64,000 nt of DNA from Polytrichum commune. Its lineage: Eukaryota > Streptophyta > Polytrichopsida > Polytrichales > Polytrichaceae. The stretch covers positions 47,516,758-47,580,757 of the forward strand of contig OX485805.1 of the NCBI GenBank assembly GCA_950295325.1, in the 5' to 3' direction. The position numbers and the translations under genes are program-made. This document shows positions 1-64,000 of the stretch, piece after piece (positions within the stretch are counted from its first letter, which is position 1; each line of letters starts with the position of its first letter). Under the pieces are notes generated by a model. It did not search any database and was not told the origin of the DNA. It saw only the letters and a program-made list of their open reading frames with translations.

Positions 1-321
1 GAACTAATGCATCATATCTATCTGCCACTGTGCACCTGTGCAAAATGCCACACCATTTGTGGTGACCTTGGTTTGCATTTGCAATGGTCTACTTGTATGT
101 TAGATCTTGGTTTGAGTTTTGTTTATGCATCACAGTGTTTATTATGGTTGTGCTTTCATGGAATGCATGCAGCAGCTGAGCATGCAAGATCTTGGATGCA
201 GTGCCTTTTAATTCTCTCCTGACCTGGAAATTGGGAGATTTGTCTTTTTGTTTGAAGCTGATGTGCATCACGAGTACATTAATATTGAGCTAAGCCTGAC
301 CTTATTTTTCTCAACTGGCAG

Positions 322-3300
322 TGGTTGGAGCTGGAGTATGGCGAGCTCCTGGAGAATGTAGCGAAGTGGCATCTGCACTGGTTCAAGCACTTCGAAATCG
401 AATTGAAAGGTGGCTGGAATTTTTTTGAATTAAATGCTTCAGGCTTTTTGTCTATAAATACCTGTAATTCTGTTTTAATTTGTTTCAATTTTGTAATTTT
501 TTTTAAAGCTATACTTTAAGGCCAATTTTTTGGTCCTCAGCTCTCATCCATGCTTAAGACATGCCTTTAAAATAATTCAGTTGATCGTTTGGAATTGTGG
601 CTGGCAGTTTTTTCTAATCAGGATCTATTGGTCTTTCTGCAGAGGATTTCGGAGCATGTCTTATGTTCGTTTTGGAGATGTCTTCGTCAAATGTCGTGTG
701 CAAGGTGCAACTGAACTGAATTTAAGGTGAGACATATAGATGCTTTGCATCTGCAATAGCAAAAACTATGTGGATCAATAGTACCATTTCTCTTTGTTGA
801 GCATGTTGGGTGGAATCTCTCTGTGCAATTCCATAGTAGGACCTTGATCATAGTGTTAGTACCTTTTGGATTACCTCTCACCTCATTGCATTGCTATATG
901 TCAAATATTACCTCAGGTTGTCAGAAACTTGTTTCAGCTACTATATGGCTGCTGAAATGGATGTAACTTGGTCCTGTACTCCTGCATTTCTGCAACATAT
1001 TGTATTAGAGTGAAGAGTCAAAATGAACAAATTAGTCACATGAACATCTTACACAATCAGTGACTGCCAAGAGAACAGACAAACTGTGCAGTGATGAACT
1101 TTCTAATCCTTACTTTATGGGTATTGCTGCAGGAAACCACTTCCCAGTTGCGAGCTACTGTTTACAGCAAGCGATGATGCCATCTTTGTGCATGTAGTCG
1201 TGCGCCGAAAGTGCGTAGAGCACCTTGTGAGGCACTCTTAATTAAGCTAGATGCTTGTGTGAGCTTGTGAATACTTTTAGTTGTTCATTTTTGTGACCTG
1301 CATGATAGTGTGTCTGAGAGGGAAGATAGGGTATCAGATGTCTCTGGGCTGAACTTGGTAAGGACGTGAGAACTTTTGTGGAAGGTAGTGGTCGTGGAGT
1401 TTTTTTTGGGCATTCATTTTGGGTGTTTATGGTTTGGAAGGACACAATTGTACAGCTCTGATATCTGGGGCACGAAATGTGTGACAGGAGGGTGCGTCAA
1501 CTTGTAATGGATGATCTGCAAGCAGCTCTTGCTCAGCAAAGATCAAATTTGGGAATTTGTGACAACAGTCTTGCAGGTCCCAGTTCTTATGTATTTTAGC
1601 TTTTTTTTTGAGTAGTGATTGGAGTTTAGCTTGAATTTTCTCGTATTTGTAGATGCGGAAGTTGGATGCTGTGTTTGTATCCTGAGTCCCAAAAGCATCC
1701 CTTAACAGGGACCAGATATTGGGCTCTTGCAGTTATTGTGGCTCCAAGTGGGTCGACTGGTCGTTTGAGTGGCTGCTGTCCAGACGATTTGGTGACTCAG
1801 CTCTACAAAAGGTAGGAAGCATTTGGGTTCATGGGACCCTTTGATATTTTTGCATGGCCTTTGACTTCTGTTATAGCATACTTGTGGTTGATGTCAGTTA
1901 TACTGTGTGCTGTAATATTGCGCTTACTGCAACAAAAGTCCTGCTGGTATGCATAGGAAGTCACTGGCTAAGTGTTGTGGTCAGATAGAGTAAAATACTC
2001 ATACAATGGTTCTCAGCCTAGTGTTATCCTCCTACTTGCCATGACCAAGTTTTTAACAAAATTATATAATAGGAGTGCAAGCCAATTGTCTTAGTTGTGG
2101 ATTAGTGAACCAAAAGACCGTTCTTAGTGACTGAGCCCAAGTAATATTGGTAACCCACTGGTAGAATTCCTTGTCCTTTCCATCACGAGTCTGGACACTA
2201 CCAGCTACATAGATGTAATCCCAAATATACTGGGGAGGAGTGCAGATCCTGGGCTGGCTGGCGTGATTCCTGCGTACAATTTCATCCATGCTGATTAGGG
2301 TTTTCCATATATTGCCCCCTGCTGTCACTGTTGCAGCAAGCTACAGGCGTTCAATGCTTCAACTATCCCATTCCATGTGGTAGGGTCTTCTTCAGCAAGT
2401 GGTACGTCAGCAGCACAGCACCCATGCTATGCAGAAGTTTCACTTGGACAATTACCAGGCAGTATTGGAGCTAGACATACTATATCAGGGGTAAGTGTTC
2501 TACATGGCTGATTTTTTCAATGCCCTCATATCTGATAAATACCTGTAGGGGCCAATGACTTCATATTTTGTAGTCTTCCATAAGAATCAGAATACAAAAG
2601 TATAGAAGGTGCATAATTTGATATTGTTGTGAGTAGCAGTTGCACTGGCTATCAAACTAAGGTATTATTTGACCCACTCTGTTTGGATGTGAACTGCCAG
2701 GCGGAGAAGAAGCAAATCAAAAGATTATCAAATGGAAAAGACAGTGGACATGTGTTGATTTATCCGATGGATGCAGTGCTAGTCCCTATGCGACCAGTCG
2801 TGCCTTGTCACACTTTTCTGCAAAGGTTGTGTCTTTTACAGCTACCGTGCATTTTCTTGTGTATATTACTGGCTCAATGCGAGTTCTTGTTTTCTGGAAG
2901 CTTCATTGAAGTTTTGATTTATCCATTGTACTTGCAGATGTTGGCTTCGAGATTGGGCGGGCACAAACTGGCTAGAAGATGGTGTGGATGAGGAAGTTGT
3001 GCCATCCAATAGGTATTCATTTTGTGGGTTTTATACATGACCACCTTGTCTATGATCGGAAATGTGATGGAAGTTTAGTTCTGCTCATTGGATTTCTCAT
3101 CAGCTGTCTAAATTCTTCACTCAGCATGTCACATGCACCTATGGATGAAGGACCATAGTCCAATGGAAGTTGGTATGAAGTAGTTTACATGATTGTTGTC
3201 TTCAAGAAAATTTGTGCAGATATACTTTTGTGGTCTGACCTTGTCTTTTCTATACGGTTTGCAATTTGTGCTCGTGTAGAAATTTTCTGTCATCTTGTTC

Positions 3301-6300
3301 CAAAGACCACTTCTGAAGATCTGTTTCTGTTTGATTTTCTAATCAATAAACCACTCTCAGATTGTTGAGAAACTCAATTTCTATCCTTCTCTGCAGTGGA
3401 CGAGGAATTAATGATGGAGATGGCCGAGAAAAGTCGACCATCACAGCAGTTGATGCCAATGGTTCTGGTCCAACTTGCAGCAGTGGTGCTGCCATCAGTA
3501 GCAACAGCAGTGGAGGGAGCAGTAGCAGTAGTAGCAGCAGCCAGGGGAGCAGTGGCACATCCAGTTTTAGTGATGGGGATGGAGATGGTATGAAAACATA
3601 TTTGAGGGTTTAGTGTTTATTTATAGAAGAAGTGAAAGTCTGGATCTGCTTTTGTGTAATCCCACAGTCAAACTGTGAAATGATTGTCATATGGCACACT
3701 CTACACATTATCTTGCAACACAATTTTGAAGTGAAGCATACTAAAGCGAAAGAGGTATTGAACAGGTGGTGGTGAGATGGAAGCTGATGCTGAATCTCTT
3801 GGCAGTAAAGCTGCTGGGGCTGTAACATCAAAACGCAACAATATGCGGGCTCCTGCAACACCATCACAGGTGTTGGACTCAGATGCTGCAGACATGAAAA
3901 ATGTACGTATCCTTCTGTTCAAAAACTGACCGTACTATGCCAATAACAGCTGTAAATGTATCATGTAATTTTAGTCTGTAGCTGTCTGTGTGACTGTACT
4001 GCAGAGTGCAAGTCAGTCTCCAGTAAAGGGTTTCTATCCATTTCAGGAATAACACTGCTATCTGTATATGAAAATGAGATGGAACTCCCAATCATTGAGG
4101 TTATGAGTGGAATGGGGTATTTTATAACATTATTTAACAGAGGGGAGGGCACATTTACACATGGAACACATCAAGGCATTCCTTTTGTGGTTATAGGAGG
4201 TGTAGGCTATGGTCTGCGTGCTGTGGAATTCATGCAAATATCTTTGGATGTGCAGGGCACAAAAAGGGGCCGTACAAAATCAATGGCTGGGGTTGCTACT
4301 TCTGATCCACCATCTAAAGCTCTAAAGCGAAGTGGCAGTGTTGGTAATGACATCACAGGACTCATTGATGGCACAATGAATGATAAGAGGGGAGCTGGAT
4401 ATCTTGGTGAACCAAGTGGGTTTGGAGGTGGCATGTCATCCAGCATGGGAGGTGGAACTCCACGAGAAAGTGGGAGCCAGCTTGGAAATCCATGGGACCA
4501 GTGGGATAATGATGGAGGATTAGGTCTGGCGATGAACCTAGGCATGGATATGGGACAAAGTGATGCTGACATCCTAGCTGAATTTGGGGACTTTGGAGAT
4601 TTTTTTGAAGATGATGGACTTGGCTTCGGAGAGGTGAGCTATTTCATCAAGGAAGTGATGTGGTAAGGAATTTGGTGTAAGCAGGCGCAGCTTCATTAGA
4701 AGCTCACTGGTTTGTTCTGTAGACTTCACCGGAAAGGACAGCAAGGTCCACTTCAAGTTGCAGATTCTTTTTAGATTATGGTTTGAAGACCTGATTTTGA
4801 GTAGAATATGGTTCTGAAGAGCAGTAAATTCAAATATCCATGTGTTGGAATTACACAAACTTATTCTGAATTCTTAGAATGAACTTCGAAGCATAGACGC
4901 TTTTAGCTTTTTTGAAATCATTTGAGATCAGGTTTGATTGGAGAAATAAATGTTGGAGTTCTGGATTATGGTGGAGAATGGAGTTTATCATTAGTGAATA
5001 ACCTTGTTGCTCTAGTCATAGAGTAGATATATAATAATCTAGAACTGTATTAGGCCACAAAATTCTATGCAGTGTTGCAAACCATTTTTGGAGGATACCT
5101 ACACGTGATAAGGAAAAGGAAACATGAGATGTCTTGTTCTGTTCCCAATAAATAACTACAGAAAACAATGTAAACTCAGTTTGGGTTGTGTGGCCCTTAA
5201 GGGTTAGGTGTGTGTCAGTACTTGTTATGTATGTATGCTTTTTAGGAAGGCTCAAGACATATCCTTAGACAGTTCATACACGGTTTCTAGAGGTTTGTTT
5301 TTATCAATTATTGTCTAAAGTATGATCTTTTTCACCACTTGACCTAGTATGTTCTGACTTTGTGAATCTCAATTTCTTGTGCAGCCTCCTGATACCGCAG
5401 AGTCTCAGATGTTCCCAATGCCTCCGGAGTATGGAGAGGTTGCCCAGACACCTGGAACTGCTCCTCTAGATGCATCAGATCCCATGGTTCTTCCTATTTT
5501 GGACTTCCCATTTGCAGAGCAGCTTCATGCAATAGACCCTCTACTTGATGGGTCAATGAAACCACTTGGTTATTCTGAAAATTATCTAGTTTCAGCTGGA
5601 GCACAGTCAACTTCCCCAGTTCTAGCTGTTGTTCCTGATTCACGACTAAAGGATGAAGCTTCATTTTATTATGCTCCTGGTTTTGAGCCGATTGAAACAA
5701 CAGGTGTCCTGGATGTGTGCTCAGCTATCTCAAGGTCAGTTTCTTCAGTGATTTCTCATGCTTCACGTAGTACTTCTTGAATCTTCTTACTGAATGACCC
5801 AATTTTCATGTATAAGATAGATTGTTGTCATGTACATTGATTCCAAATTGACTATTTCGCTCAAGGATCTTAGAATCACTGAAGTTGTTCCTTGGTTGAT
5901 AAAGTTCAGGAGTTGCTCCTGTACCATCAGTGGATTCTGTTTTACAATGGAGTTCTCTTTTAGAGGCTTGCATTACTTATTTTTTTTCTATGTTGTACTT
6001 GCTGCAGAGATCCCTACATACCTGAGGTTAAGAAATCAGTCTCCGAGTCTCCTAGTGGAGAACAGTATGTGTATTGTGCAATACCGCCTCCAACTTCCAA
6101 GCTCGAAGGTTCTGATGGTATGAAGGTTGAGAAAATAGGTAATGAGTCTCCGAATGAAGTTGAGGAGACCAAAAAGAAGAAAGAGCCTGATGCTGATTAT
6201 ATACTTGTATCAGGGTCACATATGGCAAAGCAAGGATCAGTAATTGGACAACAGATGATGAAAACAGAAGCTCTTGCAGGTCTGGACGGATCTGCAGGTA

Positions 6301-9300
6301 TGGCCCAAGAAGCATTTAACAAAAGGCTTTTGGATGTCAGTGGTGGTGGTGGTGGTGGTGGTGGTAATGGATTACAGATTCCAGGTGGTGCTTTCACTGC
6401 TTTGTCTCCCTCAACTACAAAAAATAGAGGACGTAAAAGGACACAAGGTCTATCACCAGTCCCTGTCTTGGCAACCGATGTGGAGTGTGCATTACTGCAG
6501 GTGCTGATGTGTCGTTCCCAAGATTCTTCGTCATCTGTGTCAAGCAATGGCTATCATTCAGGTGTGGCCAGCCCTGGCAATGGGATGGGCAGGTCTACAC
6601 CAGTGCCTGGAAAGGACAGCAACTCGGAGATAACACAGGTACTCTCTTTAGTTGCACTGTAAGTACATACATTTGTAGTTTATGTACATTTCAGGATACT
6701 TTAATGTTGGGGCTCATGAGGATGGAGTGGATGGGATTGATTACTACTGCACTAGTTCCGTACGTGCCGTTGACAATGGTTTCTAAGCCACCAAGAAGAG
6801 AGAAATCTGTTGATCCATGTTCCTGAATTTGTTGTTGTCAAAGTGTTCTGCATACCTCATATCTTTCGTTGTTGGTTCTTTCTTTGCTCGTTCGAATTAC
6901 TAAATTTCACTTGTAAATATGTCCGAAGAAGCCACAATTATAGCTCATGCACATTGTAGGATGTTTTAATCTTGGGGCTCATGAGGATGTAGTGGTTTGG
7001 GATTGGTTACTATTATTGCACTACTTCCGTGCATCCTGCCATCAAGAAGAGAGCAATCTGTTGAACCATGTGCCTTTATTTGTTGTCATCAAAGTGTAGT
7101 AGATACTGCATTTCTCGGTTGTGGTTCCTTTCTTTGCTCGTTCCATTACTAAATTCTTCTGTGTAATTTTGGCCAGGTTCAAACTGACAGTCTCACACAG
7201 CTGGGTAGGGGTGTGGCAAAACCTCAGCAAGAGCGGCGGAAAAAGGTACCAGAAAGAATTGCTGGTCATGCTGATGATGACATGCATGATGGTAGCAATC
7301 GAGCTGCTCAAGTAGGTGTATGGCGTCCAGTGGGAGGTCCAAAATCGTTGCAGCAACCTAAGAGCGGTTCTGTAAACAACAGTAATGCTGTTGATTCACG
7401 CATTGTTTCAAACACCACCTCTCCTGTACACCAAGGATTTGATGATCTTGCTACAGGGGTTGCTGCAGCTAGGCAATGTCAGTGGCAGGAAGTACTGGAT
7501 GCTCTTCCTCTCCTGGCTCAGCAAGCGTCTGTTGCAGTGGACGTGGCACTGGACGGGCATTATGGGGACGGCCCATTAGGATGGCTAGCTTCCCAAGAGC
7601 TACAGAGGCTGCAAAACATGTATGGGCCTGGTGGGAGTCATGTAAGTTATGGAGGCATGCTGGCATTGGCGAGCTGCCTTGATCAGTCGGGAGTGGAGAT
7701 ACCAAATTCACTGTCTGCTGAGGTGAGTTGTGATGTCGTGATGTTGTGACATGTCTCTTTTTCCTAACTTGAAAGTGAGGGCATGATGAGTTGAGTCATG
7801 ATTATTCCTCTCAAGGTTTGTGGGCCTTGTGTGGTTACTCCTCTTAATCCAGCGCTTGTATTTGAATGGTAAATGGCAATGCTTGTGGTTATGATTGGAA
7901 ATCAAAAAGACATATGTCAGGATGCTATTGGACTATGTGCGCAGAATATAGACGTTATTCTTAGGTTCAGTAGTGAACATCACAATTGGAAGGCCCTTTG
8001 TGATCATTTAAAGGTGACAAGAGTCTTTCACTTTGACCTCTGATAACTTTTGCATGTTGTGAAACTCTGATTCTGATGAAACCTGAAATGGCAACCCTTG
8101 TGATTTGCAATTGCTAACCAGATGGGACAGTTCCCAATATAATCCAATGGCCAAAACCTGGTTGTGGCGTTGGAATTTGTGCTCACAATAGCTCCACATA
8201 TCTTTAGTGGAGAATCTAACGTTGATATTGATGATCCTCTTACAGATTTCCGCAGCAACAGTTGCCAGCCTTCTCCAGTCTGACGTGCGAGTCGCCATGT
8301 CAAATGCCTTTGGAGAAGCGAGTGCTGATGGTCCTCTTGCTCTACTGGATTGGTGCAGAGGTCGTGTGCAAACCTCAGATTGTGGGGAGAGCACAAATAC
8401 AGACTCCAGGGAAGTGAATAGCACCATTACAGTTGTAGGTGAACCCATTACACCACCACAATCTGGTGGTGGTTTGAAAGGTATGGACATGGAGGACATG
8501 AGACGGAGCAGTAGCAGCAATCGGGCTATTGATTCCTCATCACTCTCAGAACAAACTGATGCTTGCCAAAGACGAGGTTTGGTCGATGACCACTCAGATG
8601 TTTCAGGATATCATGAGCCCACCATTTTAACTCTTCCAACACCTGCCCTGCTTGTTGGGTGAGTCACATTTATCCATATGGAAATTTATGTTTACAGAGA
8701 TTGAAGAATGCCATGTAGTCATTTCGTATATTGCCCTGCCTTAAAACTTTGAATGTCTGGACTATGGACACCCACAAGTAGAGTTATGATAATAATAAAA
8801 GGAGTTAAATTATATTATTTAAAAAAGATTTAATGTTTTTAAACTAAACATTAATTTGTTTGTCACAAAGTTAGCTTGATTCTGAAAAGAAGTTTACATC
8901 AATGTCTATGTATGGTAATTCGCATAGAACTACAGCTCCAGGGAGGGAGCACCACATGAACACTTTATATATATATACATACACATATATATTTATATAT
9001 ACAAATATAGATGTATATTTATTGTCATGGTGTTTGGATGGCAGCTATCAGGATGACTGGTTGAAGACATCTTCAAGCACGCTTCATCTCTGGGAGAAAG
9101 CTCCACTCGAGCCATATGCACTTTCCAAGCAGGTGTTTGTCCTGGGTGCTGTTTGTGTTGGTTTGGATCTTGTAGTATATGTTGAGTCTGTAGCCTGCAT
9201 GGAAATTCTTATGGGAGGAAGGTCATGACTTGTGTAGATGGATGGAATAGATTCCCTCTCAAATTTAACCTAGTTTGCTATTTTTACTGTTCATACGAGC

Positions 9301-12300
9301 GCTTCAATTTGCAAAATAGGTTTCTGACTTTGCCATGAATCAATCTCTTCTATGGATCAATTTTGTGCTTTGGGAATTTTTATTCATTAATTGCATATTT
9401 AATTGCATCACATGAGCCGTGCTTTTGGGTTTTTGCAATAGCCTCTTAGGCAAGTGTAGGGTTTCAAAGTTGAGATCTTGCATCTAAGATTGCTAAATAT
9501 ATGCAAATAGTGTTGTCTACCATGTGTGTAAGAGCATTCACAAATCTACAAATTACCAACATTTTATCACCCTTCTAATAGTTTATGCAGCATATATGGG
9601 AACCCATTCAGTGCAAGCATTTAGTCCTTGAACAAATAGGTTCGAAATAAAATTACTTGCTGTATATTTGAACTCTTGTCAAAAGTGGTCTTTGCAGATG
9701 GTCTAGAAAATGTTCATGCTAATTAAATTTAGGCATTTCTGATGTGGAAAGGTTTTATTCTTCTGTGTTCAGGTTAATTACCATGTAGTATGTCTTGCTT
9801 CAGAGCCACTAGTTACTGCCGCTGTAGACTTCTTTCAACAATTGAGTTCAGGTGTGCCTTCTACCCAAGTCAATAGCTCTACAGTGTTTCTAACAGATAG
9901 TTTTGTTCTTAGTGATTCACTCGATTGGGTCATCATACTATTTCAGAAGTGGTCTAGTGGAATGGCTGGGCTTGAGTTGTTTGCCAAACTGTTATACCTA
10001 TGACAGTAGTTGTTATATGTAAATTGTTTTGGCATAAATATGGTACTTTATCCTCTCAATTGTGGGGAAATAATCTTCAGATGGGAAAGATGTGGTGGTA
10101 CATTGCCTCTGAAATGGTATCCAAAATAGTATTCATGGAAGGGATGCCGTTTTGCATATACCTACCATTTTGCATATTCCGGTTCAGCTTAATGCAATCA
10201 AACTGATTGAAGCTAATGTTTTCCAATGTAAAATTATACTATTTCAAAATGTATGTGTCTTGTATTGAAAGTCGCATATATATATGATCTGTTTATCCTG
10301 ACGTCTATTGTGGTTTTGTTATAATTTGGTGCAGTCTATGAAGTTTGTCGGCTGGGTAATCACATGCCTGTTGGTATGGTTGGGGGCCAGTCAGGGCCTG
10401 TGGCAAGCTCTAGTAAACCAAACCTACCTGGCTTTACGCTGGTGGAATTGCCTGGGGTAACCTACACTCCAAGTCGGGAGGATTATTCTAGTGCATCTTC
10501 ATGGAGCTTGGCAAAAAGTTTTGTAGCTAGCATGGGAGAGAATTGGAGTATGGATGAGTACCGGAAAAGTCTGAGAAAAGTCTGCAAATCCTTGTCCATT
10601 TCACCTGGATCTTCAACAACTCAGCGTGATCCAGAACAAGGACCTTGTACGGTGAGTTCACTTCCAGAATTTTTTTCTAGTTCTCATGTGTAGGTACGTA
10701 GTTAGACATAAAAAGATTGCCTCCATCTGGTTCCTATTGGGGTTAACTTGCTTATGGAGGCTATTTCCAATGTCATGTGTAGTGTTAGTTGTGCATCTGC
10801 TGGAATCTTCTGAATTACTCTATTTGCAATGTCTCTGCAATCCTTTGTTGCCTAAGAGGACAGGAGGGGTTGCATTTTCTGTACCTCCTGCATTTGTTAA
10901 GGCTATACCACCATATTCAATATGCATACATGCAAAGCAAATAAAGTTATGCATTTATTTGATCAACTGTAGAATCTCTAGTTACATGAAAGAGTTGTGC
11001 AGATCCTTGGAGGTCTATCTGCCTAAGACTTTGGACAGATTACTGAACCCATCTTTGTCATGCTTTTCATTGCAGGTTGTCTATGTTGTGTGCCCTGTGT
11101 CTGATCCAGCTGGAATATTGCAAACAATGCTGGATTCTTGCTCAAGTTTGGGTTCGGCAATCACAAGTATAGAACGTGAACAACAAGCAGGGATGGGTGG
11201 AATAGACGAGGATCTACTTTCAAACATCCTGGGGTTCTCGATACCTCGGTTTGCATTACAGTTGGTCACTGCAGAAACAATATTCAAGACTAGCGGCCCT
11301 CAAGTACCTGCTGTTGACGTGTTGAAAGAAGTAGCCTTGGGTGTGTATAATAAAGTTCGTCGTATCCCTCGTCGTCCTCACAAAAATGATAGTGTACAGC
11401 AACCTGGTGTTGGCAGTCTTGGAACTCGTGTACGTGCTGGGATTAGTGCGCCTGCAGCTCTACAGTCAAATGCTTCGATGCCTGGTCTTTGGAAGGACTG
11501 CACCACCCAACGCAGTAGTGGGAGTGCTAATATGAGTACTTTGGACTCGGCTAGCAATCTGGATACTTGGGAGGGTGGTTGGAAACAATCATCAATGCAA
11601 ACTGATGCAGGTCCTTCTCTATTCTATTCTATATTGAAGAGGCTATATTTGTCATAGCATTCTTAATGGTGTAGTGTGTGTTTTCGCTAGAGGAGCATCC
11701 TCAAGAATATACAAATAGTGAGATTCAACATGGCTAGGTCTTTAAGTTGAATCTTAGTAAATGGGAGAAGGTGCTGTCTGGAGATAGGTAACAGTGAGTT
11801 GTCCACTAATGAGAGCTTGCCGCTTGACTATGCTTGGTATTCATGGATGTAATCAATGACCTTGATTCTTGGATTCATTCTTGAAGCTAAATTAGAAAGA
11901 GAATCTCCTTAGACATGCCTAAGAATGCTATGGTAACCTGCTGCTACATTGCCCAGCAGGTGGTAAAGACATAGTTGTAGGCATGGCTGTCTGTGCAAGA
12001 TGAATGGGGCTCGTTGCATTAATTTGTGCAATTGTGTTGCTCTACATATTCATGGTGTTCTTAAATCTTGTTGATTAGTTTTCAAGCATGCAATCTTGGT
12101 GCTTTTTTTTGTTGCTAATGAGAGAATATCACATCAATGACCATGCGCACATTCTTAATGTACCTCGTTCATGTGCCAGGTACTCCTAGTGGTGAATCTA
12201 CACATGATGCTGTTCGATACTTGTATGAACCTGCATTCATCCTGGCAGAGGCTGGCACTCCTGATGCAGGGGTGGGGCTAGCTCCAGCAAGAACAGCTTC

Positions 12301-14459
12301 ACGTGACGGTTCGCGGTTACAAGGCGATGAAGCTTCCGGAAGCACACATGGCGCTTCTGGTGTTGCAGGTAGTGTGTCGGACCTGGGGTCAAATGCAATG
12401 GGTGATATCTCGGACGGAGATGCGAGTGCCAGTGGCCAACTGGCTGCTGATCTTCATTGTTGCTACACCTGGACAGAAGACTGGTACTGGATGATATCTG
12501 TCTGGACAGATTCCAGGGGAGAGCTTCTAGATACACAGGTCCTACCCCTGGTGGGGGTTGACGTACAAAAAGAGGGTGCATTTCAAGTGCTTTTTGGTCA
12601 AGTCATGCAACAAGGTTTGCAGTTATTGGCTGTGGCAGTGGATGCCGGCAGCCGCAAGCCCCGGGGTCTGAATATCACTCGTCTTGGTGGATTTTATGAG
12701 AAGGAAGCTCAAGGTACGTGGTTTGTGTGTATTCTAGCTTTAGCCATCATGTAGTGCTGATTGAACACCTGCAGAATATATCTCGACCATTCTCGAAAGA
12801 GATGGCCTGTGAACCATCGATCCATGATCAACATGCTCCTTTTGTAACTTAGGTGTAATTCTAGGCAATCAACGATTCAGTATTATGTTTTGCAGAGTGT
12901 GCAATACTCAGACGGGGATGTATTTTTTGAAGGTTCACCTAGATCTCGTAGTGAAGTCATATATTTTCATTGACAACGTGTTTCCTGCAGAATGGCACCG
13001 AGTAATACAGTCAATGGGTGGTGATGATGTGCGGAAGTGGCCAGTACAAATACGACATCCTCATTCTGATTCTTCAAACAGTGGGGCAGGTGCTGGAAGC
13101 ACCTCTGACATGGGCTTGATGACAGAAAGGGCCCTAGGCCTGGCTGGTAGTGGACCAGCGTCACCTAGTCCCTCATCTTCATCATTTGGTGGACGTGGAA
13201 AGACTTCTGCTTACAAATCGGGAGCAGATATGACTTCCAGTCTAAATAGAAGGCAAGGTGCAGCAACAAACCACATGTTGGCAGCAGAACCTTCCAAGGG
13301 GGCCTTCAAATGGGTGCATAGTATAAGTTTACTCTCTGTGCGTGTGGATCAGAGCCTTCAAATTGTTTCCACCACTGATGGTATGTCTATGTCCTCAACT
13401 TCCTACACTTGGCTCAAATGGATTGCGTCTCTTATGGCATTCTTAAGCATGTGTAAAGACACTCTCTTTCTATTCTAGCTTCAAAATGAGAATTTCAAGA
13501 GTCAAGGTCCTTGAGTACATGCGTGAATACTGAGCATAGTCAAGTGGCAAGCTCTCATTGGCTGACACCCCATTGCTGCCTTCCGTTGTTCGCAAAGTGC
13601 GTTTCCATCTACTAAGATTCAATTGTAGATGTCTCAAATTGAATCATTCTTAGGTGTATTCGATTTGCATTGGAACCTAAATAGACTACTTAAGAATGTT
13701 ATGCTAGCGTTTTGCAAACCTTTCTTTCAATGTTGGATCATAGTTTTCCACACCTTCTAGAGTTATTTCGGGTGGCACTTTGACAAACAACATTTTCTTA
13801 TTGTAGGGCTACCACATGGAGGCTCGTCATCGGTGCCATCATGGCCAGCAGGCTCAAGCTCAAGTGGGGCAATGGGTACGGCCATCAACACAGTAAGAAC
13901 CCTTGCATCCACAGGTGCATCGTTTCTTGTTGTCCCGTCGCACGCAAGTCGTCCAGTGGCTCCTTTGTCATCGCCCCCATTTTCTGGGCCGCCATCTGGC
14001 ATGGAGCTTCCATCCCTTGCACAATGTCTTCAGAGCAGTGGGCCAGCGTGCTCTGTGACAACCGCATTTGCCGTTTCGGGTGCGATGACGTCAATGGTGA
14101 ATGACTTTGTACAGAGAGGTATGAAGGAGGAATGGCCTTCAACCTTAAGTGTTGGGTTGGTAGCACTTTACAGTGCATCTTCTAGACTTGGAAGCCCCAT
14201 CATTCAGGATGTGGGCCCTGGACACCCCAAAAGCTTCAAGTGTTCAGTAGAATCAAAGGAACAGGCGTTGGAAGCACATCGAGCGTTGCAGGTGACAGCA
14301 GCTGAGTTACACTCTCTTTCGTGGCTCAATGTGGGGCTCACTTGTGTACATCGCAGGTCGCCACTGCCGTTCCACTGTGAGGCAGCTCAGCGATTCCAAC
14401 GGCTGCTCGACTTCCTGGATGCAGAGTGTGGCCCTTCGAGACCTAGTTTACAGGTTTAA
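322..14459 (+). CDS. MED13: Mediator complex subunit 13 (3' 22 exons; N-terminus outside window)
   Basis: MED13 is the large subunit of the CDK8/cyclin C/MED12/MED13 kinase module that reversibly docks on Mediator in the nucleus. Twenty-two exons with GT-AG borders and consistent phase can be joined: 322-409, 643-726, 1133-1210, 1488-1576, 1709-1811, 2337-2490, 2701-2825, 2938-3012, 3397-3587, 3766-3902, 4256-4633, 5385-5734, 6008-6638, 7177-7722, 8246-8658, 9045-9132, 9773-9851, 10335-10651, 11076-11610, 12180-12713, 12991-13380, 13807-14459. They encode about 2010 residues, close to the family's usual total. Recognisable plant MED13 blocks, in order, are SYVRFGDVF, YPMDAVLVPM, EFGDFGDFFEDD, GYQDDWLKTS with WEKAPLEPYAL, AAVDFFQQL, the central PIWI-like part (VVYVVCPVSDPAG), LYEPAFILAE, CCYTWTEDWYW, KWPVQIRHP and the C-terminal HSLSWLNV/PLPFHCEAA. 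Exon 9 is serine-rich and exon 13 has eight consecutive glycines. The stop is TAA at 14457. The first 5' exons are missing because the window starts inside the gene. The family call is secure; exact borders of exons 3, 4 and 7 are inferred from phase. Confidence 0.95.
6341..6366 (+). repeat. GGT microsatellite coding polyglycine in MED13 exon 13
   Basis: An uninterrupted run of GGT triplets encodes eight consecutive glycines in the low-complexity middle of MED13. The reading frame stays open on both sides. Confidence 0.9.
6682..7165 (+). repeat. tandem duplication inside MED13 intron 13
   Basis: Two direct copies of a roughly 230-bp segment lie head to tail with a period near 262 bp (6682-6919 and 6947-7165). 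Shared blocks include GGGGCTCATGAGGATG, AAGAAGAGAG.AATCTGTTGA and TTTCTTTGCTCGTTC. Copy divergence is moderate, so the duplication is not recent. The second copy runs nearly to the authentic 3' splice site at 7176. Confidence 0.85.
7905..8020 (-). mobile_element. fragment of dispersed short element (family A) in MED13 intron 14
   Basis: This stretch resembles, in reverse orientation, the middle of the family A element seen at 18651-18998 and 29184-29541: a '-GTTCA.TAGT.AACAT-' block followed by 'GATCATTTAA'. No ends are recognisable, so it is a remnant. Confidence 0.5.
8800..9020. repeat. AT-rich and (TA)n sequence in MED13 intron 15
   Basis: The intron contains an AATAATAATAAAA-type A/T stretch near 8790-8850 and a (TA)-rich microsatellite at about 8965-9010, just upstream of the exon at 9045. 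Confidence 0.7.
11653..11933 (+). mobile_element. 281-bp TIR element in MED13 intron 19
   Basis: The segment starts CATAGCATTCTTAA and ends with its inverted form (AAGAATGCTATGG). It is homologous over its whole length to 13432-13706 in the opposite orientation; shared internal blocks include GAGAGCTTGCC.CTTGACTATGCT. It has no coding capacity, so it is MITE-like. No clear target-site duplication was identified, and the superfamily is unknown. Confidence 0.8.
13432..13706 (-). mobile_element. 275-bp TIR element in MED13 intron 21, inverted copy of the intron 19 element
   Basis: It begins TTATGGCATTCTTAAG and ends TTAAGAATGTTATGCTAG. Its reverse complement aligns end to end with 11653-11933. 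The two copies flank exons 20 and 21 in inverted orientation and would lie in one primary transcript. Confidence 0.8.
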
Positions 14460-15954
14460 TACTTTTGGGTTGTTGGCGTGTTTTTACCGACTTGTAGGTT
14501 CAGATTTCCTTTCTCTCCAGTAGTGGACTGGTTTTTATTTTCAAGTTCACCACTATTCTTTCCTCGGGTTTTTATGTCGAGGTCATGTATGCTATGTAGC
14601 CTTAACCTTTTATCAAGAAAAGGAAATCACGCTCATTATCTCAATTTCAGATGTGTTGTAAGTTTGGGGAGTGAGTGGGACATCTGTTTGGCTTTTGTGT
14701 TGGTGTAATAGGTTATTCCTTGGAGGATGTGATGATCAATACGAGTATCTCGTGCATTCTTAAAGTGTTTCTTTTAGATTTTTTAGTAGTCTCTTTATTA
14801 TATGTAATACTATAGAATCTGTATACAGTCATTTACATGAGGTCAAGGTTTATAAGCTACATAATTATGAGCACCCTTATACTAAGGGGGTGTTCAAATG
14901 TTTGATGATGTTTAAAAAACTGAAATGAATTGTTAAGCTACACTAAGCAATGTTATTGTCATGGGAGGATTGGTACTGACCCTTATCCTGTGAAGTTTAC
15001 TACATTATTACAAAACTGGACCACAACCAACATGGATTTACTTCAAGTAGTTTAGAAAATTAAATTGCCCAACTAATGTCATAATATAGTCTCATGGTTC
15101 ATTTGAGACGAAGGATATTGTACATAACAAATGGAGTGACCCTCTCATTTTTAAATGATAGGAATTTGCTCAAAGATAATTGCTTGATATCTCTAGTGCA
15201 GGCATTGAAATTGTCTTGCACAAATGGCTTGTCATCCTGACATCAAATGCACCACTGATCCGGCCAAAGTTTGAACCGTTTGTCACTGATGGGGGACCAT
15301 GATGGATTATAAGTGCACCACCTATAGCTGGTGCTTTTTAATTCATCAAGTTCCCAAATAATACATGCTAAAGATGTTCTAGAATCCGCTTTCAATTGCA
15401 AAGGAGACATTTGTTTAAAATGTGAACTGTGCTCAGCTTCTTGATAGGATGACTATAGGTGTTACGCTGTATCTATCTGGTCATCTGGCCAAAGTGATTA
15501 ATTAAAACTCAATGCAGTGGAGGCTTCGGACCACTTACTTGCAGCTCACAATTGAGCATGAACTTTAATTTGGACATGGTGAGTTTCCATGGGAAGAGGA
15601 AATTAACATCCAGAGATACATAACTCTGAAGCATAGAGCAGGCTGCCTTGTGCAATTTGAATCCAGATGATCTATAAACAATAGTGTGAGTTGTCTCAAG
15701 ATAAATATGCTATATTAAGGGTGCAGAAACGGTTGTCAAAATGCAACACTGAGAACTAAAATCAGCTGGCAGTTCCATGAGTCTGATGAATGAATGAATC
15801 TAGAGCTAATTGATATTACATAGGCAACAAACAGTGGTTTTAAACCTTGAAATTTTAATGTTTGATAAAACCAGCTGGGAGTTCATCACAATTCCAAATT
15901 ATGAGTGAATAAAACAGAGATGGGCAGTTCTTGTAACAGGTGGTGAATTTGACA
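14460..15954. other. MED13 3' flank and intergenic sequence
   Basis: No gene is seen. The first few hundred bases, T-rich after the TAA stop, presumably contain the MED13 3' UTR, but no polyadenylation site can be fixed from sequence. Reading frames here are short and lack recognisable motifs. Confidence 0.5.
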
Positions 15955-16060
15955 TCATGATGATGAGAAATGGCCACTTTCATTTGGTGAGGAGCGTGCT
16001 GGTGAGCTTCAACATGTTAGCCCAATAATCATCTTTTCTATTACCCCACAAACAAAACCA
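15955..16060 (-). pseudogene. partial copy of the possible MYB terminal exon
   Basis: On the minus strand this reads a DDYWANMLKLT peptide, then diverges into a stop. It matches the DYWANMLKLTE block at 16768-16860 at DNA level (GAGCTTCAACATGTT.GCCC is shared on the plus strand). It looks like a tandem duplicate of that segment, separated from it by the foldback element at 16291-16610. It is too short to be a gene by itself. Confidence 0.4.
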
Positions 16061-16290
16061 AGCCAAAATTAGTGTCTGAAACCTGAAAATATAGAAACAA
16101 TCTCACACCCTTGCCAAGAAGTCCTAGAATTGGAATATTATGCTAGTAATATAATGATGTGATTTCAAGTACTTCCATGATAATTACATTACTTTGTTAT
16201 TCTCTTTTATCGTGAGCCACTTATACTGCTACATTTCAAAGCAGGTTGTTCCATAAGTTTAACACAGTTATTATGGGTTGTTAACATCAT

Positions 16291-16610
16291 CTTTTAATTC
16301 AACTGGAGTTTTGGTTGGGAGTTGGTTGTTTTGCATACAAAAATTTCCATGTTAGATAAGTTTTCGGTGCATGCTTGGAGTTTGTGTGGAGTTCGAATGA
16401 AGAATGTTCCATATCAGTGTCTTGGGGGTCAAACTCATTTGAACACCTCTTGACATGTGAAATGAGTTTGGTCCTCAATGAATTGATATGAAAAGTTCTT
16501 TGTTCAAACCTCCACACCAACTCCAACCATGCACCAGAAGTTCACCATACATGAAAAGTATTGTATGCAAAACAATCAACTCCTGACCAAAAGTATAGTT
16601 GAATTAAAGG
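16291..16610. mobile_element. 320-bp foldback element (long inverted repeat)
   Basis: The left half (from TTTTAATTCAACT) and the right half (ending AGTTGAATTAAA) are inverted copies of each other along nearly the whole element. Matching arm blocks include GGAGTTG.TTGTTTTGCATAC, GGTGCATG.TTGGAGTT and TCATATCA. The arms are about 150 bp with only a few bases of loop near 16450. No coding capacity is seen. A foldback MITE is the simplest reading; transcribed, it would form a long imperfect hairpin. Confidence 0.8.
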
Positions 16611-16767
16611 ATAACTCTAATATACACCACTAGGTGGACTCTTGTACACCATCATTTGGAAGTTTGTGATGTCATTCTCCTCTAAATGAAGGTCCAAAAA
16701 AGAGAGGTGTCTCGATGCACCTCAAATCGGTAAGGAGTCCGAATTTATTGTGGCAAGTGTTGAATTA

Positions 16768-16995
16768 TCAGGACGATGATGATGAGAGGTGACCATTGTG
16801 GTTACTTGGAGGCGTGTGCTCAGTGAGCTTCAACATGTTGGCCCAATAATCCTTTGTCTTGGAAATTTTTGTAGTTGTTGCTACAAAAGGGAATTGCTCA
16901 GCCATCATTGAATGTCGATGATGATCCGCTACCGCCTGGACACAAGACCTAGTCGAAGTTATGGATTTGAAAATAAGAGCATGCATGAGCTCAGA
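16768..16995 (-). other. candidate additional 3'-terminal exon of the MYB gene
   Basis: A phase-0 acceptor (GCACAG) at 16996 would open 75 codons ending at TGA 16768, with DYWANMLKLTE near the end. A Tyr-Trp-x-x-x-Leu type motif occurs near the C-terminus of some plant R2R3-MYBs, from memory. The upstream partner would be a phase-0 GT within the exon 17689-18159 (after HDVK, near 17730). This is an inference; the main gene model already ends with its own stop. Confidence 0.3.
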
Positions 16996-17375
16996 CTGTG
17001 CTCCTGTGACGACAACTACATGTAGCACCAAGAGGGGTGAGTGTTTTTAGACTGGGTTTAATGGAGCTCCTAAAACATTTAATAGTATAAGCACTACTTT
17101 TTTTGTTATAATCATTTTGAAGAACTCAGAGAAGGTTTACAATTTATCTCAATAATGAGAGGTATGAATGGTAACCCCCGCTAATATGTTCCAACAACAT
17201 TGACAGTTGAGAATGTAAAACTTTTCTAATTTAGGCAAAAATGATTATATAAATCATGGATTCCTCTCAACAACCTCTTTCTTTCCAACCATGTAAGTAG
17301 CTCCTCTTTGAGAAATAATAAGAAACCAAGGTAGATAGATCTTAGAATGGTTGGAAGACCAATTCGAAGCCGTAG

Positions 17376-17645
17376 TCATTTTCCTCATAATTTTGGAGTT
17401 CATGTGAATATCTTAATCATTAGATCAAAGTGAAGATTCTCGTGCTCATTGAATGCTCATATAGGTCCCTTGATTATTTTGACTATTGAATCTCAAATAT
17501 TATCATATTTTGACCGCGTGGTCCAAATCTCTTGTTAACACATCAATACCGTGCCCATTTGGTATCCGTTCTTCCAGCCACATCAAACCACACACCACTG
17601 AAATATAAGTGTCTGATTTAGATAAGTAACCAAATTAGGCATGCA
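17376..17645 (+). mobile_element. dispersed short element, family A copy
   Basis: The segment is homologous to 23279-23666 (+), 42255-42490 (+), and in reverse to 18651-18998 and 29184-29541. Shared blocks include CTCATAATTTTGGAG, GACTATTGAA, and ATGTAGGTGTCTGATT-like sequence before AGATAAGTAA. The 5' part is missing or diverged. It lies just downstream of the MYB stop. Confidence 0.6.
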
Positions 17646-17688
17646 TATGTTATCAAATCCTTAATCATTAGAAGAGATTTAAAAACGA

Positions 17689-20600
17689 TTATTCTAAAGC
17701 TGCAACAAGTATAGTGTGTTCAATGCAGACCTTAACGTCATGTTGAATTCCCTCTGGAAGGGTGGGAAGAATTTGAGTCGGTTGTGTGCAGAAGTCGACA
17801 TAATTGTCGCCAGCCACGGAGTATGATGCCTCAGGTGATGATCCTTTGGTGATGACATGATCAGTTACATGCTGCGCCTGCAAAGTTATTGTTGGACTAG
17901 CTCTCTTGATTACGGGGTTAATTGTGATGTTGTCAGCCTCAAAACTGAAATCCTCCTCGGTTTCGGTTGGGGAAGTTGATTGCACTGAAACTGCGCTCAT
18001 CTCGGGGATTGATGTGGAGTTCAGGGTTTGAAGTCTTGAATGTTGCAAGGCTTCGCCTGCTGCAGCACAGTAATGATCCAACAACATGGCGCCGGGATTG
18101 AAATTGCTGGGGTTCATAGTACTAGCTGATGTGGATCCCCGGGTGGCACCCATCTGCATCTTTACAACATGATTTCATTGGAGGTGCCAATTAAATATTT
18201 GCTAAAAGCACTGTCTTGGATCTGCTTTTGACTTATGACGAGCAATTTTTAGGCTATAGAAATCTGTTTGTAATTATGAATTCTCTTAGAATTCACCAAA
18301 CCACATGCCTAGGGTGTTTGACTGAATGGTGAAACCTGCTTTGGAATACATTTCTAAAGATTTAGTTCGAAGAGTATCAGAAATATATGAAAATGCAAAC
18401 TTTTCTCAGGCAAAGGACACAAATGATATGACATAAGAAAGCATCAATTCACCTAGAAGCTCAAGAAATGGGTGTGGATGGTGATCCCTGCTTTAGGAAA
18501 ATGGATTCAAATTAGCGCTAAGTTGAACATCATCAACATTTAAAACTTTAGTTTTGTTACCTTTTTTTAATTCAAACACACATGGTTGCAATCAATGGAT
18601 TCTTGACGGCCTGGTGCCCTCTTTACTTTCTTTCCATGCATGTTGCTCTCTAAGGTAGACGTTCCTACTTCGGTTACTTACCTTAATCAGACACCTACAT
18701 TTGAGCGGTGTGGTGTTTGGCATGTTCGAAGGAAATTGGTCTGCGTGTTTGAAATATGACAATCATTTTAGGTTCAATAGTCAACATAACTGGGGGACCT
18801 ATACGATCATTTAATGAGCACGAAATCCTTCATTTTCAAAGTGAAAGAGAGATTTTCATACAAGCTCCGAAAATTATGAGGGAAGTGTCTACGGCCTTAA
18901 TGTGGATGTTCTTACCATCTTGCACTTATCACGTGTTTACTATCCTAGGAGAAGTGGGCTTGTGGACAAAAGTAACCATTCAAGACCCATCTACCTTAAG
19001 TCCTTTGTGACATACCAATAGCATCACGAATCCAGTAGAAGCAATATATGAAGTGATTTTGAAACAATTGACATTGTGAAGAGGAGATGCATGTGGGTAG
19101 GGTGTTTCACCGATGTTGCAGTAGTACCGACATAGGCATCCATGTAAGCTCGTTTCTGAAGTTCCCGCAGATGCAGGAATCGCTGGAAATCGGAACTGTA
19201 ATGGGGCGCTGGTGATTTCATCTGGCGATCCGAATTGTTGACCTTCCTCCACAATGACTCAGTCATTTGAGCCCTCCACGTTCGGAAGAATGCCTCCTGA
19301 GCTGAGCCGCCACTAATTATTCCAGGCTGATGCTGATGCTCCTGCAGATTCTCAGTCCGAGCATCAGCATCGTGTGCATCATCACCTGTGCAAGCGGAGA
19401 GGTTAACTCTTGATTTTTGATTTTGATTTTGAGGAGCATCCGAAAGGAGTGCATATTGTGAGTCTTGCGAAATGTTGTGACTTGAAGAGTGATGATTTTG
19501 TGTGCCGATGTTCTGCAGTTGCAATCGTTTCTTGAGGTGAGTGTTCCAGTAATTCTTGATTTCATTGTCGGTTCGCCCTGGAAGATGAGCTGCTATCGCC
19601 GACCACCTGCACAGCTTTATGAACTTCAGGATTAATTTAGGTTTACGTAGAACATCCAAGAAATTACCAGATACCATGTTCCCAGGGTAGCAACTATGTG
19701 TAGCACCTGGTTTGGATCTGCTTAGACATTCTTAAGAAGCACGATTGTGATCCCTGCTTAAGAAAATCTTGCTTCTAATTACTTATGAATACGACATTTG
19801 AATTTGTAAACTTTGTCGAATTCAGACACAACTGGTATCACTGGTCTCCTCTCAGCGCCCTCTTTTCAAACGAGTTGCTCCTCTTTGTGAAACCACAAAT
19901 TATCAATTCACTAGAAGATATTTACAAACAACTGTTCTAAATAGGAGATTTGCCACCTGGGGGCATACTACCTCGGGATCAGAACTATCAGTAATCCGGT
20001 GCTGGGGTGGACAATCTTGGTAATCTTCTTCTTGGGCAATCTCGAAGACGAAGAAAGATGATAGACAAGTCATGAATGGCTAATTAATTTAATGAACGCA
20101 CCTGTTTCCTAATAAACTGTGGAGATGCACAATCATTTGATCTTCTTCCCGGGAGAAGCGACCGCGCTTGATGTCTGGCCGCAGGTAATTCGTCCACCGC
20201 AACCGACAACTCTTGCCGCACCTCTGCAGTCCTGCATTAAGTGTAGAGATTTCAAAAAGCCACCGATCAGTACCCGGGATCACCAATATTCATGATTCAT
20301 GACAATGAAACCATATACCCAACCCGGCGACGAAGAAGATTTCCGAATGCCAAGTATATATATATATATATATATAACACGTCGTCAGAATTCTTTGACA
20401 TGATGTGTAGTTCTTCAAGAGCACATGCAACCTGAAGATCATAATATCATGAAGATTGATCATTTTCTTCGCATATGATGAGAAACCCTTACTTACATAT
20501 GAGAAACCCATTGTCTTCCTCCTCTCATCTTTGTACCTCCCCCACATGGCTTAATTATCCTAAGAGTGGAATTCTAGTGCAGAGAATTCTGGATTCAGTT

Positions 20601-21035
20601 CTTGACCTTTCATAACAAATAGGCTCTCACCGTACCATTGTAACATTTTGCAGGATTTTCTAGTCTGTGCTGTAAGAATGAACTACTGGAGCTAGCACTT
20701 GTCTAAAGATAAGGCCTTATCTCTAGTGTGGTAGTCTAGTTCACAGGACTGGACCTGTACCTTTTCTTAGTCCCATTCACATGGAACGTTACATGTTACA
20801 TTGGAATAGCCTGATCTGCAGCATTTATGACCACATTTTTTCCAGAAGTGGAAAAAAAATAATAAGATATCGTGTTTAGAGTTGTGTCTGCATGATGCAT
20901 ACCGGCGAGAGTGGGAAGAGCGCGCCAGCTGCCATGGCCATGTCGTTGGATGTGGGCCACCAACTGCTGATCTTCCTCCGGAGTCCAGGGTCCCTTCTTG
21001 ATTCCCAGTTTATCACAACAAGGCGACCGCCCCAT
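17689..21035 (-). CDS. R2R3-MYB transcription factor
   Basis: Four exons on the minus strand join in phase: 21035-20903, 20231-20102, 19606-19111, 18159-17689, giving 409 residues. The start is the canonical MGRSPCC. An in-frame ATG 16 codons upstream exists but is atypical. R2 (about residues 13-63) has [12 protein letters not shown]...GSWRALP...[17 protein letters not shown]3 (about 64-115) has [11 protein letters not shown]...[30 protein letters not shown], with the usual aromatic replacement of its first Trp. Introns 1 and 2 fall at the conserved plant R2R3 positions, after LAG and inside the Arg of GNR. The R3 lacks the DLxxR-type bHLH-interaction signature. The C-terminal 290 residues are Gln/Ser/Asn-rich, with an acidic [12 protein letters not shown] stretch that may activate transcription. 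It should act as a nuclear sequence-specific regulator; the target pathway cannot be read from sequence. An additional exon at 16768-16995 is possible. Confidence 0.9.
18651..18998 (-). mobile_element. dispersed short element, family A, copy with both ends, in MYB intron 3
   Basis: The 348-bp segment begins TAAGGTAGA and ends TCTACCTTA. After each end comes a GGTTACTT/AAGTAACC block, so the termini form imperfect inverted repeats of about 30 bp. Internal homology links it to five other copies in the window. It sits wholly within the third MYB intron (18160-19110). There is no coding capacity. Confidence 0.75.
20355..20380. repeat. (TA)n microsatellite in MYB intron 1
   Basis: About eleven TA units lie inside the 671-bp first intron of the MYB gene. 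Confidence 0.9.
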
Positions 21036-21136
21036 GCTCCCACTCCACCAAGCTAACCTCAGTAAAGAATCTGAGCTCATCAATCTACACTCATAACCTA
21101 ATTAAGGAGCTGGTGACAGTCGAAGGTGGTCGGTGA

Positions 21137-21915
21137 TAACACTAGTGATGTTACTGCTTCCTTTCATCAGCATTCTGGTCATGCTCAGGAAACAAGTAGA
21201 TGGAAAGGAAAAAACATCCAGCTGCTCAATGTCTCAAGTCAGAAGTGTATATGAAGAACTACGTATGGATGGAACTAAGTGCAGATTCCTGCAACTTCCG
21301 TTACAAAAACTTCCTCTCGAAACAAATTAGTGTGTGGCAACCTATTATTCTAAGGAGGTAATAGAGGTGACACTGGTATTGCTTCCTCTAATCACGCCCA
21401 CGAAACAAGTATATGGACACAAGCAGCTGGTCAATGTCCCAAGTTTGAGCTACGAACGGATGCGAGTCCAGATTCCTGCAAATTCTGCAATAAAAAGTTC
21501 CTCTAGAAACCAAGCAGTATGGGATAGCCCAATAAGAGTTGTTTCAGCAGATTACTAGTCAGTTTGAAACAGTTGAGGGATGGCTCTCTCTCCAGGTGGG
21601 CAAGCTCTGTATTAGACATCCGCCAAGTTCGCTAATTCCACACCGAAATCACCTTCCCCAAGAATCCCCCAAAATCTACTTTATTCGAAAGAGCTGGTGA
21701 TGAAATATGTGAATGTGATTCGGGGACAGTAGCTACATTAGTTTCTCTCAGCATTCTCGTCATGCCCGAGAAACAAGTACATGGAAGGAAAACACGCGGC
21801 TACTGGGCAATGTCCTTGCAAATGTGAGCAGCTACGGATGGATGTAAGTGGAGATTCATGCAAAAAATCCTGTGATAAACAGTTCCTGATCTCGCAACGA
21901 AGTGTGTGACAACCC
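21137..21915. repeat. degenerate threefold repeat upstream of the MYB gene
   Basis: Three diverged direct copies start near 21137, 21361 and 21700. Each contains, in order, a TTCCTCTCAGCATTCT-like block, GAAACAAGTA.ATGGA, CAATGTC.CAAG, a TACG.ATGGATG block, AGATTC.TGCAA and AGTTCCT. The unit is 200-220 bp; about 140 bp of unrelated sequence separates copies 2 and 3. The block lies 0.1-0.9 kb upstream of the MYB start codon, in promoter or 5' UTR territory. Confidence 0.75.
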
Positions 21916-22714
21916 AATACAGGCGCTAGTTGCAGCTAGCTGCATCAAAGTCTTTCTCAGTACGTGATCATGGTCATCGCATTCAGGAACAGATCACTCC
22001 ACGAGGCAAGCAAGCAACCTGAAGCTCAAGATCAAGATCAGGCCAGCTCCAGTGCTGTTACTGGAGATTCGGCATGGAAGTTTCACCTACTCTACCAACA
22101 TCCATCGAACACTTTGCAGTTCCTCGACAAATTGGAAAACAGGTAGCCTGACCCCCAATGCATCCAGGCCGGTCGTAGAGGCTGTGCAGAACTGCGAGGA
22201 ATATAATATTCAAAGTCAAGACAAGGTGCCTCCTATGATGCTATAACCCGGCCACTACTTCCGAATTCACTGCAAACTTCAAAGACCCCGTCACAATTGC
22301 AACTTGATTGCCAAGCGTAACCTCAAACCTATGGAAATATGGAGACATCGGAACTGCATTGAGTCACCCCCTAGCTACCTACCTACCCTAACAAAACGCT
22401 TCCTGAAGTCAGACCCTCTTCAGCCATGGAATTGCAGTCCGATTCAGCTCCGAAGCTCCTGAGCATGAAGCTGTTGCTGATCGAATTACAAGGGAAAGAC
22501 GTGTACATGAGATATTGCATCTCAGATGATCCCTGGAGATTGTGATGAATGAGGAGATCAGGAACCTCCACTGTGGCTTCGATCAATATCATGAGGAAGT
22601 TGTAACAGCAGGCAGGCTATCTGTAGGTTAGTTGGCTAGTAGGCCAGAATTCCAGTACTCATTGTTGTTGACAGGTTTTACTAAGTTCACTGCCAATCAT
22701 GAGGAATCCATTAC
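21916..22714. other. upstream flank of the MYB gene, no gene seen
   Basis: The sequence is of mixed composition without recognisable coding motifs. It may include distal promoter of the minus-strand MYB gene. Confidence 0.4.
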
Positions 22715-22719
22715 CGTGT

Positions 22720-22940
22720 CCGGAGAGATTTTTGGGCAAAATCGGTCAGAATCCCAGTGTTTTCCAAGTCCCACCAGATACACGTTGTGATCTTTCGGTG
22801 TTTCTCTACTAATTCGAGGTATATTCTAGAGATTCCTCTAAAGTGATGGGTAGTTTTCCTGAAGTCTTTAACCGGTTATTTCTGAAACTCAACCAGTTTA
22901 TCTGTAACTAGCGATCGATGATCGGTTCTCCCCATAACAT
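22720..22940 (+). repeat. dispersed AACCGGTT-type repeat, copy 1
   Basis: The segment is homologous to 33461-33665 and 63851-64000 (same strand) and, in part, to 31052-31117 (reverse). Shared blocks are GAGATTTTTGGGCA, GGTATATTCTA.A.ATTC, TTAACCGGTTATTTCT and AACTCAACC.GTTTAT. No ORF or clear termini are seen; family unknown. Confidence 0.7.
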
Positions 22941-22984
22941 TATTAAGAAGTTTGCGTTCGTTCACGTGGGCCCTCATAATATGA

Positions 22985-23059
22985 CCATGGGATATCTCAA
23001 TCTAGTGCAAGGAGACTCAGATTAAGTCTGAATCCGCACTAGGTTGGGCCATCCCATGG
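22985..23059. repeat. 75-bp imperfect palindrome
   Basis: The segment is bounded by CCATGGGAT at one end and ATCCCATGG at the other, with paired CTAGTGC/GCACTAG and CTCAGATT/AAGTCTGAA blocks around the centre. It follows the AACCGGTT repeat directly and may be part of the same element. Confidence 0.7.
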
Positions 23060-23278
23060 TGGTATGTCTGCTCATTGATCCATTCGTTTGTATTGAAAAG
23101 AGAGAGAGGGGAAACCTGTGAGATGTATCTGAGTCACTTGTAAGGTAGCCGAAGGAGCTCATCCTCCCAAAGGAGTGAAGTACACTTACCGTGAAGCTTG
23201 GTAAAACATGGTCACGGCAAGGAAGACCGGGCTCCCATTCACATTGGTGTCAATGACACACTGATGTTATTTCATTTG

Positions 23279-23666
23279 AGGTGGATGGGTCTTAAATGAT
23301 TACTTTTTCCGACTTGCCCACTTTCCCTAGGATGTGGAACACATGATGAGCAAAAGATCGTTAGCAAATTCGAATCGAGTACATATATAGCCACTTGCAT
23401 CATATTTTCCAGAGCTTATATGATTGTTTTATTCATTGATATAAAAATGAAGGTTCTCTTACAACTTATTAAATGGTCATATAGGTTCCTCTCAATTGTG
23501 TTGACTATTGAACCTAAAAATGATTAATGTATTTTGAGCATGTAGTCCAATTCTTTAAATTTAAAAACACATGTCTTTTTGGTGTCTGTTCTTGATGCCA
23601 CGTCCAACTACCTACCACTCAAATGTAGATGTCATATTAAGATAAGTAATAGGAATGCCGACCTTA
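23279..23666 (+). mobile_element. dispersed short element, family A copy
   Basis: It starts GAGGTGGATGGGTCTTAAATG and ends GCCGACCTTA. It aligns end to end with the reverse of 18651-18998, which supports these limits. Confidence 0.7.
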
Positions 23667-24485
23667 TCCAACTTGGAGTGGCAAATGTTGAGTGGACATA
23701 CTTTGACTGAAGATGATATTTTGGTGCATAATAATTTCTCAAAATGTTGTGAGTGTTGGAAACATTTTAAGTGGACATAGTCTCAGGCGCTCTACCACAC
23801 TGTAAGTGGTGGTAAGTCTTCGAATGGATTTTAAGTTACACCAAGTGACAGGTACAATCAAATTCGGAAAGACGGTGGGGAGGCAGTGCCGCATATGATT
23901 CTAGTCTTGTTTTCTCCTTGACATCACATAATGTACCTAAGAAAGTCTCAAACTCATTCACATTGAAATCATGTGATTTAAGCTTGGTGAGGACTTTTAG
24001 GCATTAAGGTGTAGGTCATACATTGAATATATACATAATTGATTAATCGATCACATGAGGAATGTCACATTTTTGTGATGACGTTTTTTTCATCCTTTGT
24101 TTTTGGAAGGGAAGGGGGGAGGGGTTTCAGTATCCCATGTATGTCTAAGTTCAATCCATATCTTTTGGTTGAAGTTGTCTGACTCAAACACAAAGATTTT
24201 CCATCAAAACTAATATTCAAGTCAAATTAGACTACATCTGAGTCCAAAATCAACATGTTGAATTTTATTATAAGATCCTATAATAAGATTGTATGGTGAG
24301 ATTAAAGATACTAAAAGAGGATTGTATGGGTCGAATTGAAGACACTAAAAGAGACTCATTTGAATCAGAGTTAGATTCCAAGGACCAACAAACAATGGAT
24401 GAAATAATGGCCAATACGTAAATTATAGCCGAGCATGCATGGAATTTCACAATTGGACAACCAATTAAGACTTGGGTTGTGAAGG
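23667..24485. other. intergenic, nothing recognised
   Basis: AT-rich sequence with a G-run near 24110-24125. No gene, RNA or repeat with recognisable identity is seen. Confidence 0.4.
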
Positions 24486-25018
24486 TTGCCAACCTATCAC
24501 CTCGTATTCATAGCGAGCATTCCATGGGCATTGTGCTTAGTTGGGTATAATAACAAAGATGGCATACATTTGCATTTCTTTTTTGAGATGGAAGATGAGA
24601 TTGGAACTGTAAAAGTTGTCGGTTTCAATGATGTTGAAACAAGGTTTTTCAAGGAAGAGACTATCGTCTAATCGGTGGTAGCGTCGAATCTAAGCCACAT
24701 AAATTCCGAGAAAGAAGAGATGAGTATGAAATTATATTGAATCACACATCAACGATTGAGCTTTGTGTTGGCATTGACGCCCCTCAAGACAACCACATCC
24801 TCTCAAAGCACGAAAGCGATCAGAGCATAAAATGGAATTTTTGGGAGCTTACGCTTGAGAATGCTGAATTGCAAATGAAGTGGAAAAAAAAGGTTATCAC
24901 CAGATATTTCACTTGCAAAAACAGTTCGAGAAGGCAACCTCCTCTAAGGAAATACTACATTAGATTGGAGTTAGTGGAGGGAGGAGATTATGTACTCAAT
25001 TTTTATAATTTCATGTGA
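24486..25018 (+). other. two adjacent unrecognised reading frames, possibly a decayed coding fragment
   Basis: Frames of 61 codons (24486-24671) and 93 codons (24737-25018) follow one another with stops between. The second reads SIKWNFWELTLENAELQMKW and later LRKYYIRLELVEGG, which looks more protein-like than its surroundings. I recognise no family and see no splice structure. It could be a degraded transposon or gene fragment, or chance. Confidence 0.2.
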
Positions 25019-26138
25019 AGAAGCTGCAGTGTTTTTGTTGGTTTTAAGGATTGCTCAATGACACTCATAATTTGTCCTAGATGATTAACCTGTACAATTG
25101 AGCATTGTATGTAAGTTTGAGAAATTTGATAATCTTACTTGTAAATGATAGGGTTTGATAACTTCAAAAAAAAAATCACTTTTAGTATTTCTCATTATAT
25201 TGATTTACTTTGTCAACACGCATCGGTACATTTTGTAGGTGCATAAGTAGTTACAATCAAGGCTTGGTGTTTTAGGTATATTTTAGACTTCGATAAATTG
25301 TTTCTGTGTGACAAGTGAACCAACATTCTAGTACATGTTTTATTGTCCAGTGTTTTTCATGCTTTATTTGGCTAAATACAAGTGGGTAAGGTGTTAATTA
25401 AAAAAGAATATCACAATTTGGAACATGGTGGATCATGGACTTGAGAATATGCATAAATATTCAAGGGTGTATATGTGAATCATGGAATCACGTGGTGGTT
25501 AATGTGCAAATATCTAGTGGGCATCGATATTGATATCGTAGGATGTGATACCATCTAGGTTTGTATTTATATCCATACACGTGTCCTTATTGATATCCAA
25601 GTTGTCACCGAGATACCTGCACAACATCAATCCTTACCACATATTCCACCTTGGTAATTTGTATGCACATGAAAGTAAAGTCTAATTCTATTTTTTAACT
25701 AAGTAATTGGACCTTAATCCCCAACAAGGTGCAAAGTGATGACAATTAAAAGGTAAACAACACACAAATTCAAGGAGCATTTTCATCAAGTTTGTGTTAA
25801 AGATTTACATCTACATCTAGTAAGGCCAACCCTCTTACAATAGGCTTACGACATGGAATTAAATCCCATCCCCCCTCTCCATCCCATATACACACACACT
25901 GAACTAGTTACAAAATAGACATGTTATATGGCCGCCAACTTGTAACGTTACAGACTCCCACATCACATTCCATTGGACTTTTAAAAAGCGGATGACTTGT
26001 TGTTTTGGAGATGGATGAATGATGATTTGGATCCATACGTGAATAGAAAAATGAATGAAAATGAATTAAACTATTATATGTAGACGATTCAAAGTTCATG
26101 TTGTGTAAGGCGAAGGGTCCAATTTGGTAACCAAGAAA
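25019..26138. other. intergenic, nothing recognised
   Basis: AT-rich DNA with short frames only. No repeat relation to the rest of the window was noticed. Confidence 0.4.
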
Positions 26139-26310
26139 ACCCACATGTATTGTCCACTTGTGAGCCCAAAAACATACTAACTAGGAATGGGCTTGACATA
26201 GGGAGAGGTCATGAGGATAATGTGGCAAAGGTGATACAAAGAGCACATGGGTCCACCCCATCTATTTCTCTTCATCAATCCTAATCATAGCTGCCCAACA
26301 ATGTTACATA
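26139..26310 (+). repeat. dispersed repeat segment, copy 1 (pair with 29548-29720)
   Basis: The shared order of blocks is CACTTGTGAGCCCAAAA, ACTA.GTAGGAA.GGGCTTG, CATGAGGA.AATGTGG, and CC.ATCTATT.CTCTTCATC-like sequence. Each copy stands directly or shortly before a pogo-type inverted-repeat end (26313 and 29927). Confidence 0.6.
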
Positions 26311-26312
26311 TA

Positions 26313-28960
26313 CAGTCTAACCCTGATATATGACACTCGATAACACGACACCTCGATTTTACGCCACATTTCCCATTGACAAATTCTTATAGTGTTAATT
26401 TACCCCGATATTATGACTATGGCACTTGTAATACGACCATTTTTTAAATCCAATTTGCTATGTAATAGAGGTAATAAAGCACGCAGGTGGTGGGACCCAC
26501 ACTAAGGATTTGCCTTGGGATCGACACTACATGGTGAATTCATCAATGAGTTAACTTAAATTCAACTCAAGTTCATCGAGGAGGAGGCTTAAAGTGTTGT
26601 CCAAAAATGTCGCCCTCTGAGGTGGCCACGTCACTTGTCTTCGAGGGCCGTCCGATGATGTCCCCTTTTCCTTTTGGTCGTCGATGCTCAATCCTAAACC
26701 CTAAGATAGATAAACTTCAACTTAGTTAGGGTTTGCAGTCCTTGCAAATCGCGTAGGGTGCACTTCACCGATTGATTGTTGGGTGTTTCTCGACAAGATC
26801 CTACAACATCTGACACATCGTGAAAAATCTTTGTTGGTATGGCGCTTCATTGTTTAAAAAACCTTGGTTCAAAACATATGCTGCACTTTTGGGTGGAGGT
26901 TGAAGAGTTTAGAAAATGTTGGATCTGCCATGGGTGAGTCACTCTATAGGACTGTTGGGCATCACGTGCGGCGGAGGGTTATTTGTTTAGGGGCTATTTA
27001 CTTCCAAAGCATTAATTAAAGGTTCCTTATAATTACTCAATTCTCTAAAACAACATGTTTGTTTGCACCCTACCATAACTCATAATTCCCATGTCAAATG
27101 CAATTTATTGTAGTCTATATTCCTTTTAATTAATAAAATGTAAACCATGTCCATACATACTATTGCAAACACGGTTCTATACTAACTATAATTGCAAGAA
27201 ACTTATGATTGAGGATTGTATTACAAAACACGACAACACTATTTCACCACATAATACAATTTGACTCCCATGTGTTTATGCATCAGACCTGATAAATTCA
27301 TTTAACTAGGAAGACTACAAATTGAATACTTCCAACCAGTTGAAACTGAACCATGTAGGAGGCAAACACCTGCAAATATATTATTTTAATACATCAATCA
27401 AAACACAACCATGTTAAACTTGCATATCATACATAATCATAACAACAACTAAAACATCATACACCATATGCAATACAGAAGTTCAAGTGTATTCACCAAA
27501 ATAATTGATTGTGTGCTAAAAAACACAACATCCACTCCTTAGGAGTTTGTACATGAGCACAAAAAAAAATCCTATATGGGTATTAGAAAATGACAACCTC
27601 ATAATGGGTATAAATGTTTTTCATTTTAGTTATAATATCAACAATTTTAGTGTTGATGACCACGTATGCACACAAAATAACTTGCGCACAATTTGGTAAG
27701 CCTTGACCTCCTCTGCATGGGTTATGACACCAAAAAATGTTTACTATATGGATGAGAACTGGTTTATTTTATCATGCCCAACCAAACGCAAGAAATAGAT
27801 TGTGAACGCAAATTTCAAAAGAACTGTCTCACTTTCGCTCTTGCCATAAACCTGACACGCACTAAGAAGGTGAAACTTGTGATTAATTACAAATCTCCAT
27901 GTCCAAGATGCTTTGGAAGGTGCTTGCCAACAAATTATGTGTGGTGGTTTGCAATCCAAATGGTATGGATGACATTAGATGTATTTAAGAGTTGGATAAT
28001 GATCCTCGATGTACATTTCAAATCTCAAAAGTGGAAGATATTTTAATTATGAACAATTATTCTATTCATTCCCTTAAGCAAGTTTGGTTTTTCAACCTTG
28101 TAGCTAAGCAACATTACCATTGCTTTCTTACCACTTAATGTTACAAATATGGTACAACCTTTGGATAAGGGAATAATTGTTTCATTCAATTTGGTTAAGA
28201 AAAAGCTTTTCATCATGGGTTCTCTCTCTATTTGATTCTTCTACTACTCACTGAGACTTCAAGAAAATAATGCCTAATATAAGGCATGCTATCATATGGT
28301 GATCTAAAGTGTGGAGAAAGATGAATCCCCAAACCATACAAACAACTAGAGGATGTCCAAAATTTTATTTGCATATTAGAGTGCCAAATTTGTCATGGAT
28401 GATGAATGTGAGAAATCAATAATGAAAGAAGCAACAAACGAATTGGCAAGTCTCATTTCCTCTTTGAATCTTGGAAGTGAAGAATTGTCTATTGAAGAAT
28501 ATGTGCAATTGGTAGGAGAGGAAATTGTTGATGTAGAGTACATCATGGTTGAGTTGGTGGATTTGGCACGGGGTAGAGAAATCCATTTGGGTTTGGATTT
28601 GGATGAAGAGCCAACGGAGGAAATTGATGTGGGTGACTAGCCAACACCAAAAGTCAAGCTTCCTCAAGCCTGTAAGTATGCCCAATTACTCTCAAATTTT
28701 GCAGTGGAGCTTCCTTTGTAGTATTTAGTTGTAGATGTGACAAACATGAAATCTTTTATGGATAAATTGAACAAGATGTCAATTTCCAACATCAATTAAC
28801 ATCATTAAAAGACAATAAAATTCTCACTTTCGTTGTGTGATATATGGTGAAGACATCATGGATTTCTTTTTAAAATTTTAATTTTAATTTTAATTTTAAT
28901 AAATTCCATATTGTGTGACATTGTGAGCATATCTCTTTAATAAAATAAAATAAAAAACTT
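26313..28960 (+). mobile_element. decayed Tigger/pogo-like DNA transposon
   Basis: The left end, CAGTCTAACCCTGATAT, preceded by TA, is a variant of the terminal repeat of the intact element at 58290. Within are CTCGATAACACGACACC-type subterminal motifs, then a broken transposase (27745-28640). No matching right terminal repeat was found, so the right limit is approximate. The space between 26480 and 27740 has no readable coding. Confidence 0.7.
27745..28640 (+). pseudogene. Tigger/pogo-like transposase relic
   Basis: Pieces in shifting frames match the intact transposase at 60167 in order. They are an ATGGATGAG...GG-TTATTTTAT block for the first catalytic Asp motif (with an apparent one-base insertion), KVKLVINYKSPCPRCF against LKLVFIHKSTRPRCF, a NVTNMVQPLDKGI block (near 28140) against NVTSVVQPLDQGV, and the C-terminal ATNELASLISSLNLG (28430-28490) against AALELGNLIAALNLG. 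Stops and frameshifts separate the blocks, and the second catalytic region is not readable. It is a dead copy of a related but not identical lineage. Confidence 0.85.
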
Positions 28961-29183
28961 GTATTTTCATACTTATGTATCTTCATTGTGTATACAAAGA
29001 GACATTTTACATTGAATTAGGCCATTTTCTTGAAATGTCATACTCTTTGAGGCCAAAATGTCATGTTATGCAAAATAAGACACTTCCATGCACGGCCAAA
29101 CGTGTCATATTAAAGGGGGAGAAAAGTAACTATTTTCCACATTACATATTGATAGAAGTTCTCACAGTTTGATAGAGCATGGT

Positions 29184-29541
29184 TCCAACATAGCTATAAT
29201 GTAGACAACTATATTTGAGTGGTATGTGATTAGGTGTGCATCTAAGAACATACAACAACAAACATACGTTCATAAGAGATTATACTACGTGTTGAAAATA
29301 CGCTAATTATTTTGGACTCAAATAGTCAACATGATTGAGGGGACATATATGACCATTTAACAAGCACAAGAGTTTTCTTATTGAGAATGAATGCGCTAAT
29401 CATATGAGCTCTAAAATTATGAGACAAATGGGTATAGGCACGATTTGGATCTGCTAATCATCTTGTACTAATCACGTGATTCACATCCTAAGACAAGTGG
29501 GCTAGTGGGATAAGTGACCATTTAAGACCCCTCTACCGTAG
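29184..29541 (-). mobile_element. dispersed short element, family A copy
   Basis: The reverse complement starts GGTAGAGGGGTCTTAAATGG and continues through ATTATTT-like and GACTATTTGAG blocks as in the other copies. The far end is less certain. Confidence 0.65.
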
Positions 29542-29547
29542 CCTTGA

Positions 29548-29720
29548 AGAAAACCCACATACGGAACCCACTTGTGAGCCCAAAACGGACTAGGTAGGAA
29601 GGGGCTTGGCATGATACGGAGCCTTCATGAGGAGAATGTGGGGAGAGGGAGAGAGAGAGAGAGAGAGACCCATCCATTGCTCTCCATCGTTCCCCATCAT
29701 GAGTGGCCGGCCCGGGACAA
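29548..29720 (+). repeat. dispersed repeat segment, copy 2, with (GA)n
   Basis: Homologous to 26139-26310, with an expanded GAGAGA tract at 29643-29668 not present in copy 1. The following 200 bp (to 29926) are unusually GC-rich for this region; frames there have no recognised product. Confidence 0.6.
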
Positions 29721-29926
29721 AAACTCCACATGACACCTCCCCCCCGACGGGGACAACGGAGGTGCCAACCCTTGACCGCGTTCACACACGCAACTTTGTT
29801 TGTGTGGCCACCCTTGGGCCGTTCAAGGGTGCAATGCGTTTGCAATGGTGTAAGCTCGACAAAGCATACGGCTTCCTTTGTAGATGTCACAAAACTAGTC
29901 TCTGCCTATAAGGCTGTGTGGAACTA

Positions 29927-30487
29927 CAGTAATCTCCCGCTTAAGTACGCGTCCTAGACAAGTGCGCAATTTTTTTTTTTGACAAAGATTGGGGTTCATG
30001 TTTTTATTGTTTGAACATGTCATGCAGAGTTGTTTGTCGCGAGTGCATGAATTTTTCTACGCTTGACATTCAATGTCAGTTTGTTAACGTTTCGCTGAAA
30101 CGTCTCAAATGATCGTCGCAGTTCATCATACATTTGTTCGGCTTCCGTTTGAGAATTGGAGCAAAGCAATTGGTCATCGATGTTGAGGACAGTGTTGTCT
30201 AGAGCTTCAAAGCCTTTGAAGTTGGTAGCACTCTTAGATTCAGCAAATGGCTCAATAAGCTGGGTTTCGCCATTGATAGGTGGTTCTTCTTCAAATCGCA
30301 TCGTTTCCAGAACTTCATCAATGTCCTCCAACATAAAATTACAATATTCTTCATTGTTTGCGTCATTGATATTTTATAAACCGCTCATTTCTTCTGGTAC
30401 AATGGAAATCTATAAAGTATGCACCTATCAACTAAGTGTGCACCAACGGCTCCAGTTCAAAGTGCGTACTTAAGCGGGAGATTATTG
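29927..30487. mobile_element. 561-bp pogo-like deletion derivative
   Basis: The termini are CAGTAATCTCCCGCTTAAGT and its inverse (one mismatch, CAA for CAG at the right end), continuing to about 25 bp. TA duplicates lie at 29925-29926 and 30488-30489. It keeps only the 3' end of a coding region (30020-30334, minus strand), so it is non-autonomous. Terminal sequence differs from the 58290 element beyond the first bases, so it belongs to another pogo-type family. Confidence 0.85.
30020..30334 (-). pseudogene. C-terminal tail of a pogo/jerky-like transposase
   Basis: An open frame of 104 codons is rich in acidic residues (MLEDIDEVLETMRFEEEP) and ends in a basic stretch (NVKRRKI). It lies entirely inside the 561-bp inverted-repeat element. 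Position, composition and orientation fit the acidic C-terminal tail of pogo-superfamily transposases; the DNA-binding and catalytic parts are absent. No independent function is implied. Identification rests on context more than on motif identity. Confidence 0.5.
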
Positions 30488-31025
30488 TACATCATTTATG
30501 GTATTTAGTGTCACGTACACTATTGACGAAGGGCCTAGACTAGGTGTCTAGAGGTCTCAAAGTGTCACATCTGCTACTTGCCACTATGATACTATTCGTC
30601 AACTAAGTAACTTTTTAAAGTGGAAAGCTATTTATAATATGGAATTTGGTGTAGCACATTGGGATTCTTGAATGATAGTTTTGCGTTTTAGTATCCAGGG
30701 GAAGATATTTTTCAGCATACTAATGACAAGTGTCATATGTTTACATTTTAGTAAGCAAGATGAAGATATTCCTGAGCATACTAATGCAATTGTATTTTTT
30801 TGTAAATTTTACTTCACTTGTAGACCATTTTGTAACGCAAGCATACACCTCATAACACTATATAACAAACTCATAAGGATATTAGTAGGCACACGTGAAC
30901 GCCAATTGTCATAGGGTGACACTAAATGATGAAGTTGTTGATCATTGATGTAACCTAGCATACGCCTCAAAATAGGGTAAATGACACTATTATGCATGTG
31001 ACACTAAATACCATGAACAATGTAA
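30486..31025. mobile_element. 540-bp TIR element abutting the pogo derivative
   Basis: The ends carry ATGGTATTTAGTGTCAC (30498-30514) and its inverse (30998-31014), with TACAT/TGTA-like outer bases. Internal GTGTCA/TGACAC motifs recur. Its left end overlaps the right TA of the 29927-30487 element. No transposase is seen; superfamily unknown. A related stub appears near 35480-35520. Confidence 0.65.
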
Positions 31026-31051
31026 CACTAAGGTAAGCTGCCCTTACCAAT

Positions 31052-31117
31052 GAACGGGGAGAACCGATTGTTAGTTATAGATAAACCAATTGAGTTTGAA
31101 AAATAACCAGTTGAGAT
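31052..31117 (-). repeat. partial AACCGGTT-type repeat, reverse copy
   Basis: The reverse complement contains CAACTGGTTATTTTTCAAAC and ATCGGTTCTCCCC, matching the 3' part of the copies at 22720 and 33461. Confidence 0.6.
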
Positions 31118-31138
31118 GGTCAACTTTATACCATGCAA

Positions 31139-31838
31139 TGGGGTGGACTCTTTATTGGAAACTCAAATGACGTGCGTGGGTCACTATGAAATTAAACCCT
31201 CTATATACAAGATGTTTATAGAAAAAATAAATGTATACATACTAACTACAAGCTAGAAAATGGACTCATGTATTTATACTAAGCTTTTCAATTCAATGTG
31301 ATAAATGCCTCCACTACATATACAAGATGTAATTTATGAATTAAATATGCCTTTATTACATATGAAAATCACTTTCAATTTCCAATGAGGAAAATCACTG
31401 AACATGTTTTCATCCATAGGATGTAACTCAATGATTACATCATACTAACAAAACAAAAGCACAATAACTTACCCGTAATATGGAGAGCAAAACTCAATGA
31501 AGCCCATGAGCACTCCAAGCACCTTTGGTTTGTAAACACCTAGAACCCAAAATGCTAACCCTAACAAGAATGGACAAGACTGTCATTGAGAACTATCACC
31601 ATATGACAACATTGGATGAAAATGTGAATTGGATGAAACTAACACATCTATTGTCAAGTTTTCCTCTAAAGCTTAGGGCCCTCTTTTGTACATCTACCCT
31701 TACTTCAGATTTCTTAATAAACTTTTTGGATGTACGCACTAGAGAAAAATAATACCTCTTCTTTATGTATACTATGTACACTAGTGCCTTAAAAAACACG
31801 CCTTTTGACACTCACATTAGTTTGTACATGGTCCACCC
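31139..31838 (+). repeat. dispersed repeat family B, long copy
   Basis: Aligns with 33766-34232: GTGGACTCTT.ATTGGAAAC, GCTAGAAAATGGACTCATGT, TATCACCATATGAC, CTAACACATCTA, CCTTATGTATACTATGTAC and TTCGTACATGGT-like blocks are shared. This copy has about 200 extra bases (roughly 31380-31590) in its middle. No protein motif is seen. Confidence 0.75.
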
Positions 31839-33460
31839 CCACGGGATAACGCGTAAGAGTCTTTTATTAATTTGAGGGTGTTGTTCACCTTTTGTGGAAC
31901 ACTTCTTACACCACCTCGTTCAGTGGGTAGATCCTAGATTGGTTGAAGTAATTGGACAATGTTGGTGCTATTCTTACACCCCTCTTACACCGCTACTATG
32001 ATTGGCCAAAGTGGTCATTTTTTGTACTTAATGCCGCATATGAACTGTGGTTTTTATCTTTGGCTTACTTAATGCACTGTCGCACTCACTTGTGGAAACT
32101 TTTAACAATGAATATAAGTGCCACTTGGAAGGTTGTGTTATTTTGAAACACACATACCTCAAATTGGTTAGTTGGTTTTGAGGGAAAATAATGTACGTCA
32201 CCCATATCAAATATGAACAAATGTCAATTAGTGTCACTATAATTTCCATCGGGAAGATTAAGTTTCTCAACATGCATGAACCACTCATTCAACAATGAAG
32301 TTGCATGATTTAGTATTTTTATTTAGAAAGTTTTATATGTGTTCTATACGATGTGCATAATTATTTCTATTAAAAATAATTAGATAATGGCCATTGGTGG
32401 ACCCACCTCATGGCCACCTGCGTCTTCGCTAGGTTCACCCAATGGACAGTGTATAACAAGCAACTAGTCACGAGAGTGCTCTGCCCTATTATTGTCACGC
32501 ATACAGGGCTAGTTCCAGTTAGTGGTTCAACTAAGGCCAAACCTTAGCTCATATTATAGACCACTTGAAATCAACAAACACTTGGACTCCACTTAAAAAA
32601 TGAGTTGCTAACATTAACACTTTTAGAATCACATCACATACGTGACTAGTGCCAATTGGCTGCCAAATTTTTATCTCATTTGAGATACCATCACTTAGTC
32701 TCTTCCCATAAGGTGGAGCCAATTTTTTTTTTGTCACTTGTCCCACTTGGCCACTATGCAAGTATGGCAACCACTTTCAAGCTAGCTAGAAGCCTTCGTA
32801 CTGTGAGGTGACTACGAGTCACTTATCCACAAGGCGGTGTGCTATGAATGAACTTAATAGGATCCACAAATTAAAAACAAGAAATTAAGTACCACCCTCA
32901 CTATATGACATATAGATAAAGAATGTTGATGTTGATAGATAGTACAATATTTAATAATAATTAACGATGTAGTTTAGTGCAAAATAAGCCTATTATGGGT
33001 CCCTCATTCATCTAGTGAAAGAAATTGGATGTAACATGCAACTTGCATTTTTTGTTTTCCTTTCTTGGGGAGGGAGGCTACTGTGGCACATGAATTGACT
33101 TCAAAAATCTTGAATTAAGGTTGAAATAACCGGTAAAATGAGAGACTTTGCATCTGTCTAAGAGGAGTGATAGCTAGGAATTATTTTCTTGCAAAGAGAA
33201 ACATATTCGAAGAAGAATATCAAAAATAAAAAATAAAAAGTAAAAAATCATGAATATGGAAATTGCTACAGATTTCAAAGCGGCAAAGTTAGGGTAACAC
33301 ATAGTCAATCTATAGGTTGACCCATTATTGCTTGGTTATGATAGTTGTCAAAAACTCTTATGAGGGTAATCAATCACAACACGTCATCACATGAACTCTA
33401 ACTTCATTCGCCTAAAAATAATAGATCTCATTCATGTCAACATTACATGACCTAGTGATC
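31839..33460. other. intergenic, nothing recognised
   Basis: AT-rich sequence; the frames are short and without motifs. Confidence 0.4.
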
Positions 33461-33665
33461 GGGGAGATTTTTGGACATAACCGGTTGAGATCCTCATGTT
33501 TGCAAGTCCAACCGGTTACATGTTGACAACCTCCGGTTTTCCTTTACTAAATTGGGGTATATTCTATAAATTCTTCTAAAATGATCGGTAATTAACCTGC
33601 AGTCTTGAACTTCAACCGGTTATTTCTCAAACTCAACCGGTTCATTTGTAACTAATTGCCGGTTC
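33461..33665 (+). repeat. dispersed AACCGGTT-type repeat, copy 2
   Basis: This copy has the most complete set of the CCGGTT motif (five occurrences) and is followed about 100 bp later by family B, as the reverse partial copy at 31052 is. Confidence 0.75.
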
Positions 33666-33765
33666 TCCTGGATCATTGATATGATCTTAGTGAGCAATTC
33701 AATTTTCATGGTTGGCTATGGATGCCTCGACCTTAGTAGAGGGGAACTCTAGTCCCAGGGGGTGG

Positions 33766-34232
33766 GCTCTTCATTGGAAACCTAAATGACATGCATGGGT
33801 GACTATGAAATAAAAACCCCTATATGAAGAATTTTCTAGAGAAAAAATGTATACGTATTAATAGTAGGCTAGAAAATGGACTCATGTATTTATGCTAGGT
33901 TTTTTAATTTAATGTGATAAATACATTTACTACATACACAAAAGATAAATCATGAAATAAACATGTTTTTGTTACATATACAAGTCATTGGGGAATATCA
34001 CCATATGACCACAATGGATGAAAGTGTAATTGGATAATACTAACACATCTACTGCCATTTCTTTCATAGATCTTAGGGTCTCCTTTTGTACACTTATTTT
34101 TACTTCAAAGTTCTCAGTAGCCATTTTAAATGTAAACACCAATGAATAACAATACCTCCCCCTTATGTATACTATGTACGCTAATGCCTCAAATTAAACC
34201 ATTTCTACTCTCACGCTACTTCGTACATGGTA
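33766..34232 (+). repeat. dispersed repeat family B, short copy
   Basis: Colinear with 31139-31838 apart from the missing central ~200 bp. Confidence 0.75.
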
Positions 34233-35944
34233 TGAAGAGTCCAACCTTGAGACTCGGGTGGTGTTCATTAACCACAAGTCTATAGGAGATATGTTTGTAG
34301 GTTGAATCATTAAGATGCAACTTTGTTTTTGGGACTAGTTGCAGGCTATTCCAGGATGCAACACTTTTGTAATGGTGTAAGTGAAGAGCATGATCACATG
34401 TTGTACACCAAGCACTAACACAAAGGGGTGCTAAATCAGGTAACATTACTTTAGAAAGGAGTGTAATCAATAAAACTGGAGAACATGAAATGGGAGTTTC
34501 CTTGTACATAGCGATCAATAGAAACATTTGGAGAAACATGCAAGGCCAAAGGATACTTATGCTCGATTGATAGTTTTTTTGTTACAAATCAAGCATGTAT
34601 TTTGATTATTTAAAATATTACTTTGTCTCTAAAATATTGTGTAACCCAAAATTGAGGTGATGTTTTAGAGTAAAACATAGATGTCAATTGCGTTTATCTT
34701 TGTTTTTGAAAATGTCACGTGACACCTTGGATTTGATGTTGAACATCAAATAAAATCTCTCAAACATACACATTGATCACAAGGAAACAACCAATGGAGA
34801 TCTGGTCATTGCGAGGCAACATGAAGGTAGGCCGGTTGGCCATTGAAAGCCTTGGCATGCAACACTGATCATAACCTTACTCAACTGATGAGTTGTGTTC
34901 ATGAGCCTCACAATAGATTTGAGAATAAAAGCTCCGGATGTTAGAATCCTATAGCTTCATATTGAATATGAGGCCAAGCCAGCTAAACAAAGCCCAATAG
35001 CTGAGAAATGTTATGAAAGCCTTGGAAACTCATAAAGAGGACATAATTACCACAAATTTAAGGTAAGGCTCCGCAGTACTTGGTGCTACTGCATGTAAGT
35101 TAGAATACTCCACACTCAAGTGAATCTACCATAAATGAAAACCTTTAATTTATTGGGTGACCCTCTCACATGAAGTACATTATATATTTGGATTTAGTGT
35201 CATATGGTATTTTATGTCAATGCGGTAATTTGTTTGTTGACACTTTCTATGAACAAATTCACAAATATTGGCATTCCAACATACTTTCAGTTCACCATGC
35301 CAAGTATCGAAATGAAGTTTGGTATAATTTACATCCTAACAAATACGTGATGAAAAGTTGACATGGATGATTGAAGTTTGGATGAAAAATCAGTGATTGA
35401 GTGACAGTAATTGCCAGAACCATAAATCTATAATCCCAAAAACAAGTTACAAGAAATGACAAATAATGTTGGGTTTTCATTTAGTGTTGGTGACACTATA
35501 GTATTTAGTGTAGTGTAGTTCTAATTTCTTTGTTTGGATATCATTTGCATAAGGGTTTTAGACCTTTATTTTTACACGACCTACATTAAAACCAACACCT
35601 TTACCACATGTTCAAGTGGTGTACTTCCTCATAATCAATATGTATATATTGCACAAGATTCCTAGATGTGAGTTTCATGTTAATGTCAATGATGGATGTA
35701 CATAACATAATTTGTAGACTACATAATTGGGAGAAGACATAATCTGAGAGTGGATGATGACATAGGAAGTGAGGCCCATGGTAGAGGGCACTACTAGAAT
35801 CAGAGCCTCCGCGAGACAAAGCCAAGCATTGAGCCCACATTCCAACAATGCCCCCTACCAAAGGCCTCACCACACCAAAAAAACCCATCAACAACAACGA
35901 TCATAGATTGTGAATGGCTAACATTGACCTCGTCATTACCATAA
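34233..35944. other. intergenic, nothing recognised
   Basis: No gene-like reading frame or RNA gene is seen. A stub resembling the end of the 30486-31025 element (TGACACTATAGTATTTAGTG) is near 35493. Confidence 0.4.
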
Positions 35945-35952
35945 CATTTCAT

Positions 35953-36499
35953 CCCGGGTACGCAACTCCCGTATTATATGGTCCTGATTATAATCACTTA
36001 TAATGCGTTTTAGTCCAATATTGAGTGATACAATTTGTTTTAATGTAGGAAACCCTTGTAGCCCTTCTAACAAGGAATCCAAAAATGTAATTATATATAA
36101 GAAATGAATATATTTTGAAGCATATAATTGCATTAAAAACCTAATTATATGATTTTTTTAATACAGGTACCATAGGTCAAACTACCCAACTTTTTGGACT
36201 TTTTAATAAAATTTTAACATTGTGAATGAATTATAATTTTAATGGGAGGCAACTATTCGTGGCTTATAATTTTAATGGGAGGCTTAATAAATATGCAACC
36301 CAACTTTTTTTTCATCTCATTTTATTTAATTTGGTCTTTACCCAACTTTTTTTCATCTCATTTTATTTAATTTGGTCTTCACCCAACTTTTTGATCATTT
36401 TAATTTGATATAATTTGATATAATTTTTACAAAAGCCGTCCTCTAAGCCATTTTAAGTACGATGCCCCCTGCGTATAATATGGGAGTTGCGTACCCGGG
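35953..36499. mobile_element. 547-bp TIR element with 8-bp target-site duplication
   Basis: The termini are CCCGGGTACGCAACTCCC and its perfect inverse; the repeat extends to 28 bp with two mismatches. The 8-bp direct duplication CATTTCAT stands outside both ends (35945-35952, 36500-36507). The 8-bp duplication suggests a hAT- or P-type mechanism, although the ends are not the usual hAT CAGGG. There is no coding capacity. The inside is very AT-rich and holds a short tandem repeat at 36300-36395. Confidence 0.9.
36300..36395 (+). repeat. tandem repeat inside the 547-bp element
   Basis: Two and a partial third copy of a ~47-bp unit built on CCCAACTTTTTTTCATCTC and TTTATTTAATTTGGTCTT. Confidence 0.85.
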
Positions 36500-36507
36500 C
36501 ATTTCAT

Positions 36508-37700
<1,193 letters not shown>

Positions 37701-40412
37701 TTGATTGCAGTGACGCTGTGGTACTTTTTGGGCCACCCCCTTTCGAGGGAGCCTAAAAGTATCACACAAGCCCTTTGGTGAAGGTGGCCTGTACTTGCAG
37801 GTGCCCAAGCCGAACCCGGATGATAGGTGTATAACGTGAGTAGTTAGATTTTTTAGGGAGATTAAATATGCGTCGTAGTACCTCCGGAGGTTGGGCCTTA
37901 GTTTTTTACTATTGTGGCTCTAAACTTCACTAACCGATTTCATATCTAGTTCTAACCTTAACATACAACCTATTCTACGCGCAGACGACCAGCCTTGAAA
38001 CCAAGGCAATCCTAATTTGTGAATTGGGATGGTTCTGATACACACCAACCGGGTGTGACTCATACCACCCTAGTTCAATGAACGGACTAACGACAATTTG
38101 ATGGACCATTCAATTATTCCTATTTCTTTACTTAGTTCTATTTAATTTTCTAAGCGGGGTAACTTGGCCTAAGTCCCATCCTTTATACAAATTATTTTTT
38201 AATTATTTGATTTCGGTTGCACCTCCTACTTCACTACATTCACATATTAGGCATCATCCCTTACCTGGTTGGTGCACCTCTTACCTCGGAACCTTCTAAG
38301 GCCTCGTGCAGGTCCTTTGAAGGTCGAGTAACATCTCAAACCCTTCGGACTTCAACGGTCCGACGGGTGGTGTCACCCTACCGAGTTAAGTTTCCGATTC
38401 GGGTCTCTTGCCAACAAGGATTTACGATTTAATTGTATGTTTTAATTGTTAAGTGGGTTTACACTGGATAGACCACGAAATTAAAACTTAATGGGACTAG
38501 GGTGACGGACAACCTGTTGCACAATCTTCATAAATTGGGGCCATTACTCCCAATCTATGGGGCCAACAACATAATAGTGGATTCGCGGATCATTAACCCC
38601 ACCTTTCCACCAACAACATTCAGAGTGGTCGTGTCGGTGATTAATCCGACTTACCACACACGAAACTTGCTAATAAATGAAGCTACTACCACAAAACATA
38701 CAAAGGGCCCTGAAAACAATGGAGTTGGGTATTCCCTTGGCGGTCAAGTGGTCAAGCCACTTGACCTTACGAGATAGATGAGTGGGTTTAAAGATGCGTA
38801 CCTTAGCCACGCTCCCTCCAATCCTAAATGGAAGGCTTAAGGTTAGTTAATTTATCTCAATTCTCCTCGGTTGATTTGGGCTTGATGTAGGCCGAGCCGC
38901 TACCTCCTTCCTTGTTCCACTTCCCGAGCGTCGACCTTGCCTCCTTCTTTGTAACTAGTTTGGTAGTAAGCGTACCTTAGTTAAGAATTAAAATATAAAG
39001 TGTTTATTTTGCACTGTAATTTAATCCTAAGCATAATATTTATACTTAGTGCACCTAATTATCGTTCCAATGATCTAAAATTCATTCTAATCGGATAAGA
39101 AATGCAAAAGTTATGAGGGTTGGAAGTGTGAGGTCGATTCAACCGACCCTTCCAACCCACCTCTCTAACTTCTAATTTCAAAAATTCATAGCACATTCCT
39201 TACTACTTGGATCTAAGCTTTCCTTATACCATTCAAAAGCTATGAACAAGTTCTAATTAGAAAAATTATGACATCAACAGGTTAAGCTAATAAAAATTCA
39301 GCAGACTCCTTGTAACACAGCAGTCAATCAAGAAGGCTTAAACTATGTATCTCGCCTTCAACAATTTATATCTAATTCAAATCTTATTCAAATCAAACGT
39401 TCTATATGACCCTGGAGAGATATTAAAAAGATGTATTCGATAAAAATATGTGATTAGAAAGGTAAGCCGAAGTGAACCCAGCAGATCCTCTGTAATGCAG
39501 CAGTCAACCAAAAGTTCTCAAACTATGTGTCCCATCTTCCACAATTCATATCTAATTTAAATCATGCTCAAATCAAAATTTCTAAGCCATTTTGGAAAGA
39601 TATACAAAAGTTCTACTTGAGAAAAATATAACTTCTTAGAATTGAAATTTCTATTGGGCTCGCAGGTCTGATCCAGCAGCCGCTACCCACAAGACCACCC
39701 AGTTTTTCTACTCCATCTTTGAAAATCCATAATTAATTGTCATCTTAACCAAATCACAAATGGGAAACGGCTATGGATAGCTATAGGAAATCTCTCTAAG
39801 AAAAAAATGATAAGTATCTTGTTCTAGCTTTTGAACTAAGCCTTCAGGGCATTGGCAGATGAGGTCTACAATGCCTCTATTCAAAACTCTACCATCCAAT
39901 CTACCTCTACAAAAGAAGGAATAATTTTGTTGGTGTGTTAATAAACACACATTCTAACTAGGTGAGATAGTAGAAGAGGTTCTCAAGCCTTTCTTTTAGG
40001 CCATTAAGAATGCATGCTAAAGGATTTTTTCCTAACTACATTGAAGCAGACTTTCGCCCAAGCATTAGAAGAAGAGAGAGAGCTACAAGGTGGAAGGAGG
40101 GGTTTTTAAACCCTCTCACAAAAGGGTTGGACCCCTCCTCCACCGGCTCCATTTTTTTAAACCCTTTCCCGAAATTTTGGCTCGGGGGTTTTTCCGGTTG
40201 AGGTTGCCACCCTCTCGCCGAGGTGGCTCCGACGGGTACCTTAAAAATATTTCTAATTTTTCCGCCATCGAGTTGGTAAGGGGGCAAGTGGGCAAGTAGC
40301 CCCCTTGCTCTCTTTCTAATTTTCTTCAAAAGTCTTCAAGCCGATTTTGTCTTCTTGCAAAACACCTCCAATAGTCTTGTGTGCCTTACACTAACTAATA
40401 AACTAACACTTA
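37701..40412. other. probable retrotransposon-derived non-coding DNA
   Basis: Composition changes to a mixed C-rich sequence without long frames. At 39280-39640 a ~190-bp unit occurs twice, with shared blocks GCAGCAGTCAA.CAA, TCAAACTATGT and AATTCATATCTAATT.AAATC. Such blocks are common in plant LTR retrotransposon non-coding ends. No gag, protease, reverse transcriptase or integrase motif is seen, and no LTR pair was delimited, so the assignment is weak. Confidence 0.3.
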
Positions 40413-40413
40413 C

Positions 40414-40695
40414 TTAGCTAACATCTACTAACATTTGCTTAATAGCTAGCATCTACTAACATTTGCTTAATAGCTAGCATCTACTAACATTTGCTTAATA
40501 GCTAGCATCTACTAACATTTGTTTAATAGCTAGCATCTACTAATATTTGCTTAATAGCTAGCATCTACTAACATTTGCTTAATAGCTAGCATCTACTAAC
40601 ATTTGTTTAATAGCTAGCATCTACTAATATTTGCTTAATAGCTAGCATCTACTAACATTTGCTTAATAGCTAGCATCTACTAATATTTGCTTAGC
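40414..40695 (+). repeat. 28-bp tandem array, about ten copies
   Basis: The unit is TAGCTAGCATCTACTAACAT plus TTGCTTAA. Copies start every 28 bases from 40443 and vary mainly at two sites (AAC/AAT and GCTT/GTTT), giving a recurring higher-order order of variants. The GCTAGC core is palindromic. The array ends about 180 bp before the truncated GH1 sequence. Confidence 0.95.
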
Positions 40696-40876
40696 TAGTT
40701 GCTTTTACTAGCTAGTTGTTTTTATTAGCTAGCCTATTTTTTCTACTTTGCTATCTTCTAGCACTACTTAGTTTCATTTTGACCTTCCTTCTTCTAGGCT
40801 AAATGCTAAATGAACTAATTTTCCCTAAATTCCCTATCAATTCTAACTTCTAATGCTAACATTCTAACTAAAAGTG

Positions 40877-43596
40877 ATCCCGCGGAGTGGTGGACCATTC
40901 AAAGGGTTCACAGACGCGTTTGTGGAATTTGCGCGTTTATCATTTCAATTGTTTGGTGATCGCGTGAAGCACTGGATCACGTTTAATGAGGTCCATAAAT
41001 TTGCAATTCAGGGATATTCCTTAGGAACATTGGCCCCCGGCCGGTGTTCTTCAGCTTATGGAAATTGCACTGCAGGAAATTTGTCGACGGAGCCTTACAT
41101 AGTTGCACACAATTGTCTAAAAGGGCATGCAGAAGTTGTGAGGATTTATCGAAGTGAATTCAAGGTAATCCAATATTAACACCAGAAATGTTTGCAGAAC
41201 CCCTGACTTGCAAATTATAACGTAATTTCATGCATGGAGAGGTCCAAGTTGTTCATGAACCTGGACTCATGAATTGCAAAGTATGTTTGAAGTGTGGGGA
41301 GTGAATCTCCAATGCTGTATCGTACCTGTATTGGTATGATACAAAAGTATCATAATGGTGTCATAGGAATGACAGTGGATTCTGCCTGGTATGAGCCTCT
41401 TCAAAATAACTCTGTAGATCGCGATGCGTCAAATAGGGCCATGGAATTTGAGCTTGGTTGGTGAGTGTTCAGTTCTTTAAAATGTTTTTGGTATCAGGTT
41501 ATGCTTTAAGTTTTTGTGAGCTTCAACTTCATTTATACATATCTATACTATCCAAGAATTTTCACGTGGTGTCACTGCTGTAGGTTTCTGGATCCCATTT
41601 TCTTTGGGGAATATCCCAAATCAATGCAGCTGGGCCTGGAAACACAGTTGCCTCGATTTACAGCTGAAGAAAAGGACCGGATCAAAGGTTCTTATGATTT
41701 TGTAGGATTCAACCATTACACATCACAGTATGCCACAGTCGACAAATCAAGTGCTTCTAACGATAATCGTGTGACCTTCACTCGTAAGTGCATTCCTCAC
41801 TCCTACTTAATGTTGATGGGTCTTGACTACTAAGGGTGAGTTTCCATGTTGGTTGCGTGCCCACTAGATTCTAGTGTGAATAAGAACAACCCTGCCCAAA
41901 TGTAGAGGGAATCTGGTGGGGTAGGGTCCGTATGTGACCATTAGCTACTCCCGTCTTCTCAAATCCACGCCCATTTATTAACCTCCTCCTCCCAGTTATC
42001 AAGGATGGAGTTCTAGACCAACATTGGTTCTCTTGAGTCTTCAACCAATCTTAATCCTTCAGTGACCGGCACTTGTAGGTTAAAGATTCTTTAATGGGCG
42101 CATGGAAATCTAGGGGCCCGTGTCCATGGCCCTTCACATTCTAGCGGGCTGTGAGATTGTGGTTGGGTGCTGGTTTGTGCTTAACTCCATGTGACACTTC
42201 TGACACACTATTATCTAGAATCTAGTGGGTGAGCGGCCTACATGGAAATTCACCCTAAGTGGTTACTTTTTCCGATTTTTCCCATTTCTCCTAGAATATG
42301 AGACATATGGTAAGTACATGATAGTTAGCATATCCCAATTGAGGTTGTGGCCACTTTCCTCATGATATTTGGAGCTCATATGAATATCTTTGTCAATGTC
42401 TTTTTGGTACGCGTTCTTGGAACCACATAAAAAACCATACACCACTTAAATATAGGTGTCCAATTATGAAAAGTAACCAAATAAGGGTTGTCTACCTAAG
42501 TTGTTGGGATTTTTATTTTTTCCATAGGGATTATCATTCAAGTTTCTTCCACATAGAAGGTGATTGCCCCATTGGAGTGCAAGCATGGTAAAGTGGACCA
42601 AAAAATTGCTCTGGTATACTAAAATCATCATTTTTTTGGTCAAAGGCCTAAAAGTAGTAGCAAAGCGTTATTCAAATTGGAATTTTATTTATAATGACCT
42701 CTATTGTTGTGTTAAATATTCAAATGTAGAATATGAAGTTTTCAATATATGTTGAGATCTTCAATAGTTAGCATCAAAAGTGATGCTCAAAAGCAAATGG
42801 TTGAGTCTAATTCTGAACGTAGCTTTCATGACCTTACTTATTTTGAAGTTGCAAATTTTTTATACTCCTTGTATTCATTATCCATTTGAGGGCGCCATCA
42901 CAAAAGTTTGTAGAACACCATCAATTTAATGGAATTTTACCATTTTAAACAAATTTTGGACAGTCACTTGTTCAATATCACCTACTTGCACACCACTTGC
43001 ACCGTCTTTTGAAACATGTAGACTTTTCTTGAAATTTTTTTGGTCATCATAAATTGCTCGGCTTTGTAGATCAATATGTTTTTTAAATGTCTATGATTTT
43101 TTTCTTCACAAGATTCAAAGTTATTGTATAGTTTTGAATCACTTTCACTGAACACTAAGAAGGGATCAAGAGTTGTCCACTTGACCGTGCTTGCACCCAC
43201 CTAAAGATGTGATCTAATATTTTATGATCGACTTTTTGTTGAATTGTCTCAATGTATTTCCTTTCTATACTAACGTCCACTTTATGTGTACTGATATGCT
43301 ATTGGGTGTCATGATGTGCAGTGAAATGAAATGGGACTCTCATTGGCCCTCAGGTGCTTTAAGATCTCAGATTATGTAATTTAAACATTGCATCGCCTTG
43401 TCAAATATCATCAAACCAAAAATGGACAAGTGTACACAAACAATTTCACTAGTTATTTGAAGTTTTTATCCCCCCCTGTCTATGTGATCACAGGCAGGTT
43501 CAGAATGGCTCCATGTGGTGCCCTATGGGATGCGAAAGAGCCTCGCGTGGATTTGAGCTCGGTATAACAATCCAATTGTTTATATCACAGAAAATA
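40877..43596 (+). pseudogene. GH1 beta-glucosidase fragment, broken
   Basis: Four exons of a glycoside hydrolase family 1 gene are readable: about 40877-41164, 41351-41459, 41583-41789 and 43498-43596. The first has FGDRVKHWITFNEV, holding the acid/base Glu (TFNE, with Val instead of the usual Pro), and APGRCSSAYGNCTAGNLSTEPY. The second has GVIGMTVDSAWYEPL, the third FLDPIFFGEYPKSM and YDFVGFNHYTSQYA. The fourth has EWLHVVPYGMRKSL and YNNPIVYITEN, the nucleophile motif. The N-terminal part of the barrel is missing, TGA at 43554-43556 interrupts exon four, and the usual Gly of ENG is not encoded. No later exons are seen before 44035. Intron three holds a family A element. A functional enzyme is not possible from this copy. 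Confidence 0.85.
42255..42490 (+). mobile_element. dispersed short element, family A copy in the GH1 relic intron
   Basis: It begins GTGGTTACTTTTTCCGA and ends near AAGTAACCAAATAAGGG. It matches the ends of 23279-23666, with a central deletion. Confidence 0.65.
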
Positions 43597-43599
43597 GTA

Positions 43600-44034
43600 A
43601 AATAATCACCTTTCTAACAAGCATCATCTCATCGTGCTACCAAATGCAATTCATAATGATTGTCTTTTCAACTTAAAGAATCAGAGAACACTATATTCGT
43701 TAATTTGGGTTTTTTTGGGCATTTTGAGACATTTACAAATCGAAGAACATGGATAAAATGACACAAATATTGGAGATTATTGTAAGATGCCAATACTTTG
43801 AAGCGGGTGTTCATATCAAGGAACCAAAAAAGAACTGATATCGAGATGGTTTAGGAAGAACAATCCAAACATTAGATCATATTGAAGGGGAAATCATATG
43901 ACACTTATTGCAAATAAAATATACAACGTATGGCATGTAAATCAAATAGCATGCTAACACCACACATCCATTGCAAAGTGCAACCCAAAATCATCTTGCC
44001 TATGGCCCAAAACCCTATGCCTACTCTGGCCTAT
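43600..44034. other. intergenic between GH1 relic and LRR gene
   Basis: No gene is seen. As the flank 3' of the minus-strand LRR gene, it may contain that gene's 3' UTR. Confidence 0.4.
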
Positions 44035-47000
44035 CTAGCCTTGGAGATAGCATCTTTTTCTTTTGCAGCGGATTTCCAATGCCCGACATCTCATGAAATT
44101 GAGCTCCTCCAGGGCTACGAGGTTGCTCACTCCAACAGGGCACTCTTCCAAAGCCTCACATTCAAACATGTGCAATATTCTTAGTTTCGTCAAGTTGCCA
44201 AAGCTTTCCGGGATCGTTTTCAATGCCCCACATCTTGCGAAATGGAGCTCCTCCAGGGCTACAAGGTTGCTTACTCCAACACGGAACTCCTCCAATGCCT
44301 CACATTCAAACATGCACAGTATTTTCCATTTTGTCAAGTTGCCAAAGCTTTCCGGGATCCTTTTCAATGCACGACATGTCCCGAAATTGAGCTCCTCCAG
44401 GGCTACGAGGTTGCTCACTCCAACAGGGAACTCCTCCAAAGCCTCACATTTAAACATGCACAATATTTTCAATCTTGTCAATTTGCCAAAGCTTTCCGGG
44501 ATCCTTTTCAGTGCCCGACATGTTCCAAAAATGAGCTCCTACAGCGCTACGAGGTTGCTCACTCCAACAGGGAACTCCTCCAAAGCCTCACATTCAGACA
44601 TGTCCAATATTTTGAGTTTCGTCAAGTTGCCAAAGCTTTCCGGGATCCTTTTCAGTGCCCGACATGTCCCGAAATTAATCTCCTCCAGGCCTACGAGGTT
44701 GCTCACTCCAACAGGGAACTCCTCCAAAGCCTCACATTCATACATGCGAAGTATTTTCAGATTTGTCAAGTTACCAAAGCTTTCCGGGATCCTTTTCAGT
44801 GCCCGACATGTCCCGAAATTAATCTCCTCCAACGCTACGAGGTTGCTCACTCCAACAGGGAACTCCTCCAAAGCCTCACATTCATACATGCGCAGTATTT
44901 TCAATTTTGTCAAGTTGCCAAAGCTTTCCGGGATCCTTTTCAGTGCCCGACGTCTCCCGAAATTGAGCTCCTCCAACGCTACGAGGTTGCTCACTCCAAC
45001 AGGGAACTGATCCAAAGCCTCACATTCAGACATGTCCAATTTTTTGAGTTTCGTTAAGTTGCCAAAGCTTTCCGGGATCCTTTGGAGTCCCCGACATGAC
45101 CCGAAATTGAGCTCCTCCAACGCTACGAGGTTGCTTACTCCAACAGGGAACTCCTCCAAAGCCTCACATTCAGACATGTCCAATTTTTTGAGTTTCGTCA
45201 AGTTGCTAAAGCTTTCCGGGATCATTTTCAATGCCCGACATCTTGCGAAATTGAGCTCCTCCAACGCTACGAGGTGCCTCACTCCAACAGGGAACTCCTC
45301 CAAAGCCTCACATTCAGACATGTCCAATATTTTGACTTTCGTCAAGTTGCCAAAGCTTTCCATGATCCTTTTCAGTGCCCGACATCTTGAGAAATGGAGC
45401 TCCTCCAGGGCTACGAGGTTGCTTACTCCAACAGGGAACTCCTCCAAAGCCTCACATTCAGACATGTCCAATTTTTTGAGTTTCGTCAAGTTGCCAAAGC
45501 TTTCCGGGATCATTTTCAATGCCCGACATCTTGCGAAATTGAGCTCCTCCAACGCTACGAGGTTCCTCACTCCAACAGGGAACTCCTCCAAAGCCTCACA
45601 TTCAGACATGTCCAATTTTTTGAATTTCGTCAAGTTGCCAAAGCTTTCCGGGATCATTTTCAATGCCCGACATCTTGCGAAATTGAGCTCCTCCAACGCT
45701 ACGAGGTGCCTCACTCCAACAGGGAACTCCTCCAAAGCCTCACATTCAGACATGTCCAATATTTTGACTTTCGTCAAGTTGCCAAAGCTTTCCATGATCC
45801 TTTTCAGTGCCCGACATCTTGAGAAATGGAGCTCCTCCAGGGCTACGAGGTTGCTTACTCCAACAGGGAACTCCTCCAAAGCCTCACATTCAGACATGTC
45901 CAATTTTTTGAGTTTCGTCAAGTTGCCAAAGCTTTCCGGGATCATTTTCAATGCCTGACATCTTGCGAAATTGAGCTCCTCCAACGCTACGAGGTTCCTC
46001 ACTCCAACAGGGAACTCCTCCAAAGCCTCACATTCAGACATGTCCAATTTTTTGAATTTCGTCAAGTTGCCAAAGCTTTCCGGGATCATTTTCAATGCCC
46101 GACATCTTGCGAAATTGAGCTCCTCCAACGCTACGAGGTTCCTCACTCCAACAGGGAACTCCTCCAAAGCCTCACATTCAGACATGTCCAATTTTTTGAG
46201 TTTCGTCAAGTTGCCAAAGCTTTCCGGGATCATTTTCAATGCCCGACATCTTGCGAAATTGAGCTCCTCCAACGCTACGAGGTTCCTCACTCCAACAGGG
46301 AACTCCTCCAAAGCCTCACATTCATACATGTCCAATTTTTTGAGTTTTGTCAAGTTGCCAAAGCTTTCCGGGATCATTTTCAATGCCCGACATCTTGCAA
46401 AATTGAGCTCCTCCAACGCTACGAGGTTCCTCACTCCAACAGGGAACTCCTCCAAAGCCTCACATTCAGACATGTCCAATTTTTTGAGTTTCGTCAAGTT
46501 GCCAAAGCTTTCCGGGATCATTTTCAATGCCCGACATCTTGCGAAATTGAGCTCCTCCAACGCTACGAGGTTCCTCACTCCAACAGGGAACTCCTCCAAA
46601 GCCTCACATTCATACATGTCCAATTTTTTGAGTTTTGTCAAGTTGCCAAAGCTTTCCGGGATCATTTTCAATGCCCGACATCTTGCAAAATTGAGCTCCT
46701 CCAACGCTACGAGGTTCCTCACTCCAACAGGGAACTCCTCCAAAGCCTCACATTCAGACATGTCCAATTTTTTGAGTTTCGTCAAGTTGCCAAAGCTTTC
46801 CGGGATCATTTTCAATGCCCGACATCTTGCGAAATTGAGCTCCTCCAACGCTACGAGGTTCCTCACTCCAACAGGGAACTCCTCCAAAGCCTCACATTCA
46901 GACATGTCCAATTTTTTGAATTTCGTCAAGTTGCCAAAGCTTTCCGGGATCATTTTCAATGCCCGACATCTTGCGAAATTGAGCTCCTCCAACACTACGA

Positions 47001-48840
47001 GGTTCCTCACTCCAACAGGGAACTCCTCCAAAGCCTCACATTCAGACATGTCCAATTTTTTGAGTTTCGTCAAGTTGCCAAAGCTTTCCGGGATCATTTT
47101 CAATGCCCGACATCTTGCGAAATTGAGCTCCTCCAACGCTACGAGGTTCCTCACTCCAACAGGGAACTCCTCCAAAGCCTCACATTCAGACATGTCCAAT
47201 TTTTTGAATTTCGTCAAGTTGCCAAAGCTTTCCGGGATCATTTTCAATGCCCGACATCTTGCGAAATTGAGCTCCTCCAACGCTACGAGGTTCCTCACTC
47301 CAACAGGGAACTCCTCCAAAGCCTCACATTCAGACATGTCCAATTTTTTGAGTTTCGTCAAGTTGCCAAAGCTTTCCGGGATCATTTTCAATGCCTGACA
47401 TCTTGCGAAATTGAGCTCCTCCAACGCTACGAGGTTCCTCACTCCAACAGGGAACTCCTCCAAAGCCTCACATTCAGACATGTCCAATTTTTTGAATTTC
47501 GTCAAGTTGCCAAAGCTTTCCGGGATCATTTTCAATGCCCGACATCTTGCGAAATTGAGCTCCTCCAACGCTACGAGGTTCCTCACTCCAACAGGGAACT
47601 CCTCCAAAGCCTCACATTCAGACATGTCCAATTTTTTGAGTTTCGTCAAGTTGCCAAAGCTTTCCGGGATCCTTTTCAGTGCCCGACATCTTGAGAAATG
47701 GAGCTCCTCCAGGGCTACGAGGTTCCTCACTCCAACAGGGAACTCCTCCAAAGCCTCACATTCATACATGTCCAATTTTTTGAGTTTCGTCAAGTTGCCA
47801 AAGCTTTCCAGGATCATTTTCAATGCCCGACATCTTGCAAAATTGAGCTCCTCCAACGCTACGAGGTTCCTCACTCCAACAGGGAACTCCTCCAAAGCCT
47901 CACATTCAGACATGTCCAATTTTTTGAGTTTCGTCAAGTTGCCAAAGCTTTCCGGGATCATTTTCAATGCCCGACATCTTGCGAAATTGAGCTCCTCCAA
48001 CGCTACGAGGTTCCTCACTCCAACAGGGAACTCCTCCAAAGCCTCACATTCAGACATGTCCAATTTTTTGAATTTCGTCAAGTTGCCAAAGCTTTCCGGG
48101 ATCATTTTCAATGCCCGACATCTTGCGAAATGGAGCTCCTCCAACGCTACGAGGTTGCTCACTCCAACAGGGAACTCCTCCAAAGCCTCACATTCAGACA
48201 TGTCCAATTTTTTCAATTTTGTCAAGTTGCCAAAGCTTTCCGGGATCCTTTTTAGTGCCCGACATGTCTCGAAATCGAGCTCCTCCAACGCTACGAGGTT
48301 GCTCACTCCAACAGGGAACTCCTCCAAAGCCTCACATTCCCACATGGGCAATATTTTCAATTTTGTCAAGTTGCCAAAGCTTTCTGGGATCCTTTTCAGT
48401 GCCCGACATGTCCCAAAATCGAGCTCCTCCAACGCTACGAGGTTGCTCACTCCAACAGGGAACTCCTCCAAAGCCTCACATTCAAACATGCACAGTATTT
48501 TCAATTTTGTCAAGTTGCCAAAGCTTTCCGGGATCATTTTCAATGCCCGACATCTTGCGAAATTGAGCTCCTCCAACGCTACGAGGTTGCTCACTCCAAC
48601 AGGGAACTCCTCCAAAGCCTCACATTCATACATGCGCAGTACTTTTAGTTTCGTCAAGTTGCCAAAGCTTTCCGGGATCCTTTTCAGTGCCCGACATGTC
48701 CCGAAAGTGAGCTCCTCCAACGCTACGAGGTTGCTCACTCCAACAGGGAACTCCTCCAAAGCCTCACATTCAAACATGCGCATTATTTTCAATTTTGTCA
48801 AGTTGGGAAACTTTCCGGGATCCTTTTCAGTGCCCGACAT
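44035..48840 (-). pseudogene. out-of-frame LRR continuation of the kinase-NB-ARC gene
   Basis: From 48840 the minus strand reads 1433 codons of pure leucine-rich repeats, stops at TAG 44539-44541, then continues in the same frame for another 160 or so LRR codons to 44035. The repeat is 48 residues: two 24-residue LRRs of the form LVALEELNFARCRALK and LTKLKKLDMSECEALEEFP, i.e. the xLxxLxxLxxxxCxxLxxxP type found in TIR-NB-LRR-like proteins. Relative to exon 3 of the upstream gene the frame is shifted by one base lost near 48809-48811, where the copy has TTGGGAAACTTTCC for TTGCCAAAGCTTTCC. The TAG arises from GAG in VALEEL. If the deletion is real, this part is untranslated; if it is a sequence error, it is the main LRR domain. 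Confidence 0.85.
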
Positions 48841-49000
48841 GTCCCGAAAGTGAGCTTCTCCAACGCTACGAGGTTGCTCACTCCGACAGGGAACTCCTCC
48901 AAAGCCTCACATTTAGACATGTCCAATATTTTTAGTTTCGTTAAGTTGCCAAAGCTTTCCGGGATCATTTTTAAACATCGACATTTGGAAAATGATAATT
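44060..49000 (-). repeat. 34-copy tandem array of a 144-bp LRR unit
   Basis: The block CCAAAGCTTTCCGGG (plus strand) recurs every 144 bases from about 44190 to 48941, 34 times, with slippage of one base only at 48798-48811. The central copies (45.2-48.2 kb) are nearly identical; the outer ones are more diverged. Variant marks repeat at multiples of the unit: GAGAAATGG at 45389, 45821 and 47693 (3 and 13 units), and ATGCCTGACA at 45951 and 47391 (10 units). Confidence 0.97.
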
Positions 49001-52000
49001 TTTCCAAGCATGACATGTTGGCTAGCTGAATAGAGGTGCCATCAAGGTCTTCACAATTGAAGAAGCATAACTCTTCTAAGGTGACGAGTTTATCAACTCC
49101 AATGAGGAATTCATCCAATTGTTTGCAATTTGAGAATGATAATTCCCGGATCTGCATCATATTCAAGTATTCACAAGAAATTGATCCCAACAAATTGCAA
49201 TTGGACATCGCAAGGTATCGCAAATTTTGGAGATTTTCTAGTGTATCAATGAAAAACTTCCCAATGAATTGGTTTGTCAACATTGTAGAGTCAATGCGTT
49301 TGGGTGAGAACTGGATGTCCAACCATTTAAGATTGGGTGATTTCTTCACAATAGCAGAAAGCAGGTTAACATTTTCACAAAATCGGACTTGGAGTAGACA
49401 AAGCTTTTCCATCGATTTTATTTCCACATCTCCTTCACACGTTGACTTGTTTTCCAAATTTGTAATTGATAGGCCTTGGACAAGTTCTATGCCCTACATA
49501 CACAACAAAACACATGAGTTGATTTGTTTCCATCTCGAATACAATGGATTTAGAGCTATTGGCATATTATATAACTTTTGCAATTTAATAGAACTTGTCA
49601 AGAAGTTAATAAGGAATATCAACTTGTACAAAACCCAAACTATATACCTTTTCTTTACAACGATTGACGAATGTCGGGTAACTTATATTAAAAATTCGAG
49701 TCCCCGTAAAATCCTTTTCCGTAATCAGACGGCCCATCTCACGCAATTGATCATGAATGTAAAAACCTTCCCAGTCATTCACTTTCAACAATGATTTTTC
49801 TTGAAGCCTTTTCAAGACATTTTTGGCAATGTTGATATCACCATCCCACATTCTAAGATATGATTCTTTTGTTGGATAAACACCATCAAGATATGCATCT
49901 TTACAAAAGAAACATGCTATGTCTAGAAACATGTTTCTTTCTAGATCATTTAGCTCATCAAAGCTTATCCTCAATGTCTTCCAAATCTTCTCATCTGAAC
50001 CTCCATCATGTCTTGCCCTCAACACCCTATACAATGTTCGCTCCCATATTCTCAATCGTGCTTCCCCTTGCATGCATTTGCCCATCACCTCCAAACTCAA
50101 AGGAAGTCCACAACATGCATCCACAATCTTTTCAACCACATGTTTTAAATGAGGTGAACATGATTGGTTGGTCCCAAAAGCATACATTGAAAATAGCTCC
50201 ATAGCTTGGTTCCCATCGAGGGTTTGCATGTCTACTTTACCACCCATGGGTACATGTTGTTCCAAGGAGTTCCAATCACGAGAACTTGCAATCAACCTAC
50301 TACCATTGACATTTTTGAACAAATCATCATGATCCAATAGTTGTTGTAGTTGTCTTTGTTTGCCCACGTTGTCCACCACAATGAGAATATTTTTTGTTCT
50401 TTGAATATCTTTTAAAAACTTTTGTGTTGTTATCAATGTTTTGGCTTGGGGACGTGAGTCTTGCATGCCTTTGGAGTTGTGTTGTACTTGCAATGTACAA
50501 GTTTCATCCTTCAAGTCGTACACAAAACATGTTGCATCAAATCCCTTGGAGATGTGGTCACTCAAAGCCTTAGCCAACGTCGACTTGCCACTTCCGCCCA
50601 TGCCAACAAGTCCTAGACAATCAACACTTTGAAGTTGCCTTTCCAATTGGAAAACTTTGTCTTGGACTCCAATTAATTTCGACAATTCTTTCATGTTGTC
50701 ATCATTGTTGACCTACAAAATTTCCAACTTCTCAAATTTAGTGAGTGTTATTAACATGATAGAGTTGGTGAGGCCTCTTCAATTATCCCAAATAAAGTTG
50801 AAATCTAGTAACTTCCATTTATAAACTCAACCACGCGCTTACCTTCATGGAAAATGGATTTGATGATGATCCATTAGAGACCTTTTGGGCCCTTGGAAAT
50901 AAGGTTGGACGATTAGCATGTTTAAATTTGAATATGAACCATAAGTATCGGATCCAAGAGACCAAAACAAAGCATAAGTATGATAAAACTTTCCATAAGG
51001 AGCCACGTGTATCATTTGTAGCTCCTCCAACTGTAACCACACCCTTGAGGATCGTAAGTCTTTTCAAACTTGTAAGTTTGTTGTGAATACCAAGAAATGT
51101 TGGTCTTTCCAAAGGATCCAACGACCAACAATCATGCACCATTGATCTTAATTCTTCCGAATAGGATTCTGGCAGCTTTGGTCTACAAGAATCTTCTAAT
51201 ATGTACTTTCGATATTCACGAAATGAACCAAGAGGCAATTTCTCTGCCGAAAGAATATCAAAACACAACATGCCAAAACTAAACACATCAGCTTTCAAAG
51301 CATCCACCTCTGATAATTCATTCGCCATCATCTCTGGCGCCATGTATCCATGAGTTCCTATGTTTCGACCTGTGGGCACCTCCCCACAATCCTTCACTTC
51401 AACCTTTGAAATACCAAAATCAAGTAGTTTCACTTGTATGCACCCAAGATCAATCAACGTCGAATCATTTGGTAGAGTCACAACAACATTACCAGGCTTT
51501 AGGTCACGATGTGCCACCTTCATATCATGAAGGTAGCACATTCCATTTGTAATTTGTAACATAATGTCCAGTGCGTTTGTCTCTTCAAGAGGACCTTTTT
51601 CACTTAGATATTCTGATAAGGTTTTCTCTCCATATTCCATAACAAGCTCAAATTTGTTTTCCACCTCAAGAAAACCACAACAATAAAACTTGATGATGTT
51701 TGGATGATTCAACCCTCCCAAAATACTTGCTTCTTTCCAAAGTCGTTTTATGTCCTTGGGATCACGGATGTCAAACACCTTTGTTGCAGATTCCAAACCC
51801 AACCAATCTGTCAAGAACACACACATGTTGTTTGACCTTCCCAAAACCTTAGGTGGATTTTCTTTATATTTGGGGCGAGGATAATTGTAAGGAAAATCAA
51901 TTTTGTCCAATCCACCACCTTCAACATGTTGTAGACTCCTTAGGTACTCCTTAAGGTATTGCGCAAGTTTGCAATCATCGCAATCCGTGGTTGTGCATGA

Positions 52001-52468
52001 ATCCAAATGCTTAGAAAACCTTCCACATATTGAAGTTTGATCCTCTTTAACTGCATCGATGGATGTTGGGTAGAATATCATATCATTCTTGATTGCAAGA
52101 ATTTTCGATTCTTGAGCTGGATGGTAAAGGCAAGATATGTCACAAATTGTATGAAAACAATTTTCAAAATCCAAAAGGAGTTCTCTGAAGCCCTCTTTGT
52201 TGGTCAATTGTGTCACTACAACGCGACACCAATCTTCTCTGCAACAATCTTCAATTAGCACTTTTGCTTTGTATACAATTTGATACAGATCTTCTTCTGC
52301 TTTGCGGAACACCTCGTTATGACCACTTGTGATGCTTTGCAATGCTTGCACACCATTTTGAAAGTTGAAGAACAAATTCTCGCATTGTCTTCTATTCAAT
52401 ACTTCATCCAACAATGATATTGCAGGAAATTCCACACTCCCCATTGCTAGCCGCATAACATTTGCCAT
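48798..52468 (-). CDS. protein kinase-NB-ARC-LRR resistance-type protein (truncated by frameshift)
   Basis: Three exons join in phase 0: 52468-50843, 50712-49648, 49493-48798, giving 1128 residues as read. Residues 1-200 are an alpha-helical region of unknown family. Residues 207-467 are a kinase: Lys230, Glu246, HRD 320-322, DFG 350-352 and APE 377-379 are present, but the glycine-rich loop is replaced by LGRSNNMCVF. Residues about 491-515 are strongly hydrophobic. Exon 2 is an NB-ARC: P-loop GMGGSGKST (579-587), kinase-2 ILIVVDNV, RNBS-B GSRLIASSRD, GLPL, FLDIACFF and an IHDQLREMG MHD-type motif. FLDIACFF and the final Asp of kinase-2 are TIR-NB-LRR-like features. Exon 3 starts with irregular LRRs, enters the 144-bp repeat array, and ends at a stop 12 bases after the frameshift. 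Kinase-NB-ARC-LRR proteins are known from mosses. The role would be intracellular immune sensing; ligand unknown. Whether this allele is active is uncertain. Confidence 0.9.
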
Positions 52469-52526
52469 TTTTAGAGATATAATGAATGTTCACAAAGCTT
52501 GATTATGTTGTATTGTATGCTTGAAG

Positions 52527-52545
52527 TATATATAGTAACCAATCA
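52527..52545 (-). promoter_or_regulatory. TATA-like and CCAAT-like elements before the kinase-NB-ARC gene
   Basis: On the minus strand a CTATATATAC motif lies about 60 bases upstream of the start codon, with ATTGG (CCAAT in reverse) just before it. Position fits a core promoter with a short leader. Confidence 0.4.
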
Positions 52546-55089
52546 ACTCCACTAGAACCTGAACCTATAAAAACCACAAAAACCATCAAATATTGATGCA
52601 AAAATTAAATTCCTCATAAAATTTTAGTATTAAATGATTCTTACACAACTTAGAATTTGAGCAAATGATAATTCTATCTTTAATATAATGGAAATCAACA
52701 TATGCATCGCCGGACCAACCTCTGACCACAAAAGTATTCATATTCAAAGTATGGTGTGCACTTGCTTATCCTCTTTGGCATAAGCAAACATGTAATTGAT
52801 CTTTAATTATGATAGGTTACAGTTTGAGATGAAGGTCGTCAACTAGATTCAAACAAAACCTTTTAAAGTGGATATCAACTATGTATTTCATGTGGTTTAT
52901 ATAGTGATAGCTTCTTAATTAACAAAACAACAACTTTGCTTTAGCCAATGCTCATATTACAAACATTAGGCCCTGAAAATAATATAGGAACGTGATTCAA
53001 CATTGAGTTGGCACACGCGGACAATAGAATGATGTTTGAACATATCGTGAAGAGTATTTTCATTATTTTCATAATATGTAGGAACATCTACCTATAGATT
53101 TAAATGAAAAACACACAAAAGATGTGATAATTTCTAATTTTGAGATATGTACGTTAACAATAGGATGGGAAAGCCTTCCTAACATGTGAAAAGATAAGGG
53201 CCTTTAAGAATTTAGAGTTTGATCCCAAGTTTAAAATATTTTGAGTGACAAGAAATTCCAACAAACCTATTAGATGTAGCCCCAAATTAAATATTTGAAC
53301 CATATTCTATATTTTCATAACAAATTTTAATATCTTACCATATACAAAAAGGATCATGAAATTCATTAGAAACCATGAGTCATAAAGGTCACCCATTTAC
53401 TTCACTATCTTGACCTTCTTAACACATGCTTTCCTGACACTCAGAACTCACATGGAATCCAAATTTTACCCCTAAAGGCCCAAGTAAAACTGTCCAATCC
53501 AATTCAATAGCTTATTGAAAAAAAAATGTACATCTTAATGTAGATCTGATCATACCAATGGCATCTTTGTAATGTTAGGATTGTTTAGCTGACCATATGT
53601 CCAAAATCAAATTATTATAATGTAAGTGTTTTCACTAGAACGGTCAACGGTGACTTAAAGAAAATTGCCTCAACCTTTAGGGCTTAAGGCCCTAAGTTTG
53701 GGCTCTCTATGATGTTACCACAAGATATTATGTGAGTTTTCTTATCAACTAAGTTGCAATTGAGTCTAGACAAGAATCATGGATAGAAGTCTACATTGAC
53801 CCCAATATGTTACTTCCAAGTTTGTTGATGATAACAATTCTAGAAGTGGACAATACAGGTGCAATTGAAGCGCATTGGCTCCTTCTGATTCATCAAAATT
53901 GATTTGATAGCGAGAACCCGAATTCATATGTTTTAGTTTTTTGAAATGCAATGAGCGTGGTCAACAAAGCAATATCTTAACAAGTCAAAAGATGTAAATT
54001 CTCGAAGCGTTGCCAAGAATGTTGACAACATGCCATGACATTATTCAAGTAGCATACTAGATTCCCCAACTCTCAAAGGGAGATGACATACCTATGCATC
54101 AACGTCACCTCCTTATAACGGGGTCACCCCTTCAATGCACATCCATATTTTTAGAAGACATCTTGAATCGATTTGAAAGAAATTGCAACATGTTTCACAA
54201 TGTTGCAATTGAGTGAACAATGACCATGGTGCTCTTTGCTCTCTGCATTCACAATAGGAGTTACAACTTGAGAGACATATGCAACACAATCCAACGCATG
54301 TGCATGATGTCTACTTAAAGTGGTTGAGCATGTAGCTACATACTCTTTCCATCATGCAAAAAGTAAGTCCCAAGTCTCTAGACCAGCTTCGCTTCATGGA
54401 TTAGCAATTTAGACCTACTCGCTACCTCAAAAGGGATTCACTTCCTAAATAACACAATTCTTCTCACATGACCATGTCATTAAATTGCAGGACTAGACTT
54501 CCTAGCACTCATAACCCTAGTTGAGTTAAATCATGTATCAATTACACTAAATAGCTGAAGTAGTGTCGTCAAAAAATTAAAGTAAAAGTAATTAACGTGG
54601 CCATTATAATTCTCTAGTTGGGTGAAAATAATGTGGGTGAAGATGTGGTCTTCCCCTAAGTTGATCTTCCTTGAGACTTCCAACCAACACCTTAGGTATT
54701 TAAAAACATGAACCCCTTCAACATCCTAGAAAAACAATTAATGTGTCTCACATTAATATTAATCTAGAAAATGGGCATGGATTAAGAATGAATACAACCT
54801 TGTTGCTTCTTCAAATGTGAATTGGTGTGAGCTCAAGGCAATTCCTACAGCCCACAAGAATAGAACTATTTAGCATAGCAAATGAGTCAATTTCCTTCAA
54901 CCAACTGAACTACATTATCATTTACAAAAGTTTGAACTACCTTATTGTAATGTGTTGAGACATGGATCACCTCGAGTCTAGTAAGCATCACATCATCATT
55001 CATCCGCAACTTATTCAATTGTCAAACATGATTCCCAAAAGCAATTGTAAGCTCATGCTAACATTGCGACCCATAATTTTGGTTCACAT
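52546..55089. other. intergenic, nothing recognised
   Basis: AT-rich at first, then mixed. Upstream flank of the minus-strand kinase-NB-ARC gene. No coding or repeat identity is seen. Confidence 0.4.
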
Positions 55090-55606
55090 ATGACTGTGAC
55101 GGCTTGTAACGTAGATGCACTATGCTCAAGAAGTGTTTTATACTTGATTACAATTTGCTTTATAAAGGATTCTTAGAACCCAGCAAATTGAATTTCTCCA
55201 GTGTAGTATGTCAAGCTTCAACCAAATTGGGCATGTCTCCGCAGTACCAAAAAAAATGGCATGGCAAGAAAAATCTAGAAATTTTTTTCTTACAAAAGAG
55301 GCAGATAGTTCATGTTTAACTTGGGGCCACTTCACACACGAGACTCAGGGCCCGTGACCATTGCACTTCAAGCAAATCTCACTGGTGGAAAAGGTGGAGT
55401 TAGTCTAAGTTCGCTTCATACTACGCTTCAGGGATCCACTCAGTAAGTCGATATAGTACAGTCTACATGGATTCCTACATGGCATCAAATGGATCATGTT
55501 TCATGGTCACTTGAATTATTTTCCAAGACCACCTTTTGGAAGTAGGCTTAACACAAAACCAAGAGATCATGGCACTCCGAAACCTCACAACCGTTGATTT
55601 ATTATA
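55090..55606 (+). repeat. segmental duplication 1, copy 1
   Basis: About 515 bp, colinear with 56316-56836. Shared blocks: TTCTTAGAACCCAGCAAAT, TAGTATG.CAAGCTTCAACC, ACTTGGGGCCACTTCACACA, CTCACTGGTGGAAAAGGTGG and CGAAACCTCACAAC.GTTGAT. No gene function is recognised. Confidence 0.9.
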
Positions 55607-55610
55607 CTAT

Positions 55611-55947
55611 ATTCTTGGGAATCTTCCCTCTACTGTAGCATACTGTCCTAAATATAATATCTGTATTTACTGGAACTCTGCCGTCTTTGCACTGTTCTGG
55701 GTTCGAATTACTGCAAGGTTGGACATCTAGCCCTTGCCCTACCGTCATGGGTTGCAAAGTCCAGGTCCCCAAAGATAGACACCTGTGGACCTTGGACTGA
55801 ATTTCTGGTGCTCCTCCCAAAGTGTACGTCCATACCTATCTACTCGCGATTCGCTTCAGAGTCCTTTTTCTTGTTGTGGCTGTAAGCGGAACACTAAATA
55901 TTCTATTAGTCCGTATTACTTCCCTGTGCTGTATCTCTTACTGGCCG
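55611..55947 (+). repeat. segmental duplication 2, copy without transposon
   Basis: Colinear with 58212-58289 joined to 62125-62385: AAATATAATATCTGTATTTA, GCACTGTTCTGGGTT, CTACCGTCATGG.TTGCAAAG and GGTGCTCCTCCCAAAGTGT are shared. It shows the sequence before the Tigger insertion. A shorter diverged echo of its start follows at about 55930-56010. Confidence 0.9.
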
Positions 55948-56315
55948 AAGTATCTAAGCTAATATTTACTCGAGCTGTGCCATCCTTGCACTTTTCTGGG
56001 TTCGAGAGACACCTACAGTAATTCAATGTAATAATCTTTCATTTCTTGTCGAGTCCATATGCATGAGCTGCGGCGCCGGGCAATAATCGACACTCGAACT
56101 TTAAATAGGTACCAGATTCTTTGGTTTCTTCCTCCAGGATCCACCTTTGCTTGATCGGATTATCTATACTTATTTAGTCGCAATTCACACCCTCTGTCCT
56201 GCCTACTCTGGTTGTGAACTTGTGAGTAGATGCTTGGACCTCAAAGCATCGGATAGAAGCTTCCCCGAATTCCCTGCAAGTGGCCCTTGAACCCATTGGG
56301 ATCATTGGAGCATAA

Positions 56316-56836
56316 ATGACTGTGATGGATTGTAACGCAGACTCACTCTGCCCAAGAAGTGTTTTATATTGGATTACATGTTACTTATAAAGGATTCTTA
56401 GAACCCAGCAAATGAAAGTCATCAGTGTAGTATGCCAAGCTTCAACCGAATTGGGCATGTCTACTCACCACCAAAAAAATGGCATGGCAGGAAAAATATA
56501 GTTATTTTTTTGTTACAATAGATGTAGATAGTTCATGTTTAACTTGGGGCCACTTCACACACAAGACTCAGGGCCCGTTTCCATTGCACTTCAAGCAAAT
56601 CTCACTGGTGGAAAAGGTGGAGTCGGTGCAAGTTCGCTTCATACTACGCTTCATGGACCCACTGAGTAAGTTGATGCAAGATGGATGTAAAGTCTACATG
56701 GATTCCTAAATGGCATCAAGTGGATCATGTTGCATGGTCACTTGGACTATTCTCAAAACCACCTCTCAGAGGTAGGCCTAACACAAAACCAAGTGACCAT
56801 GGCACTTCGAAACCTCACAACTGTTGATTTACTACA
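56316..56836 (+). repeat. segmental duplication 1, copy 2
   Basis: Direct copy of 55090-55606, 1.2 kb away, with scattered substitutions and small indels. Confidence 0.9.
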
Positions 56837-58211
56837 TTTCATCGTGTGTGAAGACCCCGATGAATAGAACTCGTTGAAAAAGCATTTGGTTGAGGACACA
56901 GTCACATATGACTTCACACTACACTTGAGGGCCCATGACCACACTACATGATTTTGGGAAGTGTCTCAGGACAGCCTTAAAACACTTCTTTTGGGCTCTC
57001 AAAAATTCATGGTCATGGCTCTTGGCTCATGTGTGAAGTGGCCCTTAGACACCTACAGGCATAAGCTTGCCAGAGTCCATATCAACATATTTGAAACCAC
57101 CGAAAATATATTTGAACTTGCCTCTCATGAAATCTGAGATCCTCCAACTCTAGAATTGATTTACAATGAAATCTCTCACATGAAAACGGACAACAAATTG
57201 GTACATGACACTACAGGATGTGTGGAGCCAATGGACCTGAACCAAGAAATGAATAGAGCCGGAACTCAATGTACACTATTATGCACTAACTTATCATATT
57301 TTCACCACAACTTGCATAACTCGTCATGTGCTTCCTGTTCGGCATCACAAAGTGGTGCTAATTGGTTGACGAGCTATGTCGGACGACGAGAGCTATCGGC
57401 AGGTGTAGCAAAGGGTGGCTATGGCAGGGAAGGAGGGGGCTACAGTACAGTGGGTTTTTTTCATTGGTGACTATCGTCATGACCAGGGCTAGACACCCAT
57501 CTCCTTGAGTTGGGCCCCTACCTGAAACTCCAGTGTGCACTTGTGATGCGCTTCAAAACTAACTCTCCAAATCATTCTACTAGCATGCAAAAGGATTTGA
57601 ACAAACTAATCTGGAGAGAAAGTCATGCAATTTTCAAATAGGAAGGGGCTACGCATACCTATGTAAGAAGCCGGATATGTGTGTCTTGAGATCTATCGCC
57701 CTGCAGATTCCCCCTCGTCATCCTCACGAACCGTCATCTTTCAACACCCAACGCAGAGATTCCGAAGAACAACCACTCATTTCAAAAGACTCACCGACCC
57801 AATTCCGTTGCGAGGTCACGGCTGGCAGTGGAGATGTTGTTTCGTCCTGTGTATTCGGGGTCTTGGACCTATATGGAGAAATTCAATAGTAAGAATTCTA
57901 GCAGAACGTACAGACGCGAGCTGAACGCACCCATATTAACAAACTCAACGGATTGTGAAACAACAACATATGCTTGACAACCTTCTGTTCGTCAATCGGG
58001 CAAAAAAGAACATGAATTCCTCCCACTTGGAGTGCAGGGAAGCACAAGGAGAGGGAGCTCAGAGAGTAGTAGAATGAGAGACGGCAGCGCAAGAGGAAGG
58101 TGGCTATGGCAGGGAAGAAGAAGCTGGGCGCAGAGTGCATTTCCTTGCCAGGATCATGGCCAGATTTTCGGAAGATGCGGACACCCGCACTGGGTGATAC
58201 CTCAGGGCCCG
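56837..58211. other. intergenic, nothing recognised
   Basis: Mixed sequence. A GGTGGCTATGGCAGGGAA block occurs twice (near 57413 and 58099), a hint of further old duplication. No coding identity. Confidence 0.4.
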
Positions 58212-58950
58212 AATTCTTGGGAAGATTCTCTGTACTGTAGCTCTTACTGTCTTAAATATAATATCTGTATTTACTCGAGCTCTGCTGTACAGTCTAACCT
58301 TGATAATGTCACCCTTGTTAATGGGACACCTTGATACTGTCACCTAAAAGTTTGAAACCGATTTTCTTAGTGTAAAACTCCCTCGTTATTATCCCTATCA
58401 CCCTTGTTAATGTCACTATTTTTTTCCAAAATCCGTAGTGTAAATGTGATAATATCAAATATGGATGGATTGTATGTGATGGTTGGATGTATGGATTGTA
58501 TGTGATGGTTGGATGGACATATTGTAGTAGCCAAAAGGGTCATGAGCCACCCCTGTGATAAATGCAATGTTATTCAAAGGGTCATGAGCCGCCTCTGTGC
58601 ACCAACCCTGAACGGTGCTGTCTATACACGGCACTCAAAGGTGTTGTCTTTGACGGCGCTGCCAAGACTTCTTGGCCTCTATGCACCCCACCTTCCGTCA
58701 CATGTGTTCACCTATGTGTCTTTGAGGGTTTCAGCTTGTGTGAAGTAATTTAGGATGTTAAGTTCTACGGTTTAGCTGAGCTGGTACAGAGTAGTGTCGA
58801 CTTAAGCTAAATTAGTTCAATTGGTTTGCAATGTAGAAATCTCAAGATATGTGGCACGGTCTTCACTGTTTCTATAGTCAATAGTCGCATAGGAGAATCT
58901 AGTAAGATCATAAGTGTTAGCCGCTCATCCTAAGTGGGCATTCAATTAGG

Positions 58951-59100
58951 AACAATCTTCTAGATTAGTTAGTCAAGCTCATAAGTAGAAACAATCTTCT
59001 AGGTAGGTTAGTCAAGCTCATAAGTAGAAACAGTCTTCTAGGTAGGTTAGTCAAGCTCATAAGTAGAAACAGTCTCCTAGGTAGGTTAGTCAAGCTCATG
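58951..59100 (+). repeat. 39-bp tandem repeat, four copies, in the Tigger leader
   Basis: The unit is built on CAATCTTCTAGGTAGGTTAG and TCAAGCTCATAAGTAGAAA. It lies in the 1.9-kb non-coding part between the left end and the transposase start. Confidence 0.95.
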
Positions 59101-60166
59101 GTCGAGCTCACTTGTATATAATGAACCATTGTTCATTTGGAATTTAAATGCACACTTTCTATCATAGGCTTGTGTTTCTTCATGCAGTGCAGGTGTTCTT
59201 CGTTGTGTTGTTGTTTTTGTTGTTGTTGCTACATTGGAAGCTAGTGATTGGTTGGTTTTTTGCTCTTGTAAGCCTTCGTTGGCATTGTTGCATAGCTTTG
59301 TGAATTCGGTAGCGTATGAATTATTAAGGACAAGGTGCGAGATGTATGTCAAGTAATTGGAGTAAGAGTAATTGAAAAGACAGATGAGCAGTGTGCGAAC
59401 TTGCTTTGGCTAACCCGCATTTTGAACAATGTGTGCATTGCAGGTTGACGAGGGTGTGGTTGGGCACATTCGAGACTCTCACCGCCAAGCTTCACCGCTG
59501 GTACTTGCAGTCGCAGCAACAAGAAGGCCAACCAGTAGGGGAGTCAAAACCCTCGCAGTCGCTCACCTGCAGTCGCAGCAATCGAACCTCGGCATCTACC
59601 ATTGGAAAACGGGCAAGCAGGAGGAGCCCAATTGGGTGCGCAACGTCGAGTTCGCCACCAGCCTCTTGACTCGCAGCCTCAGCCAGCAAATTGTTCATGA
59701 CAATTACGGTTCGTTTGAGTTTTCTTTTGATTTGAGAATGTCTGTTGGAATGGGTAGCATGGTGCTGAAGTAGAGTGATGCCTGGAAGTAGCATTGAGGT
59801 TCCTTTTTGTATTTCATCGGTTCATGGTATGAACTTGCAGGAATGTTGGCTCGTAGTTTCACATCTTCGATTGTAAATTGGGCAATACATGACATTGTTT
59901 GTGTTCAGGATCAAAAAAATTATGTAACCAACTCAAAATCTTGGAGGCATTTCAATCAAATGTGGCAGTCTACTGACTTGTGATACGTGTTGTTCATTTG
60001 CGCTCACCTGTGGTACGGTACGTTACTTGTTTTGATCGAATTTGTGATGATACATGAATAATGTTGCTGCTAAAACAATTCAATGCACCAGTTTTGCTAA
60101 ATTATCATGGTGACTTATGTTGAGTGCTCATTTAGGGGAATGGTTTGGCAAATATAGGTACTTCCA

Positions 60167-61882
60167 ATGGCAAGTAAATCCACGCACAAACGAGTGGATT
60201 TATCAAACTCTGAAAAGAAGCAAATTTGTGAAGTCCACAAAGCTCATCCAGGTTTGAAACATGAAGACCTTGCAAAATATATGGTGGACCAACATAAATT
60301 CAAGCTTGTGAATCGGACCACTATTTCCAAGATTCTTCGTTCAAAAGAGAAGTGGATGAACGTGGATACATGTGTGCGTGAAGGCAATGTACGACGTGCT
60401 CGAGTTGGAAAATGGCCTCAGCTTGAAAAAGCTTTGGTTTTATGGTTTGGACAGGTTAGGGCACGAAGGGGAGTTGTAACTGATGATGTCATTATGCACA
60501 AGGCTACAGAATTGAGGGATTCATTTGGCATATCTGATACCGAGTTCAAGCTTTCTCATGGGTGGTTGCAAAATTTCAAAACTCGACATGGAATAAAGTG
60601 TTATTATCTGCATGGAGAAAGTGGAGATGTAGATGGAGTTGGAGCTGCGTTGGCCATGGCAAAGATCCCATTCATATTGAAGAAATATGATCCTGAAGAC
60701 ATCTTCAATTTTGATGAGACAGGTTTGTATTATAAAGCCTCTCCTTGCAAGACTTTGAATATTGGGAAGGCAAAAGGAAATAAAAAGAAGAAGGACCGTG
60801 TGACATTGGGGCTTTGCACTAATATCTCAGGGAAGGAGCGATTGAAGCTTGTTTTCATTCACAAATCAACACGTCCCAGATGCTTTCCTCGGAAGTTTGA
60901 TCCAAATAGTATAGTACACTATTATTCTAACAATTCAGCCTGGATGAATGGTGATGTTTTTACACATTGGGTGAAGAGTGAGAACCGAAGAATGGCATTG
61001 CAAGATAGAAAAATTTGCATTATTATGGATAATGCAGGAAGCCATGATATTCATGGTGAGGTCAAAAAAGTTATAGATGGATTTAATGCTTTTGTACTCT
61101 CCCATATCACTATCTTGTTTCTTCCACCAAATGTGACTTCAGTTGTTCAGCCTTTGGATCAAGGAGTGATTGCAGCATTCAAAATGTGCTATAAACGCAA
61201 GCTTGTTGCCTGGACTTTGCAACAAATTGATAACTCAAATGAAGATTTGGGGAAACTGAATGTTGATATATTTCAAGCAATGCTATGGTGTGTGGCGGCA
61301 TGGCATGAATTAGATGATCAAACCATTAGAAATTGTTGGAGAAAGTTTGCCATATTGCCTGCAGCGTGGAATGCAGATATCAACAATTCTGATGAACGTA
61401 TGAAGTCCAAAATGGAGGAAGCAGCTTTGGAATTGGGCAATCTCATCGCCGCATTGAATTTGGGTTTGGATGTTGAAGGCAAGCCTAAAGAAAAGCTTAG
61501 TCCTTTAGAGTACATAAACATGGAAGGTGAAGATGATTTTGAGGTGGAATATTCTACTGAGGAGCTTGTGCAATTAGTGCAAGATGGCGAACATGTACTT
61601 GATTCCATGGAAGAAGACCCATTGATTGTTGATAGCAATGATGATGAGTCTAAAGTAGTGAAGCTAAGCGATGCACAAAAATATGCTAAAGATGTTTTGA
61701 ATTTTATGGCTAGCCAAGGTTCTCAGATTTTCAACACTCATGAGTTGTTAGGAATGGAAAACATCCATGACAAACTCATTAGAATTGGTGTTGGACATTT
61801 AACATCACTAAAACAATGTGACATTAGAAGCTTCTTTGTCTCTAGTGAGAGGTCTTTACCTGATCTCAATGACACATTGTGA
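60167..61882 (+). CDS. Tigger/pogo-like transposase
   Basis: One uninterrupted frame of 571 codons starts at ATG in ACTTCCAATGG. Residues about 8-62 form a psq/CENP-B N-terminal helix-turn-helix (LSNSEKKQICEVHKAH ... TTISKILRSKEKW). Residues about 80-145 form the second, CENP-B/Tc5-type HTH (GVVTDDVIMHKATEL ... SHGWLQNFKTRHGI). The DDE_1 nuclease follows, with the three acidic residues visible as NFDETGLYY (Asp183), IIMDNAGSH (Asp288) and VVQPLDQGVIAAFK (Asp331). The C-terminus is acidic and ends with a DIRSFF motif. Length and order match full-size transposases of this family. It binds the terminal repeats, cuts and reinserts the element at TA. No intron or lesion is seen, so it may be active; a leader intron ending near 60157 is possible. 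Confidence 0.97.
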   Translation: MASKSTHKRVDLSNSEKKQICEVHKAHPGLKHEDLAKYMVDQHKFKLVNRTTISKILRSKEKWMNVDTCVREGNVRRARVGKWPQLEKALVLWFGQVRARRGVVTDDVIMHKATELRDSFGISDTEFKLSHGWLQNFKTRHGIKCYYLHGESGDVDGVGAALAMAKIPFILKKYDPEDIFNFDETGLYYKASPCKTLNIGKAKGNKKKKDRVTLGLCTNISGKERLKLVFIHKSTRPRCFPRKFDPNSIVHYYSNNSAWMNGDVFTHWVKSENRRMALQDRKICIIMDNAGSHDIHGEVKKVIDGFNAFVLSHITILFLPPNVTSVVQPLDQGVIAAFKMCYKRKLVAWTLQQIDNSNEDLGKLNVDIFQAMLWCVAAWHELDDQTIRNCWRKFAILPAAWNADINNSDERMKSKMEEAALELGNLIAALNLGLDVEGKPKEKLSPLEYINMEGEDDFEVEYSTEELVQLVQDGEHVLDSMEEDPLIVDSNDDESKVVKLSDAQKYAKDVLNFMASQGSQIFNTHELLGMENIHDKLIRIGVGHLTSLKQCDIRSFFVSSERSLPDLNDTL

Positions 61883-62124
61883 TGTGCTCATGTTGTTATT
61901 CACAATTTTGAATTATATTTTACATTCAAAAACATTGAAGTCTTGTGTTTGTTTTTTTTTTTTTTTACATTGTAATTTCATTTTGATTTTCTACCTTTTT
62001 TTTTTTGATAATATCACATTATGCACAAATCTTCAAAATGTGACATTATCAAATATGTCACACCTTGTTTATATCACACTTTATGGTGAAACGGATGGTG
62101 TGATATTATCAAGGTTAGACTGTA

Positions 62125-62385
62125 GTTGCACTGTTCTGGGTTTGCGTTTCTCAAGGGTTGGGCATCTAGCCCTGGCCCTACCGTCATGGCTTGCAAAGTC
62201 CAGGTCCCTAAAGATCGACACCCGGACCTTGGACTAAATTTCTGGTGCTCCTCCCAAAGTGTCTGTACCTAATACCTATCTACTCGGGATTCGGTTCAGA
62301 AGCCTTTGTCTGTTGTGGCTGCAAGCTGTACACTAAATATTCCAATACTCCGTATTCTTCCTTGTGTTGTATCTCTTACTGGTCA
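62125..62385 (+). repeat. segmental duplication 2, right part after the transposon
   Basis: Continues the homology to 55611-55947 that the Tigger element interrupts at 58289. Confidence 0.9.
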
Positions 62386-63850
62386 AAGGGCCGGGGATTC
62401 GTGGCACTCATGTATTTTCATTAGTGAGAGTTCATTCATCTTTGCAGATGTGATGAACCACTTTAAACACTACCGTACCTCACGTCGTCAACTCCTTGTC
62501 TCAAGGGTTTCAAAAATACCAAGTTTTAGTAGTTCTAAATAATCCTAGTCTAAACTAATACCTAAGGCAATAAATACAAAGATAAAATAAAAATGCCTCA
62601 TATAGAAACAAGTGGGTGCATCATGCGTTGCCAACCTATCATTACTAGTCCGGTTATTTTTGAGGAATTAATATGGGCGGACATTAAATACCCCCTCACG
62701 AACTATTGGGGGTGTCAAATCCGGGCTAGGGCAACCCTTCAAAGAGATTTTTGAACCCGATCGAAAATTGTTGTCCATCCCACCCAACTTCGAAAAAACA
62801 CATTGCCCTTGCATTCTTGAAGGCCGCTTGACTACAAATCCCATATTGAGTGCACTTCACCTTCAAGGTCTAAAATCCAATATATATATGTGCACTTCCC
62901 ATTAGTAAATAAGCAATTGATTGGGATTTCAATCCTGAAGTGAAACCATCAATGAAGCACGTAATTAACTTGGAGGTCAAAAACACTACAAAATCCTCAT
63001 TAACATTGACGTTATAAATTTGTGACTTACGATTTAAAATTATCTTTGTCATCCTAATGATAGATTAGTGCAAGTGTTCATAAGATGACCAACATGAAGT
63101 AATAAACGTAGAATATATAACATACCAAAAAAATACAAAAAAAAATCTTATTTTTTTAAGTAATATAATATGAGGTATAAATAAATGGTATGTTATTTGG
63201 AATTAGACTTGTGGGACAACATTATGGATGGGGTATACTCAAAAAATCATAAGTTTCTGACTATAGCCTATCTGAAATATTGTAATATTTTATTCTCATC
63301 ACATACTGTATTATCTTTAAAATCACATGGTGTATATTAATTATTTTCAAGTTATTATTATTATTATTATTATTTTGAATTTATTTTGAGTTCACCAATT
63401 TACAATAAGTTGATATATATTATTTGATATATTACAAATGTTTGAGCAATCACACCCATGCAATATAAATGAATTATGAACAAAAAATGTCTATGGTAAC
63501 ACATCATAATCATATGTTGCACACGTTGATATCTTGCAATATTTATCAAAATAACCATGTGGAATTCAAAGCCACATCATGGCCTTGGAAACAACTCATG
63601 GGAGGTTAGAAAATAGGCTTAGAGCATCCAATGCCTCATTGCCTCTTGCCAATTAATTGATATTTACAAAATCGCTAGTAGTTCACGATAGCTATGAGGG
63701 AGAAAATAGGTCTTACATGCCAACTCGGAGGCGTTTCACTAAAGTAAGCTCCATCCAAGCTTCTTGATGGACTCGTCCGATTTTTGTTACCGGATGACTT
63801 TACTTGAGTGCCACAATCCCCGGCCCTAGCCAAAGACCATTAGACCATTG
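62386..63850. other. intergenic, nothing recognised
   Basis: AT-rich, without gene-like frames. Contains the ATT microsatellite noted separately. Confidence 0.4.
63351..63374. repeat. (ATT)n microsatellite
   Basis: About eight TTA units in AT-rich intergenic DNA. Confidence 0.9.
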
Positions 63851-64000
63851 CCCAGGAAGTTTTTGGGCATAGTTGGTCAAGATCCTAGTGATTCTAAATC
63901 CAAGTGGTTACATGTTGACATCTTTCAGTTTTGCTTTAATCAATTGAGGTGTATTCTATAGATTCCTTTAAAATGATTGGTAATTCTCCGGAAGTCTTGA
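63851..64000 (+). repeat. dispersed AACCGGTT-type repeat, copy 3, cut by the window end
   Basis: Homologous to the start of 33461-33665 (TTTTTGGGCATAG, GTGGTTACATGTTGACA, GAGGTGTATTCTATAGATTC). CCGGTT motifs are mutated here. Confidence 0.7.

Follow-up and report, generated by a model that had tools for sequence, protein, structure and literature searches.

Mosses possess a class of protein kinase-NBS-LRR (PNL) genes (Xue et al. 2012, PMC3352924), which appears as Pkn-NLR in PMC11218826. In the excerpts of these two papers available to us, homogenised tandem LRR arrays are not described for this class. Very large LRR domains are already known in plants, as in the CC-type NLR Tsw with its 57 LRRs and seven quasi-identical blocks of six (PMC9585916, in excerpt). 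In fungi, excerpts of PMC12222747 and PMC4986451 describe the HET-D/HET-E NLRs as having near-identical repeats under concerted evolution, a binding surface in which a few codons are hypervariable, and variation in repeat number. Tetrahymena harbours LRR genes with very long and young arrays of 90-bp exons, which are ascribed to unequal exchange (PMC6564038, in the part available).

The gene studied here is located in a window of 64,000 nucleotides from Polytrichum commune (contig OX485805.1, positions 47,516,758 to 47,580,757), and all positions below are those of the window. It resembles the moss PNL genes, as excerpted, in domain order, in a TNL-related NB-ARC, and in phase-0 introns at both domain borders (PMC3352924), whereas two of its relatives carry kinase, NB-ARC, and LRR all in one exon. 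In the part of PMC9585916 available, Tsw shares with the present arrays an LRR domain of more than 1,000 aa built partly of near-identical blocks, but it is CC-type; here the unit consists of one or two 24-aa LRRs, the longest frames hold ~60-77 LRRs, and all 32 relatives examined carry arrays. The likeness to HET-D/HET-E, as far as the excerpts go, lies in concerted near-identical repeats and hypervariable surface codons, with repeat number compared here among paralogs. However, the repeats of the fungal high-internal-conservation NLRs are of WD40, ANK or TPR type and their N-terminal domains differ, whereas this family has LRRs and a kinase. The Tetrahymena genes, from the same limited source text, are similar in their very long LRR arrays; there, every unit is a separate LRR exon and introns are present, whereas here the array is in a single exon and the genes are NLRs.

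Gene structure and class

Three exons on the minus strand encode a kinase, an NB-ARC, and LRRs in the order proposed in a preliminary description of this DNA. Exon 1 (50843..52468) comprises 542 stop-free codons from the ATG and runs from a ~200-aa helical N-terminal region through the protein kinase (Pfam Pkinase 8.9e-39) to a hydrophobic stretch. Exon 2 (49648..50712, 355 codons) contains the NB-ARC (Pfam NB-ARC 3.4e-22) and a Roq1-like winged helix (Pfam WHD_ROQ1 8.9e-06), and the LRR exon begins at 49493. The introns (50713..50842 and 49494..49647), whose splice sites were read from sequence and open frames, do fall at the domain borders as had been stated, and both are GT-AG and phase 0. 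With a 14-sequence profile, the top solved relative of the NB-ARC is Roq1 (1.5e-51), with the TIR-type 7crb at 8.3e-35. The N-terminal kinase, TNL-type NB-ARC, and two phase-0 introns are those of the PNL class; as to the C-terminal LRRs, ~7-8 are in frame in the window gene and the relatives have long in-frame LRR domains. Judged from its sequence, the locus is a putative kinase-NB-ARC-LRR (PNL-class) immune-receptor gene with several close relatives nearby.

Among single-domain solved structures, the exon-1 profile best matches PDB 6lba (1.3e-47) and 6ka4 (2.1e-41), both presumably Arabidopsis MLKL; an EGFR construct is the first match because it contains two kinase domains. The N-terminal region of 6lba gives a weak collinear match to exon 1, which 3 of 200 shuffles equalled in score and which is not significant alone. 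With a profile restricted to the exon-1 N-terminal region, 6lba was not among the matches up to E 10, MLKL_N was detected in one of 11 members (0.0058) and not in the window gene, and the model of the N-terminal region is unusable (pLDDT 37). Plant MLKL is a pseudokinase without catalytic residues, and in 6lba the HRD and DFG residues are missing from the corresponding alignment positions, whereas K230, E246, and the HRD, DFG, and APE kinase motifs are invariant across 18 aligned sequences, including the window gene. The glycine loop is degraded in its clade. Unlike plant MLKL, the kinase is here followed by an NB-ARC-LRR. An MLKL-type nature of exon 1 may be taken as a lead only.

The array and its reading frame

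The tandem LRR array of the window gene (44072..48971, minus strand) comprises 34.0 units of 144 bp, a number taken from one assembly, with 94% matches and a TRF score of 8083, far above chance. Each unit corresponds to two 24-aa LRRs, and the array holds 68-70 LRRs (70 with a 24-aa profile over all frames). Central units are mostly 0-2 of 144 bases off the consensus, and the units at either edge of the array are clearly divergent. The homogenised 34-copy array reported earlier is thereby confirmed. An array open frame of 1455 codons (44539..48906; Pfam LRR_14 1.4e-154) lies out of the NB-ARC frame and terminates at the TAG at 44539-44541, a stop position usual for the family. The last array piece (44035..44538) carries the tail RCKRKRCYLQG followed by a stop, and this tail is also present in L001, L014, L016, and L017. 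The array end and a conserved 3' flank (43701..44120) are shared, at 92-97% identity over their length, by seven of the 20 close loci (L001, L002, L003, L013, L014, L016, and L017).

The array had been thought to share its reading frame with the kinase and NB-ARC exons, which the assembled sequence does not confirm. The NB-ARC frame extends 231 codons into exon 3 (48798..49493) and ends at 48798 with a TGA reached through a frameshift, while the array is read in another frame. Comparison with the next unit reveals a one-base deletion with neighbouring substitutions at ~48805..48811, the exact base being uncertain. In the NB-ARC frame, the profile detects 4-5 LRRs, or ~7-8 when irregular leading repeats are counted by eye, and the predicted product is a kinase-NB-ARC with ~7-8 LRRs and 1,128 aa. 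Because the frameshift puts the array outside the NB-ARC frame, the window gene as assembled encodes no giant solenoid, and a single 68-LRR protein from this assembled copy is ruled out. An intron in exon 3 restoring the frame would have to be new, since several siblings read through without one, such as the nearest relative, L001 (open LRR exon, 1579 codons, 60 LRRs). Following the frame of a tandem array matters, as ignoring it overstates the coding content of this gene. The 20-base sequence at the deletion has an exact match in none of the 20 close paralogs, and the deletion appears private to the window gene among these loci. The window copy may represent a recent loss-of-function or short-form allele.

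A plain pseudogene, whose array now grows and becomes uniform as non-coding tandem DNA, the LRR frame being a relic of recent coding ancestry, is the slightly favoured account of the window copy. Its frameshift is early and private, and its near-identical units differ by 13 amino-acid-changing to 2 silent changes, against 46:45 summed over the other loci (Fisher p 0.011), with some of the amino-acid changes hitting scaffold leucines. Nevertheless, the kinase and NB-ARC exons are stop-free, and their pN/pS values (0.49 and 0.32, respectively) fall within the range of the siblings or on its border. Moreover, L002 and L019, which also have early lesions, display no such excess (4:6 and 4:3), and the event set is small. 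The same intact exons 1 and 2 would suit a functional short form, whose ~7-8 LRRs would suffice for NB-ARC contacts though they are too few to make a long sensor. For other NLRs, the LRRs reported to touch the remainder of the protein lie among the first 4-10 (PMC9585916, in excerpt), and LRR-less PN-type genes are common in P. patens, making up 18 of 45 PNL-class genes (PMC3352924, in excerpt). Additionally, L015 stops comparably early (253 codons), and exon-junction-dependent transcript decay is not expected as the truncation is in the last exon. However, the stop stems from a private deletion whose sequence none of the 20 close loci contains, and a functional short form is considered unlikely.

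Arrays across the family

LRR arrays are a trait of the family, a 144- or 72-bp array being found in all 32 relatives examined (20/20 close, 10/10 distant, and 2/2 single-exon). Unit number ranges from 4.0 to 38.3 across the 20 close loci, which are paralogs. L006 has an open LRR exon of 1835 codons with 71-72 LRRs, and L031 has a single-exon open frame of 2,924 aa with kinase, NB-ARC, and 77.4 units of 72 bp (~77 LRRs). Long arrays at so many separate loci speak against the deletion, the unit number or both being assembly errors that hide one long receptor. Near-identical 144-bp units are difficult to assemble, but substitutions adjoin the deletion, unlike a plain homopolymer slip, and exons 1-2 are stop-free in 17 of 21 genes, which indicates that indel errors are not common. 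Such an error is judged quite improbable.

Units are more alike within than between arrays in 19 of 20 arrays, L020 being the exception. Among the 20 arrays with eight or more units, mean within-array identity is 0.827-0.931 (0.928 in the window gene), and even the lowest mean lies above the 80% within-gene repeat identity of high-internal-conservation NLRs. Across the successive fifths of 19 arrays, frame lesions number 2, 3, 2, 13, and 76 (n=96). In the 17 arrays that carry lesions, the first one lies on average at position 0.626, a value reached in 0 of 100,000 uniform simulations. In most family genes, the frame is thus open through most of the array and lost near the 3' end. Amplification of clean central units alone predicts lesion-bearing old units at both ends, whereas lesions were found at the 3' end of these 19 arrays.

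Scaffold and exposed positions

Over 18 arrays with 355 distinct units, pN/pS is 1.33 at exposed beta-strand positions and 0.22 at other positions, these being pairwise counts over related units in which some scaffold residues are fixed by unit selection. The exposed/other ratio was matched by 35 of 20,000 random position sets; a register shift of +3 gave a pN/pS of 1.12, not far under 1.33. In L031, exposed positions have a pN of 0.224 and a pS of 0.022, also by pairwise counts, and the value at other positions is 0.83, where purifying selection is not clear. The scaffold appears to be kept while a few exposed LRR-strand codons vary fast, as on the recognition surface of high-internal-conservation NLRs. 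This pattern, together with the crowding of lesions into the last fifth (76 of 96, against 2 for the first fifth), rules out random satellite DNA as the nature of the arrays in the family.

The preliminary description had further envisaged a large solenoid or hypervariable surface changing by unit gain and loss. The long open arrays, the spread in unit number, the within-gene likeness of units, and the hypervariable exposed strand positions bear this out at the family level; for the window gene as assembled it fails, as the private frameshift separates its array from the NB-ARC. It is considered probable that the family parallels, in plants, the fungal high-internal-conservation NLRs, in that the scaffold is homogenised while recognition positions are hypervariable and length varies, and that the window copy is a recent knock-out or short form. 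Unequal exchange and gene conversion would hold units alike and alter their number, and array turnover would recombine surface variants into new recognition surfaces. Binding might let the NB-ARC switch, with the kinase exon as output.

More tentatively, and with somewhat less than even confidence, the family might be a self-diversifying immune repertoire of kinase-NLRs, possibly MLKL-type death executors fused to such a switch of NLR type, whose sensor has up to ~77 near-identical LRRs. Concerted evolution would hold the scaffold, with ~5 strand codons per repeat being reshuffled under diversifying selection. The length of the sensor would follow from array growth and a drifting 3' frame end. 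If true, the family would be the plant equivalent, built on LRRs, of HET-E-type receptors in fungi, and would amount to a natural display system for repeat proteins. Furthermore, concerted evolution and diversification of a repeat sensor, known for fungal NLRs, would be shown in plants with LRRs. The dozens of homogenised arrays with clear scaffold and surface codons make unit number and surface variants comparable between individuals by long reads.

Structure model of the array

A ten-unit array model of moderate confidence (pLDDT 69) served solely to back an LRR fold. It has 50 matches at E <=0.001 that resemble LRR proteins, although query TM-scores are just 0.21-0.44 and rmsd is at least 8.5. 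The matches include 9fqr_Xo, the title of which refers to a whole microtubule complex.

Structure of the window gene

The kinase-NB-ARC-LRR gene starts with an ATG in exon 1 (52468-50843, minus strand), which encodes the kinase (Pfam Pkinase, 8.9e-39). Exon 2 (50712-49648, minus) carries the NB-ARC domain (Pfam, 3.4e-22) with a Roq1-type winged helix (8.9e-06), and exon 3, from 49493 (minus), encodes the LRRs. Both introns are GT-AG and of phase 0, which together with the Pfam matches bears out the preliminary description of three exons with one domain each. Its 34 units of 144 bp, holding two LRRs apiece, are likewise upheld, as TRF finds 34.0 copies at 44072-48971, the unit encodes two 24-aa LRRs, and a profile counts 70 LRRs with all frames pooled. 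In the middle of the array, most units depart from the consensus at 0-2 bases. At 48700-49000, and in every unit, a splice-donor-like GTGAGC is followed by CTCGTAG (noted by eye only); cryptic splicing from unit to unit is conceivable. An antisense open frame of 623 aa (45823-47694, plus strand) spans the array, a by-product expected of a unit divisible by three.

In an exon-1 alignment of this gene with 17 relatives (from 25 stop-free), K230, E246 and the residues of the HRD, DFG and APE motifs are invariant in all 18 sequences. The clade of the window gene has a degraded glycine loop; in more distant members, for instance L026, L028 and L030, the loop is present. Among solved structures of a single domain, the exon-1 profile matches two plant chains best, 6lba (1.3e-47) and 6ka4 (2.1e-41), both Arabidopsis MLKL proteins, with RIPK1 (7e-37) behind them. 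The 6lba alignment takes in the stretch before the kinase and also the N-terminus, which is not significant on its own. Other lines of analysis gave little or no backing for an MLKL-type N-terminus, which may be regarded as a tentative lead. Additionally, the end of exon 1 (about 50900-51000) encodes, between the kinase and the NB-ARC domain, a hydrophobic stretch rich in tryptophan; it is kept in the close clade and is possibly membrane-associated.

Gene family in the genome

Besides the window gene itself, 20 of the 114 scored matches to the NB-ARC exon in the searched genome (64 contigs, 407.8 Mb) reach at least 80% identity. These 20 were all examined as close loci, along with ten more distant ones. 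Matches to the 144-bp unit number at least 699, and many of them are on the gene's own strand and within 330 kb of it. By TRF, every one of the 20 close loci carries a 144-bp array, with copy numbers from 4.0 to 38.3, and each of the ten distant loci has an array of 144- or 72-bp units. Two further loci, fetched as a control and chosen for their very long frames, each combine kinase, NB-ARC and LRRs within a single intronless frame: L031 (G000:C4:11943400-11952900), open over 2,924 aa with 77.4 copies of a 72-bp unit, and L032 (G000:C6:615700-625000), with 42.4 copies, also of a 72-bp unit. Kinase, NB-ARC and a giant array are thus able to share one uninterrupted frame. Open frames of 1,200-1,830 aa contain several further NB-ARC matches, which may represent the same arrangement.

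Coding status of the long arrays

Exons 1 and 2 are stop-free in 17 of the 21 genes, the exceptions being L003, L013, L019 and L020. The LRR exon is open over 1579 codons (60 LRRs) in L001, the nearest relative of the window gene by the NB-ARC exon, and over 1835 codons (71 LRRs) in L006. Lesions, meaning frame changes or in-frame stops in the array, number 96 over 19 arrays, L013 and L020 being omitted because of several stops in both early exons; from the 5' end they fall by fifths as 2, 3, 2, 13 and 76. The first lesion lies on average at 0.626 of the array (17 arrays with lesions), a mean attained by none of 100,000 uniform placements (maximum 0.356). In most genes, therefore, the reading frame persists through the greater part of the array and is lost near the 3' end. 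The last fifth is decaying, and the receptor C-terminus thus appears to lie within the array, varying by gene. The tail RCKRKRCYLQG is read in frame only in L001 among the 21 genes, and is also encoded in the DNA of the window gene, L014, L016 and L017.

The giant array had also been described as part of the same gene as the NB-ARC domain; in the window gene as assembled, the two are not in one frame. The frame continuing from NB-ARC stops at 48798, after 231 codons of exon 3, owing to one base fewer than in the next unit near 48805-48811. The array is open over 1455 codons, but in another frame, up to a TAG at 44539; a last array piece follows, ending at 44035. The product as assembled has 542+355+231 = 1,128 aa and about 7-8 LRRs, including irregular first repeats by eye (4-5 by profile). 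The deletion, at array fraction 0.07, is exceptional, while the TAG, at 0.91, is typical of the late lesions. In five genes (the window gene, L002, L015, L017 and L019) one lesion falls at or before a fraction of 0.40 and the next comes at 0.68 or beyond. None of the 20 close paralog loci contains an exact copy of the 20-base sequence found at the deletion.

Against its siblings, mean pN/pS is 0.49 for the kinase exon, inside the sibling range, and 0.32 for the NB-ARC exon, at the lower edge of the range. Among near-identical units of the window gene, 13 differences change an amino acid and 2 are silent, compared with totals of 46 and 45 for the other loci (Fisher p 0.011). This excess fits a recent loss of the array frame. 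However, that reading is weakened by L002 (4:6) and L019 (4:3), which show no such excess despite their early lesions. Less probably, the gene is a functional short form or the frameshift an assembly error.

Diversification of the repeat units

In 19 of 20 arrays of at least 8 units, the units of one gene resemble one another more closely than they do those of other genes, L020 being the exception; for the window gene the identities are 0.928 within and 0.863 between. All pN/pS figures for units are descriptive pairwise counts among related units. Among 355 distinct units drawn from 18 arrays (L012, L013 and L020 omitted, units with stops removed, two scaffold residues made invariant by the selection), pN/pS is 1.33 at those positions of the LRR strand (xxLxLxx) that are exposed and 0.22 elsewhere. 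The window gene alone, with 22 distinct units, gives 1.71 and 0.27. Out of 20,000 random ten-position sets, 35 attain the ratio and 2 the pN, and none of 23 register shifts exceeds the true ratio (nearest +3, 1.12). Variability is greatest at residues 5, 7 and 3 of the first LRR and at 5, 7 and 8 of the second. In the predicted structure of the array, strands recur about every 24 residues and cover the exposed variable positions. Units of L031 and L032 were collected with a motif that leaves five scaffold positions invariant. L031, with a different unit (35 distinct), shows the same pattern, with an exposed pN of 0.224 and pS of 0.022, its scaffold constraint not being clear since other positions give a pN/pS of 0.83; L032 shows 1.26 exposed versus 0.57 elsewhere.

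Relation to known receptors

The moss PNL class has the same anatomy as the window gene (PMC3352924), and a moss kinase domain of PNL type produced modest, variable cell death in N. benthamiana (PMC11218826). LRR domains of 1,000-3,400 aa are already known, Tsw having 57 LRRs in quasi-identical blocks (PMC9585916). Fungal NLRs are known to have concerted repeats with hypervariable codons (PMC12222747, PMC4986451), and Tetrahymena has long LRR arrays (PMC6564038). In titles and abstract starts of the open-licence literature, no report of homogenised arrays in kinase-type plant NLRs was found.

Other features of the window

An open frame at 60158-61882 (plus strand) encodes a DNA-transposon transposase, in which a Tc5-type DNA-binding domain and a DDE_1 endonuclease domain are recognised. 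Further open frames give a weak MID_MedPIWI match (10656-11657, plus) and a Myb DNA-binding domain (19024-19731, minus). A 28-bp tandem repeat at 40415-40693 has ten copies with 96% matches.
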